A stretch of DNA of 64,000 bases, taken from the NCBI GenBank assembly GCA_021604405.1, contig BQJA01000006.1, positions 1 to 64,000 of the forward strand. The letters run 5' to 3'. Made by a program: the position numbers and the translations under genes. Positions 1-64,000 of the stretch are shown here, piece after piece. The notes under the pieces were generated by a model. It was not told where the DNA came from and did not search any database. It saw only the letters and a program-made list of their open reading frames with translations. Source of the DNA: Nitrosomonas sp. (GTDB lineage Bacteria; Pseudomonadota; Gammaproteobacteria; Burkholderiales; Nitrosomonadaceae). The number at the start of each line of letters is the position of its first letter. Position 1 is the stretch's first letter.

Positions 1-161
1 GGAATAAAACCAACCGTACCACTCTTTAATGATTCGTCTTAATGGCTAACCGGGACAGAGTATGTTCGAAGAATGTTTTCCAGGGGAAAGTAGCCAATTT
101 TAAAAACTGACTTGAGTCAGATGGTTTTGCTTTGCCTCAAACTATAGATTTCGCAAAAAAT

Positions 162-836
162 TCATAAATTTGATTTTGCAGAAAATGTGGGTCTAATTAG
201 CGGGAGGTGCTGTGGTTTATTCAGTGTTGGGTTGTGGTGACCCATCTCTGCCATGCGCCGCTCGATGTTCTCTCGCCCGAGAAGGAACAATAGGTGATCG
301 GTTGCTGTATTATCGCTCCGCTGGATCATCTGTTCAGCGACGTAGCGAATTGTGTAAGTCGAACCATCAGGGGCAAAAAGCAATGGACCATGTGGGATAG
401 ACTTATGCTGTTGCTGAATCTCTAGTGGATCTTCCCACTCGAATCGGGTGGGAGAAAGGTCAGAAGATGTCGCATCATCAGTGTGTTGAGCGATTTGCTG
501 TGCGAGTTCACCAAGTATGTAAAGTTTGAAACCCGAACCGATAGCAAGCGTTAGTTCAGGGGCGAGGCCGTGGATCTCTTCACAGGCGCCATTATTAATT
601 TCGGCGGCCAGGAAGGATGCGTTGTCGACCAATGCGGTGGCTTCACGATCAAATTCTTCCCACGTCGCCAGCTTATCATTCTGGGAGAGTGCTGTGAACG
701 GAACTGCCGCGCAGCTTATCCCAACAATGAGCGCAATTAAACCGATTGGCCTCTGAAATAAAAAAAAGCCGGTAGAAACTTTGATGGCTGCCTTGAAATA
801 TGTGTAAAACAGTTTTACCTGGATTAGCTTGTTCAT
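162..836 (-). pseudogene. Truncated class A beta-lactamase-like serine hydrolase
   Basis: The 224-aa product has an N-terminal hydrophobic stretch (about residues 25-50) that looks like an export signal or membrane anchor. It then has a penicillin-binding-like domain with the S-x-x-K box (SGFK, in IGSGFKLYILGELA) and the SDN box (SDNTATDHLL). The third motif of the fold (KTG/KSG) is absent because the frame stops soon after MGHHNPTLN. Relatives usually run well over 300 residues, so this is a 3'-truncated gene. The last residues (about PQHLPLIRPTFSAKSNL) do not look like the usual continuation, suggesting a small deletion or frameshift just before the stop. The start is well supported by a GGAGG ribosome site 7 bases upstream. 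Enzyme activity is unlikely without the KTG segment. Confidence 0.6.
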
Positions 837-978
837 GTCGTTCCTCCGTAGTTATACATCTCATACTCAGCAAAGCCTGTTATCGAAAAATTTTCTTAAA
901 CGCGAAGAAGGTATCACTTGAAAGGCTCATATGAAATGTAACATGAAAAGCATGCCCTATCTCAACAAACACAGTTAA

Positions 979-1020
979 TTGCGTATTCCACTGAAAGTTG
1001 CCACCCTGGCGTCGCGACGC
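979..1020. mobile_element. Possible IS21-type terminal repeat remnant
   Basis: The stretch GCGTATTCCACTGAAAGTTG followed by CCACCCTGGC resembles the short repeated units (TTCCAC...AAAGT..CCACC) found at the ends of IS21-family elements. No istA or istB gene is nearby. A partly similar string is found at 62134. This is pattern resemblance only. Confidence 0.25.
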
Positions 1021-1100
1021 AGATGTTTTTAAGTTCTATCTGTTTGCTTATAAATGAATCAAGTTTGTTTATTAATTATAAAAATGAAATATTCGTTCTT

Positions 1101-1544
1101 ATGTCCCGCCCATTAAGAATCGAATATCCAAATGCCTGGTATCATGTGATGAACCAGGGCGTAGATTATCGTAATATTTTCTGTAATGATAATCACCGCA
1201 TGCTTTTTCTGGACTTGTTGTCACAGATAAGCAAAATGTTTCGTGTGGATATTCACGGGTTTTGTTTAATGGACAACCATTATCACTTATTAATCCACAC
1301 CCCTGCGGGTAACCTGCAACGCGCGATGCGGCATTTAAACGGCGTCTACACGCAGCGCTATAACCGTCTGGAAAATATCGATGATGCTTTTATTTCGTGG
1401 GCGCTAAAAGCAATACTCATTGAACGAGATTGCAAAACAGTTTGGCTTTAATCACTATATGGCAGCGTATCGGGTTCAATCGCTAAATTTTTTGGCAGAT
1501 TAAGCGAAGAGACATTTAGCAAAATGAATAAGCAAAGCAGATAA
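1101..1544 (+). pseudogene. Decayed REP-associated (RAYT, Y1-type) transposase, copy 1
   Basis: The frame begins MSRPLRIEYPNAWYHVMNQG, the classic start of Y1-type transposases of the IS200-like RAYT group. It carries the HUH metal motif as NHYHLLIHTP. The ORF-track start at 1023 is too early; the ATG at 1101 matches the family. After RYNRLENIDDAFISWALKAIL the protein skips the middle of the domain, including the usual KYIHLNP segment, and enters the 3' end (LNEIAKQFGFNHY) in a shifted frame. A second shift continues as GSVSGSIAKFFGRL, ending at the TAA near 1544. An internal deletion and at least one frameshift therefore inactivate it. Three further remnants of the same gene lie downstream at about 2.67, 4.74 and 5.93 kb. 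Confidence 0.8.
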
Positions 1545-1667
1545 TATAATTAGTGTACAGACTTGTACGCCTATTTTGACTCCTGTTGACGTTGTCTATC
1601 TTCGCCTCTATGTCAAATAACAACCCTGGCGAGATTGGCAGCGGAACCACCGATGCTTTGCCCGTGT

Positions 1668-2084
1668 TCACGCTTGCCTTTCGAACGTGACGCAAGATGC
1701 AACCATCTGCTCATCCTGGAAAGAAGACTGTAGATAGCAAAGTTCGAAATGATCTTCGTCGATTAGTCGACCGGTGGAGTGCCCGTCATTATCTACCGTG
1801 TAAAAGCTATTCCCGTCGCTAGACATGACGCCAAGCTTGCGCTCGGTGTGATTGGCCGATGTAACGGTGCCGATATAGCGCCCGTCATCTTCTTCGATCC
1901 ACTCGATTGTCAGCTCGACTTCGCGAAAATGTGCTTCACTGGTAACCGAATCGGAAAAGTGTCCACCGACGCCGGCAATAACCGTTCTCGTCGTTCCTTT
2001 CCAAACGCCGAGCAAATCTGGCCATTCATGAGCGGATGCCGGTAAAGCGAGAAGTGTGCTGATCAAAAGAACAATAACGCGCAT
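1668..2084 (-). CDS. Small secreted protein of unknown function
   Basis: This 138-aa protein starts with a typical signal peptide (MRVIVLLISTLLALPASAHE, cleavage likely after ASA). The mature part is rich in acidic residues and reads like a small beta-rich domain (LLGVWKGTTRTV, GRYIGTVTS, GRLIDEDHFELCYL), recalling periplasmic lipocalin-like or calycin-type sensors. I do not recognise a named family. The start is supported by a GAGGAG ribosome site 7-8 bases upstream. Two cysteines in the mature part could form a disulfide. It is a lone gene between transposon remnants, so its context says nothing about function. Confidence 0.6.
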   Translation of the reverse strand: MRVIVLLISTLLALPASAHEWPDLLGVWKGTTRTVIAGVGGHFSDSVTSEAHFREVELTIEWIEEDDGRYIGTVTSANHTERKLGVMSSDGNSFYTVDNDGHSTGRLIDEDHFELCYLQSSFQDEQMVASCVTFERQA

Positions 2085-2174
2085 TTTCTTTTCTCCTCAG
2101 TCTATTCGTTGCCATGGATTCTAGCAAAAATATAGGAAAATAAACAACCTTTTCCAGAGTGAATTTATTCTATT

Positions 2175-2201
2175 CATATTCTGCATATTCTGCATATTCT
2201 G
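2175..2201. repeat. Three tandem copies of a 9-bp unit (CATATTCTG)
   Basis: CATATTCTG is repeated three times without interruption, then followed by CATGAC. It lies between the 138-aa gene and the perfect inverted repeat at 2223. Such short arrays change copy number by slippage. Confidence 0.9.
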
Positions 2202-2222
2202 CATGACTTCATGTTATTTTTG

Positions 2223-2242
2223 TTCGATTTCTTGAAATCGAA
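2223..2242. promoter_or_regulatory. Perfect 9-bp inverted repeat, possible operator
   Basis: TTCGATTTC-TT-GAAATCGAA is a perfect dyad with a 2-base centre. Its size and AT-rich symmetric form fit a dimeric repressor site, but no regulator gene is adjacent. It could equally be part of a decayed mobile element. Confidence 0.4.
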
Positions 2243-2402
2243 TACCATGCATATATTCATGGTCAGTTTTCAATTTGACGACAATTAACCTGTCCGGCCG
2301 GTAATTATCTTGCTGTTGAGCGTAAGCCATAATAAGTTCTTTCCTGTTCAACAGGAGGAAGGACCTGTCTGGAAAACATATCACTCAACAACAGGAAGCT
2401 AT

Positions 2403-2600
2403 GTGAACACTCCACCGGCTAAAAGCCGGTGGCTTCAAATTACGGCTCAAAGCCGGATTAATCGGCCATTTGGCCGATCTGCAATAAAGTTTTGCGGTCC
2501 TTCCTACTTCCTCAGCTCAGGAAAAATTAAATCCAATGTTCCTAAATTCAACATCAATTCATTATCTGCCGCCTAAAGGCGTGGGATTTATAAATCCCCT
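2403..2600. mobile_element. Hairpin-rich element resembling IS200/IS605 ends (MITE-like)
   Basis: The segment opens with GTGAACACT followed by a perfect 9-bp hairpin (CCACCGGCT-AAA-AGCCGGTGG, 2412-2432). It then holds a second perfect hairpin (ATCGGCCA-TT-TGGCCGAT, 2461-2478) and finishes with GCCTAAAGGC and the 16-base palindrome GGGATTTATAAATCCC (2583-2598). A GTGAAC string next to a GC-rich hairpin is typical of the ends of IS200/IS605-family elements, which are moved as single strands by Y1 transposases. There is no transposase or TnpB frame inside, so this would be a non-autonomous derivative. The 88-aa ORF across it (2310-2576) has no protein-like features. Confidence 0.45.
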
Positions 2601-2671
2601 ATCGGATACTTTAAAAACGCAAAAGCAGACCAAGCCAATTCATTAATAATAACAATGATACATTCGCTGTT

Positions 2672-2825
2672 ATGTTCCACCTATTAAGAATCGAACATCC
2701 TGGCTGGCCTGCCATTAAACGAGATTGCAAAACAGGTTGGTTTCATTCACTATGACAGCGTATCAGGTTCAATCGCTAAATTTGATCAGCAGATATCAGC
2801 GAAGATCCACATTCAGCAAAACTAA
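2672..2825 (+). pseudogene. RAYT transposase remnant, copy 2 (internally deleted)
   Basis: The frame starts as MFHLLRIEHPGWP, parallel to MSRPLRIEYPNAW of copy 1. After about 13 codons it jumps to the transposase 3' end, LNEIAKQVGFIHYDSVSGSIAKF, ending at the TAA at 2823-2825. Here the VGFIHYDSVSGSIAK segment is in one frame, which shows what copy 1 looked like before its shift. Similarity to copy 1 continues upstream (AT-rich TTCATTAATAATAACA) and beyond the stop (AAAGCAGAT...GACTTG). It encodes no catalytic HUH motif, so it is dead or MITE-like. Confidence 0.7.
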
Positions 2826-2965
2826 TGCGTAAAGCAGATGTTGTAATGAGTAAATGGACTTGAGCCTTTTGGCCCTTTTTCCTTTGGAATCTGGTGATCT
2901 GTGGGGTAACCAATCTAGAGACTGGCAATTTCTATCGGCTGATATTCACTAATTGAGACTGTAGT

Positions 2966-4693
2966 ATGGTTCTGACCAACCAACGTATTCGCCCAGACGG
3001 TATAAAATATTGGGTAAACGATAAACCGCCAATAACTTTGGCACTGATGTTGGCGATTCAGCAGATCGCCTTTCTTGGTGCCATTATGACGCTACCTGTT
3101 GTACTTGGTCGGGCTGCCGGATTGGATGCCGCAGGTGAGGCCAGTCTGGTACAGCTCACAATGATCACTGCTGGCATTGGTGTAGTCCTGCAGGCCTGGA
3201 ATCGCTATGGCATTGGTATTGGTCTGTTTGCGCCCATGCATACCTCCTCCGCAGTCTTTCCTGCCGCACTCGCTGCTGTTCAGGTAGGCGGCCTGGGCCT
3301 GGCTTTTGGCATGATGACAGTCGTCGGTGCGGTACAGATGGGTATCAGCCGTATCTTTCCGCGTATCCGCGCCTACTTTCCGGTAGAGATTGCGGGTCTG
3401 ACCGTATTTATGCTGGGTTCTGGATTAGGCTTGGTCGGCCTCAAAAATTTTCTTGGTATCGACACTGCCTTTCAAGGTAATAATGATTTATTCATCGTTG
3501 GCTTTACTACGCTGGCAATCATTGTCGGCCTGAACGTTTGGTCAAAGGGACACTTTCATGCTTTTTCGGTATTTATCGGCCTTATCTGTGGCCAGGTGCT
3601 GGCATATTTCTTAGATCTGGTGCCACATGACCCTATCGATCTGATCGAACACACCGGCTTCTTTGCTGTGCCGTCCATCGGACAATTTGGCTGGGACTTC
3701 GACTGGCGCCTGATTCCTGAGTTTGCGATTGTGGGCATCGCCTTATCTTTCAATTCATTTGGCGTACTCACGATCGCTCAACGCGCCAACTATGCTGACT
3801 GGAAAAGTCCCGACGTGGAAGGCACCAGTCGCGGCATCATGGCCGAAGGCGTTACTAACTTTTTAGGTTCTTTCATTAACAGTGTGACGCAGACGGGTAG
3901 CGGTGGCGCTGTGGGACTGTCGCAGGCTTCAGGCATTACCAGTCGCTATGTTGCCTTTGTTCTTGGTGTGCTGTTTATTGTGTTGGCCTTCTTCCCGCCA
4001 ATTGCAATGATTTGGAGCGCGCTCTCGCCTGCGGTTATTGGTGCAGTGCTGATGTTTGTTGGGTCATTCATCGCCATTGGCGGTCTGAAAATTCTCACCT
4101 CGCGCCTACTGGATAACCGCAAAACCATTACCTTAGGTTTGGCAGTCATTGCAGGTATTGGTTGCGATACTCTGTTCGTGCAGGTCGATTCGATTCCCAG
4201 TTTTTTAGATGCTGCCATGGCGACCTCATTATCCGTTACGGTAACGGTTGCGGTGCTGCTTAATGCCTTGATGCGCCTGGGCAGCAAAAAAAGGCTTTCA
4301 CACCGCCTTGAGCTTAAAGAAAACTGGCCAGAAGAACTCAATCGCCTGATTTGGCATCTGGGCCACAGCTGGGGAGCTCGTCCCGAAGTTGTTGCACATT
4401 TGGAACATGCCACCAACGAGTTGATCGACACACTCAACGGTCACAGCCTGATCGAAGGTGAACAACATGTCGATATCGCAGTGCGCTTTGATGAATACCA
4501 ATGTGAGCTAAAGCTCAGCTATCAAGGCCAAGGTTTTAATTTGCCCAACATTCGGCCATCACCAGAGTCTTTGATTGAAAACCCACAAGCAGTTCGCGAC
4601 ATGGCAGGCTATCTGATTAGGTGCCTGGCTGACCGGGTAAAACTTGATGTTGATGTTGACGCCGTCAACATCACCCTGGTGTTCAACGAATAA
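2966..4693 (+). CDS. NCS2-family nucleobase (xanthine/uracil-type) permease with C-terminal ATPase-like domain
   Basis: Residues about 25-440 form a polytopic membrane protein of the NCS2 (xanthine/uracil permease) fold, with many hydrophobic helices. Its start matches the family (KYWVNDKPPITLALMLAIQQIAFLGA). It would import a purine or pyrimidine base with a cation. At 575 aa it is over 100 residues longer than usual. The extra C-terminus (about 450-575) is soluble and resembles an anti-sigma/GHKL-type ATPase half: EHATNELIDTLNGHSLIEG with its E-x-x-x-N-like helix, then VDIAVRFDEYQCELKLSYQG and a late AGYLIRCLADRV helix. The usual glycine-rich ATP lid is degenerate. The start at 2966 has only a weak ribosome site but fits the family N-terminus. 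No purine genes are adjacent. Confidence 0.8.
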   Translation: MVLTNQRIRPDGIKYWVNDKPPITLALMLAIQQIAFLGAIMTLPVVLGRAAGLDAAGEASLVQLTMITAGIGVVLQAWNRYGIGIGLFAPMHTSSAVFPAALAAVQVGGLGLAFGMMTVVGAVQMGISRIFPRIRAYFPVEIAGLTVFMLGSGLGLVGLKNFLGIDTAFQGNNDLFIVGFTTLAIIVGLNVWSKGHFHAFSVFIGLICGQVLAYFLDLVPHDPIDLIEHTGFFAVPSIGQFGWDFDWRLIPEFAIVGIALSFNSFGVLTIAQRANYADWKSPDVEGTSRGIMAEGVTNFLGSFINSVTQTGSGGAVGLSQASGITSRYVAFVLGVLFIVLAFFPPIAMIWSALSPAVIGAVLMFVGSFIAIGGLKILTSRLLDNRKTITLGLAVIAGIGCDTLFVQVDSIPSFLDAAMATSLSVTVTVAVLLNALMRLGSKKRLSHRLELKENWPEELNRLIWHLGHSWGARPEVVAHLEHATNELIDTLNGHSLIEGEQHVDIAVRFDEYQCELKLSYQGQGFNLPNIRPSPESLIENPQAVRDMAGYLIRCLADRVKLDVDVDAVNITLVFNE

Positions 4694-4736
4694 ATGGTAT
4701 GATGAGACACCTAATTTTTGCAGAATAGGTGAAGTT

Positions 4737-4775
4737 GTTTATTATTAATAAAAACATGAAATATTCGCTTTTATG
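4737..4775 (+). repeat. 5' end remnant of the RAYT element, copy 3
   Basis: TTATTAATAAAAACATGAAATATTCGCTTTTATG closely matches the leader of copy 1 (TTATTAATTATAAAAATGAAATATTCGTTCTTATG, 1066-1103). Similarity stops at the ATG, after which unrelated sequence follows. It is therefore a truncated 5' end of the same element. Confidence 0.6.
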
Positions 4776-4872
4776 ACTACGCAGATGCAAAGACCGAGGT
4801 TGTTGAAATCATCACTGTGAAAGGCATCCGCGTTTTCGATGAGGATGGCGGGTGAGTGGCCTCATTGGAGCC

Positions 4873-4903
4873 GCGGCTAACAAGTCGCTGCGTCTGAGGT
4901 TAT
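4873..4903 (+). other. attC-like half site (speculative)
   Basis: CGGCTAACAAGTCGCTGCG resembles the left half of an integron attC recombination site (R-YYYAAC followed by AAGTCGCTGC). The matching right half (GTTRRRY) is only vaguely present. It lies just before the VOC gene, where a cassette boundary would be expected. Confidence 0.2.
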
Positions 4904-5111
4904 GTTTCGCCAAAGGATATCGATTAAATCACCGTTTCTCAGGTTAGTATCGGCCGTAACTTGACGAGTGATGTGAATTTGAAATTACCCAATAATTCGA
5001 TCAGCAAGGCCGTTATTAATCTCATCAGAAAAGTTAACCGATAATTCGGCGATCTCGGCGAAAATTGTTTTAACTGAACAAATGAATGGGGTGCCTAGGA
5101 GGACTGCTGCG

Positions 5112-5471
5112 ATGAATGAAAATGAGAAAATTAACTATGTCGAGTTTCCAGCCGCAGATTTAGCAGCTACGAAATACTTTTTTGAAACTGTTTTCGACTG
5201 GAAGTTTGTGGATTACGGATCAGATTACACAGCATTCTCAGATCAAGGTCTTGATGGAGGTTTTTATAAATCCGATCTCTGTTCATCTCAGAATAACGGC
5301 AGTGCATTGATTGTTTTCTATAGTAGCCATCTTGAAGAAACGCAAGCGAATATTGAGCGGGCTGGGGGCCACATAAACAAGGCTATATTTTCGTTCCCAG
5401 GAGGCAGGCGTTTTCACTTTATAGAGCCGAGTGGAAACGAATTTGCCGCTTGGAGCGACACAGGTGCGTAA
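5112..5471 (+). CDS. VOC-family (glyoxalase/bleomycin-resistance-type) protein
   Basis: The 119-aa protein has the single-domain VOC layout: IEFP-like opening strand (INYVEFPAADLAATKYFFETVFDWKF), a central GGFYKSD segment, and a closing strand with RFHFIEPSGNEFAAWSD. The conserved glutamate of EPSGNEFA is a likely metal ligand, and proteins of this subgroup are often called glyoxalase-like without known substrates. The ATG at 5112 is preferred over the track start because AGGAGG lies 9 bases upstream. It is followed 25 bases later by the broken AHSA1 gene. VOC and AHSA1 genes often travel as small cargo genes, which fits the accessory setting. Confidence 0.8.
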   Translation: MNENEKINYVEFPAADLAATKYFFETVFDWKFVDYGSDYTAFSDQGLDGGFYKSDLCSSQNNGSALIVFYSSHLEETQANIERAGGHINKAIFSFPGGRRFHFIEPSGNEFAAWSDTGA

Positions 5472-5496
5472 AAGCGCATCAACTGGAGAAGTCATT

Positions 5497-5843
5497 TTGG
5501 AAATCAACGTCGCGGCATCTATAGCTGCTCCCTTGGACAAAGTATGGGCAGCCTGGTTGCAGCCGGATCAAATCACCAAGTGGAATTTTTACCTCCCGTG
5601 CATGGCATTGTCCTTACGCAGAAATCGATTTGCCGTCGGTGAAGGGTTCAATTATAAATGGAAGCCATAGACGGTTCTATGGGGTTCGATTTTGCAGGTA
5701 CATTTACACGTTTTGAACCAAATAAGGTTATCGAGTACAAGCTGGAAGATGATCGCGTGGTATCTGTCAAATTTAGTAAAGCAGCGGAAAAAACAATCGT
5801 GGTTGAAAAAATTGATGTTGAGAATCGGCTGAAGATTTCATGA
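5497..5843 (+). pseudogene. Frameshifted AHSA1/SRPBCC (activator of Hsp90 ATPase-like) gene
   Basis: The N-terminus, LEINVAASIAAPLDKVWAAW followed by QPDQITKWNF, is a clear SRPBCC/AHSA1 start. The next segment lies in another frame (WHCPYAEIDLP), then VGEGFNYK returns to the first frame, and the rest (MEAIDGSMGFDFAGTFTRFEPNKVIEY) is in a third frame. At least three frameshifts are needed to rebuild the domain. It also stops early after DVENRL, before the usual C-terminal helix. A TTG start at 5497 with CTGGAGAAG upstream is the most likely original start. The protein is not made intact. Its original role would have been binding a small hydrophobic ligand or a general stress function, which is not determinable here. 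Confidence 0.75.
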
Positions 5844-5929
5844 GGTTGCTATGTTTTCGACATACGCAGAGATAGCTTCGAATGTAACTTGGGAAATCCT
5901 GTCAATCAAGCCAAACACGGCGTATCCTT

Positions 5930-6050
5930 GGCTGAACTGTAACCGTCCGTGCGACTTTAAAAACGGGTCTATACGCGTGGCTATAACCATCTGAAAACAA
6001 CCGATGGTATTTAATTCATGGCGCTATCAAGCATTACAGGGCTTATTTCA
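5930..6050 (+). pseudogene. RAYT transposase remnant, copy 4 (middle part)
   Basis: The bases encode a broken version of the copy 1 region HLNGVYTQRYNRLEN: CTTTAAAAACGGGTCTATAC, then CGCGTGGCTATAACCATCTG. In the adjoining frame they read FNSWRYQALQ, matching the F-x-GRYKA segment of intact transposases that copy 1 has lost. Frameshifts and stops break it into pieces. The beginning and end limits are approximate. Confidence 0.6.
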
Positions 6051-6167
6051 TAATCAAAACTCTGGTTTTTTCGCATAAGCGCTATAGCGTCGATTCTTTG
6101 ATGCAATTGATAAATTTCTCCGGTTTCTTTTTTGATTCGCGATCTCTGATGACCGAGTCGCTGTTAC

Positions 6168-6227
6168 AGCTAACAAAGTACTGCATTGGCTTAGCCGCTG
6201 AACGCGCCGTTATAATTCAAGTGAGCC
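6168..6227 (+). other. attC-like site (speculative)
   Basis: GCTAACAAAGTACTGC opens the stretch and CGCGCCGTTATAATTCAAGT closes it, similar in order and spacing to an integron attC (TAACAAAG...GGCTTAATTCAAGCGTTA). The right core is degenerate. It lies directly upstream of the DUF1428 gene. Confidence is low. Confidence 0.2.
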
Positions 6228-6253
6228 ATAGTTAAAAATTCAAGGGAAAGCAA

Positions 6254-6607
6254 ATGAACTATATAGATGGTTTTGTTGCTTCAGTTCCGACTGAGAACAA
6301 GGAAGCATACATTAAGCATGCGAAGGAGGCGGCTGAAGTATTCAAAGAGTACGGAGCTATTAAGCTTGTCGAGTGTTGGGGAGATGATGTGCCTGATGGA
6401 AAAATAACATCATTTCCGATGGCAGTGAAAAAAGTAGAAAACGAGACGGTAGTATTTTCCTGGATAGTCTGGCCGTCGAAAGAAACCAGAAACGCAGCGA
6501 TGGAAAGAATCATGGCAGACCCAAGAATGCAGCCGGGTAAGTTCGAAATGCCGTTCGATGGAAAGAGAATGATATATGGTGGTTTTGAAGTAGTGGTGAA
6601 TGATTAA
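6254..6607 (+). CDS. DUF1428 (YbaA-like) protein
   Basis: This 117-aa protein matches the DUF1428 family along its length. It starts MNYIDGFVASVPTENKEAYI, has the central ECWGDDVPDGKITSFPMAVK and VVFSWIVWPSKETRNAAM, and ends MPFDGKRMIYGGFEVVV. The family forms small dimeric ferredoxin-like (dimeric alpha/beta barrel) folds and has no settled function. The start has an AGGGAAAG ribosome site 6-7 bases upstream. The gene stands alone, framed by attC-like fragments. It appears intact, unlike the AHSA1 gene before it. Confidence 0.85.
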   Translation: MNYIDGFVASVPTENKEAYIKHAKEAAEVFKEYGAIKLVECWGDDVPDGKITSFPMAVKKVENETVVFSWIVWPSKETRNAAMERIMADPRMQPGKFEMPFDGKRMIYGGFEVVVND

Positions 6608-6761
6608 GATCACGCGTTCAAGCTTCGTGGGCATGGGGAGTTGACCTAAACAAGGCATTGAAGTACGTGCCAAGTCTTCGCGGTTTCTCCGCCGGGTATC
6701 CTGTTGCGTACGGCGGTTTGTGTTTTCATACCATTCCAGTACAAACGCTTTCTTCTGCAGT

Positions 6762-6786
6762 ATGCCGCTTAATGTAACGTTAGCGC
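6762..6786 (+). other. attC-like right half (speculative)
   Basis: GCCGCTTAATGTAACGTTAGC resembles the right half of an attC site (GCGGCTTAAT-TCAAGCGTTAGGC). A possible left half (ACCTAAACAAGGCATTGAAG) lies about 120 bases upstream at 6644, after the DUF1428 gene. Confidence 0.25.
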
Positions 6787-6938
6787 GCATGACCAGGCCT
6801 GCCCTCATGAGAATTCATCGTATCTGCATTTGTGTTGTTTGATGGCATCATGCAAGCGTCCGGTCGATCTGAAGAAGACCAGAGCGGCGGTTTTATCCCT
6901 GGGAGCTGGATGTTCATCTACTGGGAGACGAGCACAGC

Positions 6939-7109
6939 ATGTGGATTTTTCCATTGATGCTTGAGTGGAGTAAGCATCTATGTGTCGAGACTGCTAAGCC
7001 ACTAACGCTGCAGTTCGTTCGCGAATACCGGACCGAGCTAGAAAGGCTGGCTCGATACAAAAAATGGCGGATGAAATGCCGTGATGAAGGGGGCATCAGT
7101 ACGCACTAA
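6939..7109 (+). CDS. Possible 56-aa fragment or small cassette ORF
   Basis: An open frame of 57 codons runs MWIFPLMLEWSKHLCVETAK to a stop whose TAA sits inside the attC-like CACTAACAATTC. It is open for about 13 codons before the ATG as well, so it may be the tail of a longer, decayed gene. Residue content (Trp, Arg, Lys, Glu-rich helix near EYRTELERLARYKKWRMK) is protein-like, but there is no good ribosome site and no recognised family. It is too short for the ORF track. Confidence 0.25.
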   Translation: MWIFPLMLEWSKHLCVETAKPLTLQFVREYRTELERLARYKKWRMKCRDEGGISTH

Positions 7110-7146
7110 CAATTCATCAAGTCAATGCCGAATCTGGGCGTTAGCC
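7104..7146 (+). other. attC-like site (speculative)
   Basis: CACTAACAATTCATCAAGTC opens and GGGCGTTAGCC closes this 43-base stretch. The left half is the best match in the window to integron attC sites (C-TAACAATTCATTCAAGCC). The right core GTTAGCC is close to GTTRRRY. It sits between the 56-aa frame and rnk. Confidence 0.3.
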
Positions 7147-7191
7147 AAGGATAGATTCGTTCAAATTAACATTCAGCTTTATCGAGGAAAA

Positions 7192-7605
7192 ATGAATACA
7201 AGACCGGAAATAACGTTATCAACATTAGATTTAGACAGGTTATACAATCTAATTGATTCTTTGCCGCGGAATAATGTCGCGGGAATAAATGAATTAGAAG
7301 CGGAACTGAGTCGTGCAAAGATAGTGGCGCCGACGGAAATGCCTCCAAACATAGTTACGATGAACTCAACAGTAAAATTCTTTATTGAATCTACTCAGAA
7401 AGAATTTGAATTGACTTTAGTTTATCCAAAGGATGTTGATTCAAGCGGTAAAACCATATCCATTCTGGCTCCAGTAGGCAGCGCTTTGCTCGGCCTCTCT
7501 CTGGGGGATGAAATTGAATGGCCAAGACCGGGTGGAGGGGAGCTAAAAGTAAAAATTAAAGAAATACTTTACCAGCCTGAAAGCGTTGGTGAATACCATA
7601 TATAA
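7192..7605 (+). CDS. rnk: Regulator of nucleoside diphosphate kinase (Rnk), GreA/GreB-like
   Basis: The 137-aa protein matches Rnk in length and layout. It has an N-terminal helical hairpin (STLDLDRLYNLIDSLP, INELEAELSRAKIV) and a C-terminal FKBP-like GreA/B domain (NSTVKFFIESTQKEFELTLVYP, SILAPVGSALLGLSLGDEIEWPRPGG). Rnk binds RNA polymerase near the secondary channel and was first described as affecting nucleoside diphosphate kinase levels. Its coiled coil is too short to stimulate transcript cleavage as GreA does. The ATG at 7192 is chosen over the track's earlier start because GAGGAAAA is just upstream and the family starts here. A hairpin follows at 7642. Confidence 0.85.
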   Translation: MNTRPEITLSTLDLDRLYNLIDSLPRNNVAGINELEAELSRAKIVAPTEMPPNIVTMNSTVKFFIESTQKEFELTLVYPKDVDSSGKTISILAPVGSALLGLSLGDEIEWPRPGGGELKVKIKEILYQPESVGEYHI

Positions 7606-7641
7606 GTTCAGAAAAAATTAGTTTAGCAATACGAATCACAC

Positions 7642-7662
7642 CGGCGCAGCAAAACTGCGCCG
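7642..7662 (+). terminator. Hairpin downstream of rnk
   Basis: CGGCGCAG-CAAAA-CTGCGCCG is a perfect 8-bp GC-rich hairpin about 36 bases after rnk. It lacks a long T tract (ATGTTTGAGG follows), so it may be a weak or Rho-assisted terminator. Confidence 0.45.
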
Positions 7663-7720
7663 ATGTTTGAGGCGTCATTAACTGGTCAACTTCGGTTGCC
7701 AAAACAAAGTGGAGTCAATC

Positions 7721-9301
7721 ATGACAACGTTGCAGATTACAAAACACAGAAGAACCATGTTATGTGCTTGTCTCATGTGGATATTGCAGACCAATGTAAT
7801 TCATGCAGAGCAAGTGACCCCAGGATACAACCACAAAATTCCCGATAAGATTATGACACCCGACAAGGTGGAAACACGCATCGGCACGCTTGAGTTTATC
7901 GATGGTATGCCAAGTAGCGAGACCGTCAAAACGGTTTACGACAACCTCGATCTGATGCGCGGCGTGGAAACATTCCTTAACGGTATTCCAGCAACGTCGA
8001 TTGAAGGACTGCGTCTCGGTGCCATCGATATGGGCGCCGATGCATCTAACAAGGTGATCATCATGGATAAACTGCTGGACTCCAGTCCGCTGTTTCTCAC
8101 CGGCAACACGGACACCGTGTATTGCATGGCTTTTCTCGATCTTAGGAAGGACGGAGCAACCGTTGTTGAGATTCCGCCGGGATCGGGACCCGGCACCGTG
8201 GATGATGCGTACTTCCGTTTCGTCACCGATATGGGATTACCAGGACCGGATCGTGGAAAGGGCGGCAAGTATTTGATTCTTTCTCCTGACTACGAAGGAG
8301 AACTCGAACCCCCAGTCGGCGGGATGGAGGCCGAGATTAACGGTGAAAATTACTATGTCTCGCAATCCACCAGCTATGTGAATTTTCTAATCCTGAGAGG
8401 ATTTCTGGTAGATGGCAGACCCGACGTTGCCACCACATTGTTCGAGAACGGCGTGAAAATTTATCCATTGGCAAAGTCGGATAATCCGCCAGCAATGGAA
8501 TTTATCAGCGGCTCGGCCAAGAATTGGAACACGATCCATGCTAACAATTTTGAATTTTATGAGGAATTGCATACCGTCATTGAGCGTGAGCCGGTTTCGA
8601 TGCTCGAACCGGAATTGCGAGGTCTGTTTGCATCTGTCGGCATCCAAAAAGGCAAACCGTTCAATCCCGACGCACGAATGAAACAGATCCTCACTGAAGC
8701 GGTTGCCATCGGGAATGCAACGGCGCGGGCCATTGTGTTCCGTCCTCGACTTGAAGGGTTTGCGTATTATCCCAACAGTGCCTGGGGAACCGGTTTCGTC
8801 GGTGGTGACTACCGTTGGCTGAAAGATGGTGGGCAAGGCGGGCGAAACATGGATGCACGCACGCTATTCTTCTACCAGGCCACGGTCAATACGCCGGCCA
8901 TGGTTCTGAAGATGATCGGTAAAGGATCACAATATGCTATCGCCACAGCAGATAAAAATGGCGAATACCTGGAGGGGAAAAATACCTATCGGTTGAACAT
9001 TCCCGCTAACGTTCCGGCCAAGGACTTTTGGTCGGTGGTTATCTACGATCCGCAGACGCGGTCCGAACTTCAGACAGGTCAACCATTCCCAAGCAAAAAC
9101 AACAAACGTGATGCTCTGGTAGAAAATGCTGATGGTTCAGTGGATCTTTATTTCGCCCCGCAGATACCTGAGGGAAAAGAGGCTAATTGGATCGAGACTG
9201 TCCCGGGTAAGGGCTGGTATCCCATCTTGCGGCTATATGGACCGCTGGAGGCGTGGTTCGATAAGTCATGGCGTCCAGGCGAGATAGAGTTAGTCAGATA
9301 G
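7721..9301 (+). CDS. Exported DUF1254/DUF1214 protein
   Basis: The 526-aa protein starts with a likely signal peptide (MTTLQITKHRRTMLCACLMW, then hydrophobic to IHAEQ). It then shows the DUF1254 pattern in the first half (TRIGTLEFIDGMPSSETV, YDNLDLMRGVETFLNGIPA, NTDTVYCMAFLDL, GPGTVDDAYFRFVTDMGLPG). The DUF1214 pattern is near the C-terminus (FWSVVIYDPQTRSELQTGQP, GKGWYPILRLYGPLEAWFDKSW). Members are periplasmic, of unknown biochemical role, and often encoded beside arylsulfatases or HAD phosphatases. The ATG at 7721 is preferred because GTGGAG, read as start by the ORF track, is the probable ribosome site. The gene is intact and GC-richer than its surroundings. Confidence 0.85.
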   Translation: MTTLQITKHRRTMLCACLMWILQTNVIHAEQVTPGYNHKIPDKIMTPDKVETRIGTLEFIDGMPSSETVKTVYDNLDLMRGVETFLNGIPATSIEGLRLGAIDMGADASNKVIIMDKLLDSSPLFLTGNTDTVYCMAFLDLRKDGATVVEIPPGSGPGTVDDAYFRFVTDMGLPGPDRGKGGKYLILSPDYEGELEPPVGGMEAEINGENYYVSQSTSYVNFLILRGFLVDGRPDVATTLFENGVKIYPLAKSDNPPAMEFISGSAKNWNTIHANNFEFYEELHTVIEREPVSMLEPELRGLFASVGIQKGKPFNPDARMKQILTEAVAIGNATARAIVFRPRLEGFAYYPNSAWGTGFVGGDYRWLKDGGQGGRNMDARTLFFYQATVNTPAMVLKMIGKGSQYAIATADKNGEYLEGKNTYRLNIPANVPAKDFWSVVIYDPQTRSELQTGQPFPSKNNKRDALVENADGSVDLYFAPQIPEGKEANWIETVPGKGWYPILRLYGPLEAWFDKSWRPGEIELVR

Positions 9302-9877
9302 GTGCAGGTGACAATTGGTTCCGGCGATCAGTGCGAGGGTGTTCAGAATTCTATGTCAACCTGCAAATTGTCTAACGCGCTTCGTTTGTTGAGCCGCGAC
9401 ATCCTGATCGCATTGTGTTACGGTCTTTCGCCCGGTGAGTGCGGTCTGGTGCAGGGGGCGACGGAGATGCCGGACTGGGGCTTTACAGAGGGACACGTCG
9501 ACCGGCTTTGGACGGATCTCATGCGGTTTCGATGCGTAGGGCCGGAGTAACGTGACAGCGCAGCGTCGACCGGGCGTCTATCTCATGCGCAGATGGGATC
9601 TGCGTAGTACGGATGACTGCAAACGACGTGGATTCTGTCTTCATGTAGTGGGCGGCATATGTCGCTGACAGTTACTCATATCATTCCCCGGCTGCCGGTG
9701 TACCAATGAATGCTGCTGTTCTAATGTGTTATCTGTTAGCAGCCCCTGTTTACACCGATTTTACGGGTGGTTTGCCGCGTCATAGTAACTTTCCTGATCT
9801 GATTAACAAGCCGTATTGAAACGGGAAGAGGAATTAAGTGGCAGTTAACCTGTCCGGTCCGTCATTTGCCGGAAAAT
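9302..9877. other. Non-coding or decayed stretch after the DUF1254 gene
   Basis: The only frame here is an 82-aa ORF immediately after the DUF1254 stop. It has no ribosome site and no recognisable features, though its GC content is fairly high (9400-9560). The string TTAACCTGTCCGG at 9845 also occurs near 2287. I see no convincing gene. Confidence 0.5.
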
Positions 9878-10462
9878 TTATACTGAGTCATCATTACGGT
9901 CTGACAATGTATTGGCTTGCGCAAAAGCAGCAAATCCGGCAAGAAAATTGTGCAGTTGTTTGCGTGCCGTTTCATCCACCATTTCACCGGATTCATTGAA
10001 AACCTGATGCGCCCGCGATACCATTAATCGCCCACCAAACCAGGGGTGCGTGCCTAATGCCCTCAGCACAGGTAACCAGGCGTTTTGCGACAGTACCGTG
10101 CCGAAGCCGCCGGGAGTCGCGCCAATAACCGCGATCGAGCGGCCGCCGAAGACCCGTGGAATTTCTGTTGGTGGCCGGGATAGCCAATCGATGGCATTCT
10201 TAAGTACGCCCGGTATGGAACTATTGTATTCCGGCGTAGCTAACAACAGGCCATCAGCCGCAGCAATTTGTGCCTGCAGTGCAACAACCGCTTGCGGAAT
10301 ACCTTCAACAGCCTCGACATCGCCGTTATAGAGTGGAATCCCTTTGATGGTGGCAATCTCGATTGCAACACCGGTTGGTGCTAACGCCGCAGCGGCATGC
10401 AACAATGCAGTATTGAAAGAACCACTGCGTAAGCTTCCTGTAATACCAACTATTTTCGTCAT
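9878..10462 (-). CDS. NADPH-dependent FMN reductase (ChrR/azoreductase-like flavoprotein)
   Basis: The 194-aa protein has the flavodoxin-like FMN-binding start MTKIVGITGSLRSGSFNTAL (G-x-x-G-S-x-R-x-x-S phosphate loop), then ATPEYNSSIPGVLKNAIDWLSRP, the signature of the NADPH-dependent FMN reductase family, and IGATPGGFGTVLSQ. Such enzymes reduce FMN, quinones, chromate or azo compounds using NAD(P)H and probably protect against oxidative stress. The start at 10462 has AAGGAAATTATC upstream and matches the family N-terminus; the track start adds six residues. It is a single gene with no obvious operon partner. Confidence 0.85.
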   Translation of the reverse strand: MTKIVGITGSLRSGSFNTALLHAAAALAPTGVAIEIATIKGIPLYNGDVEAVEGIPQAVVALQAQIAAADGLLLATPEYNSSIPGVLKNAIDWLSRPPTEIPRVFGGRSIAVIGATPGGFGTVLSQNAWLPVLRALGTHPWFGGRLMVSRAHQVFNESGEMVDETARKQLHNFLAGFAAFAQANTLSDRNDDSV

Positions 10463-11014
10463 GATAATTTCCTTGCACATTAAGGTACTTGAGTGTTTGT
10501 CTGTAGCTCCTGGAAAAACTGACCAGATGCTTTACATTAAATTCTTTTATCCAAGGTGGATCGCCACCGAATACAGCGGCCACCACGCCCGGTAATGGCC
10601 GCAGCTCACGTTGATTCGTCATTATTGGCGGCAATCGGCTACGAGTTGGGCTACGAGCTGGTTTCTATTGTATATTGAAAGGATAAAATATTACCCAGCC
10701 GGTGTTGCGCAGCTCTGTATTTTCAGACCCCAGTCTCAAAAAAAATGTGTTCTCAATTCATATAAGAAAGCGTATTCTTAATTCGTTCGTTCTAATACGA
10801 AATGTTGCCGCCGCATTATCAAACTTTTTAACCCTTGAATATTCATGTTTGCAAAGTCCAGGCATATCGACAATCTTTTCAGTTGACGTCATCTTAACCG
10901 AACGGTACTTCGATGCAACCATTAGGAATCCGGACGAAAACATACGCTTATTTTGTATTGATTCTTAAAAGAAAAGCGGTCAAATTATTATCAATAATTG
11001 TACGGAGCGTTAAA
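10463..11014. other. Intergenic stretch, no convincing gene
   Basis: This gap separates the divergent FMN reductase and isochorismatase-like genes and should carry both promoters. The overlapping 60-100-aa ORFs in the track look like chance frames. The 10600-10680 part is richer in GC and could be old coding DNA, but no frame is convincing. Confidence 0.5.
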
Positions 11015-11644
11015 ATGGATAAAACTTTTAAATACAATCGACTTTCTAGAGACGATGCTGTTTTACTCTTGGTCGATCATCAAGCGGGACTGATATCTCT
11101 GGTACAGGATTTCTCACCCAATGAATTTAAGAATAATGTACTGGCGCTGGCCGCTTGCGGCAGCTATTTTCAGCTACCGACAATTTTGACGACCAGCTTC
11201 GAGGACGGTCCAAACGGTCCATTGGTTCCGGAAATTAAGGATATTTTTCCCGATGCGCCGTATGTTGCGCGTCCCGGCAACATCAACGCGTGGGACAATG
11301 AAGATTTTGTCAGGGCTGTCAGAAAAACCGGCCGCAAACAACTCATTATTGCCGGCGTGGTCACGGAAGTCTGTGTCGCTTTTCCGGCATTATCTGCCAT
11401 CGAAGAAGGCTATGAAGTGTTTGTCGTTACCGATGCTTCCGGCACCTTTAATGAGGTTACCCGAAATGCAGCCTGGTTACGCATGCAGTCTGCCGGCGTG
11501 CAAATCATGAGCTGGTTCGGCGTGGCCTGTGAATTGCACCGAGATTGGCGTCATGACGTTGAAGGTCTGGGGGCTTTATTTTCGAATTACATCCCCAACT
11601 ACCGTAACCTGATGACCAGTTACGTTGCCATCAATAAGAAGTAA
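11015..11644 (+). CDS. Isochorismatase-like cysteine hydrolase (YcaC-type)
   Basis: The 209-aa protein belongs to the isochorismatase-like hydrolase superfamily. It shows the catalytic aspartate in LLLVDHQAGLI, the lysine in the VRKTGRKQLIIAGVVTEVC segment and the nucleophilic cysteine in TEVCVAFPALSA, in that order. The sequence TTSFEDGPNGPLVPEI and the C-terminal WFGVACELHRDWR resemble YcaC-type hydrolases, whose natural substrates are unknown. The ATG at 11015 has CGGAG upstream and is preferred to the track start at 10913. It is monocistronic. Confidence 0.8.
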   Translation: MDKTFKYNRLSRDDAVLLLVDHQAGLISLVQDFSPNEFKNNVLALAACGSYFQLPTILTTSFEDGPNGPLVPEIKDIFPDAPYVARPGNINAWDNEDFVRAVRKTGRKQLIIAGVVTEVCVAFPALSAIEEGYEVFVVTDASGTFNEVTRNAAWLRMQSAGVQIMSWFGVACELHRDWRHDVEGLGALFSNYIPNYRNLMTSYVAINKK

Positions 11645-12179
11645 TCGGCGTTATGGTGTATTGACGGCAGCGCAACATAAATGCGTATTCATTGACTGCC
11701 GGGCTACTTAGCAAAGGATCTTACAATACATTATCCATTACTTTTCAGTGTTTTTGCAACCCGACCGACTGTGACATAAATATGGTTTAAATTCTTCTGT
11801 GATGGCTCCGTGGTGTACCCGTTGGATAATTTGTTGTAATGCCTGCATTTTTGTCACTAATCACGCAATAAAAAACAAGTGCCTTGGCCAGTGCGCTTCT
11901 CTGCGCGCGTGGGATTGCTCTCATGTTTTTATCGGATTGCTTGTCGCTGCCATCCTTTGATAGTAGACATCTTTGCGCATGTTGCATGGCAAGATCTAAA
12001 CTTTTCGCGCAGGGTATTTGCTGTGTGTGATCATATAAAACGACGCTTTTTGTCAGAATGTTGTCTTTGATTTATAGCGGCAGTGTTATGAGGTAAATGT
12101 TTATTGAGTTTTGATCATCGATTTAATACAGAACAAGTGCGCAGCGAATGCTTGTACTATTCCGGAGTATTTAAAAGTT
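11645..12179. other. Intergenic stretch upstream of the SSS symporter
   Basis: About 535 bases without a credible gene. The short ORFs on both strands have no domain-like features. The 3' part should carry the symporter promoter. Confidence 0.5.
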
Positions 12180-13613
12180 ATGGATGCAACAATTTGGGCA
12201 TTCATCATTGTTATGGTGTTACTTACATTGAGTGGCTCTATGGCAATGATTCGAAAACGCAAGACACCTGAAGATTATCTTGTCGCAAGCAGAAAAGTAA
12301 AGCCCTGGCTTACGGCGCTTTCCACAGTAGCGACCAACAATAGCGGGTTCATGTTTATTGGCATGATTGCTTATACTTATCGCTTCGGACTTGAATCAGT
12401 ATGGATCATGTTTGGCTGGGTGCTGGGAGACCTGATGGTATGGTTATACGTTCATCCTCGTGTGCGCCGTGCCTCGGGCGATGCCAGGGTGAATACGCTG
12501 CCATTGCTAATAGGCACCCAGGGTAATGCTGTAAATCGTATTGTTGTTGCTGCTGCTGGTCTTATCACCATTGTTTTTCTTGGTGTTTATGCCGCGGCGC
12601 AGCTTAAAGCCGGTAGCACTGCACTATATGCTTTGTTCGAATGGGAAATGTACATCGGTGTAATGATTGGTGCAACGATAGTAATCATCTATTCTTATGC
12701 TGGTGGCATACGCGCCGATATCTGGACAGATGCCGCGCAGTCTTTTGCGATGATTGCGACAATGATATCGATATTGATTGCCGGTTTTATAAATCTGGGC
12801 GGTCCTGATGCCCTCATGTCAAATCTGGGCGCTCAAGATCCTGCACTGGTGGAATGGTTTCCGCAGGATTTGCAGTTTGGCGTATTGATGTTTATTATCG
12901 GTTATATTTTTGCTGGCCTGGGAACTGTCGGCCAGCCGCATCTAATGACGCGCCTGTTAGCGATCGAATCGGTACAAGCAATTCGAAAAGCGCGTGTATA
13001 CTATTTTTTATGGTATACAGTTTTTTTCGCTGCATCAATCGGAGTAGGACTTTATTGCCGGGCAATTATTCCTGATCTGGCAGACCTGCCTAGTGTGGAG
13101 GGTTTGAAAGAACCGACTGAACTTGCGCTACCATTACTCACTATGCATCTTTTGCCGGATATTTTCGTTGGTATAGCGCTCGCGGGGCTATTTGCCGCGA
13201 CTGTTTCAACGGCAGATTCTCAAATTATCGTATGTTCGGGCACCATTACTCATGAATTGTTTCCAGCCTGGAAAGATTCCTATTTGGCGACAAAGCTTGG
13301 TACATTTACAGTAACTGCAATCGCACTGATAATTGCTCTGTTTGCGCATGAAGGTGTCTTCGGTCTGGTACTCGTAGCATGGTCCGCGATGGGCGCAAGT
13401 CTTGGACCGATACTTGTATTGCGCATTTTTCATGTGCCATTATCGACGTCAACCGCACTATGCATGATGTCGGCCGCTATTTTAACCGTGTCATTATGGC
13501 ATTTTTCCGGATATGACGAGGATGTGCTGAAAATTTTTCCCGGTACTTTAGCGGCATTTCTGGTTTATTCTGTATCGTTAATCTGGAATAGAGTGAACGA
13601 TTTTCGGACTTAA
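12180..13613 (+). CDS. Sodium:solute symporter (SSS family, PutP-like)
   Basis: The 477-aa protein is a polytopic membrane transporter of the SSS family. It begins MDATIWAFIIVMVLLTLSGS, followed by the family's TPEDYLVASRKVKPWLTALSTVATNNSG (substrate and sodium site region). Later come YAGGIRADIWTDAAQSF, GTVGQPHLMTRLLAIESV and LAGLFAATVSTADSQIIVCSG, all matching PutP-type sodium/proline carriers. The substrate cannot be fixed, though proline or another small organic solute is likely. I use the ATG at 12180; the track start at 12111 adds 23 residues with no family counterpart. It is a single gene, followed by a long inverted repeat. Confidence 0.85.
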   Translation: MDATIWAFIIVMVLLTLSGSMAMIRKRKTPEDYLVASRKVKPWLTALSTVATNNSGFMFIGMIAYTYRFGLESVWIMFGWVLGDLMVWLYVHPRVRRASGDARVNTLPLLIGTQGNAVNRIVVAAAGLITIVFLGVYAAAQLKAGSTALYALFEWEMYIGVMIGATIVIIYSYAGGIRADIWTDAAQSFAMIATMISILIAGFINLGGPDALMSNLGAQDPALVEWFPQDLQFGVLMFIIGYIFAGLGTVGQPHLMTRLLAIESVQAIRKARVYYFLWYTVFFAASIGVGLYCRAIIPDLADLPSVEGLKEPTELALPLLTMHLLPDIFVGIALAGLFAATVSTADSQIIVCSGTITHELFPAWKDSYLATKLGTFTVTAIALIIALFAHEGVFGLVLVAWSAMGASLGPILVLRIFHVPLSTSTALCMMSAAILTVSLWHFSGYDEDVLKIFPGTLAAFLVYSVSLIWNRVNDFRT

Positions 13614-13727
13614 TGCTGGCCTGCTGTGCTGCAGTGATATATAGCCATTTGCTTTCTTTTTTGTGGGTGGTGCGGCGAATCGGGGCACTTTGCGTAAATC
13701 CCGAAACATGGTGAGGCTATGAGAATT

Positions 13728-13759
13728 GCCCGTGCTTTTTTCATGCAAAAAGCACGGGC
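13728..13759. terminator. 13-bp inverted repeat between convergent genes
   Basis: GCCCGTGCTTTTT and AAAAAGCACGGGC form a perfect 13-bp stem around a short loop. It lies between the convergent symporter and aconitase genes, so it probably terminates both. The T run is inside the stem rather than after it. Confidence 0.6.
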
Positions 13760-13840
13760 TATCAAGTCGGCATGACGTTGACTGTCAATTTGCGCACAGC
13801 GGCAGTTATCTTGCAACCAGTGTCTATAATGCCTCCCAGC

Positions 13841-15790
13841 TTAAGCTGCGGATACTTTTTTATTTTTTCGTGTTACGTTAATCAAACCGCCTGCCAGCAC
13901 GGATTCGGTTTGTCGCTTCGTCAATCGGTGTTCGAGTGGGTAGCATTGCTTTTTAGTTTGATTTACTGCTTCGATCACGTCGCCGTTTTTCAGGGCGCTG
14001 CATAAGTTTTCGAGGCGCAAGACATCGTTTTGTTCGATCTTTTCCCAATCAGCTTCGATTTGGAAAATAAGCGGCAGGATGCCGAAATTGATCAGGTTTT
14101 GCCGGTGAATGCGAGCAAAACTTTTGACGATAACTGCCCTTAAGCCTAAATATCTTGGTGCTAGCGCAGCGTGCTCGCGGCTCGAGCCCTGACCGTAATT
14201 TTTTCCGCCCACCACCAATGAACCAGATTTTTGGTGCTGCATCGCCCGTTCGTAGTAGCTTTCGTCGATCTGCGAAAAAGTGAATTTACTGATTTCTGGA
14301 ATGTTACTGCGGAACGGCAAGACGCGTGTACCAGCGGGTAGAATCTCATCGGTCGACGTATTGTCACCGACTTTCAGCAGCACTGGTCCCTCCAGCGTAT
14401 CGTTCAGCACTTCGAAATTCGGCAGCGGCTTGATATTCGGCCCTTTCTCGAGAGTGATATCACCGCTTGATTTTGCCGGGGGCATCAACGTCGACAGTTT
14501 TAATTCCTGCTTGTGCGGCTCACGAAATTGCGGGTATTCTATTTCGAGCGTTCGTGGATCGGTGATTTTCCCGGTAAGCGCGGAAGCGGCTGCGGTTTCT
14601 GGGCTGCAGAGATAGACTTGATCTTCTTTCGTGCCCGATCTGCCGGGAAAATTTCGCGGTACCGTGCGTAGGCTGATGCGGCCAGTGGCTGGCGCCTGAC
14701 CCATGCCGATGCAGCCGTTACAGCCGGATTGATGCAGGCGTGCACCGGCCTGGATCAGCTTGTCGAGATAGCCTTTGCGGGTCAGGTTGGTCAGAATCTG
14801 CCGCGAAGTGGGATTGATGTCGAAGGAAACACGGTCGTGCACACGCCGGTTATCGACGATCATCGCGACGATAGCGAAATCGCGCATGCCGGGATTGGCG
14901 GACGAGCCGACCATAGATTGATAGATTTCACGGCCGGCTACATCGGTCACCGGCAAGACTTTGCCGGGGCTGCTCGGGCAGGCAATCAACGGCTCGAGTT
15001 TTGACAAGTCCAGCTCCTCGTGCAGGTCATATTGCGCATTTATATCTGCCTTCAGCTCACACCACGTTTCACCTCGCCCTTGCGCCTCGAGGAAACTTTT
15101 CACCCGCTTATCGGAGGGAAAAACTGTGGTTGTGGCGCCCAGCTCTGCGCCCATATTAGCGATCACATGGCGATCCATGGCCGATAAATTTTGCAGCCCC
15201 GGGCCATAATATTCGATAATTTTACCGACGCCGCCGTGCACGTCGTGGCGCCGCAGCATTTCGAGGATGACATCTTTGGCGCTTACCCATGCGGGCAGCT
15301 TACCGGTTAGCCGCACTCCCATGATTTGCGGCATATTCACGTAAAAAGGCTCGCCGGCCATGGCCAGGGCCACTTCGAGTCCGCCCGCGCCGATAGCCAA
15401 CATGCCGAGAGAACCGGCTGCGCAGGTGTGGCTATCTGAGCCAAGCAGTGTTTTGCCGGGGATGCCAAAACGTTCCATGTGTACCGGATGGCTGACGCCA
15501 TTGCCAGGGCCGCTATACCAAACACCGAATTTTTGACAGGCGCTGCGCAAAAACAAATGATCGTCCGGGTTTTTAAAATCGGTTTGCAACAGGTTGTGAT
15601 CGACATACTGTGCCGACAGTTCCGTTTTGACGCGTGGCAGGTCCATCGCTTCGAATTCAAGCATGACAAGTGTGCCGGTAGCATCCTGCGTTAACGTTTG
15701 GTCGATTTTTAGCGCGATTTCCTCGCCGGGCTGCATTTTGCCGGAAACAAGGTGCTCTGCTATTAATTTCTGACTGACATTTTTGGCCAT
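13841..15790 (-). CDS. Aconitate hydratase (mitochondrial-type, about 650 aa)
   Basis: The enzyme isomerises citrate to isocitrate in the TCA cycle through a [4Fe-4S] cluster. The 649-aa product has the substrate-site motif LLGSDSHTCAAGSLGMLAIG and the cluster cysteines, one of them in QSGCNGCIGMG. It has the swivel-domain motif QGSSREHAALAPRYLGLRAVIVKSFARIH. It is shorter than the ~890-aa AcnA/AcnB forms and belongs to the compact aconitase group. The start at 15790 (MAKNVSQKLIAEHL) has GGAAAA upstream; the track start is longer by 36 residues. It is transcribed alone, divergent from pncB. Confidence 0.85.
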   Translation of the reverse strand: MAKNVSQKLIAEHLVSGKMQPGEEIALKIDQTLTQDATGTLVMLEFEAMDLPRVKTELSAQYVDHNLLQTDFKNPDDHLFLRSACQKFGVWYSGPGNGVSHPVHMERFGIPGKTLLGSDSHTCAAGSLGMLAIGAGGLEVALAMAGEPFYVNMPQIMGVRLTGKLPAWVSAKDVILEMLRRHDVHGGVGKIIEYYGPGLQNLSAMDRHVIANMGAELGATTTVFPSDKRVKSFLEAQGRGETWCELKADINAQYDLHEELDLSKLEPLIACPSSPGKVLPVTDVAGREIYQSMVGSSANPGMRDFAIVAMIVDNRRVHDRVSFDINPTSRQILTNLTRKGYLDKLIQAGARLHQSGCNGCIGMGQAPATGRISLRTVPRNFPGRSGTKEDQVYLCSPETAAASALTGKITDPRTLEIEYPQFREPHKQELKLSTLMPPAKSSGDITLEKGPNIKPLPNFEVLNDTLEGPVLLKVGDNTSTDEILPAGTRVLPFRSNIPEISKFTFSQIDESYYERAMQHQKSGSLVVGGKNYGQGSSREHAALAPRYLGLRAVIVKSFARIHRQNLINFGILPLIFQIEADWEKIEQNDVLRLENLCSALKNGDVIEAVNQTKKQCYPLEHRLTKRQTESVLAGGLINVTRKNKKVSAA

Positions 15791-16274
15791 GATTTTTTCC
15801 AACACTATTTGTATGAAAAACGCCGAGCCCTGCAAATACCGGCATATATCCCGTTTAACGTTGCCATCCAGACCTGGTAATTGTTGCCAGCTTGACAAGA
15901 CGACGCGACGCAGGTGCTTTGAAGTTTTACTTATTTACTTATGGTCTGTCAATATTGCTGTGGATTTGTTCCGGCGTTGGCAATTTTTTATAATTGTCAG
16001 TGATCTTTTACGGCGCTTTTTTGCGTTCTGGTGGTCTCTGCTACGCCATTGCTGCCAATAAGCCAATATATTTTCGGTAATATAGGAATTCCGGTTGTGT
16101 CGACGCAAATTTATGATACATTGAAGTGGTTTGTTCTGCGATGTCTTAAGAAAATCATTCATTAATGGTTTGCCTCCTGATTAAACGGTACATTTCCTAA
16201 CATCTGGTCGGTAAATGCTCAGCGTCCACCGGTAACCTGCTATACTTTGGCCCTGATCACCAGGAGGGGACATC
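15791..16274. other. Divergent regulatory region between aconitase and pncB
   Basis: About 480 bases between two divergent genes, AT-rich in the middle. The ORFs listed here (75 and 92 aa) overlap each other on opposite strands and have no domain features. Promoters for both genes must be here, but I could not define them. Confidence 0.55.
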
Positions 16275-17693
16275 ATGCGCTATTCCGCACTCTTGACCGA
16301 CCTCTACGAACTGACTATGCTGGCGGGCTACTTCGAGCATGGCATGCATGAGGATGATGCCAGTTTCGATCTTTTCTTCCGCGCGAATCCCTTCAAAGGT
16401 GGTTATGCTGTCTTCGCCGGACTGGAGCCGGCCCTGCGCTATCTGGAGCAGGTGCGTTTCACGGAGCAGGACCTTGCCTATCTGGATAGCCTGAACCTCT
16501 TTCGGCCACGCTTCCTCGATTATCTTGAAGGGTTCCGCTTTCGTTGCAAAGTTATTGCGCCGGACGAGGGAACGGTTGTGTTCGCCAATGAGCCCCTGGT
16601 AACAATCGAGGGCGGCCTGGCGCAGGCTCAACTGGTCGAGACGGTTTTACTCAACATCATCAATTTCCAAACCCTTGTCGCAACCAAGGCTGCACGTATC
16701 CAGCATGCCGCCGGTGATGGTGAGGTGGTCGAATTTGGCCTGCGCCGCGCGCATGGCCCCGATGGCGGTCTCGGTGGGACCCGCGCTGCCTGTGTCGGTG
16801 GGGTACGTTGCACCAGCAATACCTGGGCCGGCCAGATTTTCGGAATTCCTGTCCAGGGTACCCATGCACACAGCTGGGTCATGGCCTTCGATGACGAACT
16901 CACAGCCTTCCGGGCCTATGCCGAGGTTTTTCCCGATAATGCCGTTCTATTGGTGGATACTTATGACACGCTTAGAATTGGCATCCCGAACGCGATTACT
17001 GTAGCTGGAGAACTGCGCAAGAAAGGTCACGAGCTGAAAGGTGTCAGGCTCGATTCAGGAGACCTCGCTTACTTAAGCCGTAGAGCGCGGAAGATGTTTG
17101 ACGAGGCGGGGTTTCCCGATGTCAGGATTGTCGCTTCCAACGAACTGGATGAATATGTGATTCAATCGCTACGTAGCGAAGGCAGCCGGATCGATATCTA
17201 TGGTGTGGGGACACAACTGGCCACGGCCGGCGGTGAAGGTGGGGGAGCTCTGGGCGGCGTCTACAAACTTGTCCGCTTCGCGGACAAACCACGTCTCAAA
17301 GTGACACAGGATATTGCCAAGGCGACCCTTCCCGACCGCAAACGGCTACTCCGTCTGGTCGATGCAGCGGGCACCTTTATCCAGGATGTCATCTGTCGCG
17401 AGGGAGAGAATCTGGAGCCGGGCGCCACAGTCTACGATCCTACCAATCCTTCTCAGCGCCGGAGACTGGAAAAGACGTTCGATGCCGTGGAGATTCGTCG
17501 TGTTGTCATGGAGAAAGGGCAGATTGTTGGTGATTTGCCGGATCTTAAAAACTGTGCCGACCATCGCGTCGAACAGTTCCGGCGATTGCCGGAAGGTACG
17601 CTGCGCCTGCACAATCCCCATACTTACAAGATCTCGATCAGTCCACAACTCCATGAATTGCGTGAACGGCTGATGGAAAAAATTATGTTCTGA
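16275..17693 (+). CDS. pncB: Nicotinate phosphoribosyltransferase
   Basis: This enzyme makes nicotinate mononucleotide from nicotinate and PRPP, the first step of NAD salvage. The 472-aa product starts MRYSALLTDLYELTMLAGYF, which is diagnostic. It has the catalytic histidine region GTHAHSWVMAF, the substrate-binding RLDSGDLAYLSRRAR, and a C-terminal nucleotide region (IYGVGTQLATAGGEGGGALGGVYKL). The start is supported by CAGGAGGGG 5-8 bases upstream. Base composition is visibly GC-richer than the neighbours, with many GCC/GGC codons, which suggests acquisition from a high-GC donor. It stands alone; an alpha/beta hydrolase remnant follows. Confidence 0.9.
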   Translation: MRYSALLTDLYELTMLAGYFEHGMHEDDASFDLFFRANPFKGGYAVFAGLEPALRYLEQVRFTEQDLAYLDSLNLFRPRFLDYLEGFRFRCKVIAPDEGTVVFANEPLVTIEGGLAQAQLVETVLLNIINFQTLVATKAARIQHAAGDGEVVEFGLRRAHGPDGGLGGTRAACVGGVRCTSNTWAGQIFGIPVQGTHAHSWVMAFDDELTAFRAYAEVFPDNAVLLVDTYDTLRIGIPNAITVAGELRKKGHELKGVRLDSGDLAYLSRRARKMFDEAGFPDVRIVASNELDEYVIQSLRSEGSRIDIYGVGTQLATAGGEGGGALGGVYKLVRFADKPRLKVTQDIAKATLPDRKRLLRLVDAAGTFIQDVICREGENLEPGATVYDPTNPSQRRRLEKTFDAVEIRRVVMEKGQIVGDLPDLKNCADHRVEQFRRLPEGTLRLHNPHTYKISISPQLHELRERLMEKIMF

Positions 17694-17815
17694 TTCTGGT
17701 TACTCTTGCAAAATGCACGCGCTTGTGTTCGGTGCTCGGCGCCGGAGCTGATAAAGATCATTAAAGAAAACGGCGCAGGGGGAGAAACAGAAATCGACCC
17801 GATTGCATATTCAAA

Positions 17816-18305
17816 CTAATTCTGTTCAGCAATACGCCACCAGTCTGCAATGACTTTTCCAACAACCGGATTGACAAGATAACCCTATGAACGGTGGCAA
17901 TTCAAACCTTTCTCAGTTCGAAAAAAATTGTATAGGCCATCTGCGTGGTCTTCAATTAATTCAATGATTCCAGCATCGATCATGGGTTTGAAGCCATCAT
18001 AAAAATGCTGGTCAAGCGCTGTTAGATTTCCTGCTGCCGCGAAGTTGTACCAGTGCCTGATGAATGGTCGGATACTTACGTTTGCCGCGTTCAGTATTGC
18101 TCAGCAGCCAGTGTTGGACAAAGTTGATGCCCAGCGGACTGCCGAGTGAAAGGAAATCAACTTGGCCGCTCTGTTTTTTATGATAGGAGAGCTCCCAGAG
18201 TGCATCATAAGTAATGATTGAACCCATACTGTGACCGATGATCAGTACTGGTTCATTGTTATCAAGCATTGGTCGCAAAACCCGTTTGAGTTGTTCACGT
18301 ATCAT
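17816..18305 (-). pseudogene. Broken alpha/beta-hydrolase (lipase-like) gene fragment
   Basis: The first frame (18305 to about 18050) holds EPVLIIGHSMGSIITYDALW, with the G-H-S-M-G nucleophile elbow, followed by FLSLGSPLGINFVQHW. A frameshift near 18060 sends it to RHWYNFAAAGNLTALDQHFYDGFKPM, and a later TAG (after LNCHRS) interrupts the tail, which resumes as GYLVNPVVGKVIADWW. The N-terminal third of the protein is missing. The fragment therefore carries one frameshift, one nonsense codon and a 5' truncation. It resembles cytoplasmic hydrolases of unknown substrate. Confidence 0.7.
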
Positions 18306-18348
18306 CGAACCGATATTGCAAAAATGGGATAAAAAATTTAATCTCAGT

Positions 18349-19176
18349 TTACGGCTGATCGTAAGTAATAAATAACTGGCTTAGTCCGTCCGTTCCAGAT
18401 GGATCCAGATAAATACTGGTTAGATTGAAATCAACTGCTGGATTTAGGCGTTCGCCTTCAACAATACTGGCATAAGGATTACCTCCCAATATTCGGCTTG
18501 TGTGTGTTATATAGAGACGGTCAAGTACGTGACTGGTCAGCAGCAGATGTAATACTTTAGGCCCGGCTGATGAAAAAATTGTGCGGTAGCCCAGTTCAGT
18601 CAATTTATTGACCATCGTCGCACCATTAACACTTTTCCGGTTGCCGGCCACAATAACCGGTATATCTTTTTTTTCTATTGCTTTAACGCGTTCTGGCTTT
18701 GGATCCGCAGTCGTGAATACGACCACTTTTCTTCCGCAAGCCGTCAGTATATCGGGAATGGGAAAATTCAGGCTACTACTAATAATGGCAATGTCTGCTT
18801 GTGGAGAAAGTCCATTCGAACACCGCCAATTGCGTAGTTCGGCAAACTGGGGATCGTCAACCTGCAAAATTTCTTGTGCATTACCCTGTGTCCAGTCCTT
18901 TAAATAACGGCCACTACTGATAATAATATCCGCTTGGCTGGCCAACTCTTGAAACAGCCACCAGTCGCGGTCATTGGCGATTAATTCTGGTATCTGCATT
19001 TCCTGCGTACTTTCATTGTGTACTGCAATACGGCCATCAAGGCTGGTGATAAAATTCGTATACACAAACGCTCGGTTACCAGAAGCAAACCGGCGAACAT
19101 TATGGGCCAGATAGGTTCCTTTGAGAGGTCGCTCCCTTACCGGGTGTGGATAAAGCTGTATGATTGGACTGTTCAT
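18349..19176 (-). CDS. RibD C-terminal-type (dihydrofolate-reductase-like) reductase
   Basis: The 275-aa protein has the RibD-C fold. It shows VYTNFITSLDGRIAV, then ADIIISSGRYLKDW, and GYRTIFSSAGPKVLHLLLTSHVLDRLYITHTSRILGG. RibD-C domains reduce the ribosyl side chain in riboflavin synthesis, but free-standing members like this act on unknown pyrimidine- or pteridine-like substrates. The start has AAGGATCC immediately upstream. It follows the CoA-transferase gene by 88 bases in the same direction and may be the last member of the fad operon, although no functional link is obvious. Confidence 0.7.
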   Translation of the reverse strand: MNSPIIQLYPHPVRERPLKGTYLAHNVRRFASGNRAFVYTNFITSLDGRIAVHNESTQEMQIPELIANDRDWWLFQELASQADIIISSGRYLKDWTQGNAQEILQVDDPQFAELRNWRCSNGLSPQADIAIISSSLNFPIPDILTACGRKVVVFTTADPKPERVKAIEKKDIPVIVAGNRKSVNGATMVNKLTELGYRTIFSSAGPKVLHLLLTSHVLDRLYITHTSRILGGNPYASIVEGERLNPAVDFNLTSIYLDPSGTDGLSQLFITYDQP

Positions 19177-19264
19177 GGATCCTTCTTTTCAATATTATTT
19201 AAGTTGGACTTCCAAAGCATTCATTGCCGCAAAAAAAAGCGATTATTCTTTAACAACATATCAA

Positions 19265-21127
19265 TTACCGCTTGAATGATTCACGAAGTGCCGCTGAAAG
19301 GATTTTCTGATAGTAATATTCCTTAAGGTTTCTCGGCGCATGCAGCTGCATTCTTTCCAGGCATTTTTTCTCGATCGATACAGCATTCTTATATATCAAA
19401 CCATTGATGAATAAATTCAGCAATGCCGTCTTTGAGTGAGATGTTTGCTTTAATATCTCTAAAGCCGGTAACAATTGTTGCTCGCTCTCTGTGAAGTCTG
19501 TGCCGAAGGGAAATGCCGGTAAAATTCCCGCATCTCTGGCAGGCTTTAATGCTTTTCTGATTCGTTCCGGTGTGTTATGACGGTAAGCTTCGGGTATGGC
19601 CCAGTTTTTGTCAACTTTCCCGGCGGCTTTCGCTTCATTCAGCAGCTTATCTTGGAATCGGGAGTCAGTAATCGTTAACATGGCCGCGATAGCTTCTGAA
19701 TCAGATTTGCCACGTAAACTTGCAACACCATATTCTGTAATAATAATGTCACGCAAATGCCAGGGTATCGTTTCATGACTGTAGGACCAGGTAATATTGG
19801 ATACTGTTTTGCCTTTCGACTGGCGCGTAGCATTTAACGTAATGGCAGAACAGGCATCATCAAGCGCAAAGGCTTGTGCCACGAAATTATACTGCCCGCC
19901 AACGCCGCTGATGACCGCACCATTTTCCAAAGCGTCCGATATGACAGACCCATGCAAAGTTGCGAGCATTGCATTATTTATAAAGCACGCTTTTTTACGC
20001 GCCTGCCGTTTAGACTGTTCTTCATCATAAATTTCATTGGTAAAACTGACTGCTTTCATTTGGAAGCGAGCCCGTTCCTGTGCAGACATCTGGTGCAATT
20101 TATGATAAAACGCCCTGCATTCAACAAAAAAGGCGCTATGTAAAAGAGTGCCGTCGACTTCTCGCTTGAGTATGCCGTTTTCTGCCAGTCTTAAAAAACC
20201 ATCCACAAACATTTCGCTCACGCCGTAAATGCCAATGTCGAATGGCTGGTCTTGATAAAGGTCACTGATCTGCTGACACGTTAACTGATCAACCAGCTTT
20301 TTAAAGGCTGGGTTTTCTTTGTGGCGTAAAATCAATGCATGCGCAACAGCGTCGCCGATTGAACCAATCCCGATTTGTAATGTGCCGCCATCACGCACCA
20401 GCCGGGCGGCATGGAGTCCGATGGCTTGATCCGCAAAGCTGACGGGTTTTTTCGGTGCGCTATACAACTCATAATTTAATTCCTGGTTTTCAAGAATCAG
20501 ATCGATTTCCTGCTCTTCGATCTGGGCGTCGCCGTACATAAAAGGTAAGTTGCGGTTTGTTTGTGCTGCAAAGATAAAACGGACCCGGCCATCATGCCTG
20601 GCTTGTAACAGATCTGCCGTGACATCCGGATTGCAACTTAAACTGTAGTCTGCGCCGTTTCGGGTAATCAATTGAGCCACGACATTAACACCGTGTTGCA
20701 GCAGGCAAGCCAGCACATGTGAATAGTTGACTGGGATATAGTGCTGCTGTGCCTTTGGAACGTCCAGCCACTGACCGGCCAAAAAGAAAAATTCATTAAC
20801 AACGATATTCTGCGGTAATTTTCCGTCTCTCATTAATCTGGCATATTCCAGATCCGGGTAATCCCCGAAGAGACGACTCAAAGCCGGGCGCAAGAAGCGG
20901 CATTTGAGTTCGTTATCCAGTTCCGGGCGCTCCAGGGTCAGTGCAGTAAAAATCTGTAATTTGATGGACGTGTCTGCGCAAGCACGTTGTACAAGGGCAT
21001 TGGCGATATGATTGGCTTTACCCAAGCCGAGTGGCAGTGCGAGGCAGATTTGTTTGCCAACCTTATCAATGACGGCGTTGGCTATGGCCTCAGGACTTGT
21101 GTAAAAAAAGGGCTCTTGGGTCGACAA
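19265..21127 (-). CDS. Acetyl-CoA hydrolase/transferase family protein, TTG start
   Basis: The 620-aa protein belongs to the acetyl-CoA hydrolase/4-hydroxybutyrate CoA-transferase family. It has the mid-protein GGTLQIGIGSIGDAVAHAL and the C-terminal active-site region GVGGQYNFVAQAFALDDA and IITEYGVASLRGKSDSEAI. The conserved glutamate in TEYG normally forms the acyl-CoA adduct. It is longer than common 430-500-aa members, with an added N-terminus and a helical C-terminal tail. The gene starts 4 bases after fadJ. The in-frame TTG at 21125-21127 with AAGGA upstream is the best start; the track start would overlap fadJ by 145 bases. It probably moves CoA between short-chain acids made by beta-oxidation. 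Confidence 0.75.
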   Translation of the reverse strand: MSTQEPFFYTSPEAIANAVIDKVGKQICLALPLGLGKANHIANALVQRACADTSIKLQIFTALTLERPELDNELKCRFLRPALSRLFGDYPDLEYARLMRDGKLPQNIVVNEFFFLAGQWLDVPKAQQHYIPVNYSHVLACLLQHGVNVVAQLITRNGADYSLSCNPDVTADLLQARHDGRVRFIFAAQTNRNLPFMYGDAQIEEQEIDLILENQELNYELYSAPKKPVSFADQAIGLHAARLVRDGGTLQIGIGSIGDAVAHALILRHKENPAFKKLVDQLTCQQISDLYQDQPFDIGIYGVSEMFVDGFLRLAENGILKREVDGTLLHSAFFVECRAFYHKLHQMSAQERARFQMKAVSFTNEIYDEEQSKRQARKKACFINNAMLATLHGSVISDALENGAVISGVGGQYNFVAQAFALDDACSAITLNATRQSKGKTVSNITWSYSHETIPWHLRDIIITEYGVASLRGKSDSEAIAAMLTITDSRFQDKLLNEAKAAGKVDKNWAIPEAYRHNTPERIRKALKPARDAGILPAFPFGTDFTESEQQLLPALEILKQTSHSKTALLNLFINGLIYKNAVSIEKKCLERMQLHAPRNLKEYYYQKILSAALRESFKR

Positions 21128-21131
21128 AAGT

Positions 21132-23210
21132 TTACAAATCCTTCCAGCCTTTGTCGGGCGCAAAGCGTTCGCCGTTAGATTGGGCCAGCCTATTGAGCGT
21201 CCTGACAATCTCATCCAGTCCGCGTGCTCGGGCATAATGAATGGGGCCGCCACGGAATGGTGCAAAACCGGTTGCAAAAATCATGGCGCCGTCAAGATGA
21301 TCGAGATCTTTGATGACTCCTTTCCGGTAGCATTCAACACAGGCATCCAGCATCGGAAGAATGAGGCGATCGGTGATTTTGTCATCCGTTTTACTTTCAG
21401 CACCATTTTCATGTTGTGCCTTACCATTTTTCCAGTCATAAAATCCCTTGCCGGATTTTTTCCCCAATTCCCCGTTATCAACTTTTTTACGGACGCTATC
21501 AGGTATCTTTGCCATAGGTTTATCCAACGTGCGCGCCAGCATGTCAGCGACATGCATGCAAATGTCCAGGCCGATTTGATCAGCCAGTTCTATCGGTCCC
21601 ATCGGCATGCCGAAAGTTTTTGCGGCACCATCAATTTGCTCTTTATCAATACCTTCTTCCAGCATGACAATTGCTTCCAAAAGGTATGGTGTCAAAGCCC
21701 GGTTGACCAGAAAACCGGGTGCGCTTGTCACGGGTACCGGTATCTTCCCGATATCGCGAGTAAAAGAGAGCATCTGCTGCAGAACATCACTGCTGGTATT
21801 GTCATGACCAATCACCTCAACTATCAGCATCCGGGATACCGGATTGAAGAAATGCAACCCCATGAAACGTGAAGGTTTTTTTAAATGGCCGGCTAATTCC
21901 TCAATTAAAATACTGGACGTATTACTAACCAGCACAGCATTATCTTTGATTTTAGGCTCGATTGATTGATACAAACTCTGCTTGATATCAATTTTTTCCG
22001 GAACCGCCTCGATAATTAAATCTGCTTTTTCCAAACCTTTATTTTGCATATCCGGGATCAGGCGATCGAGCGCGCCACGCGTTTCGGCTTCGGACTGATG
22101 CTTATCCCGGCACAGCCGTTCGGTATTGTTAATTGCTTGTGCGATAGGCTCAGTTTTTTGGTCCGATAAAGTCACTTTAACGCCGCGTAGAGCACACCAG
22201 CCTGCAATATCCCCCCCCATTGATCCGGCTCCAATCACATGCACATGCTGAATCCCGGAACGGTTTTTAGCCAGGTTTTTCAGGGATTGATGCAAAAAGA
22301 AAACGCGTACAAGATTTTGCGCGGTTTCGCCAACCATTAGCCTGGCAAAAGAAGCGATTTCCGCTGCCTGCATTTTTTTAATGTTGACGCCATTTTGTTC
22401 CCAAAGATCAATTAAGGCATAGGGCGCCGGATAATTAGCAGAGGGTGCTTTTTTTTCACTCATGCTGCGCATTTTTTTCGCGGCAATTTTACGTGCCACC
22501 GGCGTATTTAAAAGATAATTCTTAAAACTGCGCCGACGCTGCTTTGTTTTTCCGGAAACGGCCGCGTGAACGGCATTTTCGATATGTCGCTGTTCGACCA
22601 GATCGTCGACCAGCCCTCTTTTTTTTGCTTGGATGTCATAAGCTGATTTGCCGGTGAGCATCATTGTCATGGCGGTAATGGGGCTGATCAATCGGTTCAA
22701 ACGAAAAGTCCCGCCTAATCCAGGGTGTACGCCCAGACGTATTTCCGGGAAACCCATTTCCAGGCCGTCTTTGATGCCGATTCGTTTTTGGCAGGCCAAA
22801 GCCAATTCAAACCCGCCCCCCAGACAATGACCATGAATGACTGCGACCGTCGGAATGGTCAGTGCCGCCAGCCGATCTAGAACCTTATGGCCGCGTTTCA
22901 ACAGATCGGTCATTTCCGATTCGCTGTAGTTTTTGAATGAATTAATATCAGCACCAGCACAAAATCCGGCTGGCTTAGCGGAACCAATGATCAATGCCTT
23001 GGGAGATTTTTTGTCCATCTCAGTTAGTATGTCATCCAGTTCCTGAAGCACCTTTTCTGATAATGTATTGGTACTGCTGTCTTTTTTATCCAGCTGTAGC
23101 CATAACATGTGATCCTGGTCCAGCCGGGAGAGCCAGTTTGTATTTTCAGCGGTGTAGGATACGTTGCCAAAATCCAGTTTTTCAACTTCGTGGAGTACGT
23201 CGATTTTCAT
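21132..23210 (-). CDS. fadJ: Bifunctional enoyl-CoA hydratase/3-hydroxyacyl-CoA dehydrogenase
   Basis: This two-domain beta-oxidation enzyme hydrates trans-2-enoyl-CoA and oxidises the resulting 3-hydroxyacyl-CoA with NAD. The N-terminal crotonase domain shows SAKPAGFCAGADI, HGHCLGGGFELALAC (first catalytic glutamate) and FPEIRLGVHPGLGGTFRL (second). The dehydrogenase half has the NAD loop HVIGAGSMGGDIAGWCALRG, the catalytic region GLHFFNPVSRMLIVEVI, and a C-terminal helical domain (FGMPMGPIELADQIGLD). At 692 aa it matches FadJ-type proteins. It begins 2 bases after fadI and ends 4 bases before the CoA-transferase gene. Confidence 0.88.
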   Translation of the reverse strand: MKIDVLHEVEKLDFGNVSYTAENTNWLSRLDQDHMLWLQLDKKDSSTNTLSEKVLQELDDILTEMDKKSPKALIIGSAKPAGFCAGADINSFKNYSESEMTDLLKRGHKVLDRLAALTIPTVAVIHGHCLGGGFELALACQKRIGIKDGLEMGFPEIRLGVHPGLGGTFRLNRLISPITAMTMMLTGKSAYDIQAKKRGLVDDLVEQRHIENAVHAAVSGKTKQRRRSFKNYLLNTPVARKIAAKKMRSMSEKKAPSANYPAPYALIDLWEQNGVNIKKMQAAEIASFARLMVGETAQNLVRVFFLHQSLKNLAKNRSGIQHVHVIGAGSMGGDIAGWCALRGVKVTLSDQKTEPIAQAINNTERLCRDKHQSEAETRGALDRLIPDMQNKGLEKADLIIEAVPEKIDIKQSLYQSIEPKIKDNAVLVSNTSSILIEELAGHLKKPSRFMGLHFFNPVSRMLIVEVIGHDNTSSDVLQQMLSFTRDIGKIPVPVTSAPGFLVNRALTPYLLEAIVMLEEGIDKEQIDGAAKTFGMPMGPIELADQIGLDICMHVADMLARTLDKPMAKIPDSVRKKVDNGELGKKSGKGFYDWKNGKAQHENGAESKTDDKITDRLILPMLDACVECYRKGVIKDLDHLDGAMIFATGFAPFRGGPIHYARARGLDEIVRTLNRLAQSNGERFAPDKGWKDL

Positions 23211-23212
23211 AG

Positions 23213-24541
23213 TTATACCCTCTCAATGAGCATTGAACCGCCTTGACCGCCACCAATGCATTCTGTGGCAATTCCCTTCTGCTTACCCAAACGATGCATG
23301 GCATTCACCAAGTGTAAAACGATCCGGTTACCGCTTGTGCCGACAGGGTGCCCCAGGCCGATGGCACCGCCATCAACGTTGAGAATGGCATGATCCAGAG
23401 TGCCCATCGGCTGTTCAAGTCCCAGCACGTTTTTGCAAAAATCCGCGTCATGCCAAGCCTTTATGCAGGCCAGTACCTGCGCCGCAAATGCCTCATTAAT
23501 TTCCCACAAATCGATGTCGTCAAAGGTGAGTTGGTGGCGTTTCATCATTGCTGTTGAAGATAAAACGGGGCCTAGTCCCATAATGGCAGGACTGAGCGCC
23601 GACCACTCGCTGTCTTTAATCACAGCCCTGGGTTCCAATTTGTATCGTTTGACTGCATCATCAGAGGCGAGAATAACCCACGAGGCACCGTCAGTAATTT
23701 GCGAGCTGTTTCCTGGCGTAACTTTTCCGTGGGGCGGCTCAAAGGCGGGTGACAGCTTGGCCAATTTTTCAACTGATGAATCAGGGCGCACGCCGTCATC
23801 ATTTTCAAAAACCTGGCCACAACGGCTAAAAGCGGGTTCAACTTCATTATTCAGGAATCCTTCCTGTTGTGCCCGATGCAATCGCATATGGCTGGTTACT
23901 GCATATTGATCAGCCTGTGGACGGGTAATATCGAATAAATAGGCTAATTTTTCAGCCGTCTGTCCCATATTCATTTCGACTACGGGATCGGTTAAACCCA
24001 GTTTCAAACCAATCACGGGCTTAAGGTAGCTCGGACTGAATGCAGTCAGTATTTTCAACTTTTTTGTAAAAGAACGAGCTTGATTCAACGAAGCGAGCCA
24101 GTCGACTGCTTTATTTCTAAAAAGCAGCGGAGCATGGCTTAAAGCTTCAGTCCCGCCGGCCAAAATCAGGTCCGACACGCCAGATCGAATATATTTGTAG
24201 GCAGTGTCAATCGATTGCATGCCCGAGCCGCAATTGATTTGCACGGTAAAAGCGGGCATATCATCGCCCATGCCCAGACGCAACGCTGCAATACGTGCCG
24301 GATTCATTTCCGTGGAGATAACATTGACGCAGCCTAATATAACCTGGTCGAATTCGCCAGCAGGAAAAGGCTGACGGAGTAAAAGCGGGTGGCCGCATTG
24401 TACAGCCAGGTCTACGGGTGTGAACGGGCCGGGTTTGCCGCGCGCTTTGATGAAAGGAGTTCGCGCGCCGTCAATGATATAAACAGGGCGTCCTTGAAAG
24501 GCATGCGCCGCATTTTCGTTGTGCATCGTCGTCTGATCCAT
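23213..24541 (-). CDS. fadI: Acetyl-CoA C-acyltransferase (3-ketoacyl-CoA thiolase)
   Basis: This 442-aa thiolase performs the last beta-oxidation step, releasing acetyl-CoA. Motifs are IIDGARTPFIKARGKPGPF at the N-terminus, the nucleophilic cysteine in QINCGSGMQSIDTAYKY, WEINEAFAAQVL, GGAIGLGHPVGTSGNRIV with its histidine, and CIGGGQGGSMLIE with the second cysteine. It lies 2 bases after fadE and 2 bases before fadJ, so translation is probably coupled. An internal alternative start (M6) exists, but the first Met is kept because it abuts fadE. Confidence 0.88.
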   Translation of the reverse strand: MDQTTMHNENAAHAFQGRPVYIIDGARTPFIKARGKPGPFTPVDLAVQCGHPLLLRQPFPAGEFDQVILGCVNVISTEMNPARIAALRLGMGDDMPAFTVQINCGSGMQSIDTAYKYIRSGVSDLILAGGTEALSHAPLLFRNKAVDWLASLNQARSFTKKLKILTAFSPSYLKPVIGLKLGLTDPVVEMNMGQTAEKLAYLFDITRPQADQYAVTSHMRLHRAQQEGFLNNEVEPAFSRCGQVFENDDGVRPDSSVEKLAKLSPAFEPPHGKVTPGNSSQITDGASWVILASDDAVKRYKLEPRAVIKDSEWSALSPAIMGLGPVLSSTAMMKRHQLTFDDIDLWEINEAFAAQVLACIKAWHDADFCKNVLGLEQPMGTLDHAILNVDGGAIGLGHPVGTSGNRIVLHLVNAMHRLGKQKGIATECIGGGQGGSMLIERV

Positions 24542-24543
24542 GG

Positions 24544-26766
24544 CTATTCCTTTTGAATTCCCATTAATGATCCGGCCTCAAAGTCATCAACCGCTATGAC
24601 TTCTGCAATGGCTTTGTCCGCCGCTTTGAGCTTCCCGGCTTCTTCTTTTGACAAAATATCCAGCTGGGAAGCCTGTTCGATATCGTTTACTTGTGCTTTG
24701 TTCATTTTTTCTGCAAATGGCCGGGTCTCAACAACCAGGTTGAAAGCTTTTTCCAAAATATATACGGCACTGTTTTCATCTCCAGGGTGTAATCCTGCTG
24801 TTAACCGGTCGCGTTGCGCTGAGGGTGTCAGTAGTATCTCCGCACATTTTTTAATCAGAGTATCCGAAGGACCGTATGACCGCGGTCCAAAAGGCTGGAT
24901 AATAAAACGGCCAAGCCAGGCCACAGGCCGGTTCGGCAGGTTTGCAAGAATGGCATGGAAACGGTTTTCAATGGTAGTGAAGCCTTCATGCATACAGTAT
25001 TCCACCAAGGGTAAATCTTCTTCATTTTGACCGTCATCCTGCCACCGTTTCAAAGCGGCGGAGAGAAAATAAAGTTCTGAAAGGACGTCGCCTAAACGCG
25101 CCGATAACATTTCCTTGCGCTTTAATGCGCCGCCCAGAGTTAAAAAGGCAAAATCGGCCAGCACGGCAAAGGCCGCCGCGTAACCGCCTATTTTCTGATA
25201 GTAACGCTGTACTGACCCGTTGACTGCAGGTGCCGGCGAATACCTTGCGTTGGTCCAGCAGCGCAGCCATGCCCGGCCCAATGATTTGATGCCGTGTCCA
25301 ATATGTCCCCACAACGCTTTGTCGAATGCAATAAGCGCTTGTTTTGAATTCTTTTCTTTGAGCACCAGCATTTCTTTTAACAACCAGGGGTGACAGCGGA
25401 TGGCGCCTTGTCCGAAAATGATCATGTTGCGGGTCAAAATATTTGCGCCTTCAACTGTGATACTGACAGGTACCGCTCTATACAAGTTGCCGAGATAATT
25501 GGATGGACCATCGATGACGGCCTTGCCGGCGTGGACATCCATGGCATTATTGATCGCGTCCCGCATTCGGTATGTCGTATGTGCTTTCATGATGGCAGAG
25601 ATCACGGCAAGCTTGTAGCCTTGGTCAAGACCTGCACAGGTTAATTGCCGCGCTGCATCCAATAGATAGGCGTGCGCGGCCAATTCCCCCAAACGGACCT
25701 GAACACCTTCAAATTTGCCAATTGGAATATTAAATTGCTGCCGGATACGTGCATAAGCACCTGTAGTCCTGGCAGCGAAGGCAGTACCGGAGGCTGAAAG
25801 CGACGGCAGCGAAATGCCACGTCCCGCTGCCAGTGCCTCCATCAGCATTTTCCACCCTTTACCGATTTGAGATTGTCCGCCGATGACAAAGTCCAAGGGG
25901 ATGAAAACATCCTTGCCCCAATTGGGTCCGTTTTGAAACATTTGGTAAGATGGTAAATGTCGGCGGCCGATTTCTATGCCTTCCAAATGAGTGGGTATCA
26001 ATGCGACCGTTATACCGAGGCTCTCCTGTTCGCCCAGCAGGTGTTCCGGATCATAAAGCTTGAACGCCAAACCCAGCACTGTTGCCACGGGTCCAAGCGT
26101 GATATAGCGCTTATGCCAGTTTAATCGAATACCAATGATTTCTTTTTCCTGAAAAACCCCTTTGCAAATGACGCCGCTGTCCTCCATCGCTGAAGCATCT
26201 GATCCTGCTTGAGGGCTGGTAAGCCCAAAACAAGGAATTTCTGTTCCATTTGCCAAGCGAGGCAGCCAGTAATCTTGCTGCGCTTTGGTTCCGAATTGCA
26301 GGAGTAGTTCACCAGGACCCAGTGAATTAGGGACCATTACTGTCACGGCTGCGACAACAGACCGACTGGCAATTTTTCGGATAACTTGTGAATTGGCGTA
26401 AGCCGAAAATTCGAGGCCGCCATATTCCCGCGGGATGATCATGGCAAAAAATTGATTATTTCGAATAAAATGCCAGATTTCAGGCGGCAGATCTTTACGT
26501 TCCCAGTTTATTTCCCAATCATTCAACATGCAGCACAATTCTTCAACCGGGCCGTCGAGAAAAGCTTTTTCTTCTGCTGAAAGTTTGACGGGCGGCGTTT
26601 GCAAGAGCCTTGACCAGTCGGGATTACCGGTAAACAATTCTGCGTCCCACCAAACATCGCCAGCTTCCAATGCCTCACGCTCAGTTTCGGATAAACCCGG
26701 TAAAGCTTTGCGCATACGTTTTAAAACAGGTTTGGTCAGGAGATGACGCCGTAGTACAGTTAACAT
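24544..26766 (-). CDS. fadE: Acyl-CoA dehydrogenase (FadE-type)
   Basis: This enzyme starts beta-oxidation by removing hydrogens from acyl-CoA via FAD. The 740-aa product has FFAMIIPREYGGLEFSAYA, the substrate-site CFGLTSPQAGSDASAM, and the C-terminal VTVEGANILTRNMIIFGQGAIRCHPW, in the FadE long-protein group. E. coli FadE is about 815 aa with N-terminal membrane helices; those are missing here, so this copy is probably soluble or peripherally bound. The start has AAAGGATATT directly upstream. It is the first gene of the fadE-fadI-fadJ-CoA-transferase operon, 500 bases from the divergent membrane-protein gene. Confidence 0.85.
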   Translation of the reverse strand: MLTVLRRHLLTKPVLKRMRKALPGLSETEREALEAGDVWWDAELFTGNPDWSRLLQTPPVKLSAEEKAFLDGPVEELCCMLNDWEINWERKDLPPEIWHFIRNNQFFAMIIPREYGGLEFSAYANSQVIRKIASRSVVAAVTVMVPNSLGPGELLLQFGTKAQQDYWLPRLANGTEIPCFGLTSPQAGSDASAMEDSGVICKGVFQEKEIIGIRLNWHKRYITLGPVATVLGLAFKLYDPEHLLGEQESLGITVALIPTHLEGIEIGRRHLPSYQMFQNGPNWGKDVFIPLDFVIGGQSQIGKGWKMLMEALAAGRGISLPSLSASGTAFAARTTGAYARIRQQFNIPIGKFEGVQVRLGELAAHAYLLDAARQLTCAGLDQGYKLAVISAIMKAHTTYRMRDAINNAMDVHAGKAVIDGPSNYLGNLYRAVPVSITVEGANILTRNMIIFGQGAIRCHPWLLKEMLVLKEKNSKQALIAFDKALWGHIGHGIKSLGRAWLRCWTNARYSPAPAVNGSVQRYYQKIGGYAAAFAVLADFAFLTLGGALKRKEMLSARLGDVLSELYFLSAALKRWQDDGQNEEDLPLVEYCMHEGFTTIENRFHAILANLPNRPVAWLGRFIIQPFGPRSYGPSDTLIKKCAEILLTPSAQRDRLTAGLHPGDENSAVYILEKAFNLVVETRPFAEKMNKAQVNDIEQASQLDILSKEEAGKLKAADKAIAEVIAVDDFEAGSLMGIQKE

Positions 26767-27266
26767 AATATCCTTTACTCATGTTTACAGTCATCAGGGT
26801 ATTTGCATCCGCTGCGAGCGAACAGATGATTGCAGATTGCTGGATGCTTCAAATATTCTGCGGCACATGCGCATGTGCGTCAAATCAAAAGAGGGGAAAG
26901 TTAGGCGCAAACCGGTTACTGGACGAAAATTTTTGTCAACTTAAATTTGTACAAATAGCCGGGTATTGGCGAATAAGATCGCTCGTGCGGTTGATGCCAG
27001 CCCTGCTTGAATACTGCTTGAGTGATTTGTTAGCATGGTTGAATTGTGCGCGCATGCTTGCTTTGTCGAAAAATGGCTGTGTCAGTGGTCCCGAGTATGG
27101 CAGTTTTAGCATGCCGAATGTACATCATTATAAAGTATTCAGCAGTTTGTCAGCAGTGTTGCCGCCAGTGCAGGGTGTATATTAATTGCGAATAATGACT
27201 CGTCGTACCGTCCATAAGGTTGAGTGCGATAGTGCTTTCTTAACATAATTTCCAGGGGAACCGACT
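26767..27266. other. Divergent regulatory region upstream of fadE
   Basis: 500 bases between divergent fadE and the membrane-protein gene. The 134-aa ORF here is cysteine- and tryptophan-rich in an unprotein-like way and has no ribosome site. I looked for a FadR/PsrA-type dyad and did not find a clear one. Confidence 0.5.
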
Positions 27267-27959
27267 ATGCGAGACTGGGAAGTTTTATTCGTTGCCCTGT
27301 TCATTGCTGCATGCCATTTTATTTCTCCCTATATTCACCAAGCGTTTGAAAAATATCGCGCAGCTGTCATTTCCTTTACGGGCGGATTGGCAATCTCTTA
27401 TGTCTTTCTTCACCTCATTCCGGAACTCGAAGATGGTTTCGGGCTTGTTGGCAATCGTATATATTTCATTGCATTAGTCGGTTTTATTGTGTTTTTTGGC
27501 ATTGAGCTGATCATTACGCGCTATCAAGAACCCGCTGAGCACACACGCTTCTATGTATTACACATCAGTGTTGCTTTCATATACACGGCATTAACGATCT
27601 TCACGCTAGGGATGCAATTGCCGACGACATCAGCATTGACGGTTGTCTTCGCCCTCTCATTGGGGTTGCATTTGATGAGTAATGATATCGGTCTGCAAGA
27701 AAACTTCGGAAGCAGATACGTCAGAAACGGCCGGTATCTGCTGATCTTGGCCGTCGTTCTCGGATCTGTTCTAAGCATCGTTCGAAGACCGCATGAGATT
27801 GTAATCGACTCTTTGACTGCCATTCTTGCAGGTTTTATGTTGTACAAGATATTTAGAGAGCAACTTCCCGACATTCAACAAGTCCGCTACCTCCCGTTTA
27901 TAGCCGGGATCGGGATTTTTTTGTTACTGCATATTCTTCTCGACACAACGCATCGATAA
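27267..27959 (+). CDS. Seven-helix membrane protein, ZIP-like motif, function unknown
   Basis: The 230-aa protein has about seven hydrophobic helices. Near the N-terminus it reads FTGGLAISYVFLHLIPELEDG, similar in style to the HxxxE helices of ZIP metal transporters, and LSLGLHLMSNDIGLQENFG in the middle carries another histidine. The end is FIAGIGIFLLLHILLDTTH. The overall sequence is not a standard ZIP protein, and I do not assign a substrate. The start at 27267 has CCAGGGGA upstream. It is monocistronic. Confidence 0.6.
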   Translation: MRDWEVLFVALFIAACHFISPYIHQAFEKYRAAVISFTGGLAISYVFLHLIPELEDGFGLVGNRIYFIALVGFIVFFGIELIITRYQEPAEHTRFYVLHISVAFIYTALTIFTLGMQLPTTSALTVVFALSLGLHLMSNDIGLQENFGSRYVRNGRYLLILAVVLGSVLSIVRRPHEIVIDSLTAILAGFMLYKIFREQLPDIQQVRYLPFIAGIGIFLLLHILLDTTHR

Positions 27960-27982
27960 GCGCCGCTCGTTGTTATTATGCA

Positions 27983-28075
27983 AGCCCGATAACGACTCCA
28001 AGCCCGGATAACCCGGTTCCTGGCCGAGACAAGCAGCGGAGAAACCGCTTCCCGCAGCGATGCCTGGCTCGGGCT
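27983..28075. repeat. Nested inverted-repeat region downstream of the membrane-protein gene
   Basis: An outer pair AGCCCGA/TCGGGCT (27983-27989 and 28069-28075) encloses AGCGG-AGAAA-CCGCT (28035-28049). The region is GC-richer than its surroundings. It may be a Rho-independent-like stem, a decayed element or a structured RNA; I cannot say which. Confidence 0.3.
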
Positions 28076-28437
28076 GTTCCAGAAGTGATGCGCCTGGCGC
28101 ACCAAAAAATCGGCAAGGTCGTTGATTCTTTTGCACTAACTGGGCTAGAATGTGGCCTTTTTCAATCAATTTCCATAGCGTTTGACAACCGGGATAGCAT
28201 TCAGTACATTGAATTTTAATAGAAGAAAGATGTTTTATTTTTTCGATAATGGGTGTTTTTGTTGAAAATTTGCTGCCCAAAAGTTACTGACATGTGGTGG
28301 AGATGTAACAATTGTGCCTGTAGTTATGGCTGGATAGAAAAATTGTAGATATCTTTCTAACATGGGTTGCGAGTCTGTGAATACCAGCGCTGGACGTCGG
28401 CAGTAGTCACTTTAAAATTAAAAGAAGAGGAAGCGTT

Positions 28438-28656
28438 ATGAAATTTATGAATATTTTTTTAGTCGTTATCGTTTCAGGTGTGATGTCAGCCTGCACCACG
28501 CCGCAAGAAAAGGCTTACGAGTCTCAAACGGCTGTGAACGAGGAAAGGCTCGAGCTCATCGAACAATACAAAACGTGTGCGGAGAAGGCTGAAAAAAACA
28601 AGACAGATGGTACAGAATGTGAGAAATATCTAAAGGCTACTGATGCACTCAAGTAG
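28438..28656 (+). CDS. Small lipoprotein
   Basis: The 72-aa product has a signal peptide (MKFMNIFLVVIVSGVMSACT) with a lipobox-like GVMSAC, so it is probably lipid-modified at the cysteine. The mature part is a charged helix (EERLELIEQYKTCAEKAEKNK) with two more cysteines. The ribosome site AGAGGAAG is just upstream. Its stop codon is followed in the same frame by the arylsulfatase fragment. No family is recognised. Confidence 0.6.
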   Translation: MKFMNIFLVVIVSGVMSACTTPQEKAYESQTAVNEERLELIEQYKTCAEKAEKNKTDGTECEKYLKATDALK

Positions 28657-28938
28657 TTCGCCCCCGACGTGCTCCATATTTTCGATCTGTGGCTGGATCC
28701 ACAAGAGCGTTCCGACATTTTTATAAACAACTGCATGGAAAGAACCTGGACGCTGGTAACTATCCATGACGCTGTCCACGAAAAGATGAAAACCTATGTC
28801 AAATACCCACCGCGAAAACTCCAAAGTGAAGGTTACGCGGGTCCGATTAAACTCACGGAGTATCAGCGCCTTAAATACGTCCGTGATTTGCTCGAGAAGG
28901 AAGGATTCAAGCTCCCACTGCCAACCGGTAACGGATAG
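28657..28938 (+). pseudogene. C-terminal fragment of an arylsulfatase
   Basis: The frame FAPDVLHIFDLWLDPQERSD, followed by a WTLVTIHDAVHEKMKTYVKYPPRKLQ segment and a tail ending PLPTGNG, matches the extreme C-terminus of periplasmic arylsulfatases (the P-x-LFNLRxDPxERAD segment and the FPPRK tail). The catalytic Cys/Ser domain (C-x-P-S-R) is absent, and over 400 residues are missing. The fragment reads in the same frame as the preceding lipoprotein, beginning right after its stop. It is a relic of a sulfatase gene. The adjacent HAD phosphatase gene and the DUF1254 gene at 7.7 kb belong to families often found next to such sulfatases. Confidence 0.55.
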
Positions 28939-28982
28939 CGTAGTACGTCCCGATATTCATCAACATGCTTTTTGATCTTTAA

Positions 28983-29022
28983 GCCACGGTCTGTTTATTC
29001 TTATTGGGACCGTGGCTTTTTT
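28983..29022 (+). terminator. Rho-independent terminator
   Basis: GCCACGGTC and GACCGTGGC form a perfect 9-bp stem around a 16-base loop, followed by TTTTTT. It ends the lipoprotein/sulfatase-fragment transcript just before the HAD gene. Confidence 0.8.
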
Positions 29023-29038
29023 GCGGAGAGATTAAGAA

Positions 29039-30052
29039 ATGAAATCTACCATTAAATTTTCATTTGTCGGATTTGCCAATCTGCTGCTGGCCGTGGTTAT
29101 GGTGGCCGCGCAGGCTGCAGAACCGCTGCCATCCTGGAATGATGGAGCAGCAAGAAGCGCGATCGTCAAATTCGTTGACACCGTGACGACGCAGGGGTCG
29201 CCGGATTTCGTCCCCGAGCCGGCGCGTATCGCCGTGTTTGACAATGACGGTACGCTGTGGGCCGAGCAACCCATGTACTTCCAACTTCTCTTTGCCATAG
29301 ACCGTGTGAAAGCGCTGGCGCCAAATCATCCCGAATGGAAGCACAAGGAGCCCTTTGCTTCGCTGCTCAAGGGAGACGTGAAAACGGCGCTTGCCGGCGG
29401 CGAGCACGCGGCACTCGAGATCGTGATGGCAACACATGCGGGTATTACCACTGCAGAGTTCGAAAAAATCGCGCGGGGGTGGATCGCAAACGCAAGACAT
29501 CCGACGACCCAACGGCTATATGCCGAGATGATCTATCAGCCGATGCTTGAGCTGCTGGATTATTTCCGCACAAACGGTTTTAAAACCTTCATTGTTTCCG
29601 GCGGGGGTGTCGAGTTTATGCGGGCATGGGTCAATGAAGTCTATGGCATACCGCCTGAACAGGTGATCGGCAGCAGTATCAAGACCGAGTTCAGGATAAA
29701 CAATGGTGTCCCTGTACTGACCCGCCTGCCTGAAGTAAATTTCATTGATGACAGGGAAGGCAAGCCGGTGGCAATCAACCAGCATATCGGCCGCCGTCCT
29801 ATCGCCGCATTCGGAAATTCGGACGGCGACTTGCAGATGCTGCAATGGACCGCTGCCGGGGATAGCGCACGATTGGTCGCTTATGTTCACCACACAGACG
29901 GCGATCGCGAATGGGCGTACGATCGCAAATCCAGCATCGGCCAACTGGATGAAGGCCTCGATGAGGCGCAAGCGAAAGATTGGCTGGTTATCGACATGAA
30001 GAAAGACTGGAAGCAAATCTATCCGGACGAAACGAAGCAGGCAATGCAATAA
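29039..30052 (+). CDS. Periplasmic HAD-superfamily phosphatase
   Basis: The 337-aa protein has a signal peptide (MKSTIKFSFVGFANLLLAVV, cleavage after AQA). It then shows the HAD motifs: I in IAVFDNDGTLW (two catalytic aspartates), II in FKTFIVSGGGVEFM, and IV in AAFGNSDGDLQML. The cap region lies between motifs I and II (about 95-170). Its closest family style is SerB-like phosphoserine phosphatases, but being periplasmic its substrate is unknown. The ATG has GCGGAG upstream. The gene follows a strong terminator and an arylsulfatase relic, a pairing common in sulfatase loci. Confidence 0.8.
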   Translation: MKSTIKFSFVGFANLLLAVVMVAAQAAEPLPSWNDGAARSAIVKFVDTVTTQGSPDFVPEPARIAVFDNDGTLWAEQPMYFQLLFAIDRVKALAPNHPEWKHKEPFASLLKGDVKTALAGGEHAALEIVMATHAGITTAEFEKIARGWIANARHPTTQRLYAEMIYQPMLELLDYFRTNGFKTFIVSGGGVEFMRAWVNEVYGIPPEQVIGSSIKTEFRINNGVPVLTRLPEVNFIDDREGKPVAINQHIGRRPIAAFGNSDGDLQMLQWTAAGDSARLVAYVHHTDGDREWAYDRKSSIGQLDEGLDEAQAKDWLVIDMKKDWKQIYPDETKQAMQ

Positions 30053-30248
30053 ACAGAAAATCACTAACCCGGGTCTTTCTCGCGACATTTCGCGTGAACC
30101 AGTGGCAGGCACATTCCGCACCTCGCGATCGCTGCCACACGGCACAGACCGGGCACAAAACTAAAGCGAATTGTTGATTCCCCATGCAAATACCCAAGTT
30201 CATCGTATAATTCATTTTTCTTTAAGCTATCGCCTGTGTAAAGCACCT

Positions 30249-31559
30249 ATGACCGCAAGTAACTCGCTCGCCACCACACGCCAATTAATTGAATTTATTG
30301 ACGCCAGTCCTACGCCGTGGCACGCTGTTGCGCGCATGCGCCAGCATTTAACAGCACAAAATTACACGGAATTGTACGAAGCTCAATCTTGGCAGCTGCA
30401 TCCCAATACTGGTTACTTTGTGGTGAGGGAAGAAGCGTCACTGATTGCATTTTGTACGGGCGGCGAAATGACAAACACGCAGTTCCGTATTATCGGCGCA
30501 CATACCGACTCGCCCGGACTGCGTGTTAAAACCAGTGGTGCGCAGGAAAACGGCGGCTATCTGCGTCTCAATTGTGAAGTATATGGCGGCCCTATATTAG
30601 CTACTTTTACCGACCGCGATTTGGCTTTGGCGGGCCGCATTCTGGTGAGAGATGGCAGTGCGCAGGGGTTTTCCAGCAAGCTTTATGACAGTAAAAAAGC
30701 ATTGGTTCGTTTGCCCAATTTGCCTATTCATCTCAATCGTTCCGTCAACGACGATGGATTAAGAATGCAAAAGCATAAGGATCTGAATTTGTTACTGGGT
30801 AGCCTGCATGAGCCCTTATCTGCGAATGATTCATTTAATCAATGGCTTTGTGAAACGACCGCTGTAAAACGAAAAAATCTGCTTGGCTTCGAGCTGTTAC
30901 CCTATGACATTCAGCCCGGTGCCTTTTTTGGTGCGCATGATGAATTTATCGCCGTGCGCCAATTAGATAATCTGGCATCCTGTCACGCGGCAATTGCCGC
31001 ATTATTAAGCGCAACGGATTCAACGGCGACGCAAGTGATTGCTTTGTTCGATCACGAAGAGGTTGGTAGCGCCAGCTATACGGGTGCAGGTGGCAGTTTT
31101 TTGCAAGATGTTTTGCAGCGCATCCTATACGCTTTCAACGATGAACAAGATGCTCTGGCAAAGACCATGGCGAGAAGCTGGCTAGCATCCGCTGATATGG
31201 CACATGCGTGGCATCCGTCGCACAGCGATTGCTATGATGGTTTGCATCATCTAAAAGTGAATCAAGGCTTGGCGTTAAAAATAAACAGCAGCCAGCGTTA
31301 TGCGACAAATGCCATCGGGGAAGCTTTGTTTATGCAAGTGGCAGAGAAAGCCAATGTTCCGGTGCAAAAATATGTGCACCGCGCCGATTTGTCCTGTGGT
31401 TCGACAATAGGGCCCGTTTGTGCAACGCGTTTGGGGATACGTACACTTGATATTGGCGTTCCCATGTGGGCCATGCACAGTGCGCGGGAAAGTTGTGGCG
31501 CTCACGATCAGGCGTACTACCTGAATTGGATGCGCGCGTTCCTCAGTCCTGAACAGTGA
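30249..31559 (+). CDS. apeB: M18-family aspartyl aminopeptidase
   Basis: The 436-aa zinc aminopeptidase removes N-terminal acidic residues from peptides in the cytoplasm. All ligand segments are visible: IIGAHTDSPGLRVK, RQLDNLASCHAA, FDHEEVGSASYTGAGG (catalytic Glu pair), SADMAHAWHPS, and the C-terminal MWAMHSARESCGAHD. KYVHRADLSCGSTIGPVCA is another family signature. The start at 30249 fits the family N-terminus (TTRQLIEFIDASPTPWHAV); the track start adds 26 residues. The ribosome site is weak. It stands alone. Confidence 0.88.
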   Translation: MTASNSLATTRQLIEFIDASPTPWHAVARMRQHLTAQNYTELYEAQSWQLHPNTGYFVVREEASLIAFCTGGEMTNTQFRIIGAHTDSPGLRVKTSGAQENGGYLRLNCEVYGGPILATFTDRDLALAGRILVRDGSAQGFSSKLYDSKKALVRLPNLPIHLNRSVNDDGLRMQKHKDLNLLLGSLHEPLSANDSFNQWLCETTAVKRKNLLGFELLPYDIQPGAFFGAHDEFIAVRQLDNLASCHAAIAALLSATDSTATQVIALFDHEEVGSASYTGAGGSFLQDVLQRILYAFNDEQDALAKTMARSWLASADMAHAWHPSHSDCYDGLHHLKVNQGLALKINSSQRYATNAIGEALFMQVAEKANVPVQKYVHRADLSCGSTIGPVCATRLGIRTLDIGVPMWAMHSARESCGAHDQAYYLNWMRAFLSPEQ

Positions 31560-31613
31560 CACCTCTAAGGCTGAATGCATAGCGTTTTAACCGGGCAGAA
31601 GCGGTGGTTTGCG

Positions 31614-31985
31614 TTAAAAACGTATTTCAAGCTGGGGTGCTAAATTGATGCTGTTGGCTGTCTGATCATTGCCACTGGTGCCAACTAACGGATCCATTCG
31701 CCTGTTTTCTTCATAGATTGTTTTGGCGCCCCAGCGTACCGTTGGCGATGAAGAATCTGCCGGTTTTCGCCACTCTGGTTCTTCCTTGTCAGTACGATAT
31801 GCTTCATCACCCCGCGATAATTTCTTGTCAGTAGACTGAAGGTAGAATTCGTCTGGAAAATCCAATTTTAGCGTTGAGTCTGCAATGACAATTGAAGATA
31901 CTAATAAAAAAAGCACCCATGCTAATCGATATGTGTATGCGAATACGTTGTTATTTATTTGGGCGGTTTGTGCTTGCGTTATCAT
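31614..31985 (-). CDS. Small membrane-anchored/secreted protein coupled to the solute-binding gene
   Basis: The product (123 aa from the second Met) has one hydrophobic segment (YRLAWVLFLLVSSIVIADS), either a late-cleaved signal or an anchor. The remainder is hydrophilic and acidic/basic-rich (DEAYRTDKEEPEWRKPADSS), with a short C-terminal strand (LAPQLEIRF) suggestive of an outer-membrane end. The ATG at 31985 overlaps the 3' end of the upstream solute-binding gene by 35 bases and has GGAAGA upstream, which points to translational coupling. No family is recognised. Confidence 0.5.
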   Translation of the reverse strand: MITQAQTAQINNNVFAYTYRLAWVLFLLVSSIVIADSTLKLDFPDEFYLQSTDKKLSRGDEAYRTDKEEPEWRKPADSSSPTVRWGAKTIYEENRRMDPLVGTSGNDQTANSINLAPQLEIRF

Positions 31986-32769
31986 GTTCATTCTTCCAGT
32001 CTAATGAATCAAACCAAAATTTATGTTTGGCTGAAAGCCAGCCTTCTGCATCGCGGGCGGTAATCCATGCATTTAAGTAATTTAACAATTCTTGTTCCCC
32101 TTTATTAACCGCCATGCCTGTTTTATAACCAAGCAGCGGTTTGTCTATCGGCACATCAACTTTTTCCGGGTGTTCCAGCGCTAAAAATTGTGGTATCGGT
32201 GAAGATGATATCAAAGCATGAATTTTTCCTGCGATGACGGCATTTTTTGCATCGTCGGTTTTGACAAAAGATTTGATTTGTGCCTGATTAAAAATTCTTT
32301 TTGCCAGCTTCTCAGAAACCGTATTTGAAACGACGCCTATTGTTACGTTCGCATTGTTTAAGTCATTGAGCGATTCTTTATGTTTGGTTTTATCCATAGA
32401 AGCTGCAATCCAAATACCGGCATTTGCATAAGCATTGGAAAAATTAATCCGCAATGCCCGGCTCGGGGTAATTGCCAGCCCTGCGATAATAATATCAACT
32501 TTTTTTGTGACTAAAGTATCAATCAAATCTTCCCAATCAACAGCTTTCAATTTAAGCTGAACACCCATATCTTTAGCGAGTTGTTCAGCTATCTGGATCT
32601 CAAAACCTGTAAAACCACCGTTTCTATCTTCCATGACCCAAGGCTCTGCTAGCGAGATGCCAACACGCAATTCACCCGATTTGAGCACGCGATTAAATGT
32701 GTCTGTATACGCAGAATTTGAGAATAAAATTAACACGATGAAGCAAAATAACAGTTTTACCCGTATCAT
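31951..32769 (-). CDS. Amino-acid-type ABC transporter solute-binding protein (orphan)
   Basis: The 272-aa product has a signal peptide (MIRVKLLFCFIVLILFSNSA) and a type 3 solute-binding fold. Family motifs are LRVGISLAEPWVMEDRNGGFTGFEIQIAEQLAKDMG, VDWEDLIDTLVTKKVDIIIAGLAITPSRALRINFS, and TIGVVSNTVSEKLA. Such proteins bind amino acids for ABC import or feed sensor kinases. There is no permease or ATPase gene next to it, so it must work with components elsewhere, or is a signalling or stand-alone binder. The ATG at 32769 has GAGG upstream; the track start is longer by 51 residues. A coupled small gene follows. Confidence 0.8.
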   Translation of the reverse strand: MIRVKLLFCFIVLILFSNSAYTDTFNRVLKSGELRVGISLAEPWVMEDRNGGFTGFEIQIAEQLAKDMGVQLKLKAVDWEDLIDTLVTKKVDIIIAGLAITPSRALRINFSNAYANAGIWIAASMDKTKHKESLNDLNNANVTIGVVSNTVSEKLAKRIFNQAQIKSFVKTDDAKNAVIAGKIHALISSSPIPQFLALEHPEKVDVPIDKPLLGYKTGMAVNKGEQELLNYLNAWITARDAEGWLSAKHKFWFDSLDWKNEHDNASTNRPNK

Positions 32770-33152
32770 TCTGAAAACCTCAATTGAATAATATTTAACG
32801 TGATTGAACCCAGGGTTTAAGCTTAAAATCTTTTTGAGCATGAAATGAAATAAAAAATGTAGCATCTTGTAAAATGGCGGATAGCCTGGAACTATTGTGT
32901 CACACGCTACGGTTAGCAACAAATAAATAAATTCTTATATCGGAAGAATTGTCCTGAAAAATTCAAAATCAGGAAGCGCTCAACAAAGCAGTTCCTTTTT
33001 TCCATCGTAGCGCGTTTGTCGCTGAATCATGGTAAATCCTTCGATTGCCTTTACAGTTACCGGCAAGCATGGCGCAATTTACAAGATAGACGATGGCGAT
33101 ACTTGAGAAAGTAACAAGTAATGTTATCTGGAAAATGAAAAGAAAGTGATTT
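32770..33152. other. Gap between the solute-binding gene and glpK
   Basis: About 380 bases. An 84-aa minus-strand ORF (32969-33223) starts within the glpK 3' end and contains one hydrophobic stretch (FLFIFQITLLVTFSSIAIVYLV). It could be a small membrane protein but has no clear ribosome site, so I do not call it. Confidence 0.4.
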
Positions 33153-34649
33153 TTATCTTCGCGATAATGTCCTTTGTACCGCATCTTTCCAGCCTGTATA
33201 AAGCCTGTCTCGGTTCGAATCATTTATCTGCCCTTCAAAGCGCTTCTCCAAAACCCAGTTTTTAGCAAATTCATCCTGGCTTGGGTAAAATCCGGCCTGC
33301 ATGCCAGCCAGCCAAGCCGCACCCAATGCGGTTGTCTCAAGAATTCGGGGGCGATCCACCGGAATGCCTAAAATATCGGCTAAAAATTGAATGGCCCAGT
33401 TATTGGCCGACATGCCGCCATCCACTCGTAGAATGTGATCGCCCAACCCGCTGCTATCAGGGCAATCGGTATACATGGCTTCCAGTAAGTCGCGTGTTTG
33501 ATAGGCGACACTTTCCAACGCCGCTTTAGCTATTTCGGCAGGACCACTATTGCGGACGAGACCAAAAATAGCGCCGCGGCATTCGCTATCCCAGTAGGGC
33601 GCTCCCAGTCCGGTAAAAGCGGGAACCAGGTAGAGCCGCTGTTCGGGATCGGCTGCTTCGGCCAAGGCTTGGGTCTCACCGGCTTCGCGAATAATTTTCA
33701 AGCCATCACGCAGCCATTGCACGACCGCGCCCGCGATAAAAATAGAACCTTCTAAGGCATAGGTTTTTTTGCCGTTAAGTTGATAGGCAATGGTGCTTAA
33801 TAAACGATTTTTGGAAATAATGCGATGTTGGCCTGTATTGAGTAAGGCAAAACAACCTGTCCCATAGGTGGATTTTAACATGCCGGGAATAAAGCAGGCC
33901 TGTCCGATAGTGGCGGCATGTTGGTCTCCTGCGACACCATAAATAGGGATTTCTCGGTCAAACAAAACACCTCGGGTTGTTCCAAAGTCAGCGGCACAGT
34001 CTTTTACAACAGGTAAGAGATTCATGGGAATATCCAGTAAGCCGCATATATCTTTATCCCATTGTCCTGTCTGGATGTTGTATAACATAGTTCTGGCGGC
34101 ATTAGTTGCATCTGTGGCATGAATTTCGCCGCCGGTCAGCTTCCAGATTAAATAGCAATCAATGGTGCCAAAAAGTAGTTTTCCCGCATGGGCCTTTTGC
34201 TTTACCCCTTCGACATTATCTATAATCCATTTTAATTTGGTCCCGGAGAAATAGGGGTCACATAGCAATCCGGTCCGTTCAGTCAATAAAGTTTCATGGC
34301 CATCCGCTTTGAGTTCCGAGCAGTATGCTGAGGTGCGCCGGTCTTGCCATACAATGGCATTGTATACCGGCTTACCTGTTTCTTTTTCCCAGACTAGCGT
34401 GGTTTCTCGTTGATTGGCAACACCGATAGCGACAATGTCTGCGGCTTTGGCATTGGCCCGCGCTATAGCGCTGCGGCAAGTGGCGGCGACGGTTGACCAG
34501 ATATCGGCTGGATCGTGTTCTACCCAGCCGGATCTGTTAAAGTGTTGAGCAAACTCTTCTTGGGCAATCGCTGCAATTTGCATATTATTGTCAAACAAAA
34601 CAGCCCGGCTGGAAGTCGTGCCCTGATCAATTGCCAGGATATAGTTCAT
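33153..34649 (-). CDS. glpK: Glycerol kinase
   Basis: The 498-aa enzyme phosphorylates glycerol to sn-glycerol 3-phosphate with ATP. It shows the FGGY-family pattern: [17 protein letters not shown] at the start, the substrate loop [19 protein letters not shown], the ATP site [33 protein letters not shown], and the C-terminal [20 protein letters not shown]. Length and motifs are normal. The start has AGAAGG 7 bases upstream. Neither glpF nor glpD is in the window, so glycerol uptake and oxidation genes must be elsewhere. Confidence 0.93.
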
Positions 34650-34802
34650 AATTGCCTTCTTGTTATCTTGATATGAGTAAGTAAATTATTTGAAAATGGT
34701 CAAGGCAGGCAGCGCCTCTGTTTAATTTATCTTAAAGATTTTCAAGCATAGCATGTGTCAATAACATGCAGCGATACGAATATTCCCAATTTGGAGTGAA
34801 AT

Positions 34803-35450
34803 ATGGAACAGTTGAATCAAACCTGGATGATGCTAAAGCTTGGCGGATGGATTATTCTGCCATTGTCTTTGCTAGGGATCATTGCTTTGGCGATTATGCT
34901 GGAGAAGGCATTTGTTTATTGGCGTTTTGCACGCCTTTCTAATGACTTATCGCATCTGATTGAAACGGTTGGGTTCAAATGGCAAGATTTGGAGAAAATC
35001 CTGTCGGGTCTGGATAAGCGTCATTATTACAAGCGTTTTTTTGAAGTGGTGATTGTCAACAGGCATCAGCCGTCATGGTGGACGGAGTCGCGCGCGGCTG
35101 ACGAGGCACAGCTAATCGAAACGTCACTTGCACGGCGGCTGTGGGCATTAGAGACGATTGTCACGGCTGCTCCTTTGCTGGGACTGGTTGGTACGGTTAT
35201 TGGCATGATGCGCGCCTTCAAGGTGATCGGTAGTGATGGAATTGTCAATCCGACAGCGGTAACGGGTGGCGTTGCGGAAGCGCTTATTGCGACTGTTGTG
35301 GGTTTGATTATTGCACTGGTGGCATTGTTTGGGTTTAATTATTTTTCCCGCCTGCAGGCCAAAACAATGGATGAAATGGAACGCCTTGGTACGCGGCTGA
35401 TTGATCACATTCGCTTGGATCAGCAGGAGGAAGCTCATGAGATTGCGTAA
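34803..35450 (+). CDS. exbB: MotA/TolQ/ExbB proton-channel family protein
   Basis: The 215-aa membrane protein has the ExbB/TolQ layout: an N-terminal helix (LGGWIILPLSLLGIIALAIML), a long cytoplasmic stretch, and two C-terminal helices beginning LETIVTAAPLLGLVGTVIGMM, with VTGGVAEALIATVVGLIIAL. It forms the pentameric proton channel that energises TonB-dependent transport with ExbD. It is the first gene of a three-gene operon: its end overlaps exbD by 14 bases, and a TonB-like gene follows. The name is by family and context; TolQ is less likely because no Tol genes follow. Confidence 0.8.
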   Translation: MEQLNQTWMMLKLGGWIILPLSLLGIIALAIMLEKAFVYWRFARLSNDLSHLIETVGFKWQDLEKILSGLDKRHYYKRFFEVVIVNRHQPSWWTESRAADEAQLIETSLARRLWALETIVTAAPLLGLVGTVIGMMRAFKVIGSDGIVNPTAVTGGVAEALIATVVGLIIALVALFGFNYFSRLQAKTMDEMERLGTRLIDHIRLDQQEEAHEIA

Positions 35451-35838
35451 ATCCAGGGCCGTCAGAAAAGGTCAGATTCAGATTATTCCAATGATTGACG
35501 TGATGTTTTTCTTGCTGGCAACCTTCATGCTGGCATCCTTATCCATGCAGAATCTCGATTCGCTGCAGGTCAATCTGCCAGAAGGTAAAGCCGAAAAACT
35601 CAGTGCCGAAAAACCAGTTACCCTGACGCTGACAAAAGACAGCGAAATTTTTATCAACCAGACTTCGGTGACTTTGGAAACACTGGCTGCTACACTCAAG
35701 CCATTGTTGCAGGAGTCCCAGCAAAGATTAATTGTGTCGGCGGACAACGAGGCACCGCAGGGTGTCGTAGTCCAGGCTATGCTGCGCGCGCGCAGTGCCG
35801 GCGCGCAGAATTTTCTCATCGCCGTGCAACATAAGTAA
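35437..35838 (+). CDS. exbD: ExbD/TolR-family protein
   Basis: The 133-aa protein has a short cytoplasmic N-terminus, one membrane helix with the key aspartate (IIPMIDVMFFLLATFMLASL), and a periplasmic domain (VNLPEGKAEKLSAEKPVTLTL ... VVVQAMLRARSAGAQNFLIAV). The Asp in PMID is the proton-relay residue of ExbD. The ATG at 35437 overlaps the exbB end by 14 bases and has GGAGGAAG upstream; the track start at 35401 is too early. Confidence 0.85.
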   Translation: MRLRKSRAVRKGQIQIIPMIDVMFFLLATFMLASLSMQNLDSLQVNLPEGKAEKLSAEKPVTLTLTKDSEIFINQTSVTLETLAATLKPLLQESQQRLIVSADNEAPQGVVVQAMLRARSAGAQNFLIAVQHK

Positions 35839-35844
35839 CACCGG

Positions 35845-36699
35845 ATGAGTACCGTCAGACCAGAGGAAATTCGACTATGGTGGCCGTTGCCACTGGCAGT
35901 ACTTGTCTGGTTGATGATCATTTGGGCATTTGGTTTTTTGCTGGGCGAGACAAAAAAAGAAACCGATACGCCGCCGCCAATCGAAGCACGTTTTGTTGAA
36001 TTGCCGGAATCAGATCGAAGCCAGGAACCTTCACCGCCGTCTCCTAAAGGTGCCCAACCACAGCCTGAGGTATCTAAACCAGCGCAAAAGACACCACCAG
36101 TGCCGCGCCCCAGTCCACCCGCACGACCACCAAGCAAGCCCAAAACCATCGAAAAAATCGAGTCATTAAAGTCTTTGCCAGAAAGTGAACAGACTAAGCC
36201 AGCAGCGCCGCAATCCGCGCCGACGGATCTGTCGGAATATATCAATCAGGCCAGAGCACGCCAACGTGCAGCAGGAATTGTTGACGGGATTGAAAATACG
36301 CCACCGGTTGCTGCGCCTCAGCCCTCTGCTGAAGAACTGAGGCTGGCCAGAATTAAACGTAATTTGCAGGAACCGGGCACCAGTGGAATTTTTCAAATTA
36401 CCCATATTGGGCCACGCTACGCACAATTTTCTTTTCGTGCCTGGACAACAGGTCAGTCTCCGTCGCGGCGTGTGTTAATCGAAGTAGAAGCCGGGCCGGA
36501 TGGAGATGTGGAACGTGCCATTATCCGCCGCATGATTGAATTGATCCGTGAATATCATCAGGAAGACTTTAACTGGGAATCACAACGCCTTAACCGCGTC
36601 GTCGTGCTTTCTGCGCGTAAACGGGATAATGAAGGTCTGGAAAAATTCTTGATGCGGGAATTTTTTGGTAGCCGATACATGCCACCGCACATGCGATAG
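35845..36699 (+). CDS. TonB-like energy transducer with unusual C-terminus
   Basis: The 284-aa protein has one N-terminal membrane helix (LPLAVLVWLMIIWAFGFLLG), then a proline-rich stretch with Glu-Pro and Lys-Pro pairs (about 45-110, for example PPVPRPSPPARPPSKPK), typical of TonB spacers spanning the periplasm. The C-terminal domain (about 190-284) does not show the usual TonB PxYP box. It reads FQITHIGPRYAQFSFRAW, VLIEVEAGPDGDVERAIIRRMIELI, and an Arg-rich tail. It follows exbD by 6 bases, so it is presumably the transducer for this ExbB-ExbD pair. Its outer-membrane receptor is not in the window. Confidence 0.6.
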   Translation: MSTVRPEEIRLWWPLPLAVLVWLMIIWAFGFLLGETKKETDTPPPIEARFVELPESDRSQEPSPPSPKGAQPQPEVSKPAQKTPPVPRPSPPARPPSKPKTIEKIESLKSLPESEQTKPAAPQSAPTDLSEYINQARARQRAAGIVDGIENTPPVAAPQPSAEELRLARIKRNLQEPGTSGIFQITHIGPRYAQFSFRAWTTGQSPSRRVLIEVEAGPDGDVERAIIRRMIELIREYHQEDFNWESQRLNRVVVLSARKRDNEGLEKFLMREFFGSRYMPPHMR

Positions 36700-36880
36700 T
36701 ATAGTGATGAGTGATTAATTGATATCGTCAATATTGGAACACTGCCGTCTTCCCTCAACAGAATGGCGATCAGATCGCCTTTTAAGAGCAGTCCGAATGT
36801 GCGTTTGCGTGGGAGGTGTTGTCCGGTCATCGCAGAACCTCCCGTTTACGATTACATACTTAGAGGGCAAGGCGCAGTGA

Positions 36881-36906
36881 AGGTATCCAGTTCAGGTATC
36901 CAGTGC
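36881..36906. repeat. Two tandem copies of a 13-bp unit
   Basis: AGGTATCCAGTTC is followed directly by AGGTATCCAGTGC. It lies in the 200-base gap between the TonB-like gene and the convergent S33 hydrolase gene, with no regulatory role visible. Confidence 0.8.
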
Positions 36907-36916
36907 ATATATGGCA

Positions 36917-38851
36917 CTATTTGCCAGCGCTAAAGACGACATTGGATTCATCTTCAGCACTAAGTACCAAAACGATTTGCGTATCAATTTCAACCAGGTT
37001 AAATTCTGAGACATTCCCAATTACAGTCAGGAACTTGTCGGTAATTGAAACCTCCGGGCAAGTCATCAGTTTACTGGTACCGGGTTCGAATCGTATCGAG
37101 TTGTTATCCCCGGTGACATAGTTTGCGTTGATCGTGTTGCAATCCGCTACTAAGCTGAGTTTTTTTGCATCTGTAAATGTGATGCTGTAGGTGCCGCCAT
37201 CCGGAATGGTAAGCGTTTCCTTGGTCGAAGCGTGGTATACGCCGGTAGATATGAATTCGGTGCCAATCACGTCCGCGATGGTCGGATCAGGCAATGTGAT
37301 GCTCGGCGGCAGTATGGAGTCTGTACAGCTTGCATCCAAATTATGAAGCGATGCTGGATCATTTACAAATGCGCTGACGATGGAAGCGGCGCATGGTGCA
37401 AAATCGCCGCGATATTGTACATGATCACTATATTCAAAGGTGATGAGGCGACTGTCGGGCAAACTATCAGTCACTTCTTGATTCTCAACAACAGGTGTGC
37501 GCACATCCAATCCACCACCCAGCACGAGTACCGGCACATTAACTGCTGCACTAACATCGCTCTCATCCGTGAGTCTTTCTACATTGAGCGTTTTACATTG
37601 GGGAACATACGATAGAGCAAATACTTGTTCTGCGAACAGTGCAAATTCGGAATAACCGGTTGTATCGTAATTCAGTTCGCGTTGTGGCGGATCATCTGAG
37701 CAAACCATTGCAGCGTGCATAAACCAGGCAACAAAAGATTCTTCTGCAGTGGTGTTTGTAACTTCATCACCAATTACAGAAGTAAACAAGCTTGCGTTAC
37801 CGTTACGCAATTCTGATAACATAAGCGGGATGCTAGGACGTATACCGGATTCCGTATATATCTCTTCAAGATATACGGCCAGTACTTCGGGCGTGACTTT
37901 AATTTCAAAACTGCTACCGTCTGCCGCAGTATACGTTGCTGAAATGGGTTCTTTCTGAACGCGTGCAAAGGCATCGTCCAACAGCGAATCCGGACTTCCA
38001 AGCTTGGCTGTACACGTTGCATCCTCAGCACATAAGGTTAGCAGTGTGTTGATGGCCTGTTCAAGGACTGGGCCAGTACCCTGTACCCACGACACCTTGG
38101 ACAAAGCAGCGGCGCCATCTAAAATAGCAGCCTCAAGAATGTCGGGGTGGCGCTGCATTACATGCTGACCAAGTTGCGCGCCGTAGGATTCGCCGTAGAA
38201 CAGGATTTGATCGTATCCGAGTGCCTCGCGCACCGCATTGACATCATCGGCGTTGGCGAAATTGGTGAATGCATTGATATTGACACCTTGTGCGGTATAG
38301 GCATCCACACATGATTGGTAGGCGCTTCGCGTGCGTTCAAGCTGCGTTTCAAAATCCAGTCCGGTGATTATAGGTGATTTCTCGATTTCGTCAGCTTCTT
38401 CACAGACAAGCGTAGGTTCGCTGAATTGTGTGCCGCGCTGTGAGAATAGTACAAAGTCGCGCGTTTCCAGCATATCTAATACCGGCGTAACCGCCTCTGG
38501 GTCCTCTGGGGCATTTATTATATCCAGCTCGCTGGAAATGGAGGCTTGATCAAGACCGAGATTAATTAACAAACTGCCACCGGGGCCGCCATCCATGAAG
38601 AAGAGGGGCGATCTGTTCTCGCCGTTACCGGTGGCAAAAATACGCACCACAGCCAATCGAATCTCACCATCTGTGCGTCCGTCATGAAATTCCGGGACAG
38701 TGACGTAGCCGCATTCGTAGGCAAGTTCAATCGTCACGTCAGTAAAACAGCCGTCGATTGGTACATATCTGGGCAGTTGACTATCCTGAGCAACTGCAGT
38801 TGTTCCGAAAAACAGGTGAATAATTATTGCAACAATGTATTTCAATCTCAT
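36917..38851 (-). CDS. Secreted S33-type alpha/beta hydrolase (peptidase) with C-terminal META domain
   Basis: The 644-aa protein has a signal peptide (MRLKYIVAIIIHLFFGTTAV, cleavage near VAQ). The first ~500 residues form an alpha/beta hydrolase of the tripeptidyl/proline-iminopeptidase (S33) type, with the oxyanion motif FFMDGGPGGSL, the nucleophile LFYGESYGAQLGQHV, the late aspartate in LVLGGGLDVRTP and the histidine in FEYSDHVQYRGD. Residues about 540-644 form a META-like domain: GTYSITFTDAKKLSLVADCN, then INANYVTGDNNSIRF and LMTCPEV. The META part is usually a free heat-shock or lipoprotein domain (HslJ-like). The fusion suggests a periplasmic or secreted peptidase with an added binding domain. 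It is monocistronic. Confidence 0.75.
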   Translation of the reverse strand: MRLKYIVAIIIHLFFGTTAVAQDSQLPRYVPIDGCFTDVTIELAYECGYVTVPEFHDGRTDGEIRLAVVRIFATGNGENRSPLFFMDGGPGGSLLINLGLDQASISSELDIINAPEDPEAVTPVLDMLETRDFVLFSQRGTQFSEPTLVCEEADEIEKSPIITGLDFETQLERTRSAYQSCVDAYTAQGVNINAFTNFANADDVNAVREALGYDQILFYGESYGAQLGQHVMQRHPDILEAAILDGAAALSKVSWVQGTGPVLEQAINTLLTLCAEDATCTAKLGSPDSLLDDAFARVQKEPISATYTAADGSSFEIKVTPEVLAVYLEEIYTESGIRPSIPLMLSELRNGNASLFTSVIGDEVTNTTAEESFVAWFMHAAMVCSDDPPQRELNYDTTGYSEFALFAEQVFALSYVPQCKTLNVERLTDESDVSAAVNVPVLVLGGGLDVRTPVVENQEVTDSLPDSRLITFEYSDHVQYRGDFAPCAASIVSAFVNDPASLHNLDASCTDSILPPSITLPDPTIADVIGTEFISTGVYHASTKETLTIPDGGTYSITFTDAKKLSLVADCNTINANYVTGDNNSIRFEPGTSKLMTCPEVSITDKFLTVIGNVSEFNLVEIDTQIVLVLSAEDESNVVFSAGK

Positions 38852-39065
38852 GGGCCTTCATCTCATAATCGGCGATGTGATCTGGTTGTTCTTGTTGGTG
38901 AATCATGTCATTTCCCAGCAAATTATACGTAAAAATGTAGCAAACTCAAACAACAAAGTTACTAACCATTTGGTTTGGTCAAACGCTATATCGGACAAAT
39001 GAAAGCGGCAGAAATCAAACGAAATTTTTTAAACAGCATTCCGGAAGGATTCAATAATAATATGG

Positions 39066-39989
39066 TTACATCAGTATTCCATCTTTGGGTTCAAGGGGGG
39101 CTGGAATAGAGGATTCTCCAAGCTGTTGGCGCAAGTCAATCTCGATATTTCGGCAAATCGTTGACATCGGTACATCTTCTAATTTGTTTTCAAAAGGCTC
39201 TTCTGTTCTGCTTCCGATTCGTTCGGTGATGGTAAATATTGTCGCTAAGAGCGTATAGATTGGAATCGTTACCCAACCAAGATGCTGAACAAGTCCGAAT
39301 GGCAGCAAAAATACAAAAATCCATACAAAGGATTTGGTAAAAAACGCATATTGGCGAGGCAAAGGGGTTGTTTTAATTCGTTCGCAACGTCCCTGGCTGG
39401 CAAAAAATGCTTTAATGGATTCCATGAGTCCCAACACATAGGGTCGCTGCTTTATCCATCCCGATTGATGGAGTTCGTGCAACCGCCGGGATTGCCAGTG
39501 GTTTAAAATTGTTGCCTTGTTTGCGGCCGTTTTGATCTGTAGATATTCTGCATCCGACAAGAAAGGTTTTAGGGCTTCCCATTTTTCTTCTTTGCGTAAT
39601 TGCAAGCGAAGCGCGTTAAGAAAAGCCAGATGCCGATAGATGAGTTCACTGTGTATCGCTGAAATATCTTGGTGATTTTGCTGCAATTCTTTGGGCGGCT
39701 GGATGTATCCTGTAACCTGACATGCAAAATTCCGGGAAGCATTTGTTAAATCGCCCCAGGCCGTCCGTGCTTCCCAATACCGGTTATACGCCTCATTATT
39801 TCGGAAACCCAGCATAATTGCGACAGCAATTCCAAAAACGCTAATTTCAGCATCGGGGAAAGCCATCTGTTCAAAGAAAAACAAAATATTCAGCGCACAA
39901 ACAAGATAACCATAAACCAGGTAAAATAAAATATTCCATCCATCAACTTGGATAATCCATTTAAGGCGCATGGTTCGTCTGACAATCAT
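39066..39989 (-). CDS. Bestrophin-family (YneE) ion channel
   Basis: The 307-aa membrane protein has the bestrophin/UPF0187 layout: an N-terminal IIQVDGWNILFYLVYGYLVCAL, AIMLGFRNNEAYNRYWEARTAWGDL (the RNxxAYxRYWEAR signature), and two late helices (FVWIFVFLLPFGLVQHLG and TIPIYTLLATIFTITERIG). The C-terminus TEEPFENKLEDVPMSTICRNIEIDLRQQLGE matches YneE. Bacterial homologues form pentameric channels for ions. The start has AGGAAATTAACCC upstream. It is monocistronic. Confidence 0.85.
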   Translation of the reverse strand: MIVRRTMRLKWIIQVDGWNILFYLVYGYLVCALNILFFFEQMAFPDAEISVFGIAVAIMLGFRNNEAYNRYWEARTAWGDLTNASRNFACQVTGYIQPPKELQQNHQDISAIHSELIYRHLAFLNALRLQLRKEEKWEALKPFLSDAEYLQIKTAANKATILNHWQSRRLHELHQSGWIKQRPYVLGLMESIKAFFASQGRCERIKTTPLPRQYAFFTKSFVWIFVFLLPFGLVQHLGWVTIPIYTLLATIFTITERIGSRTEEPFENKLEDVPMSTICRNIEIDLRQQLGESSIPAPLEPKDGILM

Positions 39990-40215
39990 GGGTTAATTTC
40001 CTGTATTTCTGGCCGGGTACTGCTCCAGTAAGGTTTAGTCGTTTAGGCTAAGCCCGGATTGTAAGAATCAATTTGCACGAATCCGGCATGTCTCTCGCCG
40101 CCAGCGACTAGCACATTCCTGTTTCAATTTTTTTGGCACGCAATTATTCTAAAGCTGTTTCTGGAAAAATATAGTATGACGTACCATAAATGACAGTTTG
40201 CCACGCTACAGGTGG

Positions 40216-41232
40216 TTATTCAGACAAAGACCGTATTTTTGCTAAATGCCGTGCTTCATGTTCAGCGCCCAGCAAACTGGCCTTGGGATTGGTGATAACA
40301 TAAACCGGAATGTCACGCATTAGCACAGAAAACCGTCCCTTATCAGAGAATGCCCGCATAAATCCACCTGATCTCAGTGTATCGATGATCTTTGGCGCAA
40401 TACCGCCTGCAATGTACACACCATTGCGGCATAGACCTGCGAGTGCCAGATTGCCGGCATATGCGCCATAAATTTCAGCAAATAATTGCAGTGATTGAAT
40501 AGCAACCGGGTGTTTATCTTCCTGCGCAAGTTTTGAGACTGCAGCACCACTGTCTTCATTTAAATCGATTGGCGTGGATTCGGTCAATGTAGCTGAATTT
40601 GTGTGCAGGTATTTAAATATACTGGTTAACCCTGACCCGGATAACACGCGCTCAACGGAAACATGGCCAAATTTGTATTGCAGCGCTTCAAGTAAGCCGA
40701 TTTGCAGTTTGTTGGCGGGTGCAAAATCCATATGTCCAGCTTCCGTCGATAAGGGTATATAGCGGTTTTCCTGCCAGGTAAGCCAGGCAGCACCCATGCC
40801 GGTGCCGGCGCCCAATACGACGCGCATTGCCTGGGCTTGTGGATTTCCTGTTTGCAGCGTTACCAGATCGTTTGTTGGCAAGGTTTCAATGGCGAATGCA
40901 ACGGCTTCAAAATCATTAATAAGTTTAACGTCGGCAATAGAGAATGCTGCTGAAATTTCTGCGGCATCAACCTGCCAGGGCAGGTTGGTTAGTTTTGTTC
41001 GCTGTGCGACGATTGGGCCTGCGAATGCAAGGCATGCCGCAACCGGATGGCTGGCTGCATTTTCTGCGCTGGATTTATTCAGGAAATCTTTGAGTATGTC
41101 TCGAAAAGAAGTATAGTCGCGACTGTCATAGCGATGCGTGAACTCATAATATTTTTTCCCTTCGCTGAATGATGCGAGCTTCAAAAGGGTTTTTGTGCCG
41201 CCGATATCACCGCTAACTAATGTTTGGTTCAT
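40216..41232 (-). CDS. glk: Glucokinase
   Basis: The 338-aa protein phosphorylates glucose with ATP. It has the N-terminal phosphate-binding LVSGDIGGTKTLLKLA, the catalytic LINDFEAVAFAIETL, VVLGAGTGMGAAWLTW, and TEAGHMDFAP, typical of the bacterial glucokinase (Glk) family. The start at 41232 overlaps the mtfA stop as ATGA, which indicates coupled translation; the track start adds four residues. It is the second gene of the mtfA-glk pair. Confidence 0.88.
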   Translation of the reverse strand: MNQTLVSGDIGGTKTLLKLASFSEGKKYYEFTHRYDSRDYTSFRDILKDFLNKSSAENAASHPVAACLAFAGPIVAQRTKLTNLPWQVDAAEISAAFSIADVKLINDFEAVAFAIETLPTNDLVTLQTGNPQAQAMRVVLGAGTGMGAAWLTWQENRYIPLSTEAGHMDFAPANKLQIGLLEALQYKFGHVSVERVLSGSGLTSIFKYLHTNSATLTESTPIDLNEDSGAAVSKLAQEDKHPVAIQSLQLFAEIYGAYAGNLALAGLCRNGVYIAGGIAPKIIDTLRSGGFMRAFSDKGRFSVLMRDIPVYVITNPKASLLGAEHEARHLAKIRSLSE

Positions 41233-42002
41233 TGATTGGCCCAACGGTTCGCCGTATCCTGACGATAAAACAGCGCTAGCTGCTCATATACAGAAGGAAA
41301 ATGCTGTTTTATTATTGATGGCTTGGTAAAGAAAACTTCGCTTAACACGGCGAAGAATTCTGCTGGACTCTCGGCAGCATAAGGATCAATAATAGTCGTT
41401 TCACCGAGAGTTACCTGCTTGCAGAAATTCGAATAGGCCTTGCTGAATATTTCACGCCAAGCTTGCGCACTCATATTTGCGTGCAAAAAAGGGCAGCCAT
41501 TGGCGCCTTCATGCAACATATCGAGCTTATGTGCAAATTCATGAATCACCACATTGTAACCTGATTCAGTGCTGAATCCTGCCGCATCTTGCCATGAAAG
41601 TATGACTGGGCCAGCAAGCCAGGATTCGCCTGCAACAATTTGACGTGCATGATGTACGATGCCATCTGTATCAGCATAATCGTAGTCAATGATAAATTTA
41701 CCTGGATATACAATAATTTCTACCCAGTTATCATAGTAATCAAGATCGAGCTCCAAAATTAGAATACAGGCCTGTACTGCAATTATGACGCGCATTTCGT
41801 CGGTGATTGTCAGGTCGTGAGCACCCGAGATTTGTTTTTTATGCAGGAACAAGATAACGTTTTGTTGTAATCGTACTATTTCGTCAGGTGAAAGGCCATG
41901 AAGAAATTTTATTTGTGCCAATACTTTTTGCCACAGATCTGGTGGTAAAGATTCATGCTTAAGAATACGATCACGCTGCCAGTTTTTCAGACGCCATGAC
42001 AT
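41229..42002 (-). CDS. mtfA: MtfA-type zinc-dependent peptidase (M90)
   Basis: The 257-aa protein matches the MtfA/DUF980 family. It contains the zinc motif H-E-x-x-H (VVIHEFAHKLDMLHEGANG) and a third ligand glutamate in AAESPAEFFAVLSEVFF. N-terminal WRLKNWQRDRILKHESLPPDLWQKV and ITDEMRVIIAVQACILIL are family segments. In E. coli MtfA acts on Mlc, the repressor of the glucose PTS, and has weak aminopeptidase activity. Here it is translationally coupled (ATGA) to a glucokinase gene, which fits a glucose link. The start at 42002 is chosen because GAGGGG lies just upstream. Confidence 0.85.
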   Translation of the reverse strand: MSWRLKNWQRDRILKHESLPPDLWQKVLAQIKFLHGLSPDEIVRLQQNVILFLHKKQISGAHDLTITDEMRVIIAVQACILILELDLDYYDNWVEIIVYPGKFIIDYDYADTDGIVHHARQIVAGESWLAGPVILSWQDAAGFSTESGYNVVIHEFAHKLDMLHEGANGCPFLHANMSAQAWREIFSKAYSNFCKQVTLGETTIIDPYAAESPAEFFAVLSEVFFTKPSIIKQHFPSVYEQLALFYRQDTANRWANQ

Positions 42003-42706
42003 AGAAAATCCCCTCACAATATTTGGCTTAATTATTCTAGAAGCCGCAGTTGGCCACGCTATATACCGAATAACATAATGATATTTGCATTGTTATGACG
42101 CTTCTTGTACATGACCATAACTCAAAGAAGGCAACATACATCACAGTCATCCGGCTGCGGTTTTAGGATGATGATTGTAAAAGATAGACGAAGTTTCAAT
42201 CAATCGATTATATTAATCCAGATCGTATTGCAGTGATTAACTAAAATTTGTAATCTATCTGTTTTAGCGTCTTAACCCTTGCTTTTGTTGGCAGGCTTTC
42301 AGCCAAAGGATTAATGCGCTATAGTGAGTTAAAAAAATTAGCGTTAAAGGAAAATAAATGCCAAATCGTTTCAAGGACAATTCTCAGCCAATCGGCCACG
42401 CACCGATAGGTAGGCAAAATCGTATTACCGGTGGTGAACCCGCAATGGTCGTGAGCAATATTGAAGACAGCAATCTCACGCACTCTGTTAATTGCTGTAT
42501 TAACGCAACGATGATAGATCGTGTGCAGCGCCGGGAAATACCATGCTCGAATAAAGATCAGCCAGCCAGCGAAAATACCAGGATTATACTGGCCTTTTCT
42601 GTTGCTACGCGCAACATTCCTTTGGTGCGAATGCCGGCTTCCGGATAAAGCCATCTGAACCGTATTCATTTGAGTGACTTTTTAATGCGGAAAGGATATC
42701 AATATT
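42003..42706. other. Gap upstream of mtfA and cysE
   Basis: About 700 bases. One plus-strand ORF (42358-42648, 96 aa, MPNRFKDNSQPIGHAPIGRQ) has a good AAAGGA ribosome site but no recognised features, and an overlapping minus-strand ORF exists. Neither is certain. The first 350 bases look like promoter DNA. Confidence 0.4.
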
Positions 42707-43657
42707 GTGGTAAATATTAAAAGGACGCGCGATATTTTGCTGAGAAGAACACGCCTAGAAATTGATAATATTGTTGCTGAGTTGCGCGCGCTGCGTGTTG
42801 CTTCGCTGGAAAATCGGCAGCGGCACGACAGGCCGCCTAGACTTCCTTCGCGTAAAATACTAATGGGCGTCGCAGAGGGGTTGAGTGCCGCCTTGTTTCC
42901 GAATCGTCTAGGTTCGTCAGATTTAGCCGATGAAGGTATCGATCATTATGTTGGATACACGCTGAATGGGATGTTGCGTGAGTTAATGGTGCAAATTCAA
43001 CACGAACTGCATTATAACTCCGGTTTGGAAATGCTTAGCACTGAAGATCGTGAGCGGTCAGTCGCCATTACCCAGGCATTTGCTAAGCGATTACCCAAAG
43101 TCCGGTCTCTGCTGGATACAGATATTATTGCGGCTTATGAGGGTGATCCGGCGGCACGCAATGTCGATGAAGTATTGGTCTGCTATCCAGGGATCGCAGC
43201 GATTACCCATTACCGGCTTGCTCATGAATTACATCAACTGGGCGTACCATTGATTGCGCGAATGATATCCGAGATTGCGCACTCAATTACCGGTATCGAG
43301 ATTCATCCCGGCGCACAGATCGGCGGTAGTTTTTTCATTGATCATGGGACGGGCGTCGTTATAGGCGAGACTGCGATTATTGGCCAGAATGTGCGGCTGT
43401 ACCAAGCAGTAACGTTGGGTGCCAAGCGTTTTCCGGTTGATGACAATGGTACGCTGGTGAAAGGTAATTTACGGCATCCAATTGTTGAAGATGATGTGGT
43501 TATCTATGCGGGCGCGACGATACTTGGGCGTATTACTATTGGACGCGGATCAACGATTGGCGGTAATGTCTGGTTGACACGCAGTGTGCCGCCAGGCAGC
43601 AATATTTCACAAGCCCAGATGCGCCAGGAGGCTTTCGAGAGTGGAACAGGGGTTTAA
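42707..43657 (+). CDS. Serine O-acetyltransferase (long EpsC/CysE type)
   Basis: The 316-aa enzyme acetylates L-serine for cysteine synthesis. It has an N-terminal helical region (about 1-190) and a C-terminal left-handed beta-helix of hexapeptide repeats: ITGIEIHPGAQIGGSFFIDHGTGVVIGETAIIGQNVRLYQAVTLGA, IVEDDVVIYAGATILGRITIGRGSTIGGNVWL. The catalytic histidine lies in IDHGTGV. It is longer than classic CysE and matches the larger SAT/EpsC form. The GTG start at 42707 has AAAGGA upstream. Its partner cysM lies 13 kb away. Confidence 0.85.
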   Translation: MVNIKRTRDILLRRTRLEIDNIVAELRALRVASLENRQRHDRPPRLPSRKILMGVAEGLSAALFPNRLGSSDLADEGIDHYVGYTLNGMLRELMVQIQHELHYNSGLEMLSTEDRERSVAITQAFAKRLPKVRSLLDTDIIAAYEGDPAARNVDEVLVCYPGIAAITHYRLAHELHQLGVPLIARMISEIAHSITGIEIHPGAQIGGSFFIDHGTGVVIGETAIIGQNVRLYQAVTLGAKRFPVDDNGTLVKGNLRHPIVEDDVVIYAGATILGRITIGRGSTIGGNVWLTRSVPPGSNISQAQMRQEAFESGTGV

Positions 43658-43926
43658 TAAAACATCGTCAGCGGGCTGAAATGATGTCGATAAAAACTAT
43701 CCTTACCCGCGACGGTAGCGAAAATTGCTTTGGGTGCGGAATCAGAAGCAAGAGAGCAGGATTGGCCGAATGTTGTCGCTTTTATTATTGGCATATTTGT
43801 AGCGGCTCAACCTGATTCAGTTTGGCAGTGTTGAAGTGCCAATCGCCAAAGCGCGCATGGCAGCTTTTGTTCAGCGATCAACCAATGCCACGGTTCCTGC
43901 GCGCCTTGAAAAGACTGGGCTTGTAA

Positions 43927-45141
43927 CTAAACAGCATGACAGGTTGCGTTGAGGCCCATTTTATTCAAAGATTCCTGAATCTCTGTTTGGTAGATAGGGT
44001 TCATCACGAGCACAATGTCCGGCTGATATGTCTTTAGAAATTCAGGGCTGACAATTTCTTGCCCCGAGCCCGCGACAAATTTTCCTTGTTTATGAGGATT
44101 GATGTCTACAATATATTCGACTTGCCCTGATGACTTCATCACGTTTAGAAACGTTACCCCTTTGGAACCAGCACCCCAAAGCACCACTTTTTTGTTAGTT
44201 TGAGCATGCTGATTCAGTTGCTTTTTCCAGTAGCTGACTTTTTCTTGGTAATTGGTGGCGAATTTGGCGGCGGCAGTTGCTAACCCGGTATTTTTGGGCA
44301 GGTTAAAGCGTGCCGGTTCAAAATCTTGGGTTGTGGGGTTGAGTTTTGCCTCAATGCCGAGAAATTGGCCGTCAAATGCGCTCTCTTGCCCCAGTTCAGT
44401 GTATCCATTCTTGGAGAATGCATAGGAAAGTGAGTTGCTGGTAAAATATGAGCAATGCTCATAAATTAAATCCCAGATCCCCATATCTTTAAGTGTAAAA
44501 GCACCGTCAGGCACTTCAAAAAATACAATTGATTCAAGGCGGTCTCCAATGGCTTTCTTAACCGTATTAAGTAATGCGGCTGGGTATTGTATGTGTTCTA
44601 ACACATGACGGCAGCAAATGAGATCAGCGCCATAGCTTGAGTATTTGTCAGAGTAAAAATCTTTAATAACCGAAAAATTTTTCTGTGACTGGCCGTCCCG
44701 GTTGTCTTCAAAACTAGGGTCAAAACCAACGCCGGTATTGTTACCTAGCTTACACAAGGCTTTTAGAAAGTCGCCTTTGCCGCAGCCAATTTCAATTATG
44801 TCTTTGCCATGTAATGAAAACTTGTCGATTAAGCCTTGAGCTAGACTGTCTGCATAGTCTTGAAACCGGGGTGAATAGTGCAGGGAATTCTCGTAATCGG
44901 GATCATAATCCATTCTATCGGGATCAAAATCCTGATTGAAAACATGTCCGCAATGATTGCAAAATACTAAATTCATGGTGCCGGTGGAAGCAGCGACTGC
45001 GTCCTCCTTCGCGTTCCACAATCGATTGCAATGTATCGGGATATTATTGATTTTTATCAGGGGTGTGCAGTTTTGTGTATCGCATACCACGCACCGTGTG
45101 TCTGATCCAGAATTAGCAGCATTTACTTGGGTATTATTCAT
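43927..45141 (-). CDS. Zinc-domain C-methyltransferase-like protein, paralogue A
   Basis: The 404-aa protein belongs to the SAM-dependent sugar C-methyltransferase superfamily (TylCIII/CloU/TcaB9-like). It has three parts. An N-terminal zinc domain shows C-x-x-C pairs (CVVCDTQNC, FCNHCGHVF). A Rossmann SAM domain contains IIEIGCGKGDFLKAL and LICCRHVLEHIQYP. A C-terminal domain contains VVLWGAGSKGVTFLN and YIVDINPHKQGKFVAGSG. The segment LIYEHCSYFTSNSL matches the E-H pair used as catalytic acid/base residues in characterised sugar C-methyltransferases. It is the last gene of the operon, 5 bases after paralogue B, and probably methylates a nucleotide-linked sugar. Confidence 0.75.
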   Translation of the reverse strand: MNNTQVNAANSGSDTRCVVCDTQNCTPLIKINNIPIHCNRLWNAKEDAVAASTGTMNLVFCNHCGHVFNQDFDPDRMDYDPDYENSLHYSPRFQDYADSLAQGLIDKFSLHGKDIIEIGCGKGDFLKALCKLGNNTGVGFDPSFEDNRDGQSQKNFSVIKDFYSDKYSSYGADLICCRHVLEHIQYPAALLNTVKKAIGDRLESIVFFEVPDGAFTLKDMGIWDLIYEHCSYFTSNSLSYAFSKNGYTELGQESAFDGQFLGIEAKLNPTTQDFEPARFNLPKNTGLATAAAKFATNYQEKVSYWKKQLNQHAQTNKKVVLWGAGSKGVTFLNVMKSSGQVEYIVDINPHKQGKFVAGSGQEIVSPEFLKTYQPDIVLVMNPIYQTEIQESLNKMGLNATCHAV

Positions 45142-45146
45142 TTTAA

Positions 45147-46355
45147 CTATCCGGCATGCATTCCCAGTGTTTGGATCTCTGGATTCATCCCCATTGAGTT
45201 TAAATCTCTGACGATTTCATCTTTATAAATGGGATTCATAATCACAACAAGATCGGGTCTGTACTCTTTCAGAAAGCTTGGCGCAACAACCAGCTGACCT
45301 GTGCCGGCCATATAGGTCTTTTGTCGGTGAGGATTGATATCGACGACATATTCAATTTCAGAAAATATTTTCAGCCTTGTTAAGAAAGAAACACCTTTAG
45401 ACCCAGATCCCCAGACCACGATCTTTTTTGGATTAGTGGGTTGCTCTTTTATGAGCTGTTTCCAGGGGGACATGGTTTCATCGTATACTTTCTGAAATCC
45501 TTCGACGAGCTGTGCCGCTTGGATTTTATTTTCGTCGGCCCAAGGAGTTACTGTAACTTCTTTGTTGGTATGTCTTGCTTCGATGATAAGATATTGCTGA
45601 TCATACTCAGATCGTACATCAAGTACTTCAAAGCCGCATTTTTCAAACAAATGCCTTAGCGAATGGGCGCTAAAGTAAGAACAGTGTTCGTAATAAATGT
45701 CTTCAAATAGGCAATTTTTTAGAATAATGTCCGCATTGGGTACTTGGAAATAAATAAGCGTATCTTTTGCGCCTTCCAAAGAACGCTTGATAATATTCAT
45801 GAATTCGTATGGATTTGGAATATGTTCCAAGGTCATCCGACAACAAATCACATCCCCTTTTAAATCGGCGTATTTTTCAGAATAATAATCAGCGATGAAC
45901 GACGTGTTCTCATTTTTTGATTCGCCGTTGTCAGTATAGGCAGGATCGACGCCAATTCCTGAATTACCGCCCATGCGACAAATTTGATTTAAGAATTCAC
46001 CTTTGCCACAGCCAATTTCAATAATTTTTTTGCCATGAACATCATATTTATCGATAAATTTTTGTGTGGTACTCTCCAGCCATTTCCTGAAAGTGCCTGA
46101 ATAATCCTGGGCCTCCTGGCAATCTTCGGAATAGCCCATGAGCTTTTGCTCAAAAGCCCGGTTGGAAATGAAGCCACAGGAAGGGCAAAACTTAAGCGAA
46201 ATTCTTCCTGTTGGAAAGTCAAGGGCATCTTTCTTGGTGTATATATTCATGACACTATGCACCGGAACCTTTTCCATGGAATGAAAAAGTTCCATGCCAT
46301 CACATAAACAGTTCGGGCATCTGTCCGCTTCCAATTTGTCTAGCATTGCATTCAC
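45147..46355 (-). CDS. Zinc-domain C-methyltransferase-like protein, paralogue B
   Basis: The 402-aa protein has the same three-part design and is closely related to paralogue A. It has zinc pairs CPNCLCDGM and FCPSCGFISN, SAM motifs IIEIGCGKGEFLNQI and VICCRMTLEHIPNPYEFM, the Y-E-H segment YYEHCSYFSAHSL, and C-terminal VVWGSGSKGVSFLTRL with YVVDINPHRQKTYMAGTG. The two genes look like an old tandem duplication. The frame starts at a GTG (46355); an ATG three codons later is an alternative. It lies 14 bases after paralogue C and 5 before A. Confidence 0.75.
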   Translation of the reverse strand: MNAMLDKLEADRCPNCLCDGMELFHSMEKVPVHSVMNIYTKKDALDFPTGRISLKFCPSCGFISNRAFEQKLMGYSEDCQEAQDYSGTFRKWLESTTQKFIDKYDVHGKKIIEIGCGKGEFLNQICRMGGNSGIGVDPAYTDNGESKNENTSFIADYYSEKYADLKGDVICCRMTLEHIPNPYEFMNIIKRSLEGAKDTLIYFQVPNADIILKNCLFEDIYYEHCSYFSAHSLRHLFEKCGFEVLDVRSEYDQQYLIIEARHTNKEVTVTPWADENKIQAAQLVEGFQKVYDETMSPWKQLIKEQPTNPKKIVVWGSGSKGVSFLTRLKIFSEIEYVVDINPHRQKTYMAGTGQLVVAPSFLKEYRPDLVVIMNPIYKDEIVRDLNSMGMNPEIQTLGMHAG

Positions 46356-46369
46356 GATAAGATTCTCAT

Positions 46370-47602
46370 TTATTTAACCACAGGTTCCGGTACAGGGATG
46401 ATGAATTTTCCCCCTTTTTCAGCGTATTCTTTTTGTTGCTCCATAATTTCTTCAGCAAAATTCCAGGCCAAAATTAAAACATAGTCTGGCATTTCTTCAA
46501 TCAGTTTTTCCGGAGGTAAAATCGGCTGGTGCATGCCTGGCATGTATTTGCCCTGTTTGTGCGGGTTTTTGTCAACGACGAAAGCGACGGTGTCAGTGCC
46601 TATGCCAAAGTAATTTAGCAACGTACTTCCTTTGGCCGCAGCGCCATAGGCTGCGATAGACTTGCCTTGGTCTTGCAGGTCTTTTAATACTCTGTTTAGG
46701 GATACTTTGAGGTTTTCAACTTTATTGGCAAAATTTTGGTAGTACTCAAATTTGTCAATTTTTAAGTCTTTCTCCATTTGCAGCATTTCTTTAACCTTGG
46801 CGCTTACATTTTCAGTTTTTTCTATGTATAGCCTTAAAGAGCCACCGTGGATACTGATTTCCCTGATGTCATTTAGGTATAATGAATGAGATCTGAAAAG
46901 GTTGTTCAGTGCAGTGACTGATAAGTAAAGTAAATGCTCGTGGTAAATGGTGTCAAATTCGCAATGATCGATAAGCTCTTTGATGTAGGGGACCTCGATC
47001 ACTGCCTGGCCAGAATCCTTTAAGAGAATGCCAATGCCCTCAACAAATCCATTGGTGTCAGGAACATGCGCTAGTACATTATTGCCATGAATGATATCAG
47101 CCTGTCGACCTTCTTCTTTTAGCTTAATGGCCAGCTCTTTGGTGAAAAATGTTTTTAAGGTTGGTACGCCGACTTTTTCTGCGGCCTTGGCGGGGCCTTC
47201 TGCAGGATCAATGCCCAGTACGGGAATCCCTTTTTCCACATAATTTTTTAATAAGTACCCATCGTTACTTGCGAGCTCAACCACCAAACTACTGGCGTTT
47301 AGATTTCTCTTTTCTATGAGTTCGAGGGCATTTTTTCTTGAGTGCTCAAGCCCAAAAGCCATAAAAGAAGAAAAATAGGGGTAATCTTCACAGAATAATT
47401 TTTCCGGAGGGACAGTCTCAAGGATTTGAGAAAGCCCGCAGTTTTCACAGAAAGTTACTTCTAAAGGAAAATAAGGTTCGTCTTCTTCATTGAGCTGTTT
47501 TTCGGTTAGGATTCTATCGGAGAGTGGTGTTTTCCCGAGGTTTAAAAAAGTCTTGAGGTTGGAACTTCCACAGGCTCTGCAGGCAGTAATTCTGTTTTTC
47601 AA
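46370..47602 (-). CDS. Sugar C-methyltransferase (TylCIII/CloU-type), TTG start, paralogue C
   Basis: The 410-aa protein is the most canonical family member in the operon. It has zinc pairs [16 protein letters not shown] and [10 protein letters not shown], the SAM loop [19 protein letters not shown], the catalytic-type [16 protein letters not shown], the [11 protein letters not shown] strand and the C-terminal [20 protein letters not shown] with [21 protein letters not shown]. These match 3-C-methyltransferases that act on keto-deoxy-sugar nucleotides. The start is TTG (47600-47602) with AAGGAG 6 bases upstream, a strong site. It lies 10 bases after the epimerase gene. Confidence 0.82.
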
Positions 47603-47612
47603 TTTAAACTCC

Positions 47613-48653
47613 TTATGCTTCTACCGGGTCTTTGATCCAACGGAAATCTTGACCCAGTTTATTTTCTGCAATCAGATCTTTTATATGCGCGATTCGCTTG
47701 TACTTTGGACCTTCAAAATCGTCCAGTGTAATATTTGACTGTTTGTATGCCTCGAAAAGTTGCTCGATTCCCCGGCGGGCAGTCCATTGGGGTTTATAGC
47801 CATGCAGACTTCTGGCAATCTTATCGCAATTAACCCGGTAGCAACGCTTATCGGGACCAGCTGAAGGGGCAAAGCTTACTTCGCAGCCGGGAACAATATC
47901 TTTCACAATTTCTGCAATTTCTTTGATCGTGTAATTCTCGGTGGTGGTTCCTACGTTGTAAGAGTTGTTGTGAATTTCCTCGAGCGGCGCATGGAGTACA
48001 GCAATATATGCACGAGAAATATCTTCGACGTGCACAATAGGCCTCCAAGGTGTGCCATCACTTTTAAGATATACTTGTCCGGTGGTGAATGCCCAAGCTG
48101 TTAAGTTGTTGGCGACTAAATCAAACCGGATTCTTGGAGATAATCCGTAGGCGGTAGAAGCTCTTAAGTAGGTTGGGTGAAATTTGTCATCAGCCAGATC
48201 GGTCAGGGCTTTTTCTACGGCAACCTTGGAAAAGCCATAAGGTGTGACTGGATTAAAGACCGAGTTTTCATCAAGAAAATTAGAACCGGAAGCACCGTAA
48301 TTACTACAGGAAGAGGCAAATAAAAACCGCTCGACTCCGACTCTTTTTGCAAGCTTGGCGATATGAATAGAACCTTTTTCATTTATATCGACAGTCAAAT
48401 TGGCGTTAAAATCACCCAGCGGGTCGTTAGATAGCCCGGCAAGATGGATGATGGCATTTACGCCTTCGAGATCTTCTATATCAATGTCTCGAACGTCCTT
48501 AAGAATAGTGGTTATTTCAGGGACTTTTCCGGTGAAAGTGCATTTTTCATATAAGTCCGTGTCGAGCCCGATAACTTCGTGCCCTTCTTTCTGCAACATA
48601 GGAACCAGTACGCACCCAATGTAACCTCTAGATCCAGTAACCAATACTTTCAT
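47613..48653 (-). CDS. NAD-dependent sugar-nucleotide epimerase/dehydratase (SDR)
   Basis: The 346-aa extended SDR protein has the Rossmann motif [18 protein letters not shown] (GxxGxxG), [26 protein letters not shown], and the catalytic YxxxK in [30 protein letters not shown] is typical of sugar-nucleotide enzymes. It probably epimerises, dehydrates or reduces the sugar made from the cytidylyltransferase product. It is not a clear CDP-glucose 4,6-dehydratase (RfbG). The start abuts the rfbF stop and uses GGAGG inside rfbF, so the two are coupled. Confidence 0.8.
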
Positions 48654-49430
48654 TTAGTCCTCCCATGTTTTCCAGGGAGCAGTCCCTGATTGCCAATAAT
48701 TTTCTAAAATGTGTTTTTCTCTAAGCGTATCCATGCATTGCCAGAAAGAGGTGTGGCGATAGGCCATTAGCTGCCCGTCTCTGGCCAGTCCTTCTAAAGG
48801 TTCTTTTTCAAATTGGGTATGGTCCCCTTCGATGTAGTCAAACACCTCGGGTTCTAAGATAAAAAAGGCGCCATTGATCCAGCCTTCGCCTGTTTGCGGC
48901 TTCTCGGAAAATTCCATCACCCGATCGCCATCAAATTCCAGATGCCCGTACCGGGCAGGCGGACGAACTGTTGTAAGGGTCGCTAGTTTACCATGAGATT
49001 TATGGAATTTAAGTAGTTCGTCGAGGTTGACATCGGATACACCGTCGCCCCAGGTAAGCATAAAAGTTTCGTTGCCCATGAATGGCTGAAACCTTTTAAT
49101 GCGGCCGCCTGTGTTGGTTTTCAGTCCGGTCTCGATCAAATGGACATTCCAGTCTTCTTTATGCGGGTGGTTGGACCGTTGAACCTGACCAGAAGTCATG
49201 TCTACAGAGATGTTGCCTTGTAAGCCACTATAATCAATAAAATATTTTTTAATCATTTCGCCTTTGTATCCGAGCGCGATAAAAAAATCTTTGTGACCAT
49301 AGTGAGAATATGACTTCATGATATGCCATAAAATAGGTTTGCTTCCGATTTCAACCAGAGGCTTCGGCTTGATTTCAGTTTCTTCGGCTAGGCGGGTACC
49401 ATATCCACCCGCCAATATTCCAACTTTCAT
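48654..49430 (-). CDS. rfbF: Glucose-1-phosphate cytidylyltransferase
   Basis: The 258-aa enzyme makes CDP-glucose from glucose 1-phosphate and CTP, the entry to CDP-deoxy sugars. It shows the nucleotidyltransferase loop MKVGILAGGYGTRLAEETEIKPKPLVEIG, the RfbF-type HIMKSYSHYGHKDFFIALGYKG, ETFMLTWGDGVSDVNL, GWINGAFFILEPEVFDYI and WQCMDTLREKHILE. These match RfbF rather than UTP- or TTP-using relatives. It is the first gene of the five-gene operon, with AGGAAA upstream. A 660-base gap precedes it and should hold the promoter. Confidence 0.88.
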   Translation of the reverse strand: MKVGILAGGYGTRLAEETEIKPKPLVEIGSKPILWHIMKSYSHYGHKDFFIALGYKGEMIKKYFIDYSGLQGNISVDMTSGQVQRSNHPHKEDWNVHLIETGLKTNTGGRIKRFQPFMGNETFMLTWGDGVSDVNLDELLKFHKSHGKLATLTTVRPPARYGHLEFDGDRVMEFSEKPQTGEGWINGAFFILEPEVFDYIEGDHTQFEKEPLEGLARDGQLMAYRHTSFWQCMDTLREKHILENYWQSGTAPWKTWED

Positions 49431-50092
49431 GTTGATCTTTTCCTGTTTAGCTAAGATTGAGATTATAAAGTGAATTTGTGGTTCATATACTTGTAATTAC
49501 AGAATAATATAGTGTTTAGTAACGGTTGGTCTGCGGGAAACTTGAGTGATAAGTTAATTGTTTCGGCTGTGCTTAGCGATCATTTTTTAATGTCTTTTCC
49601 CAAAATAGCCGAACACTAATTCAATATAATGAAATAGTGCCTTTCATTATCCGGAGCCAAAGAAGTGTTATTGAATTCATGGTTCAGTATTCTCTGGCTG
49701 CATCAATATATACAGAGGTTTTTTCAACATATGCATTGATGGGCGTCCTTGTTTAAGTGAAGCGGTTAATGAAAATCCGCTAGCTAAAGATGTGACGAGA
49801 ACTTGCGCCAATACATTTTTAGCGGAGAATATTAAATATCTGTCACTATAATAACGAGAGGGCTTGGCTAAATTAACCTGATCAAGCCAATACTAAATTT
49901 ACCATAAAATGCAAGAAAATAATGAAGCAGTGTATTTCAAGTTTGTGGTGGTAATTATAGAGAAAAATCAAAATAAAACAGTAGTAATCCTGCTATAAGT
50001 TTTTTATTTTTTTGTTAGGTGTAAACGCACGAATATAAATATTTCCATGCTGGCAACCAATTGACGTGAATGATCGAGTCCTGTGAGCAGTC
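49431..50092. other. AT-rich gap upstream of the CDP-sugar operon
   Basis: 660 bases of strongly AT-rich DNA between the operon and mltA. There is no credible gene. The operon promoter should lie near 49440-49560, but no clear -35/-10 pair was defined. Confidence 0.5.
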
Positions 50093-51292
50093 TTATTGGA
50101 CAGACGGTGTGAACGCATTCGGCATGAGTACCCACATTTTTCCTGTCTGTTTCATTTTTCCTGCCTGATTTTCAGCTTCTGACCCAAATCCCCAGAAGAA
50201 ATCTGCGCGTACATTCCCTTTGATTGCATTGCCGGTGTCTTGAGCCACCATTAAACGTTGTAATGGCTTTTGTGTATTAGGCCAGGTTGTGGCAAGGAAA
50301 ACGGGCGCACCCTGAGGTATGGCACGTGGATCAATGGCGAGACTTCTGCCCGCCGTAAGTGGAACGCCCAATGCGCCCAATGGACCGGAAAGGCCTTCAG
50401 GCAGCTCGCGAAAGAAGATGAATCGAGAATTTTGCTGTAGCAGATTGTCAAGTTTCTCCGGATTTTGTTGGCCCCAATGTTTGATGCCCTGCATCGAAGC
50501 TTTTTCCAGTGGAAGTTCACCCTGTTGCACTAAAAGTTTTCCAATAGAACGATAGGGGTGGCCATTATGTTCGGCATAGCCAATATTCAAGATTTTACCG
50601 TTCTCAAGTGCTATTCGGCCTGACCCCTGGATTTGCAGAAAAAAAAGTTCTACTTTGTCATCAACCCATAAAAATTCATAACCGTCTAACAAATCAGGAT
50701 TATTCATTATTTCAGCGCGCGTGTAAAAAGGAATTACGTTACCCCCATTTAGGCGTCCGCGAAGATTCAAATCCTTGATTTCTGGGTACACGGTGCCTAA
50801 ATCGATAACCAGCAGTTCGTCTGGTGCTTTATAAAGAGGAAAGCGATACTGGTCGGAAGGCTTTCGGCTGCCTTGCAGTAAGGGCTCGTAGTAGCCGGTA
50901 ATTAACCCGTCGGCACTGTTATCAGCATTTAATATCTGATATGGAACAAAATTTTTCTCAAAAAAATCTATTAATGTGGCATTATCGGGCTGTATTAATG
51001 AAACAGCAGTCGTACAATTTTTTTTCCATATCGGTTGCTTATTTAAAACAGTGCAACTTTGTAGAAATGCTTCCCATGCTGGAAAAATATCGTCATTTGG
51101 CCAGTCAGCCAGTTCAGACCAATCAGCTGCTTTAAGGTGGGGCATGGCTGGTGTCGGTTGTGGCAGTGTCGCTGTCGGCTCTATGGATTTTTCCGAGGAC
51201 TCTGTTGTAACAGGCAGAGTCCGGGTTTCCGGGGAGCAAGCATTCAGCAACAGTGTCAATACAAGCGCAAGAAGACTGAATTGTTTTTTCAT
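50093..51292 (-). CDS. mltA: Membrane-bound lytic murein transglycosylase A
   Basis: The 399-aa lipoprotein cleaves peptidoglycan glycan strands with anhydromuropeptide release. It has a signal peptide and lipobox (LLNACSPETRTL), the MltA specificity domain (NSADGLITGYYEPLLQGSRK, FLQIQGSGRIALENGKILNIGYAEHNGHPYRSIG), and the C-terminal 3D domain (SLAIDPRAIPQGAPVFLAT, AQDTGNAIKGNVRADFFWGFG) with catalytic aspartate-rich motifs. Length matches MltA. It is monocistronic and convergent with a 36-aa gene. Confidence 0.9.
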   Translation of the reverse strand: MKKQFSLLALVLTLLLNACSPETRTLPVTTESSEKSIEPTATLPQPTPAMPHLKAADWSELADWPNDDIFPAWEAFLQSCTVLNKQPIWKKNCTTAVSLIQPDNATLIDFFEKNFVPYQILNADNSADGLITGYYEPLLQGSRKPSDQYRFPLYKAPDELLVIDLGTVYPEIKDLNLRGRLNGGNVIPFYTRAEIMNNPDLLDGYEFLWVDDKVELFFLQIQGSGRIALENGKILNIGYAEHNGHPYRSIGKLLVQQGELPLEKASMQGIKHWGQQNPEKLDNLLQQNSRFIFFRELPEGLSGPLGALGVPLTAGRSLAIDPRAIPQGAPVFLATTWPNTQKPLQRLMVAQDTGNAIKGNVRADFFWGFGSEAENQAGKMKQTGKMWVLMPNAFTPSVQ

Positions 51293-51351
51293 TTAATTTC
51301 TGGCTAGAAGTTGTATTATGAAAATTTGATAACTAATTATTAAACAAAATT

Positions 51352-51462
51352 ATGTGGGTAATAGCAATAGAAGCAATCTTGGCGCTGGGTTTATTCATTT
51401 TTATTATTTGGTGGACCATGTTCTCAGGTAATAAAAAGAAAAGAGATGATGATCGCAAATAG
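51352..51462 (+). CDS. 36-aa single-helix membrane protein (not in ORF track)
   Basis: A short open frame reads MWVIAIEAILALGLFIFIIW, then WTMFSGNKKKRDDDRK. A single transmembrane helix is followed by a basic/acidic charged tail, a layout common in real small membrane proteins and rare in random DNA. It sits on the plus strand in the 184-base gap between mltA and the nif3-like gene (both minus strand). There is no strong ribosome site. Function is unknown; it may be an envelope micro-protein. Confidence 0.55.
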   Translation: MWVIAIEAILALGLFIFIIWWTMFSGNKKKRDDDRK

Positions 51463-51476
51463 CCGGATGCTTATTA

Positions 51477-52223
51477 CTAAACAGGATTATCAATGTCAAT
51501 GAATTGGTGATTGACGCCAAATTTCTGGGCAATATGTTCACCTAATGCTTGTACGCCATAACGTTCTGTTGCATGGTGTCCTGCTGCAATAAATGCGGCG
51601 CCTGATTCACGTGCTGCATGGACTGTCTGCTCTGAAATTTCACCAGTGATAAATGCGTCAACGCCACGATGAATCGCTTCATCAAAGTAGCTCTGCGCGG
51701 CGCCAGTGCACCATGCGACATGACGGATTGGTTTGTCTGTCTCGCCGATAATCAAAGGATCGCGCGATAGCTTCTTGGATATCTTAGCGCCCAGGTCTCC
51801 TAGAGTAATGGGGCGCATTAATTTACCCTGAACGACGATATTCTGTTCACCGAAGCGGTTTGTTTCAATAAAACCAAGTTTACGGCCTAGTTGTGTGTTG
51901 TTACCCAGTTCCTGATGAGTATCTAGGGGTAAATGGTAGGCGAACAAATTCATGTCGTGCGCGATTAATAGTGCGATACGGTGGCGTTTTATACCAGTGA
52001 TTCGTTCATTTTCTCCGCGCCAGAAGTAACCGTGATGGACGAGCACGGCATCTGCCTTTGCGGCTGCGGCAGCATGCAGAAGATCGAGGGAGGCGGTAAC
52101 GCCACTGATTACGGTATGAATTTCGTTGCGCCCTTCCACTTGCAGTCCATTTGGGCAATAATCGCGAAAACGGGAAATGTCCAGCAGCTGGTTTAGATAA
52201 TTTTCGAGCTCATTTCGATACAT
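51477..52223 (-). CDS. Nif3/YbgI-like dinuclear metal-centre protein
   Basis: The 248-aa protein matches the Nif3-like family (YbgI), toroidal hexamers with a dinuclear metal site and no firmly established function. It has DYCPNGLQVEGRNEI, the metal motif DAVLVHHGYFWRG, FAYHLPLDTHQELGNNTQLGRKLG and the C-terminal DAFITGEISEQTVHAARESGAAFIAAGHHATERYGV. The start at 52223 has GAGAATACCC upstream; the track start adds 41 residues of non-family sequence. It is divergent from degS, 52 bases apart. Confidence 0.85.
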   Translation of the reverse strand: MYRNELENYLNQLLDISRFRDYCPNGLQVEGRNEIHTVISGVTASLDLLHAAAAAKADAVLVHHGYFWRGENERITGIKRHRIALLIAHDMNLFAYHLPLDTHQELGNNTQLGRKLGFIETNRFGEQNIVVQGKLMRPITLGDLGAKISKKLSRDPLIIGETDKPIRHVAWCTGAAQSYFDEAIHRGVDAFITGEISEQTVHAARESGAAFIAAGHHATERYGVQALGEHIAQKFGVNHQFIDIDNPV

Positions 52224-52275
52224 CGGGTATTCTCTTATTTTTACAATTTTATATTTTGAACAATAAATAAAGAAT

Positions 52276-53409
52276 ATGCATAGACTTTGGTTAATTTTTG
52301 CGCAGACCGTAACAGTGCTCTTCGCAATATACTTTGTTGTCACCACGCTGCGTCCTGAATTATGGCCATGGAGTCCACGCGGTACATTTCTAACAATTAA
52401 AGAAGCTGTTCCTATTGGAGCAGAGAAAACCGATAGCTATAACTCGGCCGCAGAAACGGCCATGCCATCCGTGGTCAATGTGTTTACTAGCAAAGAAGTG
52501 AAGGAACTGCCTCAGTCATTGCTGAATGATCCCACATTTCAGCGGTTCTTTGGGGATCGTTTTTTTGAGTCACTGCCCAGACGTACTTCGAGTCTTGGGT
52601 CTGGTGTTATTGTAAGCCCAAAAGGCTACATTTTGACGAATCATCATGTTGTGGAGGCTGCAGATCAAGTGGAGGTTGCGCTGGTTGATGGCAGAAAAGC
52701 TAAAGCACGTATTATCGGCTCTGATCCAGGGACTGATCTTGCGGTATTGAAAATAAATTTAAAAAATTTGCCGGCCATTACTTTTGGTCAATCAGATGAA
52801 GTTAAGGTTGGTGACATTGTTCTTGCGATGGGAAATCCATTTGGTGTTGGTCAGTCAGTAACAATGGGTATCGTTGGTGCATTAGGAAGGTCGCGGGTTG
52901 GTATCAATACGTTTGAAAATTTTATTCAAACAGATGCGGCTATCAATCCAGGCAATTCTGGTGGGGCATTAACGGATACATCAGGTAATTTGATTGGAAT
53001 CAATACAGCAATCTACTCTCGCACTGGCGGCTCGCTTGGCATTGGCTTTGCCATTCCGGTAAATGTAGCTAAGCAGATCATGGCGCAGATTCTTGAGACG
53101 GGCAGCGTGACGCGTGGCTGGCTTGGTGTCAGTATGCAGGATATGACGCCAGAATTGGCGGAATCATTTGGGCTGGATAATCTCAAAGGGGTGTTGGTGG
53201 CGAGTGTACTAAAAGATGGCCCTGCAGATAAGGCGGGCATTAAGCCGGGGGATATCTTGATAGCCGTAGGTGATAAGGCGGTGGAAAATTCCTCTGAAAT
53301 ATTAAATTTGGTCGCAGAATTGCCACCGGGTGATACCGTAAACCTCACTATTTTGCGTGATAAAAAAGAAAAATCAATTCGGGTTAAAGTAGGTACGCGC
53401 CCGGAATAA
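52276..53409 (+). CDS. DegS/HtrA-type periplasmic serine protease with PDZ domain
   Basis: The 377-aa protein has an N-terminal anchor (LIFAQTVTVLFAIYFVVTTL), a trypsin-like protease domain and one PDZ domain. Catalytic residues are visible as His in YILTNHHVVEAADQ, Asp in SDPGTDLAVLKI and Ser in INPGNSGGALTD. The PDZ domain reads VTRGWLGVSMQDMTPELAESFG and ADKAGIKPGDILIAVGDKAVEN. One anchor plus one PDZ fits DegS, which senses misfolded outer-membrane proteins and starts the sigma-E response; DegQ-like roles are also possible. Confidence 0.85.
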   Translation: MHRLWLIFAQTVTVLFAIYFVVTTLRPELWPWSPRGTFLTIKEAVPIGAEKTDSYNSAAETAMPSVVNVFTSKEVKELPQSLLNDPTFQRFFGDRFFESLPRRTSSLGSGVIVSPKGYILTNHHVVEAADQVEVALVDGRKAKARIIGSDPGTDLAVLKINLKNLPAITFGQSDEVKVGDIVLAMGNPFGVGQSVTMGIVGALGRSRVGINTFENFIQTDAAINPGNSGGALTDTSGNLIGINTAIYSRTGGSLGIGFAIPVNVAKQIMAQILETGSVTRGWLGVSMQDMTPELAESFGLDNLKGVLVASVLKDGPADKAGIKPGDILIAVGDKAVENSSEILNLVAELPPGDTVNLTILRDKKEKSIRVKVGTRPE

Positions 53410-53528
53410 ATGTAACAGATGTATTGCTGCGGTATTCTGGGTATCTGTTGGGCTTATTTTGACTGACTGCATCAGAAAAATTTTGCATAGTTTTTTGTAC
53501 AGATAATTAATAAAAAGAAATTATATCA

Positions 53529-55184
53529 ATGACCACATCACCGTCATCAGCTAACAGACTAATCGTCAGATTGAATCACTGGTTTAATAGCAATATTTTT
53601 TCGCTGGGACGTGAAATGCGGCTTTCGTATTTGCCGCCACTCATGGTTTATGCTGCTGCAGGCATTTCAGGTTTGACAGGAATTGTTGGCACCTTCTACG
53701 TGAAAGAATATTTAGGCCTTTCTGCAGAATTTTTAGCGATGCTTGGATTCTGGATGATGTTACCTTGGGCGTTGAAAATGCCGCTCGGCCACCTGGTTGA
53801 CCTGATGTGGCGATGGAAAAGTTTACTCGTATACCTTGGGGCTGGTTTAATTGCGCTGAGTATATTGATTATGATTGGATTACTGGGATACACAGAGTCT
53901 ATGCGTGCCATGGCATCTGTAGAAACCTGGTATGTTTCAGCAGCTTTGCTTGCACCAATTGGTTATGTGCTGCAGGATGTGGTCGCGGACGCCATGACGG
54001 TCGAAGCGGTGCCAAGAGTCGATGCTGATGGGAACAAGCTCGATCTTGATAAGCGCAAGCAAATGCACGTTACCATGCAGACTTTGGGGCGTGTAGCTAT
54101 TATAGGCGGCGGAATTTTAGTTTCGTTAGCAAATGTTTTTTTGTTAAGAGATGCCGCTTCTTTGCCTGATTCGGAAAAGGCGGATATTTATTTGTTCGTC
54201 TATCAACTTGCACTGATTATTCCTTTAGTTTCAATTATTGGTGTGGTTTTTGCGGCCTGGCTGCATCGGCGCGATATGGCGCGGTTCATGGTGCAGGGTT
54301 TTAGTCAGCAGGAAAGCGAATCGTTACTCGGCATTCACGTCGAGCCTCCACCAATTAACTGGTGGATACTTGGTGGTGGATTAATTTTTACTGTTATGTC
54401 ATTGAGTATTGGGCTTAGTCGATTGCCAAATGGTGAAGAGATTATTTTTTGCTTGTCCATGGCAATTGTACTTTTTCTGATGTGGCGGCTTGTTGGAGAA
54501 CTTGAACCAGAAGCGCGTAATGTGTTAGTAGGCACGGCAGTTCTGGTGTTTATTTTTCGGGCGCTGCCGGGGCCGGGCGCTGGCTCAACCTGGTGGATGA
54601 TTGATGAGTTAGGTTTCGATCAGCAATTCCTCGCCAAGTTATCGTTGGTTGGTGCTACCTTGACGCTTGCCGGCATGTTTATCTTCCGCCGTTTTATGGC
54701 GGAACGGTCGATTGCGTATATTGTTGGGTTTTTGACGATTGCCAGTACGTTTTTGTCCCTACCCATTATTGGTATGTTTTTTGGTTTGCATGAATGGACG
54801 GCTTCTGTCACAGGCGGTGTTGTCGATGCGCGTTTCATTGCGCTAGTTGATACAGCGTTGGAGTCGCCACTTGGGCAAATAGCGATGATTCCTATGTTGG
54901 CGTGGATAGCCAATTCCGCACCGGAAAAGCTTAAAGCGACTTTTTTTGCGGTGATGGCGTCTTTTACCAATCTTGCCTTGTCTGCTTCGCAGCTTGGCAC
55001 CAAATATATCAATGAGGTATACACCGTTACGCGCGAAGTAAAAGATTCGGTCACTGGTCAGGTTACTGTCCCAGCTGATTATAGTGAACTCGGTCAGCTA
55101 CTTATTACTGTAACGATAATCGGTTTTGTCCTGCCATTGCTGGCAATTTTGTTTATTAAACGCTCTCGTTTCCGCAACGCTTGA
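53529..55184 (+). CDS. MFS transporter of the BT1 (folate-biopterin) type
   Basis: The 551-aa membrane protein has at least 12 hydrophobic segments. Early motifs SYLPPLMVYAAAGISGLTGIVGTFYVKEYLGLSAEFLAMLGFW and PWALKMPLGHLVDLMWRWKSLL are typical of the BT1/folate-biopterin-like MFS group, as is LLAPIGYVLQDVVADAMTVEAVPR. A long loop follows helix 6 (HRRDMARFMVQGFSQQE). Bacterial members of this family are uncharacterised, so folate transport is not asserted. It follows degS by 120 bases. Confidence 0.7.
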   Translation: MTTSPSSANRLIVRLNHWFNSNIFSLGREMRLSYLPPLMVYAAAGISGLTGIVGTFYVKEYLGLSAEFLAMLGFWMMLPWALKMPLGHLVDLMWRWKSLLVYLGAGLIALSILIMIGLLGYTESMRAMASVETWYVSAALLAPIGYVLQDVVADAMTVEAVPRVDADGNKLDLDKRKQMHVTMQTLGRVAIIGGGILVSLANVFLLRDAASLPDSEKADIYLFVYQLALIIPLVSIIGVVFAAWLHRRDMARFMVQGFSQQESESLLGIHVEPPPINWWILGGGLIFTVMSLSIGLSRLPNGEEIIFCLSMAIVLFLMWRLVGELEPEARNVLVGTAVLVFIFRALPGPGAGSTWWMIDELGFDQQFLAKLSLVGATLTLAGMFIFRRFMAERSIAYIVGFLTIASTFLSLPIIGMFFGLHEWTASVTGGVVDARFIALVDTALESPLGQIAMIPMLAWIANSAPEKLKATFFAVMASFTNLALSASQLGTKYINEVYTVTREVKDSVTGQVTVPADYSELGQLLITVTIIGFVLPLLAILFIKRSRFRNA

Positions 55185-55793
55185 ATTCAAGATGTGCGAC
55201 AAGCCAACCCTATTTTGTCCAGTTAGCTGGTCAGTATTTAAATATTTAGTGCTGACGCTTCTCGCAATTTAGCTTGCTTCATATTTTAAAGCACTGTTTT
55301 TGTAAAAATAATAGCTATGTGCTTTGTCATATAAAAATATTTACTTTTATCTAAGTTTTTTCTCGATTGTCCCCTTATCGCTACAGCTGTGTTTCCAATC
55401 AGTCAAGATATGCCTCTTTTGTCTCTATTCGACGACAGATAAAATACTTTATAAACATGCATATAATATATATCACCGTTAATGTGTCGTTATATGACGA
55501 CAACAAAAATTCCAGTATTCTGTTAGATAGATCTTTTAAGTAACTAATTGTAAAAACATAAAAAATTATGGCACAGATGTTGCGATAAATATCTTTGAAA
55601 ACTGCGCTGTGCATAGTTGCACGTTAGGTGTGGTTTATTTTTGCAAAGTGAGGCGGATGAATGATTGGTTAATGCAGCCAAATATATGTTTATCCCGCAA
55701 ACAGCTTTGTGAGTTATTAATTGTTGCTGGCTGTTGAAGAACAGGGTGCATTCTATTTCATCAGTGGTTGGCAATTTGTATAAGGAAAATGAC
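55185..55793. other. AT-rich gap before the ComEA-like gene
   Basis: About 600 bases of AT-rich DNA. The minus-strand ORFs here (71 and 107 aa) overlap the start of the next gene and have no features. Nothing else is visible. Confidence 0.5.
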
Positions 55794-56123
55794 ATGAGAA
55801 AATTATTATTGCTGATCGTAACTTTTTTTGTAATGACAGGTGTTGCCAACGCAGAGGTTAATATCAACTCTGCAACTCAATCGGAGCTTGAGATGCTCCA
55901 GGGAATTGGCCCAGCCAAAGCGAAAGCTATCATTGAATATCGCGAGAAAAATGGATCATTTGAATCAGTAAATGATCTTGAAAAAGTAAATGGTATTGGT
56001 TCGGAAACGATCAAACAACTTGGCGATAATATAACCGTGGGTGGATATGATGATGCGATGGAAAAAACAAGTGTCTTTGCCTACGCAGATAGAAAACATT
56101 GCCAGCACAGGGGCCAATGTTAA
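55794..56123 (+). CDS. ComEA-like helix-hairpin-helix protein
   Basis: The 109-aa product has a signal peptide (MRKLLLLIVTFFVMTGVANA) and then two HhH motifs typical of ComEA: INSATQSELEMLQGIGPAKAKAIIEYREKNGSF and VNDLEKVNGIGSETIKQLGDNITV. ComEA proteins bind incoming DNA in the periplasm during transformation. The C-terminus ends abruptly in a cysteine-containing tail. The start has AAGGAAAATGAC upstream. It is followed by a strong terminator. Confidence 0.85.
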   Translation: MRKLLLLIVTFFVMTGVANAEVNINSATQSELEMLQGIGPAKAKAIIEYREKNGSFESVNDLEKVNGIGSETIKQLGDNITVGGYDDAMEKTSVFAYADRKHCQHRGQC

Positions 56124-56238
56124 CGTTATTATTATGCAATCGGAGTCCTGGATATTTAAAAAGAATTGGAGCGGCTACGATTATTACATAACTAGACGAT
56201 AGCATCTAAGTTAGAACAGACAGTAAAGCTTAGCTAAG

Positions 56239-56278
56239 CAAAGAAACCCTTGTATTTCATGGGGTTTCTTTGTTTTTT
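56239..56278 (+). terminator. Rho-independent terminator after comEA
   Basis: CAAAGAAACCC and GGGTTTCTTTG form an 11-bp stem around a 12-base loop, followed by TTTTT. Confidence 0.8.
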
Positions 56279-56336
56279 ATAATGATATGTTATGCGCGGT
56301 GTTGTGCATGGTTGGTATGTGCGATAATCTGTTTCC

Positions 56337-57224
56337 ATGTACAAAACAATTGAAAATTTCGTTGGTGAGACGCCGTTAGTCAAGCTCAAGCGTTTACCGG
56401 GGTCAACCAGTAATACCATACTGGCGAAGCTTGAAGGAAACAATCCCGCTGGTTCGGTTAAAGACCGTCCAGCATTCTCGATGATTTCGCATGCCCAGCA
56501 GCGTGGCGATATTAAGCCTGGTGATACACTGATTGAAGCAACCAGTGGCAATACGGGTATTGCGCTGGCAATGGCGGCGGCGGTAATGGGCTATCGTATG
56601 ATTTTGGTGATGCCGGAACATCTGAGCGTGGAACGGCGGCAGTCTATGACCGCATATGGTGCCGAAATAGTACTGACTGCAAAAGAAGGTAGCATGGAGA
56701 AGGCGCGAGATATTGCGGAGGATATGCGTGGTGCGGGAAAAGGAATCATTCTCGATCAATTTGCCAATCCAGATAATCCGCTGGCACATTACGAAGGCAC
56801 GGCACCTGAAATATGGCGTGATACGGATGGAAAAATAACGCATTTCGTGAGTAGCATGGGAACTACCGGTACTATTATGGGTTGTTCCAGATATTTTAAA
56901 GAAAAGAATTCTTCCATTAGAATTATTGGCGTTCAGCCAACAGAAGGTGCGCAAATTCCGGGTATTCGTAAATGGCCAGCAGCCTATTTGCCAAAAATCT
57001 ATGATTCAGCACGTGTTAACGAGATCATGCTCGTATCTCAGTCTGAAGCCGAGGAAACGACGCGACGGCTGGCGCGTGAAGAGGGAATTTTTGCTGGTAT
57101 TTCTTCCGGTGGTGCATTGGCAGCCGCACTCAATATTTCCAATACAGTCGAAAATGCTGTGATTGTATTTATTGTGTGTGACCGGGGAGATCGGTATCTG
57201 TCCACAGGCGTATTCTCAGCCTGA
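56337..57224 (+). CDS. cysM: Cysteine synthase B
   Basis: The 295-aa PLP enzyme makes cysteine from O-acetylserine and sulfide or thiosulfate. Motifs are FVGETPLVKLKRLPG, AKLEGNNPAGSVKDRPAFSMI (PLP lysine in SVKDR), EATSGNTGIALAMAA, FVSSMGTTGTIMGCSRYFK (phosphate loop) and GISSGGALAAALN. FVSSMGTTGT fits CysM rather than CysK, and the length matches CysM. The partner serine acetyltransferase is at 42.7 kb. It is monocistronic. Confidence 0.9.
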   Translation: MYKTIENFVGETPLVKLKRLPGSTSNTILAKLEGNNPAGSVKDRPAFSMISHAQQRGDIKPGDTLIEATSGNTGIALAMAAAVMGYRMILVMPEHLSVERRQSMTAYGAEIVLTAKEGSMEKARDIAEDMRGAGKGIILDQFANPDNPLAHYEGTAPEIWRDTDGKITHFVSSMGTTGTIMGCSRYFKEKNSSIRIIGVQPTEGAQIPGIRKWPAAYLPKIYDSARVNEIMLVSQSEAEETTRRLAREEGIFAGISSGGALAAALNISNTVENAVIVFIVCDRGDRYLSTGVFSA

Positions 57225-57289
57225 AATCAGAAAAGTGAAATCGTCATATCATGTAATCGCATAAATCATATATTGTATTGTCTAGGTGA

Positions 57290-59320
57290 ATGTTGCGAAG
57301 TCTGTTGATCGGAACTTTTTTGGTAACCATGGTGCTGGGCTACGCCGTTTTAGCGGCGCCTTCACACCTTTCATTCATCATTAACGACATTCACAGTCCC
57401 GTTTTTAGTGCGAAGAAAATTACGGCGAATCTTTCCGGAGGGCAATTGTCCCAATTGAAATTTCACGTAGGTGAAATCATCATACAAGGAAAGATTTTCC
57501 GGAATGTTAAGTTTTCCTGTACTAAATTCCAGTTAGCTGAGCATTTAATTGCCTGCGCCGACGGAAGCATTCATTTGCCTGGCTTTTCAACGCTTGCTGT
57601 TGCATTTCGTTTTATCCCCCATAAAAAAAATCTTGACATAGAGATTCAGTCTGTCGCTGGTGAAAGTTGGCGACTTGCTTTGCAGTGGGACGTAAATTCC
57701 TGGTGGAGCGTATTATCCATTGCGAAGGGTCAAGTGATGCATGCTGTGCGCTGGTTGCCTGATATAGAAAGCATGCCAATTCCTGCAAAGGGGGAAGTGA
57801 ATGGCAAGGTAAGATTGAGTGGCAGTATGGATGGAATTGCCCGCATCGCGGCAGCGGTGCATATTGATGCGTTAGCATTCAGTGATCGCAATGGTTTGCG
57901 GGCAGGAGAGAATGTTAACATGGCGATTGATTTTAATGCTGAACATATACAGCGCAATAACAAATGGCAATGGCAAAGCGAAATCAATTGGCTCGCAGGG
58001 GAAATATTCTGGCAGCCACTTTATTTCTCTGGTGGCGGCTATAACCTAAACTTGGCCGGGGTGCTGAGTGAAAAAAATATTCGCCTGAGCAACGGGAAAA
58101 TTGCGTCGCGGGACATTGGTGAGTTGGATTTTTCCGGTTTATTTGCGCGTCCAGATTATGACTTGGTTGATTTTGATTTAAATGCGACTAACCTAAAGCT
58201 ATCAACTTTATTTGATCAGATATTAAAGCCTTTTCTAAGAGAGACTGCTTTCTCTGAAATGAGTGTAATTGGGCGCAGTAGTTTTGCATGGCGTTATCAT
58301 CAGGGGGTAAATCAGTCGCTGATCCTTGATTTGCACGATGTATCATTAGCGGACCAGCGGGATCGTTTCGCGTTTTATCGAATTAATGCGCATATCCCCT
58401 GGCAAATGGATGGTGCCACTATCGCCGATATCAGTTTTCTAAGTGGTCAAGTACTGCGGGTGCCAATGGGTGCCGTACGCGTACCACTTGAAATTAATCA
58501 ATTTGAATTAAGGATTCCGCAATTGGTAGTGCCTGTGCTTGATGGAAAATTAAAGCTTGAAAATTTCATTGCATTGCAACAGGATAACAATTGGCGTTGG
58601 CAGTTCCACGGAGAACTGATGCCTGTTTCAATGAAACAACTAACCAGGGCGTTACAAATCCAGCAAATGCATGGTGAAATTTCCGGTGTTATTCCTAAGG
58701 TTAGTTATGTAAACTCCACCATCACTTTAGATGGTGCATTGTTATTCAATATTTTTGATGGAATGGTAACGGCGAAAAATCTGAAGTTAGTGGAGCCGCT
58801 GGGGCTTGTGCCACACCTTACCCTGGATTTGGCGATGAAAAATATAGATCTTAGTTTGCTCACGCGAACTTTTTCGTTCGGTAATATGCAAGGACGTATT
58901 GATATGGATATGCAAAATCTTGAACTGGCTGGCTGGCGGCCGGTGAAGTTTGATGCGCAATTGTCGAGCAGTGCCGGATCCTATCCGCGCCGGATAAGTC
59001 AAGCTGCGATACAAAATATCTCAGCGCTTGGTGGGGCAAGCGCGGTTGCGGCGATTCAACGGAGTTTCTTGCGTTTTTTTGAAGAATTTACCTATTCAAA
59101 GATTGGTTGGCAGTGTTCGCTGCGCAACAATGTTTGTCGTATGGATGGCATAGAACCTGCATCCGCTTTAGAAGATTTTGAGTCGCAGGGCTATGTGATT
59201 GTTAAAGGCGGCGGCATTCCGGCAATTACCGTGATCGGTTATAATAGAAACGTGGGCTGGCAGGAATTGATTAACCGTTTGCAACGAATCACCCAGGGAA
59301 ACGAACCGGTTATCCAATAG
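57290..59320 (+). CDS. ydbH: YdbH-family intermembrane phospholipid-transport protein
   Basis: The 676-aa protein starts with a membrane anchor (MLRSLLIGTFLVTMVLGYAV) and continues as long AsmA-like beta repeats (for example DLNATNLKLSTLFDQILKPF, IDMDMQNLELAGWRPVKFDAQL). The C-terminal region (ISALGGASAVAAIQRSFLRFFEEFTYSKIGWQCSLRNNVCRM) matches YdbH. YdbH is one of the AsmA-like proteins (with TamB and YhdP) that carry phospholipids to the outer membrane, and YnbE is its outer-membrane partner. The ynbE and ydbL genes follow within 8 and 30 bases. Confidence 0.8.
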   Translation: MLRSLLIGTFLVTMVLGYAVLAAPSHLSFIINDIHSPVFSAKKITANLSGGQLSQLKFHVGEIIIQGKIFRNVKFSCTKFQLAEHLIACADGSIHLPGFSTLAVAFRFIPHKKNLDIEIQSVAGESWRLALQWDVNSWWSVLSIAKGQVMHAVRWLPDIESMPIPAKGEVNGKVRLSGSMDGIARIAAAVHIDALAFSDRNGLRAGENVNMAIDFNAEHIQRNNKWQWQSEINWLAGEIFWQPLYFSGGGYNLNLAGVLSEKNIRLSNGKIASRDIGELDFSGLFARPDYDLVDFDLNATNLKLSTLFDQILKPFLRETAFSEMSVIGRSSFAWRYHQGVNQSLILDLHDVSLADQRDRFAFYRINAHIPWQMDGATIADISFLSGQVLRVPMGAVRVPLEINQFELRIPQLVVPVLDGKLKLENFIALQQDNNWRWQFHGELMPVSMKQLTRALQIQQMHGEISGVIPKVSYVNSTITLDGALLFNIFDGMVTAKNLKLVEPLGLVPHLTLDLAMKNIDLSLLTRTFSFGNMQGRIDMDMQNLELAGWRPVKFDAQLSSSAGSYPRRISQAAIQNISALGGASAVAAIQRSFLRFFEEFTYSKIGWQCSLRNNVCRMDGIEPASALEDFESQGYVIVKGGGIPAITVIGYNRNVGWQELINRLQRITQGNEPVIQ

Positions 59321-59328
59321 GCAATAAA

Positions 59329-59523
59329 ATGAAGAATGTTTCTTTGTATCCAGTCATTTTGGCGTTGTTCAGCATAATATTGACGGCATGTGTCACGATT
59401 AATATTTACTTTCCCGCTGCTGCTGCAGAGAAAGCGGCCGATCAGATTATTGAAGAAGTGTGGCAGTTGGATGATGCCGGGAAAAATGAGCAGGGAGCAG
59501 AAGATACACGCTCCGATAATTAG
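59329..59523 (+). CDS. ynbE: YnbE-family lipoprotein
   Basis: The 64-aa lipoprotein has a signal and lipobox (ALFSIILTACVTINIYFP), followed by AAAAEKAADQIIEEVWQLD. The ACVTINIYFPAAAAEKAAD run is the family hallmark. In E. coli YnbE is the outer-membrane partner of YdbH, completing an intermembrane bridge. The C-terminal tail is acidic. It begins 8 bases after ydbH. Confidence 0.85.
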   Translation: MKNVSLYPVILALFSIILTACVTINIYFPAAAAEKAADQIIEEVWQLDDAGKNEQGAEDTRSDN

Positions 59524-59553
59524 CTAACTTACTGATCCGCATAACTAGAAAAA

Positions 59554-59979
59554 ATGAATAAGCTATTTTCGTATTTGGTGTTACTGGTGATTTTGCTGAG
59601 CCTGACACTTGCTGCTCACGCAAGGGGGACGAATATTGAGATTAATACCCCGGCAATTACCAAGCTAAAACAGAGTATGCAGCAACGGCATGGGCAACTG
59701 GCGCCATATTATACCAGTGGGGCGGTAGGATTGACGCGTGACGGAATGATAGCGATGCGGGACGCCAATGCGGTGCCATTGGCTCAGCGGCAATCAGTCA
59801 ATGCACTTGTCGCGGCGGAAAATCAGGATCGCAATGCGCTGTACCGAGAGATAGCACGTGCTAACAGTCACCCTGAATGGGAGAAAGATATTCGCGCAAC
59901 TTTTAGTCAACGCTGGATCAGTTTGGCTAAATCAGGCTGGTGGTATCAAGCGGCAAACGGTTCTTGGACGAAGAAGTAG
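59554..59979 (+). CDS. ydbL: YdbL-family (DUF1318) periplasmic protein
   Basis: The 141-aa protein has a signal peptide (LLVILLSLTLAAHARGTN) and the DUF1318 core: INTPAITKLKQSMQQRHGQLAPYYTSGAVGLTRDGMIAMRDANAVPLAQRQSVNALVAAENQDRNALYREIARAN. The C-terminus reads AKSGWWYQAANGSWTKK. It is the third gene of the ydbH-ynbE-ydbL operon, where it modulates the YdbH-YnbE bridge. The start has only a weak ribosome site. Confidence 0.85.
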   Translation: MNKLFSYLVLLVILLSLTLAAHARGTNIEINTPAITKLKQSMQQRHGQLAPYYTSGAVGLTRDGMIAMRDANAVPLAQRQSVNALVAAENQDRNALYREIARANSHPEWEKDIRATFSQRWISLAKSGWWYQAANGSWTKK

Positions 59980-60058
59980 CACTGTCTTTACAGTAAATCC
60001 TGTATTAGCTTTGTATTAGGCGATCTGACGTTGGTCTGGCACATCGGTTATTCATGAT

Positions 60059-60086
60059 TTGCTTTGAACTATTCATGGGATACAAT
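60059..60086 (+). promoter_or_regulatory. Possible sigma-70 promoter for the BI-1 gene
   Basis: TTGCTT and TACAAT are separated by 16 bases, about 55 bases before the BI-1 ATG. Both boxes are close to consensus. Activity is inferred. Confidence 0.4.
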
Positions 60087-60143
60087 AGTCACAGTCCCTG
60101 GTAGGATATCGTGGATTTATTTTTTTAATTGGAGGTTTCGATA

Positions 60144-60815
60144 ATGAATCAAAACTACTCAGCAGTTGCTCAAAAATCACCATCTGCTTTAGCGACCAGT
60201 AAAGTTTTGCGTAACACGTATATGCTTTTGTCGCTTACCTTATTATTCAGCGGCTTTACGGCAGCAATTTCGATGGCGATGAATATGCCGCCGATGACGT
60301 ATCTGATTTCTGTTATTGGCGCCATGGTCATTGCTATGTTTGTACTGCCCCGTTTTGCAAACTCGTCCGCAGGCATTGGAATTGTTTTTCTGGTGACCGG
60401 CATGCTGGGGTTTGGGTTGGGACCGATGCTGAGCATGTATGCTTCTTTGCCTAATGGCGGGAATATTATTATGCTCTCACTCGGTGGTACCGGTGTGATT
60501 TTTATGGGCTTGTCTGCTTATGTGCTGACCACGCGTAAAGACTTCAGTTTTCTGGGCGGCTTCCTGATGGTGGGCTTCCTGCTGGTCTTAGTTGCTGCAC
60601 TGGCGAATATATTCCTGGCAATACCTGCTATGTCACTAATGATATCTGCTGTCGTTATTATGATTATGAGTGGCTTTATTCTGTATGACACCAGCCGCAT
60701 AATTCATGGTGGCGAGACCAACTATGTGTTGGCGACCATTGGTTTGTACATGACAATTTTTAACATTTTTATCAGCTTACTGCAAATCTTGGGCATTATG
60801 GGTGGTGATGACTAA
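60144..60815 (+). CDS. Bax inhibitor-1/YccA-family membrane protein
   Basis: The 223-aa protein has seven hydrophobic helices of the BI-1/YccA family (TYMLLSLTLLFSGFTAAIS, PMTYLISVIGAMVIAMFVLPRF, LGGFLMVGFLLVLVAALANIF) and the C-terminal signature MSGFILYDTSRIIHGGETNYVLATIGLYMTIFNIFISLLQIL. YccA binds FtsH in E. coli and modulates membrane proteolysis, and BI-1 proteins also act as calcium leak channels. The start has GGAGGTTTCGATA upstream; the track start adds five residues. A terminator follows. Confidence 0.88.
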   Translation: MNQNYSAVAQKSPSALATSKVLRNTYMLLSLTLLFSGFTAAISMAMNMPPMTYLISVIGAMVIAMFVLPRFANSSAGIGIVFLVTGMLGFGLGPMLSMYASLPNGGNIIMLSLGGTGVIFMGLSAYVLTTRKDFSFLGGFLMVGFLLVLVAALANIFLAIPAMSLMISAVVIMIMSGFILYDTSRIIHGGETNYVLATIGLYMTIFNIFISLLQILGIMGGDD

Positions 60816-60841
60816 TTCGCGTAGACGTTGGTAATTCTTCT

Positions 60842-60870
60842 AAACCCCGGTATATGCCGGGGTTTTGTTT
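60842..60870 (+). terminator. Rho-independent terminator after the BI-1 gene
   Basis: AAACCCCGG and CCGGGGTTT form a 9-bp stem with a 6-base loop, followed by TGTTT. Confidence 0.75.
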
Positions 60871-60912
60871 TGCGCGAACAGGACATCAGGAATTTAAAAA
60901 GGGTTTTAGATA

Positions 60913-61092
60913 ATGGACTGGATGAAAATTTTTTCTGCGCTGGCATTGGTAATGTTTATTGTCTTTTTGTTTCCAAGAGCCCGTGACATGATGAAAAATA
61001 GCCCTAAAGGGTCTTCTGCAGATTGGATGAGTTTTGTTATACCCATTGTAGCCATCGTTTTGTTTATTGCGCTGTTAATCCAATTAGTGTGA
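60913..61092 (+). CDS. 59-aa two-helix membrane protein (not in ORF track)
   Basis: The frame MDWMKIFSALALVMFIVFLF, then PRARDMMKNSPKGSSADWMS and a second helix FVIPIVAIVLFIALLIQLV, gives two membrane helices separated by a basic loop. The amino-acid pattern is convincing for coding, and AAGGGTTTTAGATA precedes the ATG. It follows the BI-1 terminator by about 40 bases and is followed by another hairpin. Function is unknown; small two-helix proteins often bind larger membrane complexes. Confidence 0.65.
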   Translation: MDWMKIFSALALVMFIVFLFPRARDMMKNSPKGSSADWMSFVIPIVAIVLFIALLIQLV

Positions 61093-61164
61093 AAGTGCCT
61101 TCGTAGGAGAAATGTGTGACCGTCCCGCCTGTTTGCGGTCTGATTTGTGTAATTTGCCTTCTAT

Positions 61165-61198
61165 CCACCGGTCACGGTCAGGCCGGTGGTTTGTTGTT
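61165..61198 (+). terminator. Terminator between convergent genes
   Basis: CCACCGG and CCGGTGG form a 7-bp stem around an 11-base loop, followed by TTTGTTGTT. It ends the 59-aa gene transcript and lies at the stop of the convergent secreted-protein gene. Confidence 0.5.
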
Positions 61199-61643
61199 AG
61201 TTGCAGGCGATCGGACTCATTGAGCCCATCTGAAATCTTGTCCGTACGTTTATCCCATCATCACTTTCCAGACTTAAAGCATTCCATTCTCCACTCAACG
61301 TTGAAGCACTTAAGATTGCGGTAAAAGTTTCGCTCCAGACTTCCCCCTCTGCTTCCTCATAATCCGAACTGACAATGGTCATCTTAATATTGTTGCCAAT
61401 AGTGATGGCATTGCCATGGGAAGCGGAAGGACCGTTTGCGCCATAACTAATAGTTCCAAAAAGTGCCAGGTGTCCGCCTTCTTTTTCATAGACACCAAAT
61501 TTGTAAATCCAGTATGGCTGTCCTGCGCTGTTGAATACTTGCCAGCAAAACTCACCAAGATATTTATCCGCCGCCAGTGCTTTCGAGGCCGTTGTAAATA
61601 AAAATACACTGACAACTAATGATGAATATAATTGTTTTTTCAT
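61197..61643 (-). CDS. Secreted protein of unknown function
   Basis: The 148-aa protein has a signal peptide (MKKQLYSSLVVSVFLFTTASKALAADK, cleavage after ALA). The mature part is a short beta-rich domain (YLGEFCWQVFNSAGQPYWIYKFGVY, GGHLALFGTISYGANG, TFTAILSASTLSGEWNALS) with two cysteines near the ends (FCWQ, PIACN), probably a disulfide. The start has GGAGGAAG upstream. It is not a named family; a calycin-like fold is possible. Confidence 0.65.
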   Translation of the reverse strand: MKKQLYSSLVVSVFLFTTASKALAADKYLGEFCWQVFNSAGQPYWIYKFGVYEKEGGHLALFGTISYGANGPSASHGNAITIGNNIKMTIVSSDYEEAEGEVWSETFTAILSASTLSGEWNALSLESDDGINVRTRFQMGSMSPIACN

Positions 61644-62405
61644 GATCTTCCTCCAATTATGGTTTTAGTGTTGCGTTAATTCTGGCTCCAGAATTTCTAT
61701 GAATATAACGGCATTCAACCTCCGTGTGCAATCAATTTCCTGTTTAAGTGTTGCATGCTCAAATTCGAAGGCTATGTTTGGGTCCGGAATTAAACGCGAT
61801 GCTTTTTTCCCGCAAAAGGCAAGTGAAACCAATAGATCACGTGTCAGATTTAAATGTCCAACACAGATATTATTTGCACGAATAAGAAGCCATGGAACGA
61901 TGGTGGAGGGGTGCATGCCGATATTTGATTGCATGCATTGCTGTAAACTTCTTAAAATTTTAATGCCTTTTATCGATCAGGCTAATTCTCCACTGCTTGA
62001 ACGGATCAATGTTGCGGGCTTCCAATCGCTTGCTCTGGTCTTCTGATCGGTGTCCAAAGTACTTAAGCAGCCTGATATCTGAATCGACGAGCATTTACTC
62101 AACGTAGGCCATTGTCGCCAAGAAATGCACGTATTGCGTATTCCGGCGAAGATGACTATTTATTCCAGCCAAATATGAACACAGGTTTTTCCAATGCACC
62201 ACAAATTGTTCGATTGAATTTATCATCTTAAGTCAATAAATTATATTGTTTTCCGTACGGACTCTCCTTTCGTGCAAACTGGCGTTTTGCCCGACGGCAC
62301 AGGCCGGGTAGGTTTCGCCGCCTTACGTGATATTGTCAACCCGGATAACAGCACGATATCGTTCAATGCTGCTTATAGTTGAGCCAGAAGTTGATAGGTG
62401 TTCGG
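61644..62405. other. Gap with unconvincing ORFs between two secreted-protein genes
   Basis: About 760 bases. An 89-aa minus-strand ORF (61665-61934) has a cysteine-poor, protein-like composition (VGHLNLTRDLLVSLAFCGKKASRLIPDP), but no ribosome site and no family, so I leave it uncalled. An IS21-like remnant sits at 62134. Confidence 0.4.
62134..62186. mobile_element. Possible IS21-type end remnant
   Basis: TTGCGTATTCCGGCGAAGAT, followed by TATTCCAGCCAAATATGAAC, contains two spaced TATTCC(A/G) units like the terminal repeats of IS21-family elements. A related string is at 979. No transposase genes are near. Confidence 0.3.
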
Positions 62406-62939
62406 TTAATCATGTGATACATAAATTAGATCATCGACAGGGAATCTCATTTGTTGAGCTTTTTTTACCAGTTGTTCTACTAAGAATGTATCCAGGTTGG
62501 GTAATCGTGCTAGGATCCATAGGTAGGAACGATTTGGTCCAGCTACCAAAGCATATTGATAGGATGCTTTGTCCAGTGCCAGAATATTATAGCCGCCATA
62601 AAAAGGACCAAAGAAGGATACCTTTAATTGTCCAATGTATGGTTCTTCAACAAAGTAGGCCTTTCCAACAGCTTCTTTCCATTCGTTTTTATCTGGATTG
62701 TAGCCACGATTAATTACTTTGACCCCACCATCATCGCGTAAACTGTATTCGGCAGTGACCCGGCTCAAACCACGTTCGAAAGAATGATCCAGCCGGGCAA
62801 TCTCATACCATTTGCCTAGATACCGGTCCAGCTCAAATCCGCTGATTGGTTCTACGCCTTTTGGCGCGATGGTGCAAGCACTTAAAAAAATGAGTATTAC
62901 GATAAAAATCAGAATGTTATTGTAGTTGTGATTTTTCAT
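62406..62939 (-). CDS. blc: Outer-membrane lipoprotein lipocalin (Blc)
   Basis: The 177-aa lipocalin has a signal peptide with lipobox (LIFLSACTIAPKG), the lipocalin G-x-W motif in YLGKWYEIARLDHSFERGLS, TAEYSLRDDGGVKVINRGYNPDKNEW, and the late YALVAGPNRSYLWILARLPN. Blc is anchored in the outer membrane and binds lysophospholipids and fatty acids, probably for membrane maintenance. The length and motifs are normal. Confidence 0.9.
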   Translation of the reverse strand: MKNHNYNNILIFIVILIFLSACTIAPKGVEPISGFELDRYLGKWYEIARLDHSFERGLSRVTAEYSLRDDGGVKVINRGYNPDKNEWKEAVGKAYFVEEPYIGQLKVSFFGPFYGGYNILALDKASYQYALVAGPNRSYLWILARLPNLDTFLVEQLVKKAQQMRFPVDDLIYVSHD

Positions 62940-63237
62940 AATTTTAACTTAAATTAATCAAAGTCAGAATTTGTCGTGAAGCGTTTGAAAGTTATACAGG
63001 GATTTATTTCAGATTTATGTGGTTACTGTTGGTATTTATAAAACTGTTTTATCCCGGTATGTAACGATCAAACACTGTTACAAGAAATCAAATATTATTG
63101 TAATAGTAGTAAAGAGGCTGTAATGCGGCTATTCGTCAGCACAAAGATGATTTCCTTCGTGTGTTTGGAAAATACAATATGTCATGAAAAATAATGAGTA
63201 ATTATTCTTAATAAGAGCGGTAGTTTTTGATGCAATG

Positions 63238-64000
63238 TCAATTAACTTTCGGGCTGGCGTCACGAAAAACTGCATCAATCGCAGGTGCATCGAAACGGTA
63301 TTCACGATTGCAAATTTCATCATTAATTATCACTTCGCCCTGTTCCTGTAAAATCGCGTTGACTTCTGTGCGGCCAAGCGAGCGCAACATCGCATGGACT
63401 TTTTCCCAGTCTTCTTCACAGCCGTGACTAACCGTTTGCGGCTCAAAAATTCGAACTTTCTCTTCTATAAAGAGGCGTGTCAGCAGTTCTTCTGTCGGCA
63501 AAGTAAATAGTTCCTCGTCTGTTACTGTTGCGGCAAGCGCTTCGATACGTGCCCAACCGTCAGGATCCTGTTGATCGGCGGTGGGTAGTTTCTGCAGTAA
63601 CAGGCCAACTGTTGCGCCGGTTGAGGCAGTGAGAAAAAGGCGTGCGTTGAGCTGGTCGGACTGTTTCAGATAATGTTCGAAAATTTCGCTGATATTGTTG
63701 CCTTCAAGAGGTACAATACTTTGATAGGTTTCATGCATTGATGCCAGGTCCAGTGTTAACACCAGTTGGCCGTGGCCAAGCAGATCCGGTACTGGCTTGA
63801 GTTCCATCATTTTGGAACACTTGGCCATTCCACGAATTTTCAAGTTCTCATTGCAATCGATGACGAGTAATGAAATTGGGCCGTTTGCTTTCAACTGTAT
63901 CGTCAATCGTCCCCGTTGTTTAAGGTTGGTGCCAAACAACAGTGTTGTTGCCGTCATTTCACCGAGAATCTGGATAACTGGCGTTGGATAGTTGCGCCTG
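63238..64000 (-). CDS. hslO: 33-kDa redox chaperone Hsp33, 5' end outside the window
   Basis: This gene runs off the right edge. The visible part covers most of the protein: LLFGTNLKQRGRLTIQLKANGPISLLVIDC, GHGQLVLTLDLASMHETYQSIVPLEG, YLKQSDQLNARLFLTA. The ORF-track start at 63957 is internal; the frame stays open to 64000 and reads ...YPTPVIQILGEMTATT, as Hsp33 does. The zinc-switch tail is unusual: the usual C-x-C is replaced by H-G-C (SHGCEEDW) and the usual C-x-x-C by D-E-I-C (NDEICNREYRF), so only two of four cysteines remain. The redox switch may be lost or altered. Confidence 0.85.
   Translation of the reverse strand, partial: RRNYPTPVIQILGEMTATTLLFGTNLKQRGRLTIQLKANGPISLLVIDCNENLKIRGMAKCSKMMELKPVPDLLGHGQLVLTLDLASMHETYQSIVPLEGNNISEIFEHYLKQSDQLNARLFLTASTGATVGLLLQKLPTADQQDPDGWARIEALAATVTDEELFTLPTEELLTRLFIEEKVRIFEPQTVSHGCEEDWEKVHAMLRSLGRTEVNAILQEQGEVIINDEICNREYRFDAPAIDAVFRDASPKVN

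Follow-up and report, generated by a model that had tools for sequence, protein, structure and literature searches.

In Escherichia coli, Hsp33 holds zinc by four thiolates; upon oxidation two disulfides are formed and zinc is freed, and clients are bound by the linker once it has unfolded. This unfolding has been described as the activating step, being both necessary and sufficient, and a single linker-destabilising mutation was enough to activate the E. coli protein (PMC4735815). Release of zinc alone does not activate Hsp33 (PMC10598452). The four zinc cysteines have been called 'absolutely' or 'completely' conserved (PMC4735815, PMC8282892). An exception was reported for Chlamydomonas reinhardtii (Segal and Shapira 2015, cited in PMC7423844), whose Hsp33 reportedly lost one cysteine together with zinc binding and is more responsive to mild heat or oxidation.

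By analogy, the Chlamydomonas protein appears to be the nearest precedent for the Hsp33 described here. Both have a natural, incomplete cysteine set, and the algal protein is said to have lost zinc binding; it is eukaryotic and lost one cysteine, whereas here one is lost from each pair and the loss is fixed across a bacterial clade. In the open-access literature no description of a subfamily with two cysteines (two-Cys), nor of an experiment on any member, was found, and a search for literature on Hsp33 in Nitrosomonas or Dechloromonas returned nothing relevant.

Cysteine positions in the Nitrosomonas protein

The gene lies at the edge of the window, i.e. the whole stretch of 64,000 nucleotides of Nitrosomonas DNA that was analysed. 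The coordinates given in a first-pass annotation were correct, although the first approximately 31 residues fall outside, as the start codon is located 92 bases past the window edge and the frame read from the window alone lacks them. The complete protein passed the family cut-off of Pfam PF01430 (HSP33) over its full length (8.5e-70; 235.7 bits versus a cut-off of 21.4; residues 4-268, profile positions 2-273 of 273). On the NCBIfam HslO equivalog PRK00114 it scored 215.3 bits, which is below the 244-bit cut-off; the five two-Cys proteins scored all stayed below it with 189-222 bits, and a four-Cys relative reached 277. A search of the 3.74-Mb genome identified Hsp33 as a single copy (1.0e-69, 0 internal stops), which ruled out a compensating four-Cys copy.

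Homology to E. coli Hsp33 (1i7f) extends over the full length (3.6e-48). The register of the redox domain was taken from phmmer and MAFFT alignments to the E. coli protein, both of which are gap-free there. In the first pair, VEFKC-T-C-SRER of E. coli stands opposite VSHGC-E-E-DWEK of the window protein, and in the second pair HC-D-Y-CGN stands opposite ND-E-I-CNR. Instead of the canonical CxC and CxxC, the protein thus carries C-E-E and D-E-I-C, with two of the four cysteines left (Table 1). The alignment confirms the earlier proposal that two zinc cysteines are absent, one per pair, and also its reading of the second pair as DEIC, where C265 is replaced by Asp258 and C268 is kept as Cys261. 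The first pair had been read as HGC with the first cysteine lost, which is the wrong register: the equivalent of C232 is kept and C234 is the one replaced, by Glu.

Table 1. Positions of the hslO gene, its switch residues and neighbouring genes at related loci
Feature	Location	Strand	Remarks
hslO/Hsp33, whole gene	63238-64092 of contig	minus	284 aa; sole Hsp33 frame
hslO/Hsp33, part inside window	63238..64000	(-)	C-terminal 253 codons + stop, about nine tenths of gene
Redox-switch domain, residues 218-270	63283..63441	(-)	folded in AF2 model; resembles 1xjh (NMR, E. coli domain)
Cys225 (TGT)	63418..63420	(-)	equivalent to E. coli C232; present in 65/65 non-redundant subfamily sequences
Glu227 (GAA)	63412..63414	(-)	replaces C234; subfamily: E, Q, R, K, D, N, M or G
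Asp258 (GAT)	63319..63321	(-)	replaces C265; subfamily: Asp or Asn only
Cys261 (TGC)	63310..63312	(-)	equivalent to E. coli C268; kept in all subfamily members
ArsC/YffB-family (thiol reductase-like) gene, Rhodocyclales	L117 3605-4001 and 72 other loci (e.g. L110-L180)		0-83 bases from hsp33
HypB/CobW-like and partial HypF genes	L001 2352-3473, 3484-3795	(-), (-)	Pfam
HypB/CobW-like and partial HypF region	L232 26-1951	(+)	recognised by eye
YaaA-like-facing loci, family f99	L192 2471-3247; L229 928-1723; L230 2869-3643	(-), (-), (-)	

Compared with E. coli Hsp33/HslO (PF01430; 1i7f, 1hw7; redox domain 1xjh), the protein shares the three-part architecture, the predicted fold and the equivalents of C232 and C268. 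It differs by Glu and Asp at the equivalents of C234 and C265 and by the loss of the Cys4-zinc site and of both known disulfides. As C234 and C265 are replaced, neither a C232-C234 nor a C265-C268 disulfide is possible. It had been suggested that the usual zinc-held switch cannot form, and this still stands: a Cys4 zinc centre is impossible with two cysteines left, and the canonical switch, consisting of zinc release and two disulfides, therefore cannot operate.

Distribution and origin of the two-Cys form

A frameshift or sequencing error, which had been named as a possible refutation, was excluded: C-x-[EDNK] and D-[DE]-x-C occur in each of the 41 sequences read from this genus, the window's own included, which come from independent assemblies and have in common the same two cysteines and Asp. 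The gene is present in 45 of the 61 Nitrosomonas genomes, has no match in the remaining 16 and is absent from all genomes sampled in the three remaining genera of this family, and it is thus dispensable there. Genome G080 of the same genus contains two full-length Hsp33 matches (C67:4975-5769 and C8:4607-5398); its contamination estimate is 3%, and the second match could be an extra copy or due to a mixed bin.

Within the same order, three further families (f19, f21 and f42) have the two-Cys form, and the remaining families examined have four cysteines. Members identified by name are Dechloromonas, Azonexus, Azospira, Azovibrio, Uliginosibacterium and Candidatus Accumulibacter, and the Thiobacillaceae are also among the holders, as are Thiobacillus sp. 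UBA3361 and Parasulfuritortus by name. A class-level search added two families of other orders (f99 and f142) with Asn instead of Asp258, and no additional two-Cys family was found among the 30 best matches of a phylum-wide sample. The final alignment comprised 151 sequences with two cysteines and 146 with four (E. coli among them), and no three-Cys intermediate was found in it. All sequences are from Pseudomonadota and the sample is biased to the best matches of the two-Cys profile and Pfam, with weak or distant Hsp33s under-represented, so that these counts are not a census. The four-Cys proteins of other Burkholderiales and Gammaproteobacteria belong to the same family and are likewise mostly single copy, but they have all four cysteines in 146 of 146 sampled sequences and occupy a separate region of the tree.

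For this tree, the N-domain and linker of 77 sequences were analysed by maximum likelihood, with the whole redox domain excluded. All 39 two-Cys sequences were found on one side of a single branch (SH-aLRT 99), which corresponds to one state change; the tree was built quickly, contains some long branches and has SH-aLRT as its sole support measure. The two-Cys Hsp33s are one old clade of single origin that lost the Cys4-zinc site. With the same caveat of a quick tree, both cysteine losses appear to have a single origin that predates the spread across these families. Convergent losses were also considered and are unsupported by the N-domain and linker tree, in which SH-aLRT was the only support. 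The window protein shows C225, Asp or Asn at position 258, C261, a residue other than Cys at position 227 and a place in the one clade, and thus belongs to this subfamily.

Median dN/dS within the genus was 0.08 in the N-domain, 0.11 in the redox domain and 0.17 in the linker, based on few pairs with unsaturated dS. For each of the two cysteines both TGT and TGC are used within the genus, so their constancy is one at the protein level. The redox domain is under purifying selection within Nitrosomonas. Decay, pseudogenisation or sequencing error might be considered, as the 16 genomes without a match show that loss of the gene is possible. Nevertheless, the low dN/dS, the intact frames and the occurrence of the same trait in about 150 independent sequences of one deep clade make this explanation highly improbable.

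Conserved residues, predicted fold and the proposed switch

Conservation was assessed in 65 two-Cys sequences with less than 80% identity to each other. Of 284 columns, 21 are invariant, and in the redox domain these are C225, G240, G252 and C261 only. Position 227 is mostly Glu and otherwise any of the residues listed in Table 1. In most members Glu227 and Asp258 lie beside both cysteines and an acid (Asp or Glu) is found at position 259. Position 228 is almost always Asp or Asn; the four-Cys forms have Ser, Thr or Asn at this site, which lies at a helix start.

The acidic neighbours of the cysteines might suggest a remodelled metal site, in which C225 and C261 bind zinc together with Asp258 and/or Glu227, the acid at 259 or water, or in which the two thiolates form a linear Cu(I) site. 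The position of Glu227, Asp258 and the acid at 259 near both cysteines in most members counts in favour of such a site. However, position 227 is Arg or Lys in several lineages, so that the ligand set is not conserved, two families have Asn at 258 combined with Gln, Gly or Lys at 227, and the residue at 228 would rather be a helix cap than a ligand, given its four-Cys counterparts. A remodelled site is possible, but less probable than the two-thiol switch proposed below. The same substitutions at 227 and 258 weaken a plain exchange of carboxylates for cysteines (a C2-D-E zinc site), and Asp228 was rejected as a new ligand in favour of the helix cap. A role of C80 as a third cysteine partner was dismissed as well, because it is not clade-specific, is common in four-Cys forms and is missing from some variants. 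Across the aligned subfamily, the potential ligand set varies and the two thiols are constant.

An AF2 model built from an 11-row alignment reached a mean pLDDT of 91.2, with a folded redox domain at about 87-93. Foldseek matched it to Hsp33 of T. maritima and B. subtilis (1vq0 and 1vzy, TM 0.84 and 0.83), with a further match to 1xjh, the redox domain of the E. coli protein. According to this model, the Hsp33 fold with N-domain, linker and C-terminal switch domain is retained. AF2 is blind to metals and oxidation, and the model is thus evidence of fold and not of state.

As both cysteines are invariant and the possible ligand positions 227 and 258 are variable, a reading based on two thiols is preferred. 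It is proposed, with about even confidence, that the subfamily is a linker-unfolding holdase that lost the Cys4-zinc centre and has a zinc-independent two-thiol switch. The ATP-independent holdase function would be retained and released through linker unfolding. In the resting state, the switch domain might be kept closed by the protein fold and by polar contacts near Asp/Asn258, which would replace zinc. C225 and C261, neighbours in the canonical zinc site, would serve as the two thiols; their oxidation might be a C225-C261 disulfide between the two halves, or sulfenylation or glutathionylation, either of which would alter the stability of the domain and hence of the linker. With the zinc clamp gone, less heat or oxidant would probably suffice for unfolding than in E. 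coli Hsp33. The cited findings on linker unfolding, on zinc release and on the more sensitive Chlamydomonas protein were counted in favour of this reading. Points that were counted against the two-thiol switch are that AF2 cannot tell whether the domain folds metal-free and that the conserved thiols could instead serve packing or metal binding.

Redox regulation might also have been lost altogether, leaving a constitutive holdase or one that responds only to heat, unfolding or a binding partner, with the cysteines needed for packing. The loss of the zinc clamp would fit, and so would the zinc-less Chlamydomonas Hsp33 with its wider trigger (PMC7423844) and the activation of the E. coli protein by one mutation in the linker (PMC4735815). 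Two observations speak against it, namely the presence of both cysteines in 65 of 65 sequences, with just two Gly as the other invariant redox-domain columns, and the closed and folded redox domain in the AF2 model; activity without redox control is possible, at clearly lower probability. The first-pass annotation had raised constitutive activity or a different trigger. Constitutive activity is not established, the invariance of the thiols argues for a retained thiol function, and a two-thiol switch seems at least as likely as either.

The two-Cys branch probably senses stress differently, possibly in a zinc-free manner. The clade amounts to a natural experiment by which zinc, the two disulfides and simple instability of the domain can be told apart as requirements for redox-gated holdase activity. 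It also calls for caution when proteins of ammonia oxidisers, Dechloromonas/Azonexus and Accumulibacter are annotated as 'redox-regulated, zinc-binding' from homology.

Neighbouring genes

In the Rhodocyclales, hsp33 is immediately preceded by an ArsC/YffB-family gene on the same strand in 73 two-Cys loci (72 of the 79 named ones), and two further f19 genomes (L224 and L225) have it directly upstream as well. The ArsC/YffB-family gene was found upstream of four-Cys Hsp33 in none of 82 loci, 53 of which had sufficient flank. The product passes TIGR01617 (Spx/MgsR-like) and narrowly misses PRK10853 (ArsC family reductase). Such a gene does not adjoin the two-Cys gene in Nitrosomonas, f42, f21 or f99; a distant homolog (31% identity) is encoded away from hsp33 in the genome of the window. 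An operon partner conserved throughout the clade was thus rejected, since the neighbour is confined to the Rhodocyclales; its presence in that lineage was counted in favour of the two-thiol switch, and its confinement to one lineage, together with its lack next to hsp33 in Nitrosomonas, against it. The gene order appears to be a feature of one lineage, and a partnership with two-Cys Hsp33 may be taken as a lead. That in Rhodocyclales a zinc-independent two-thiol switch replaced the zinc one and is reset by the upstream ArsC/YffB-like thiol reductase is conceivable but unlikely.

Other neighbours were noted at individual loci. In two Nitrosomonas genomes (L001 and L232), a HypB/CobW-like gene lies upstream of hsp33 together with a gene whose product corresponds to HypF only in its C-terminal, Kae1-like carbamoyltransferase part, as if HypF had been split or truncated. 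In f99, the two-Cys Hsp33 gene faces a YaaA-like gene (peroxide-stress protein, recognised by eye), and a lipA-like gene is located upstream in L192 and L230. In the window itself, a gene for a probable lipoprotein of the lipocalin family (Lipocalin_2; 62406-62939, minus strand) lies downstream of hsp33.
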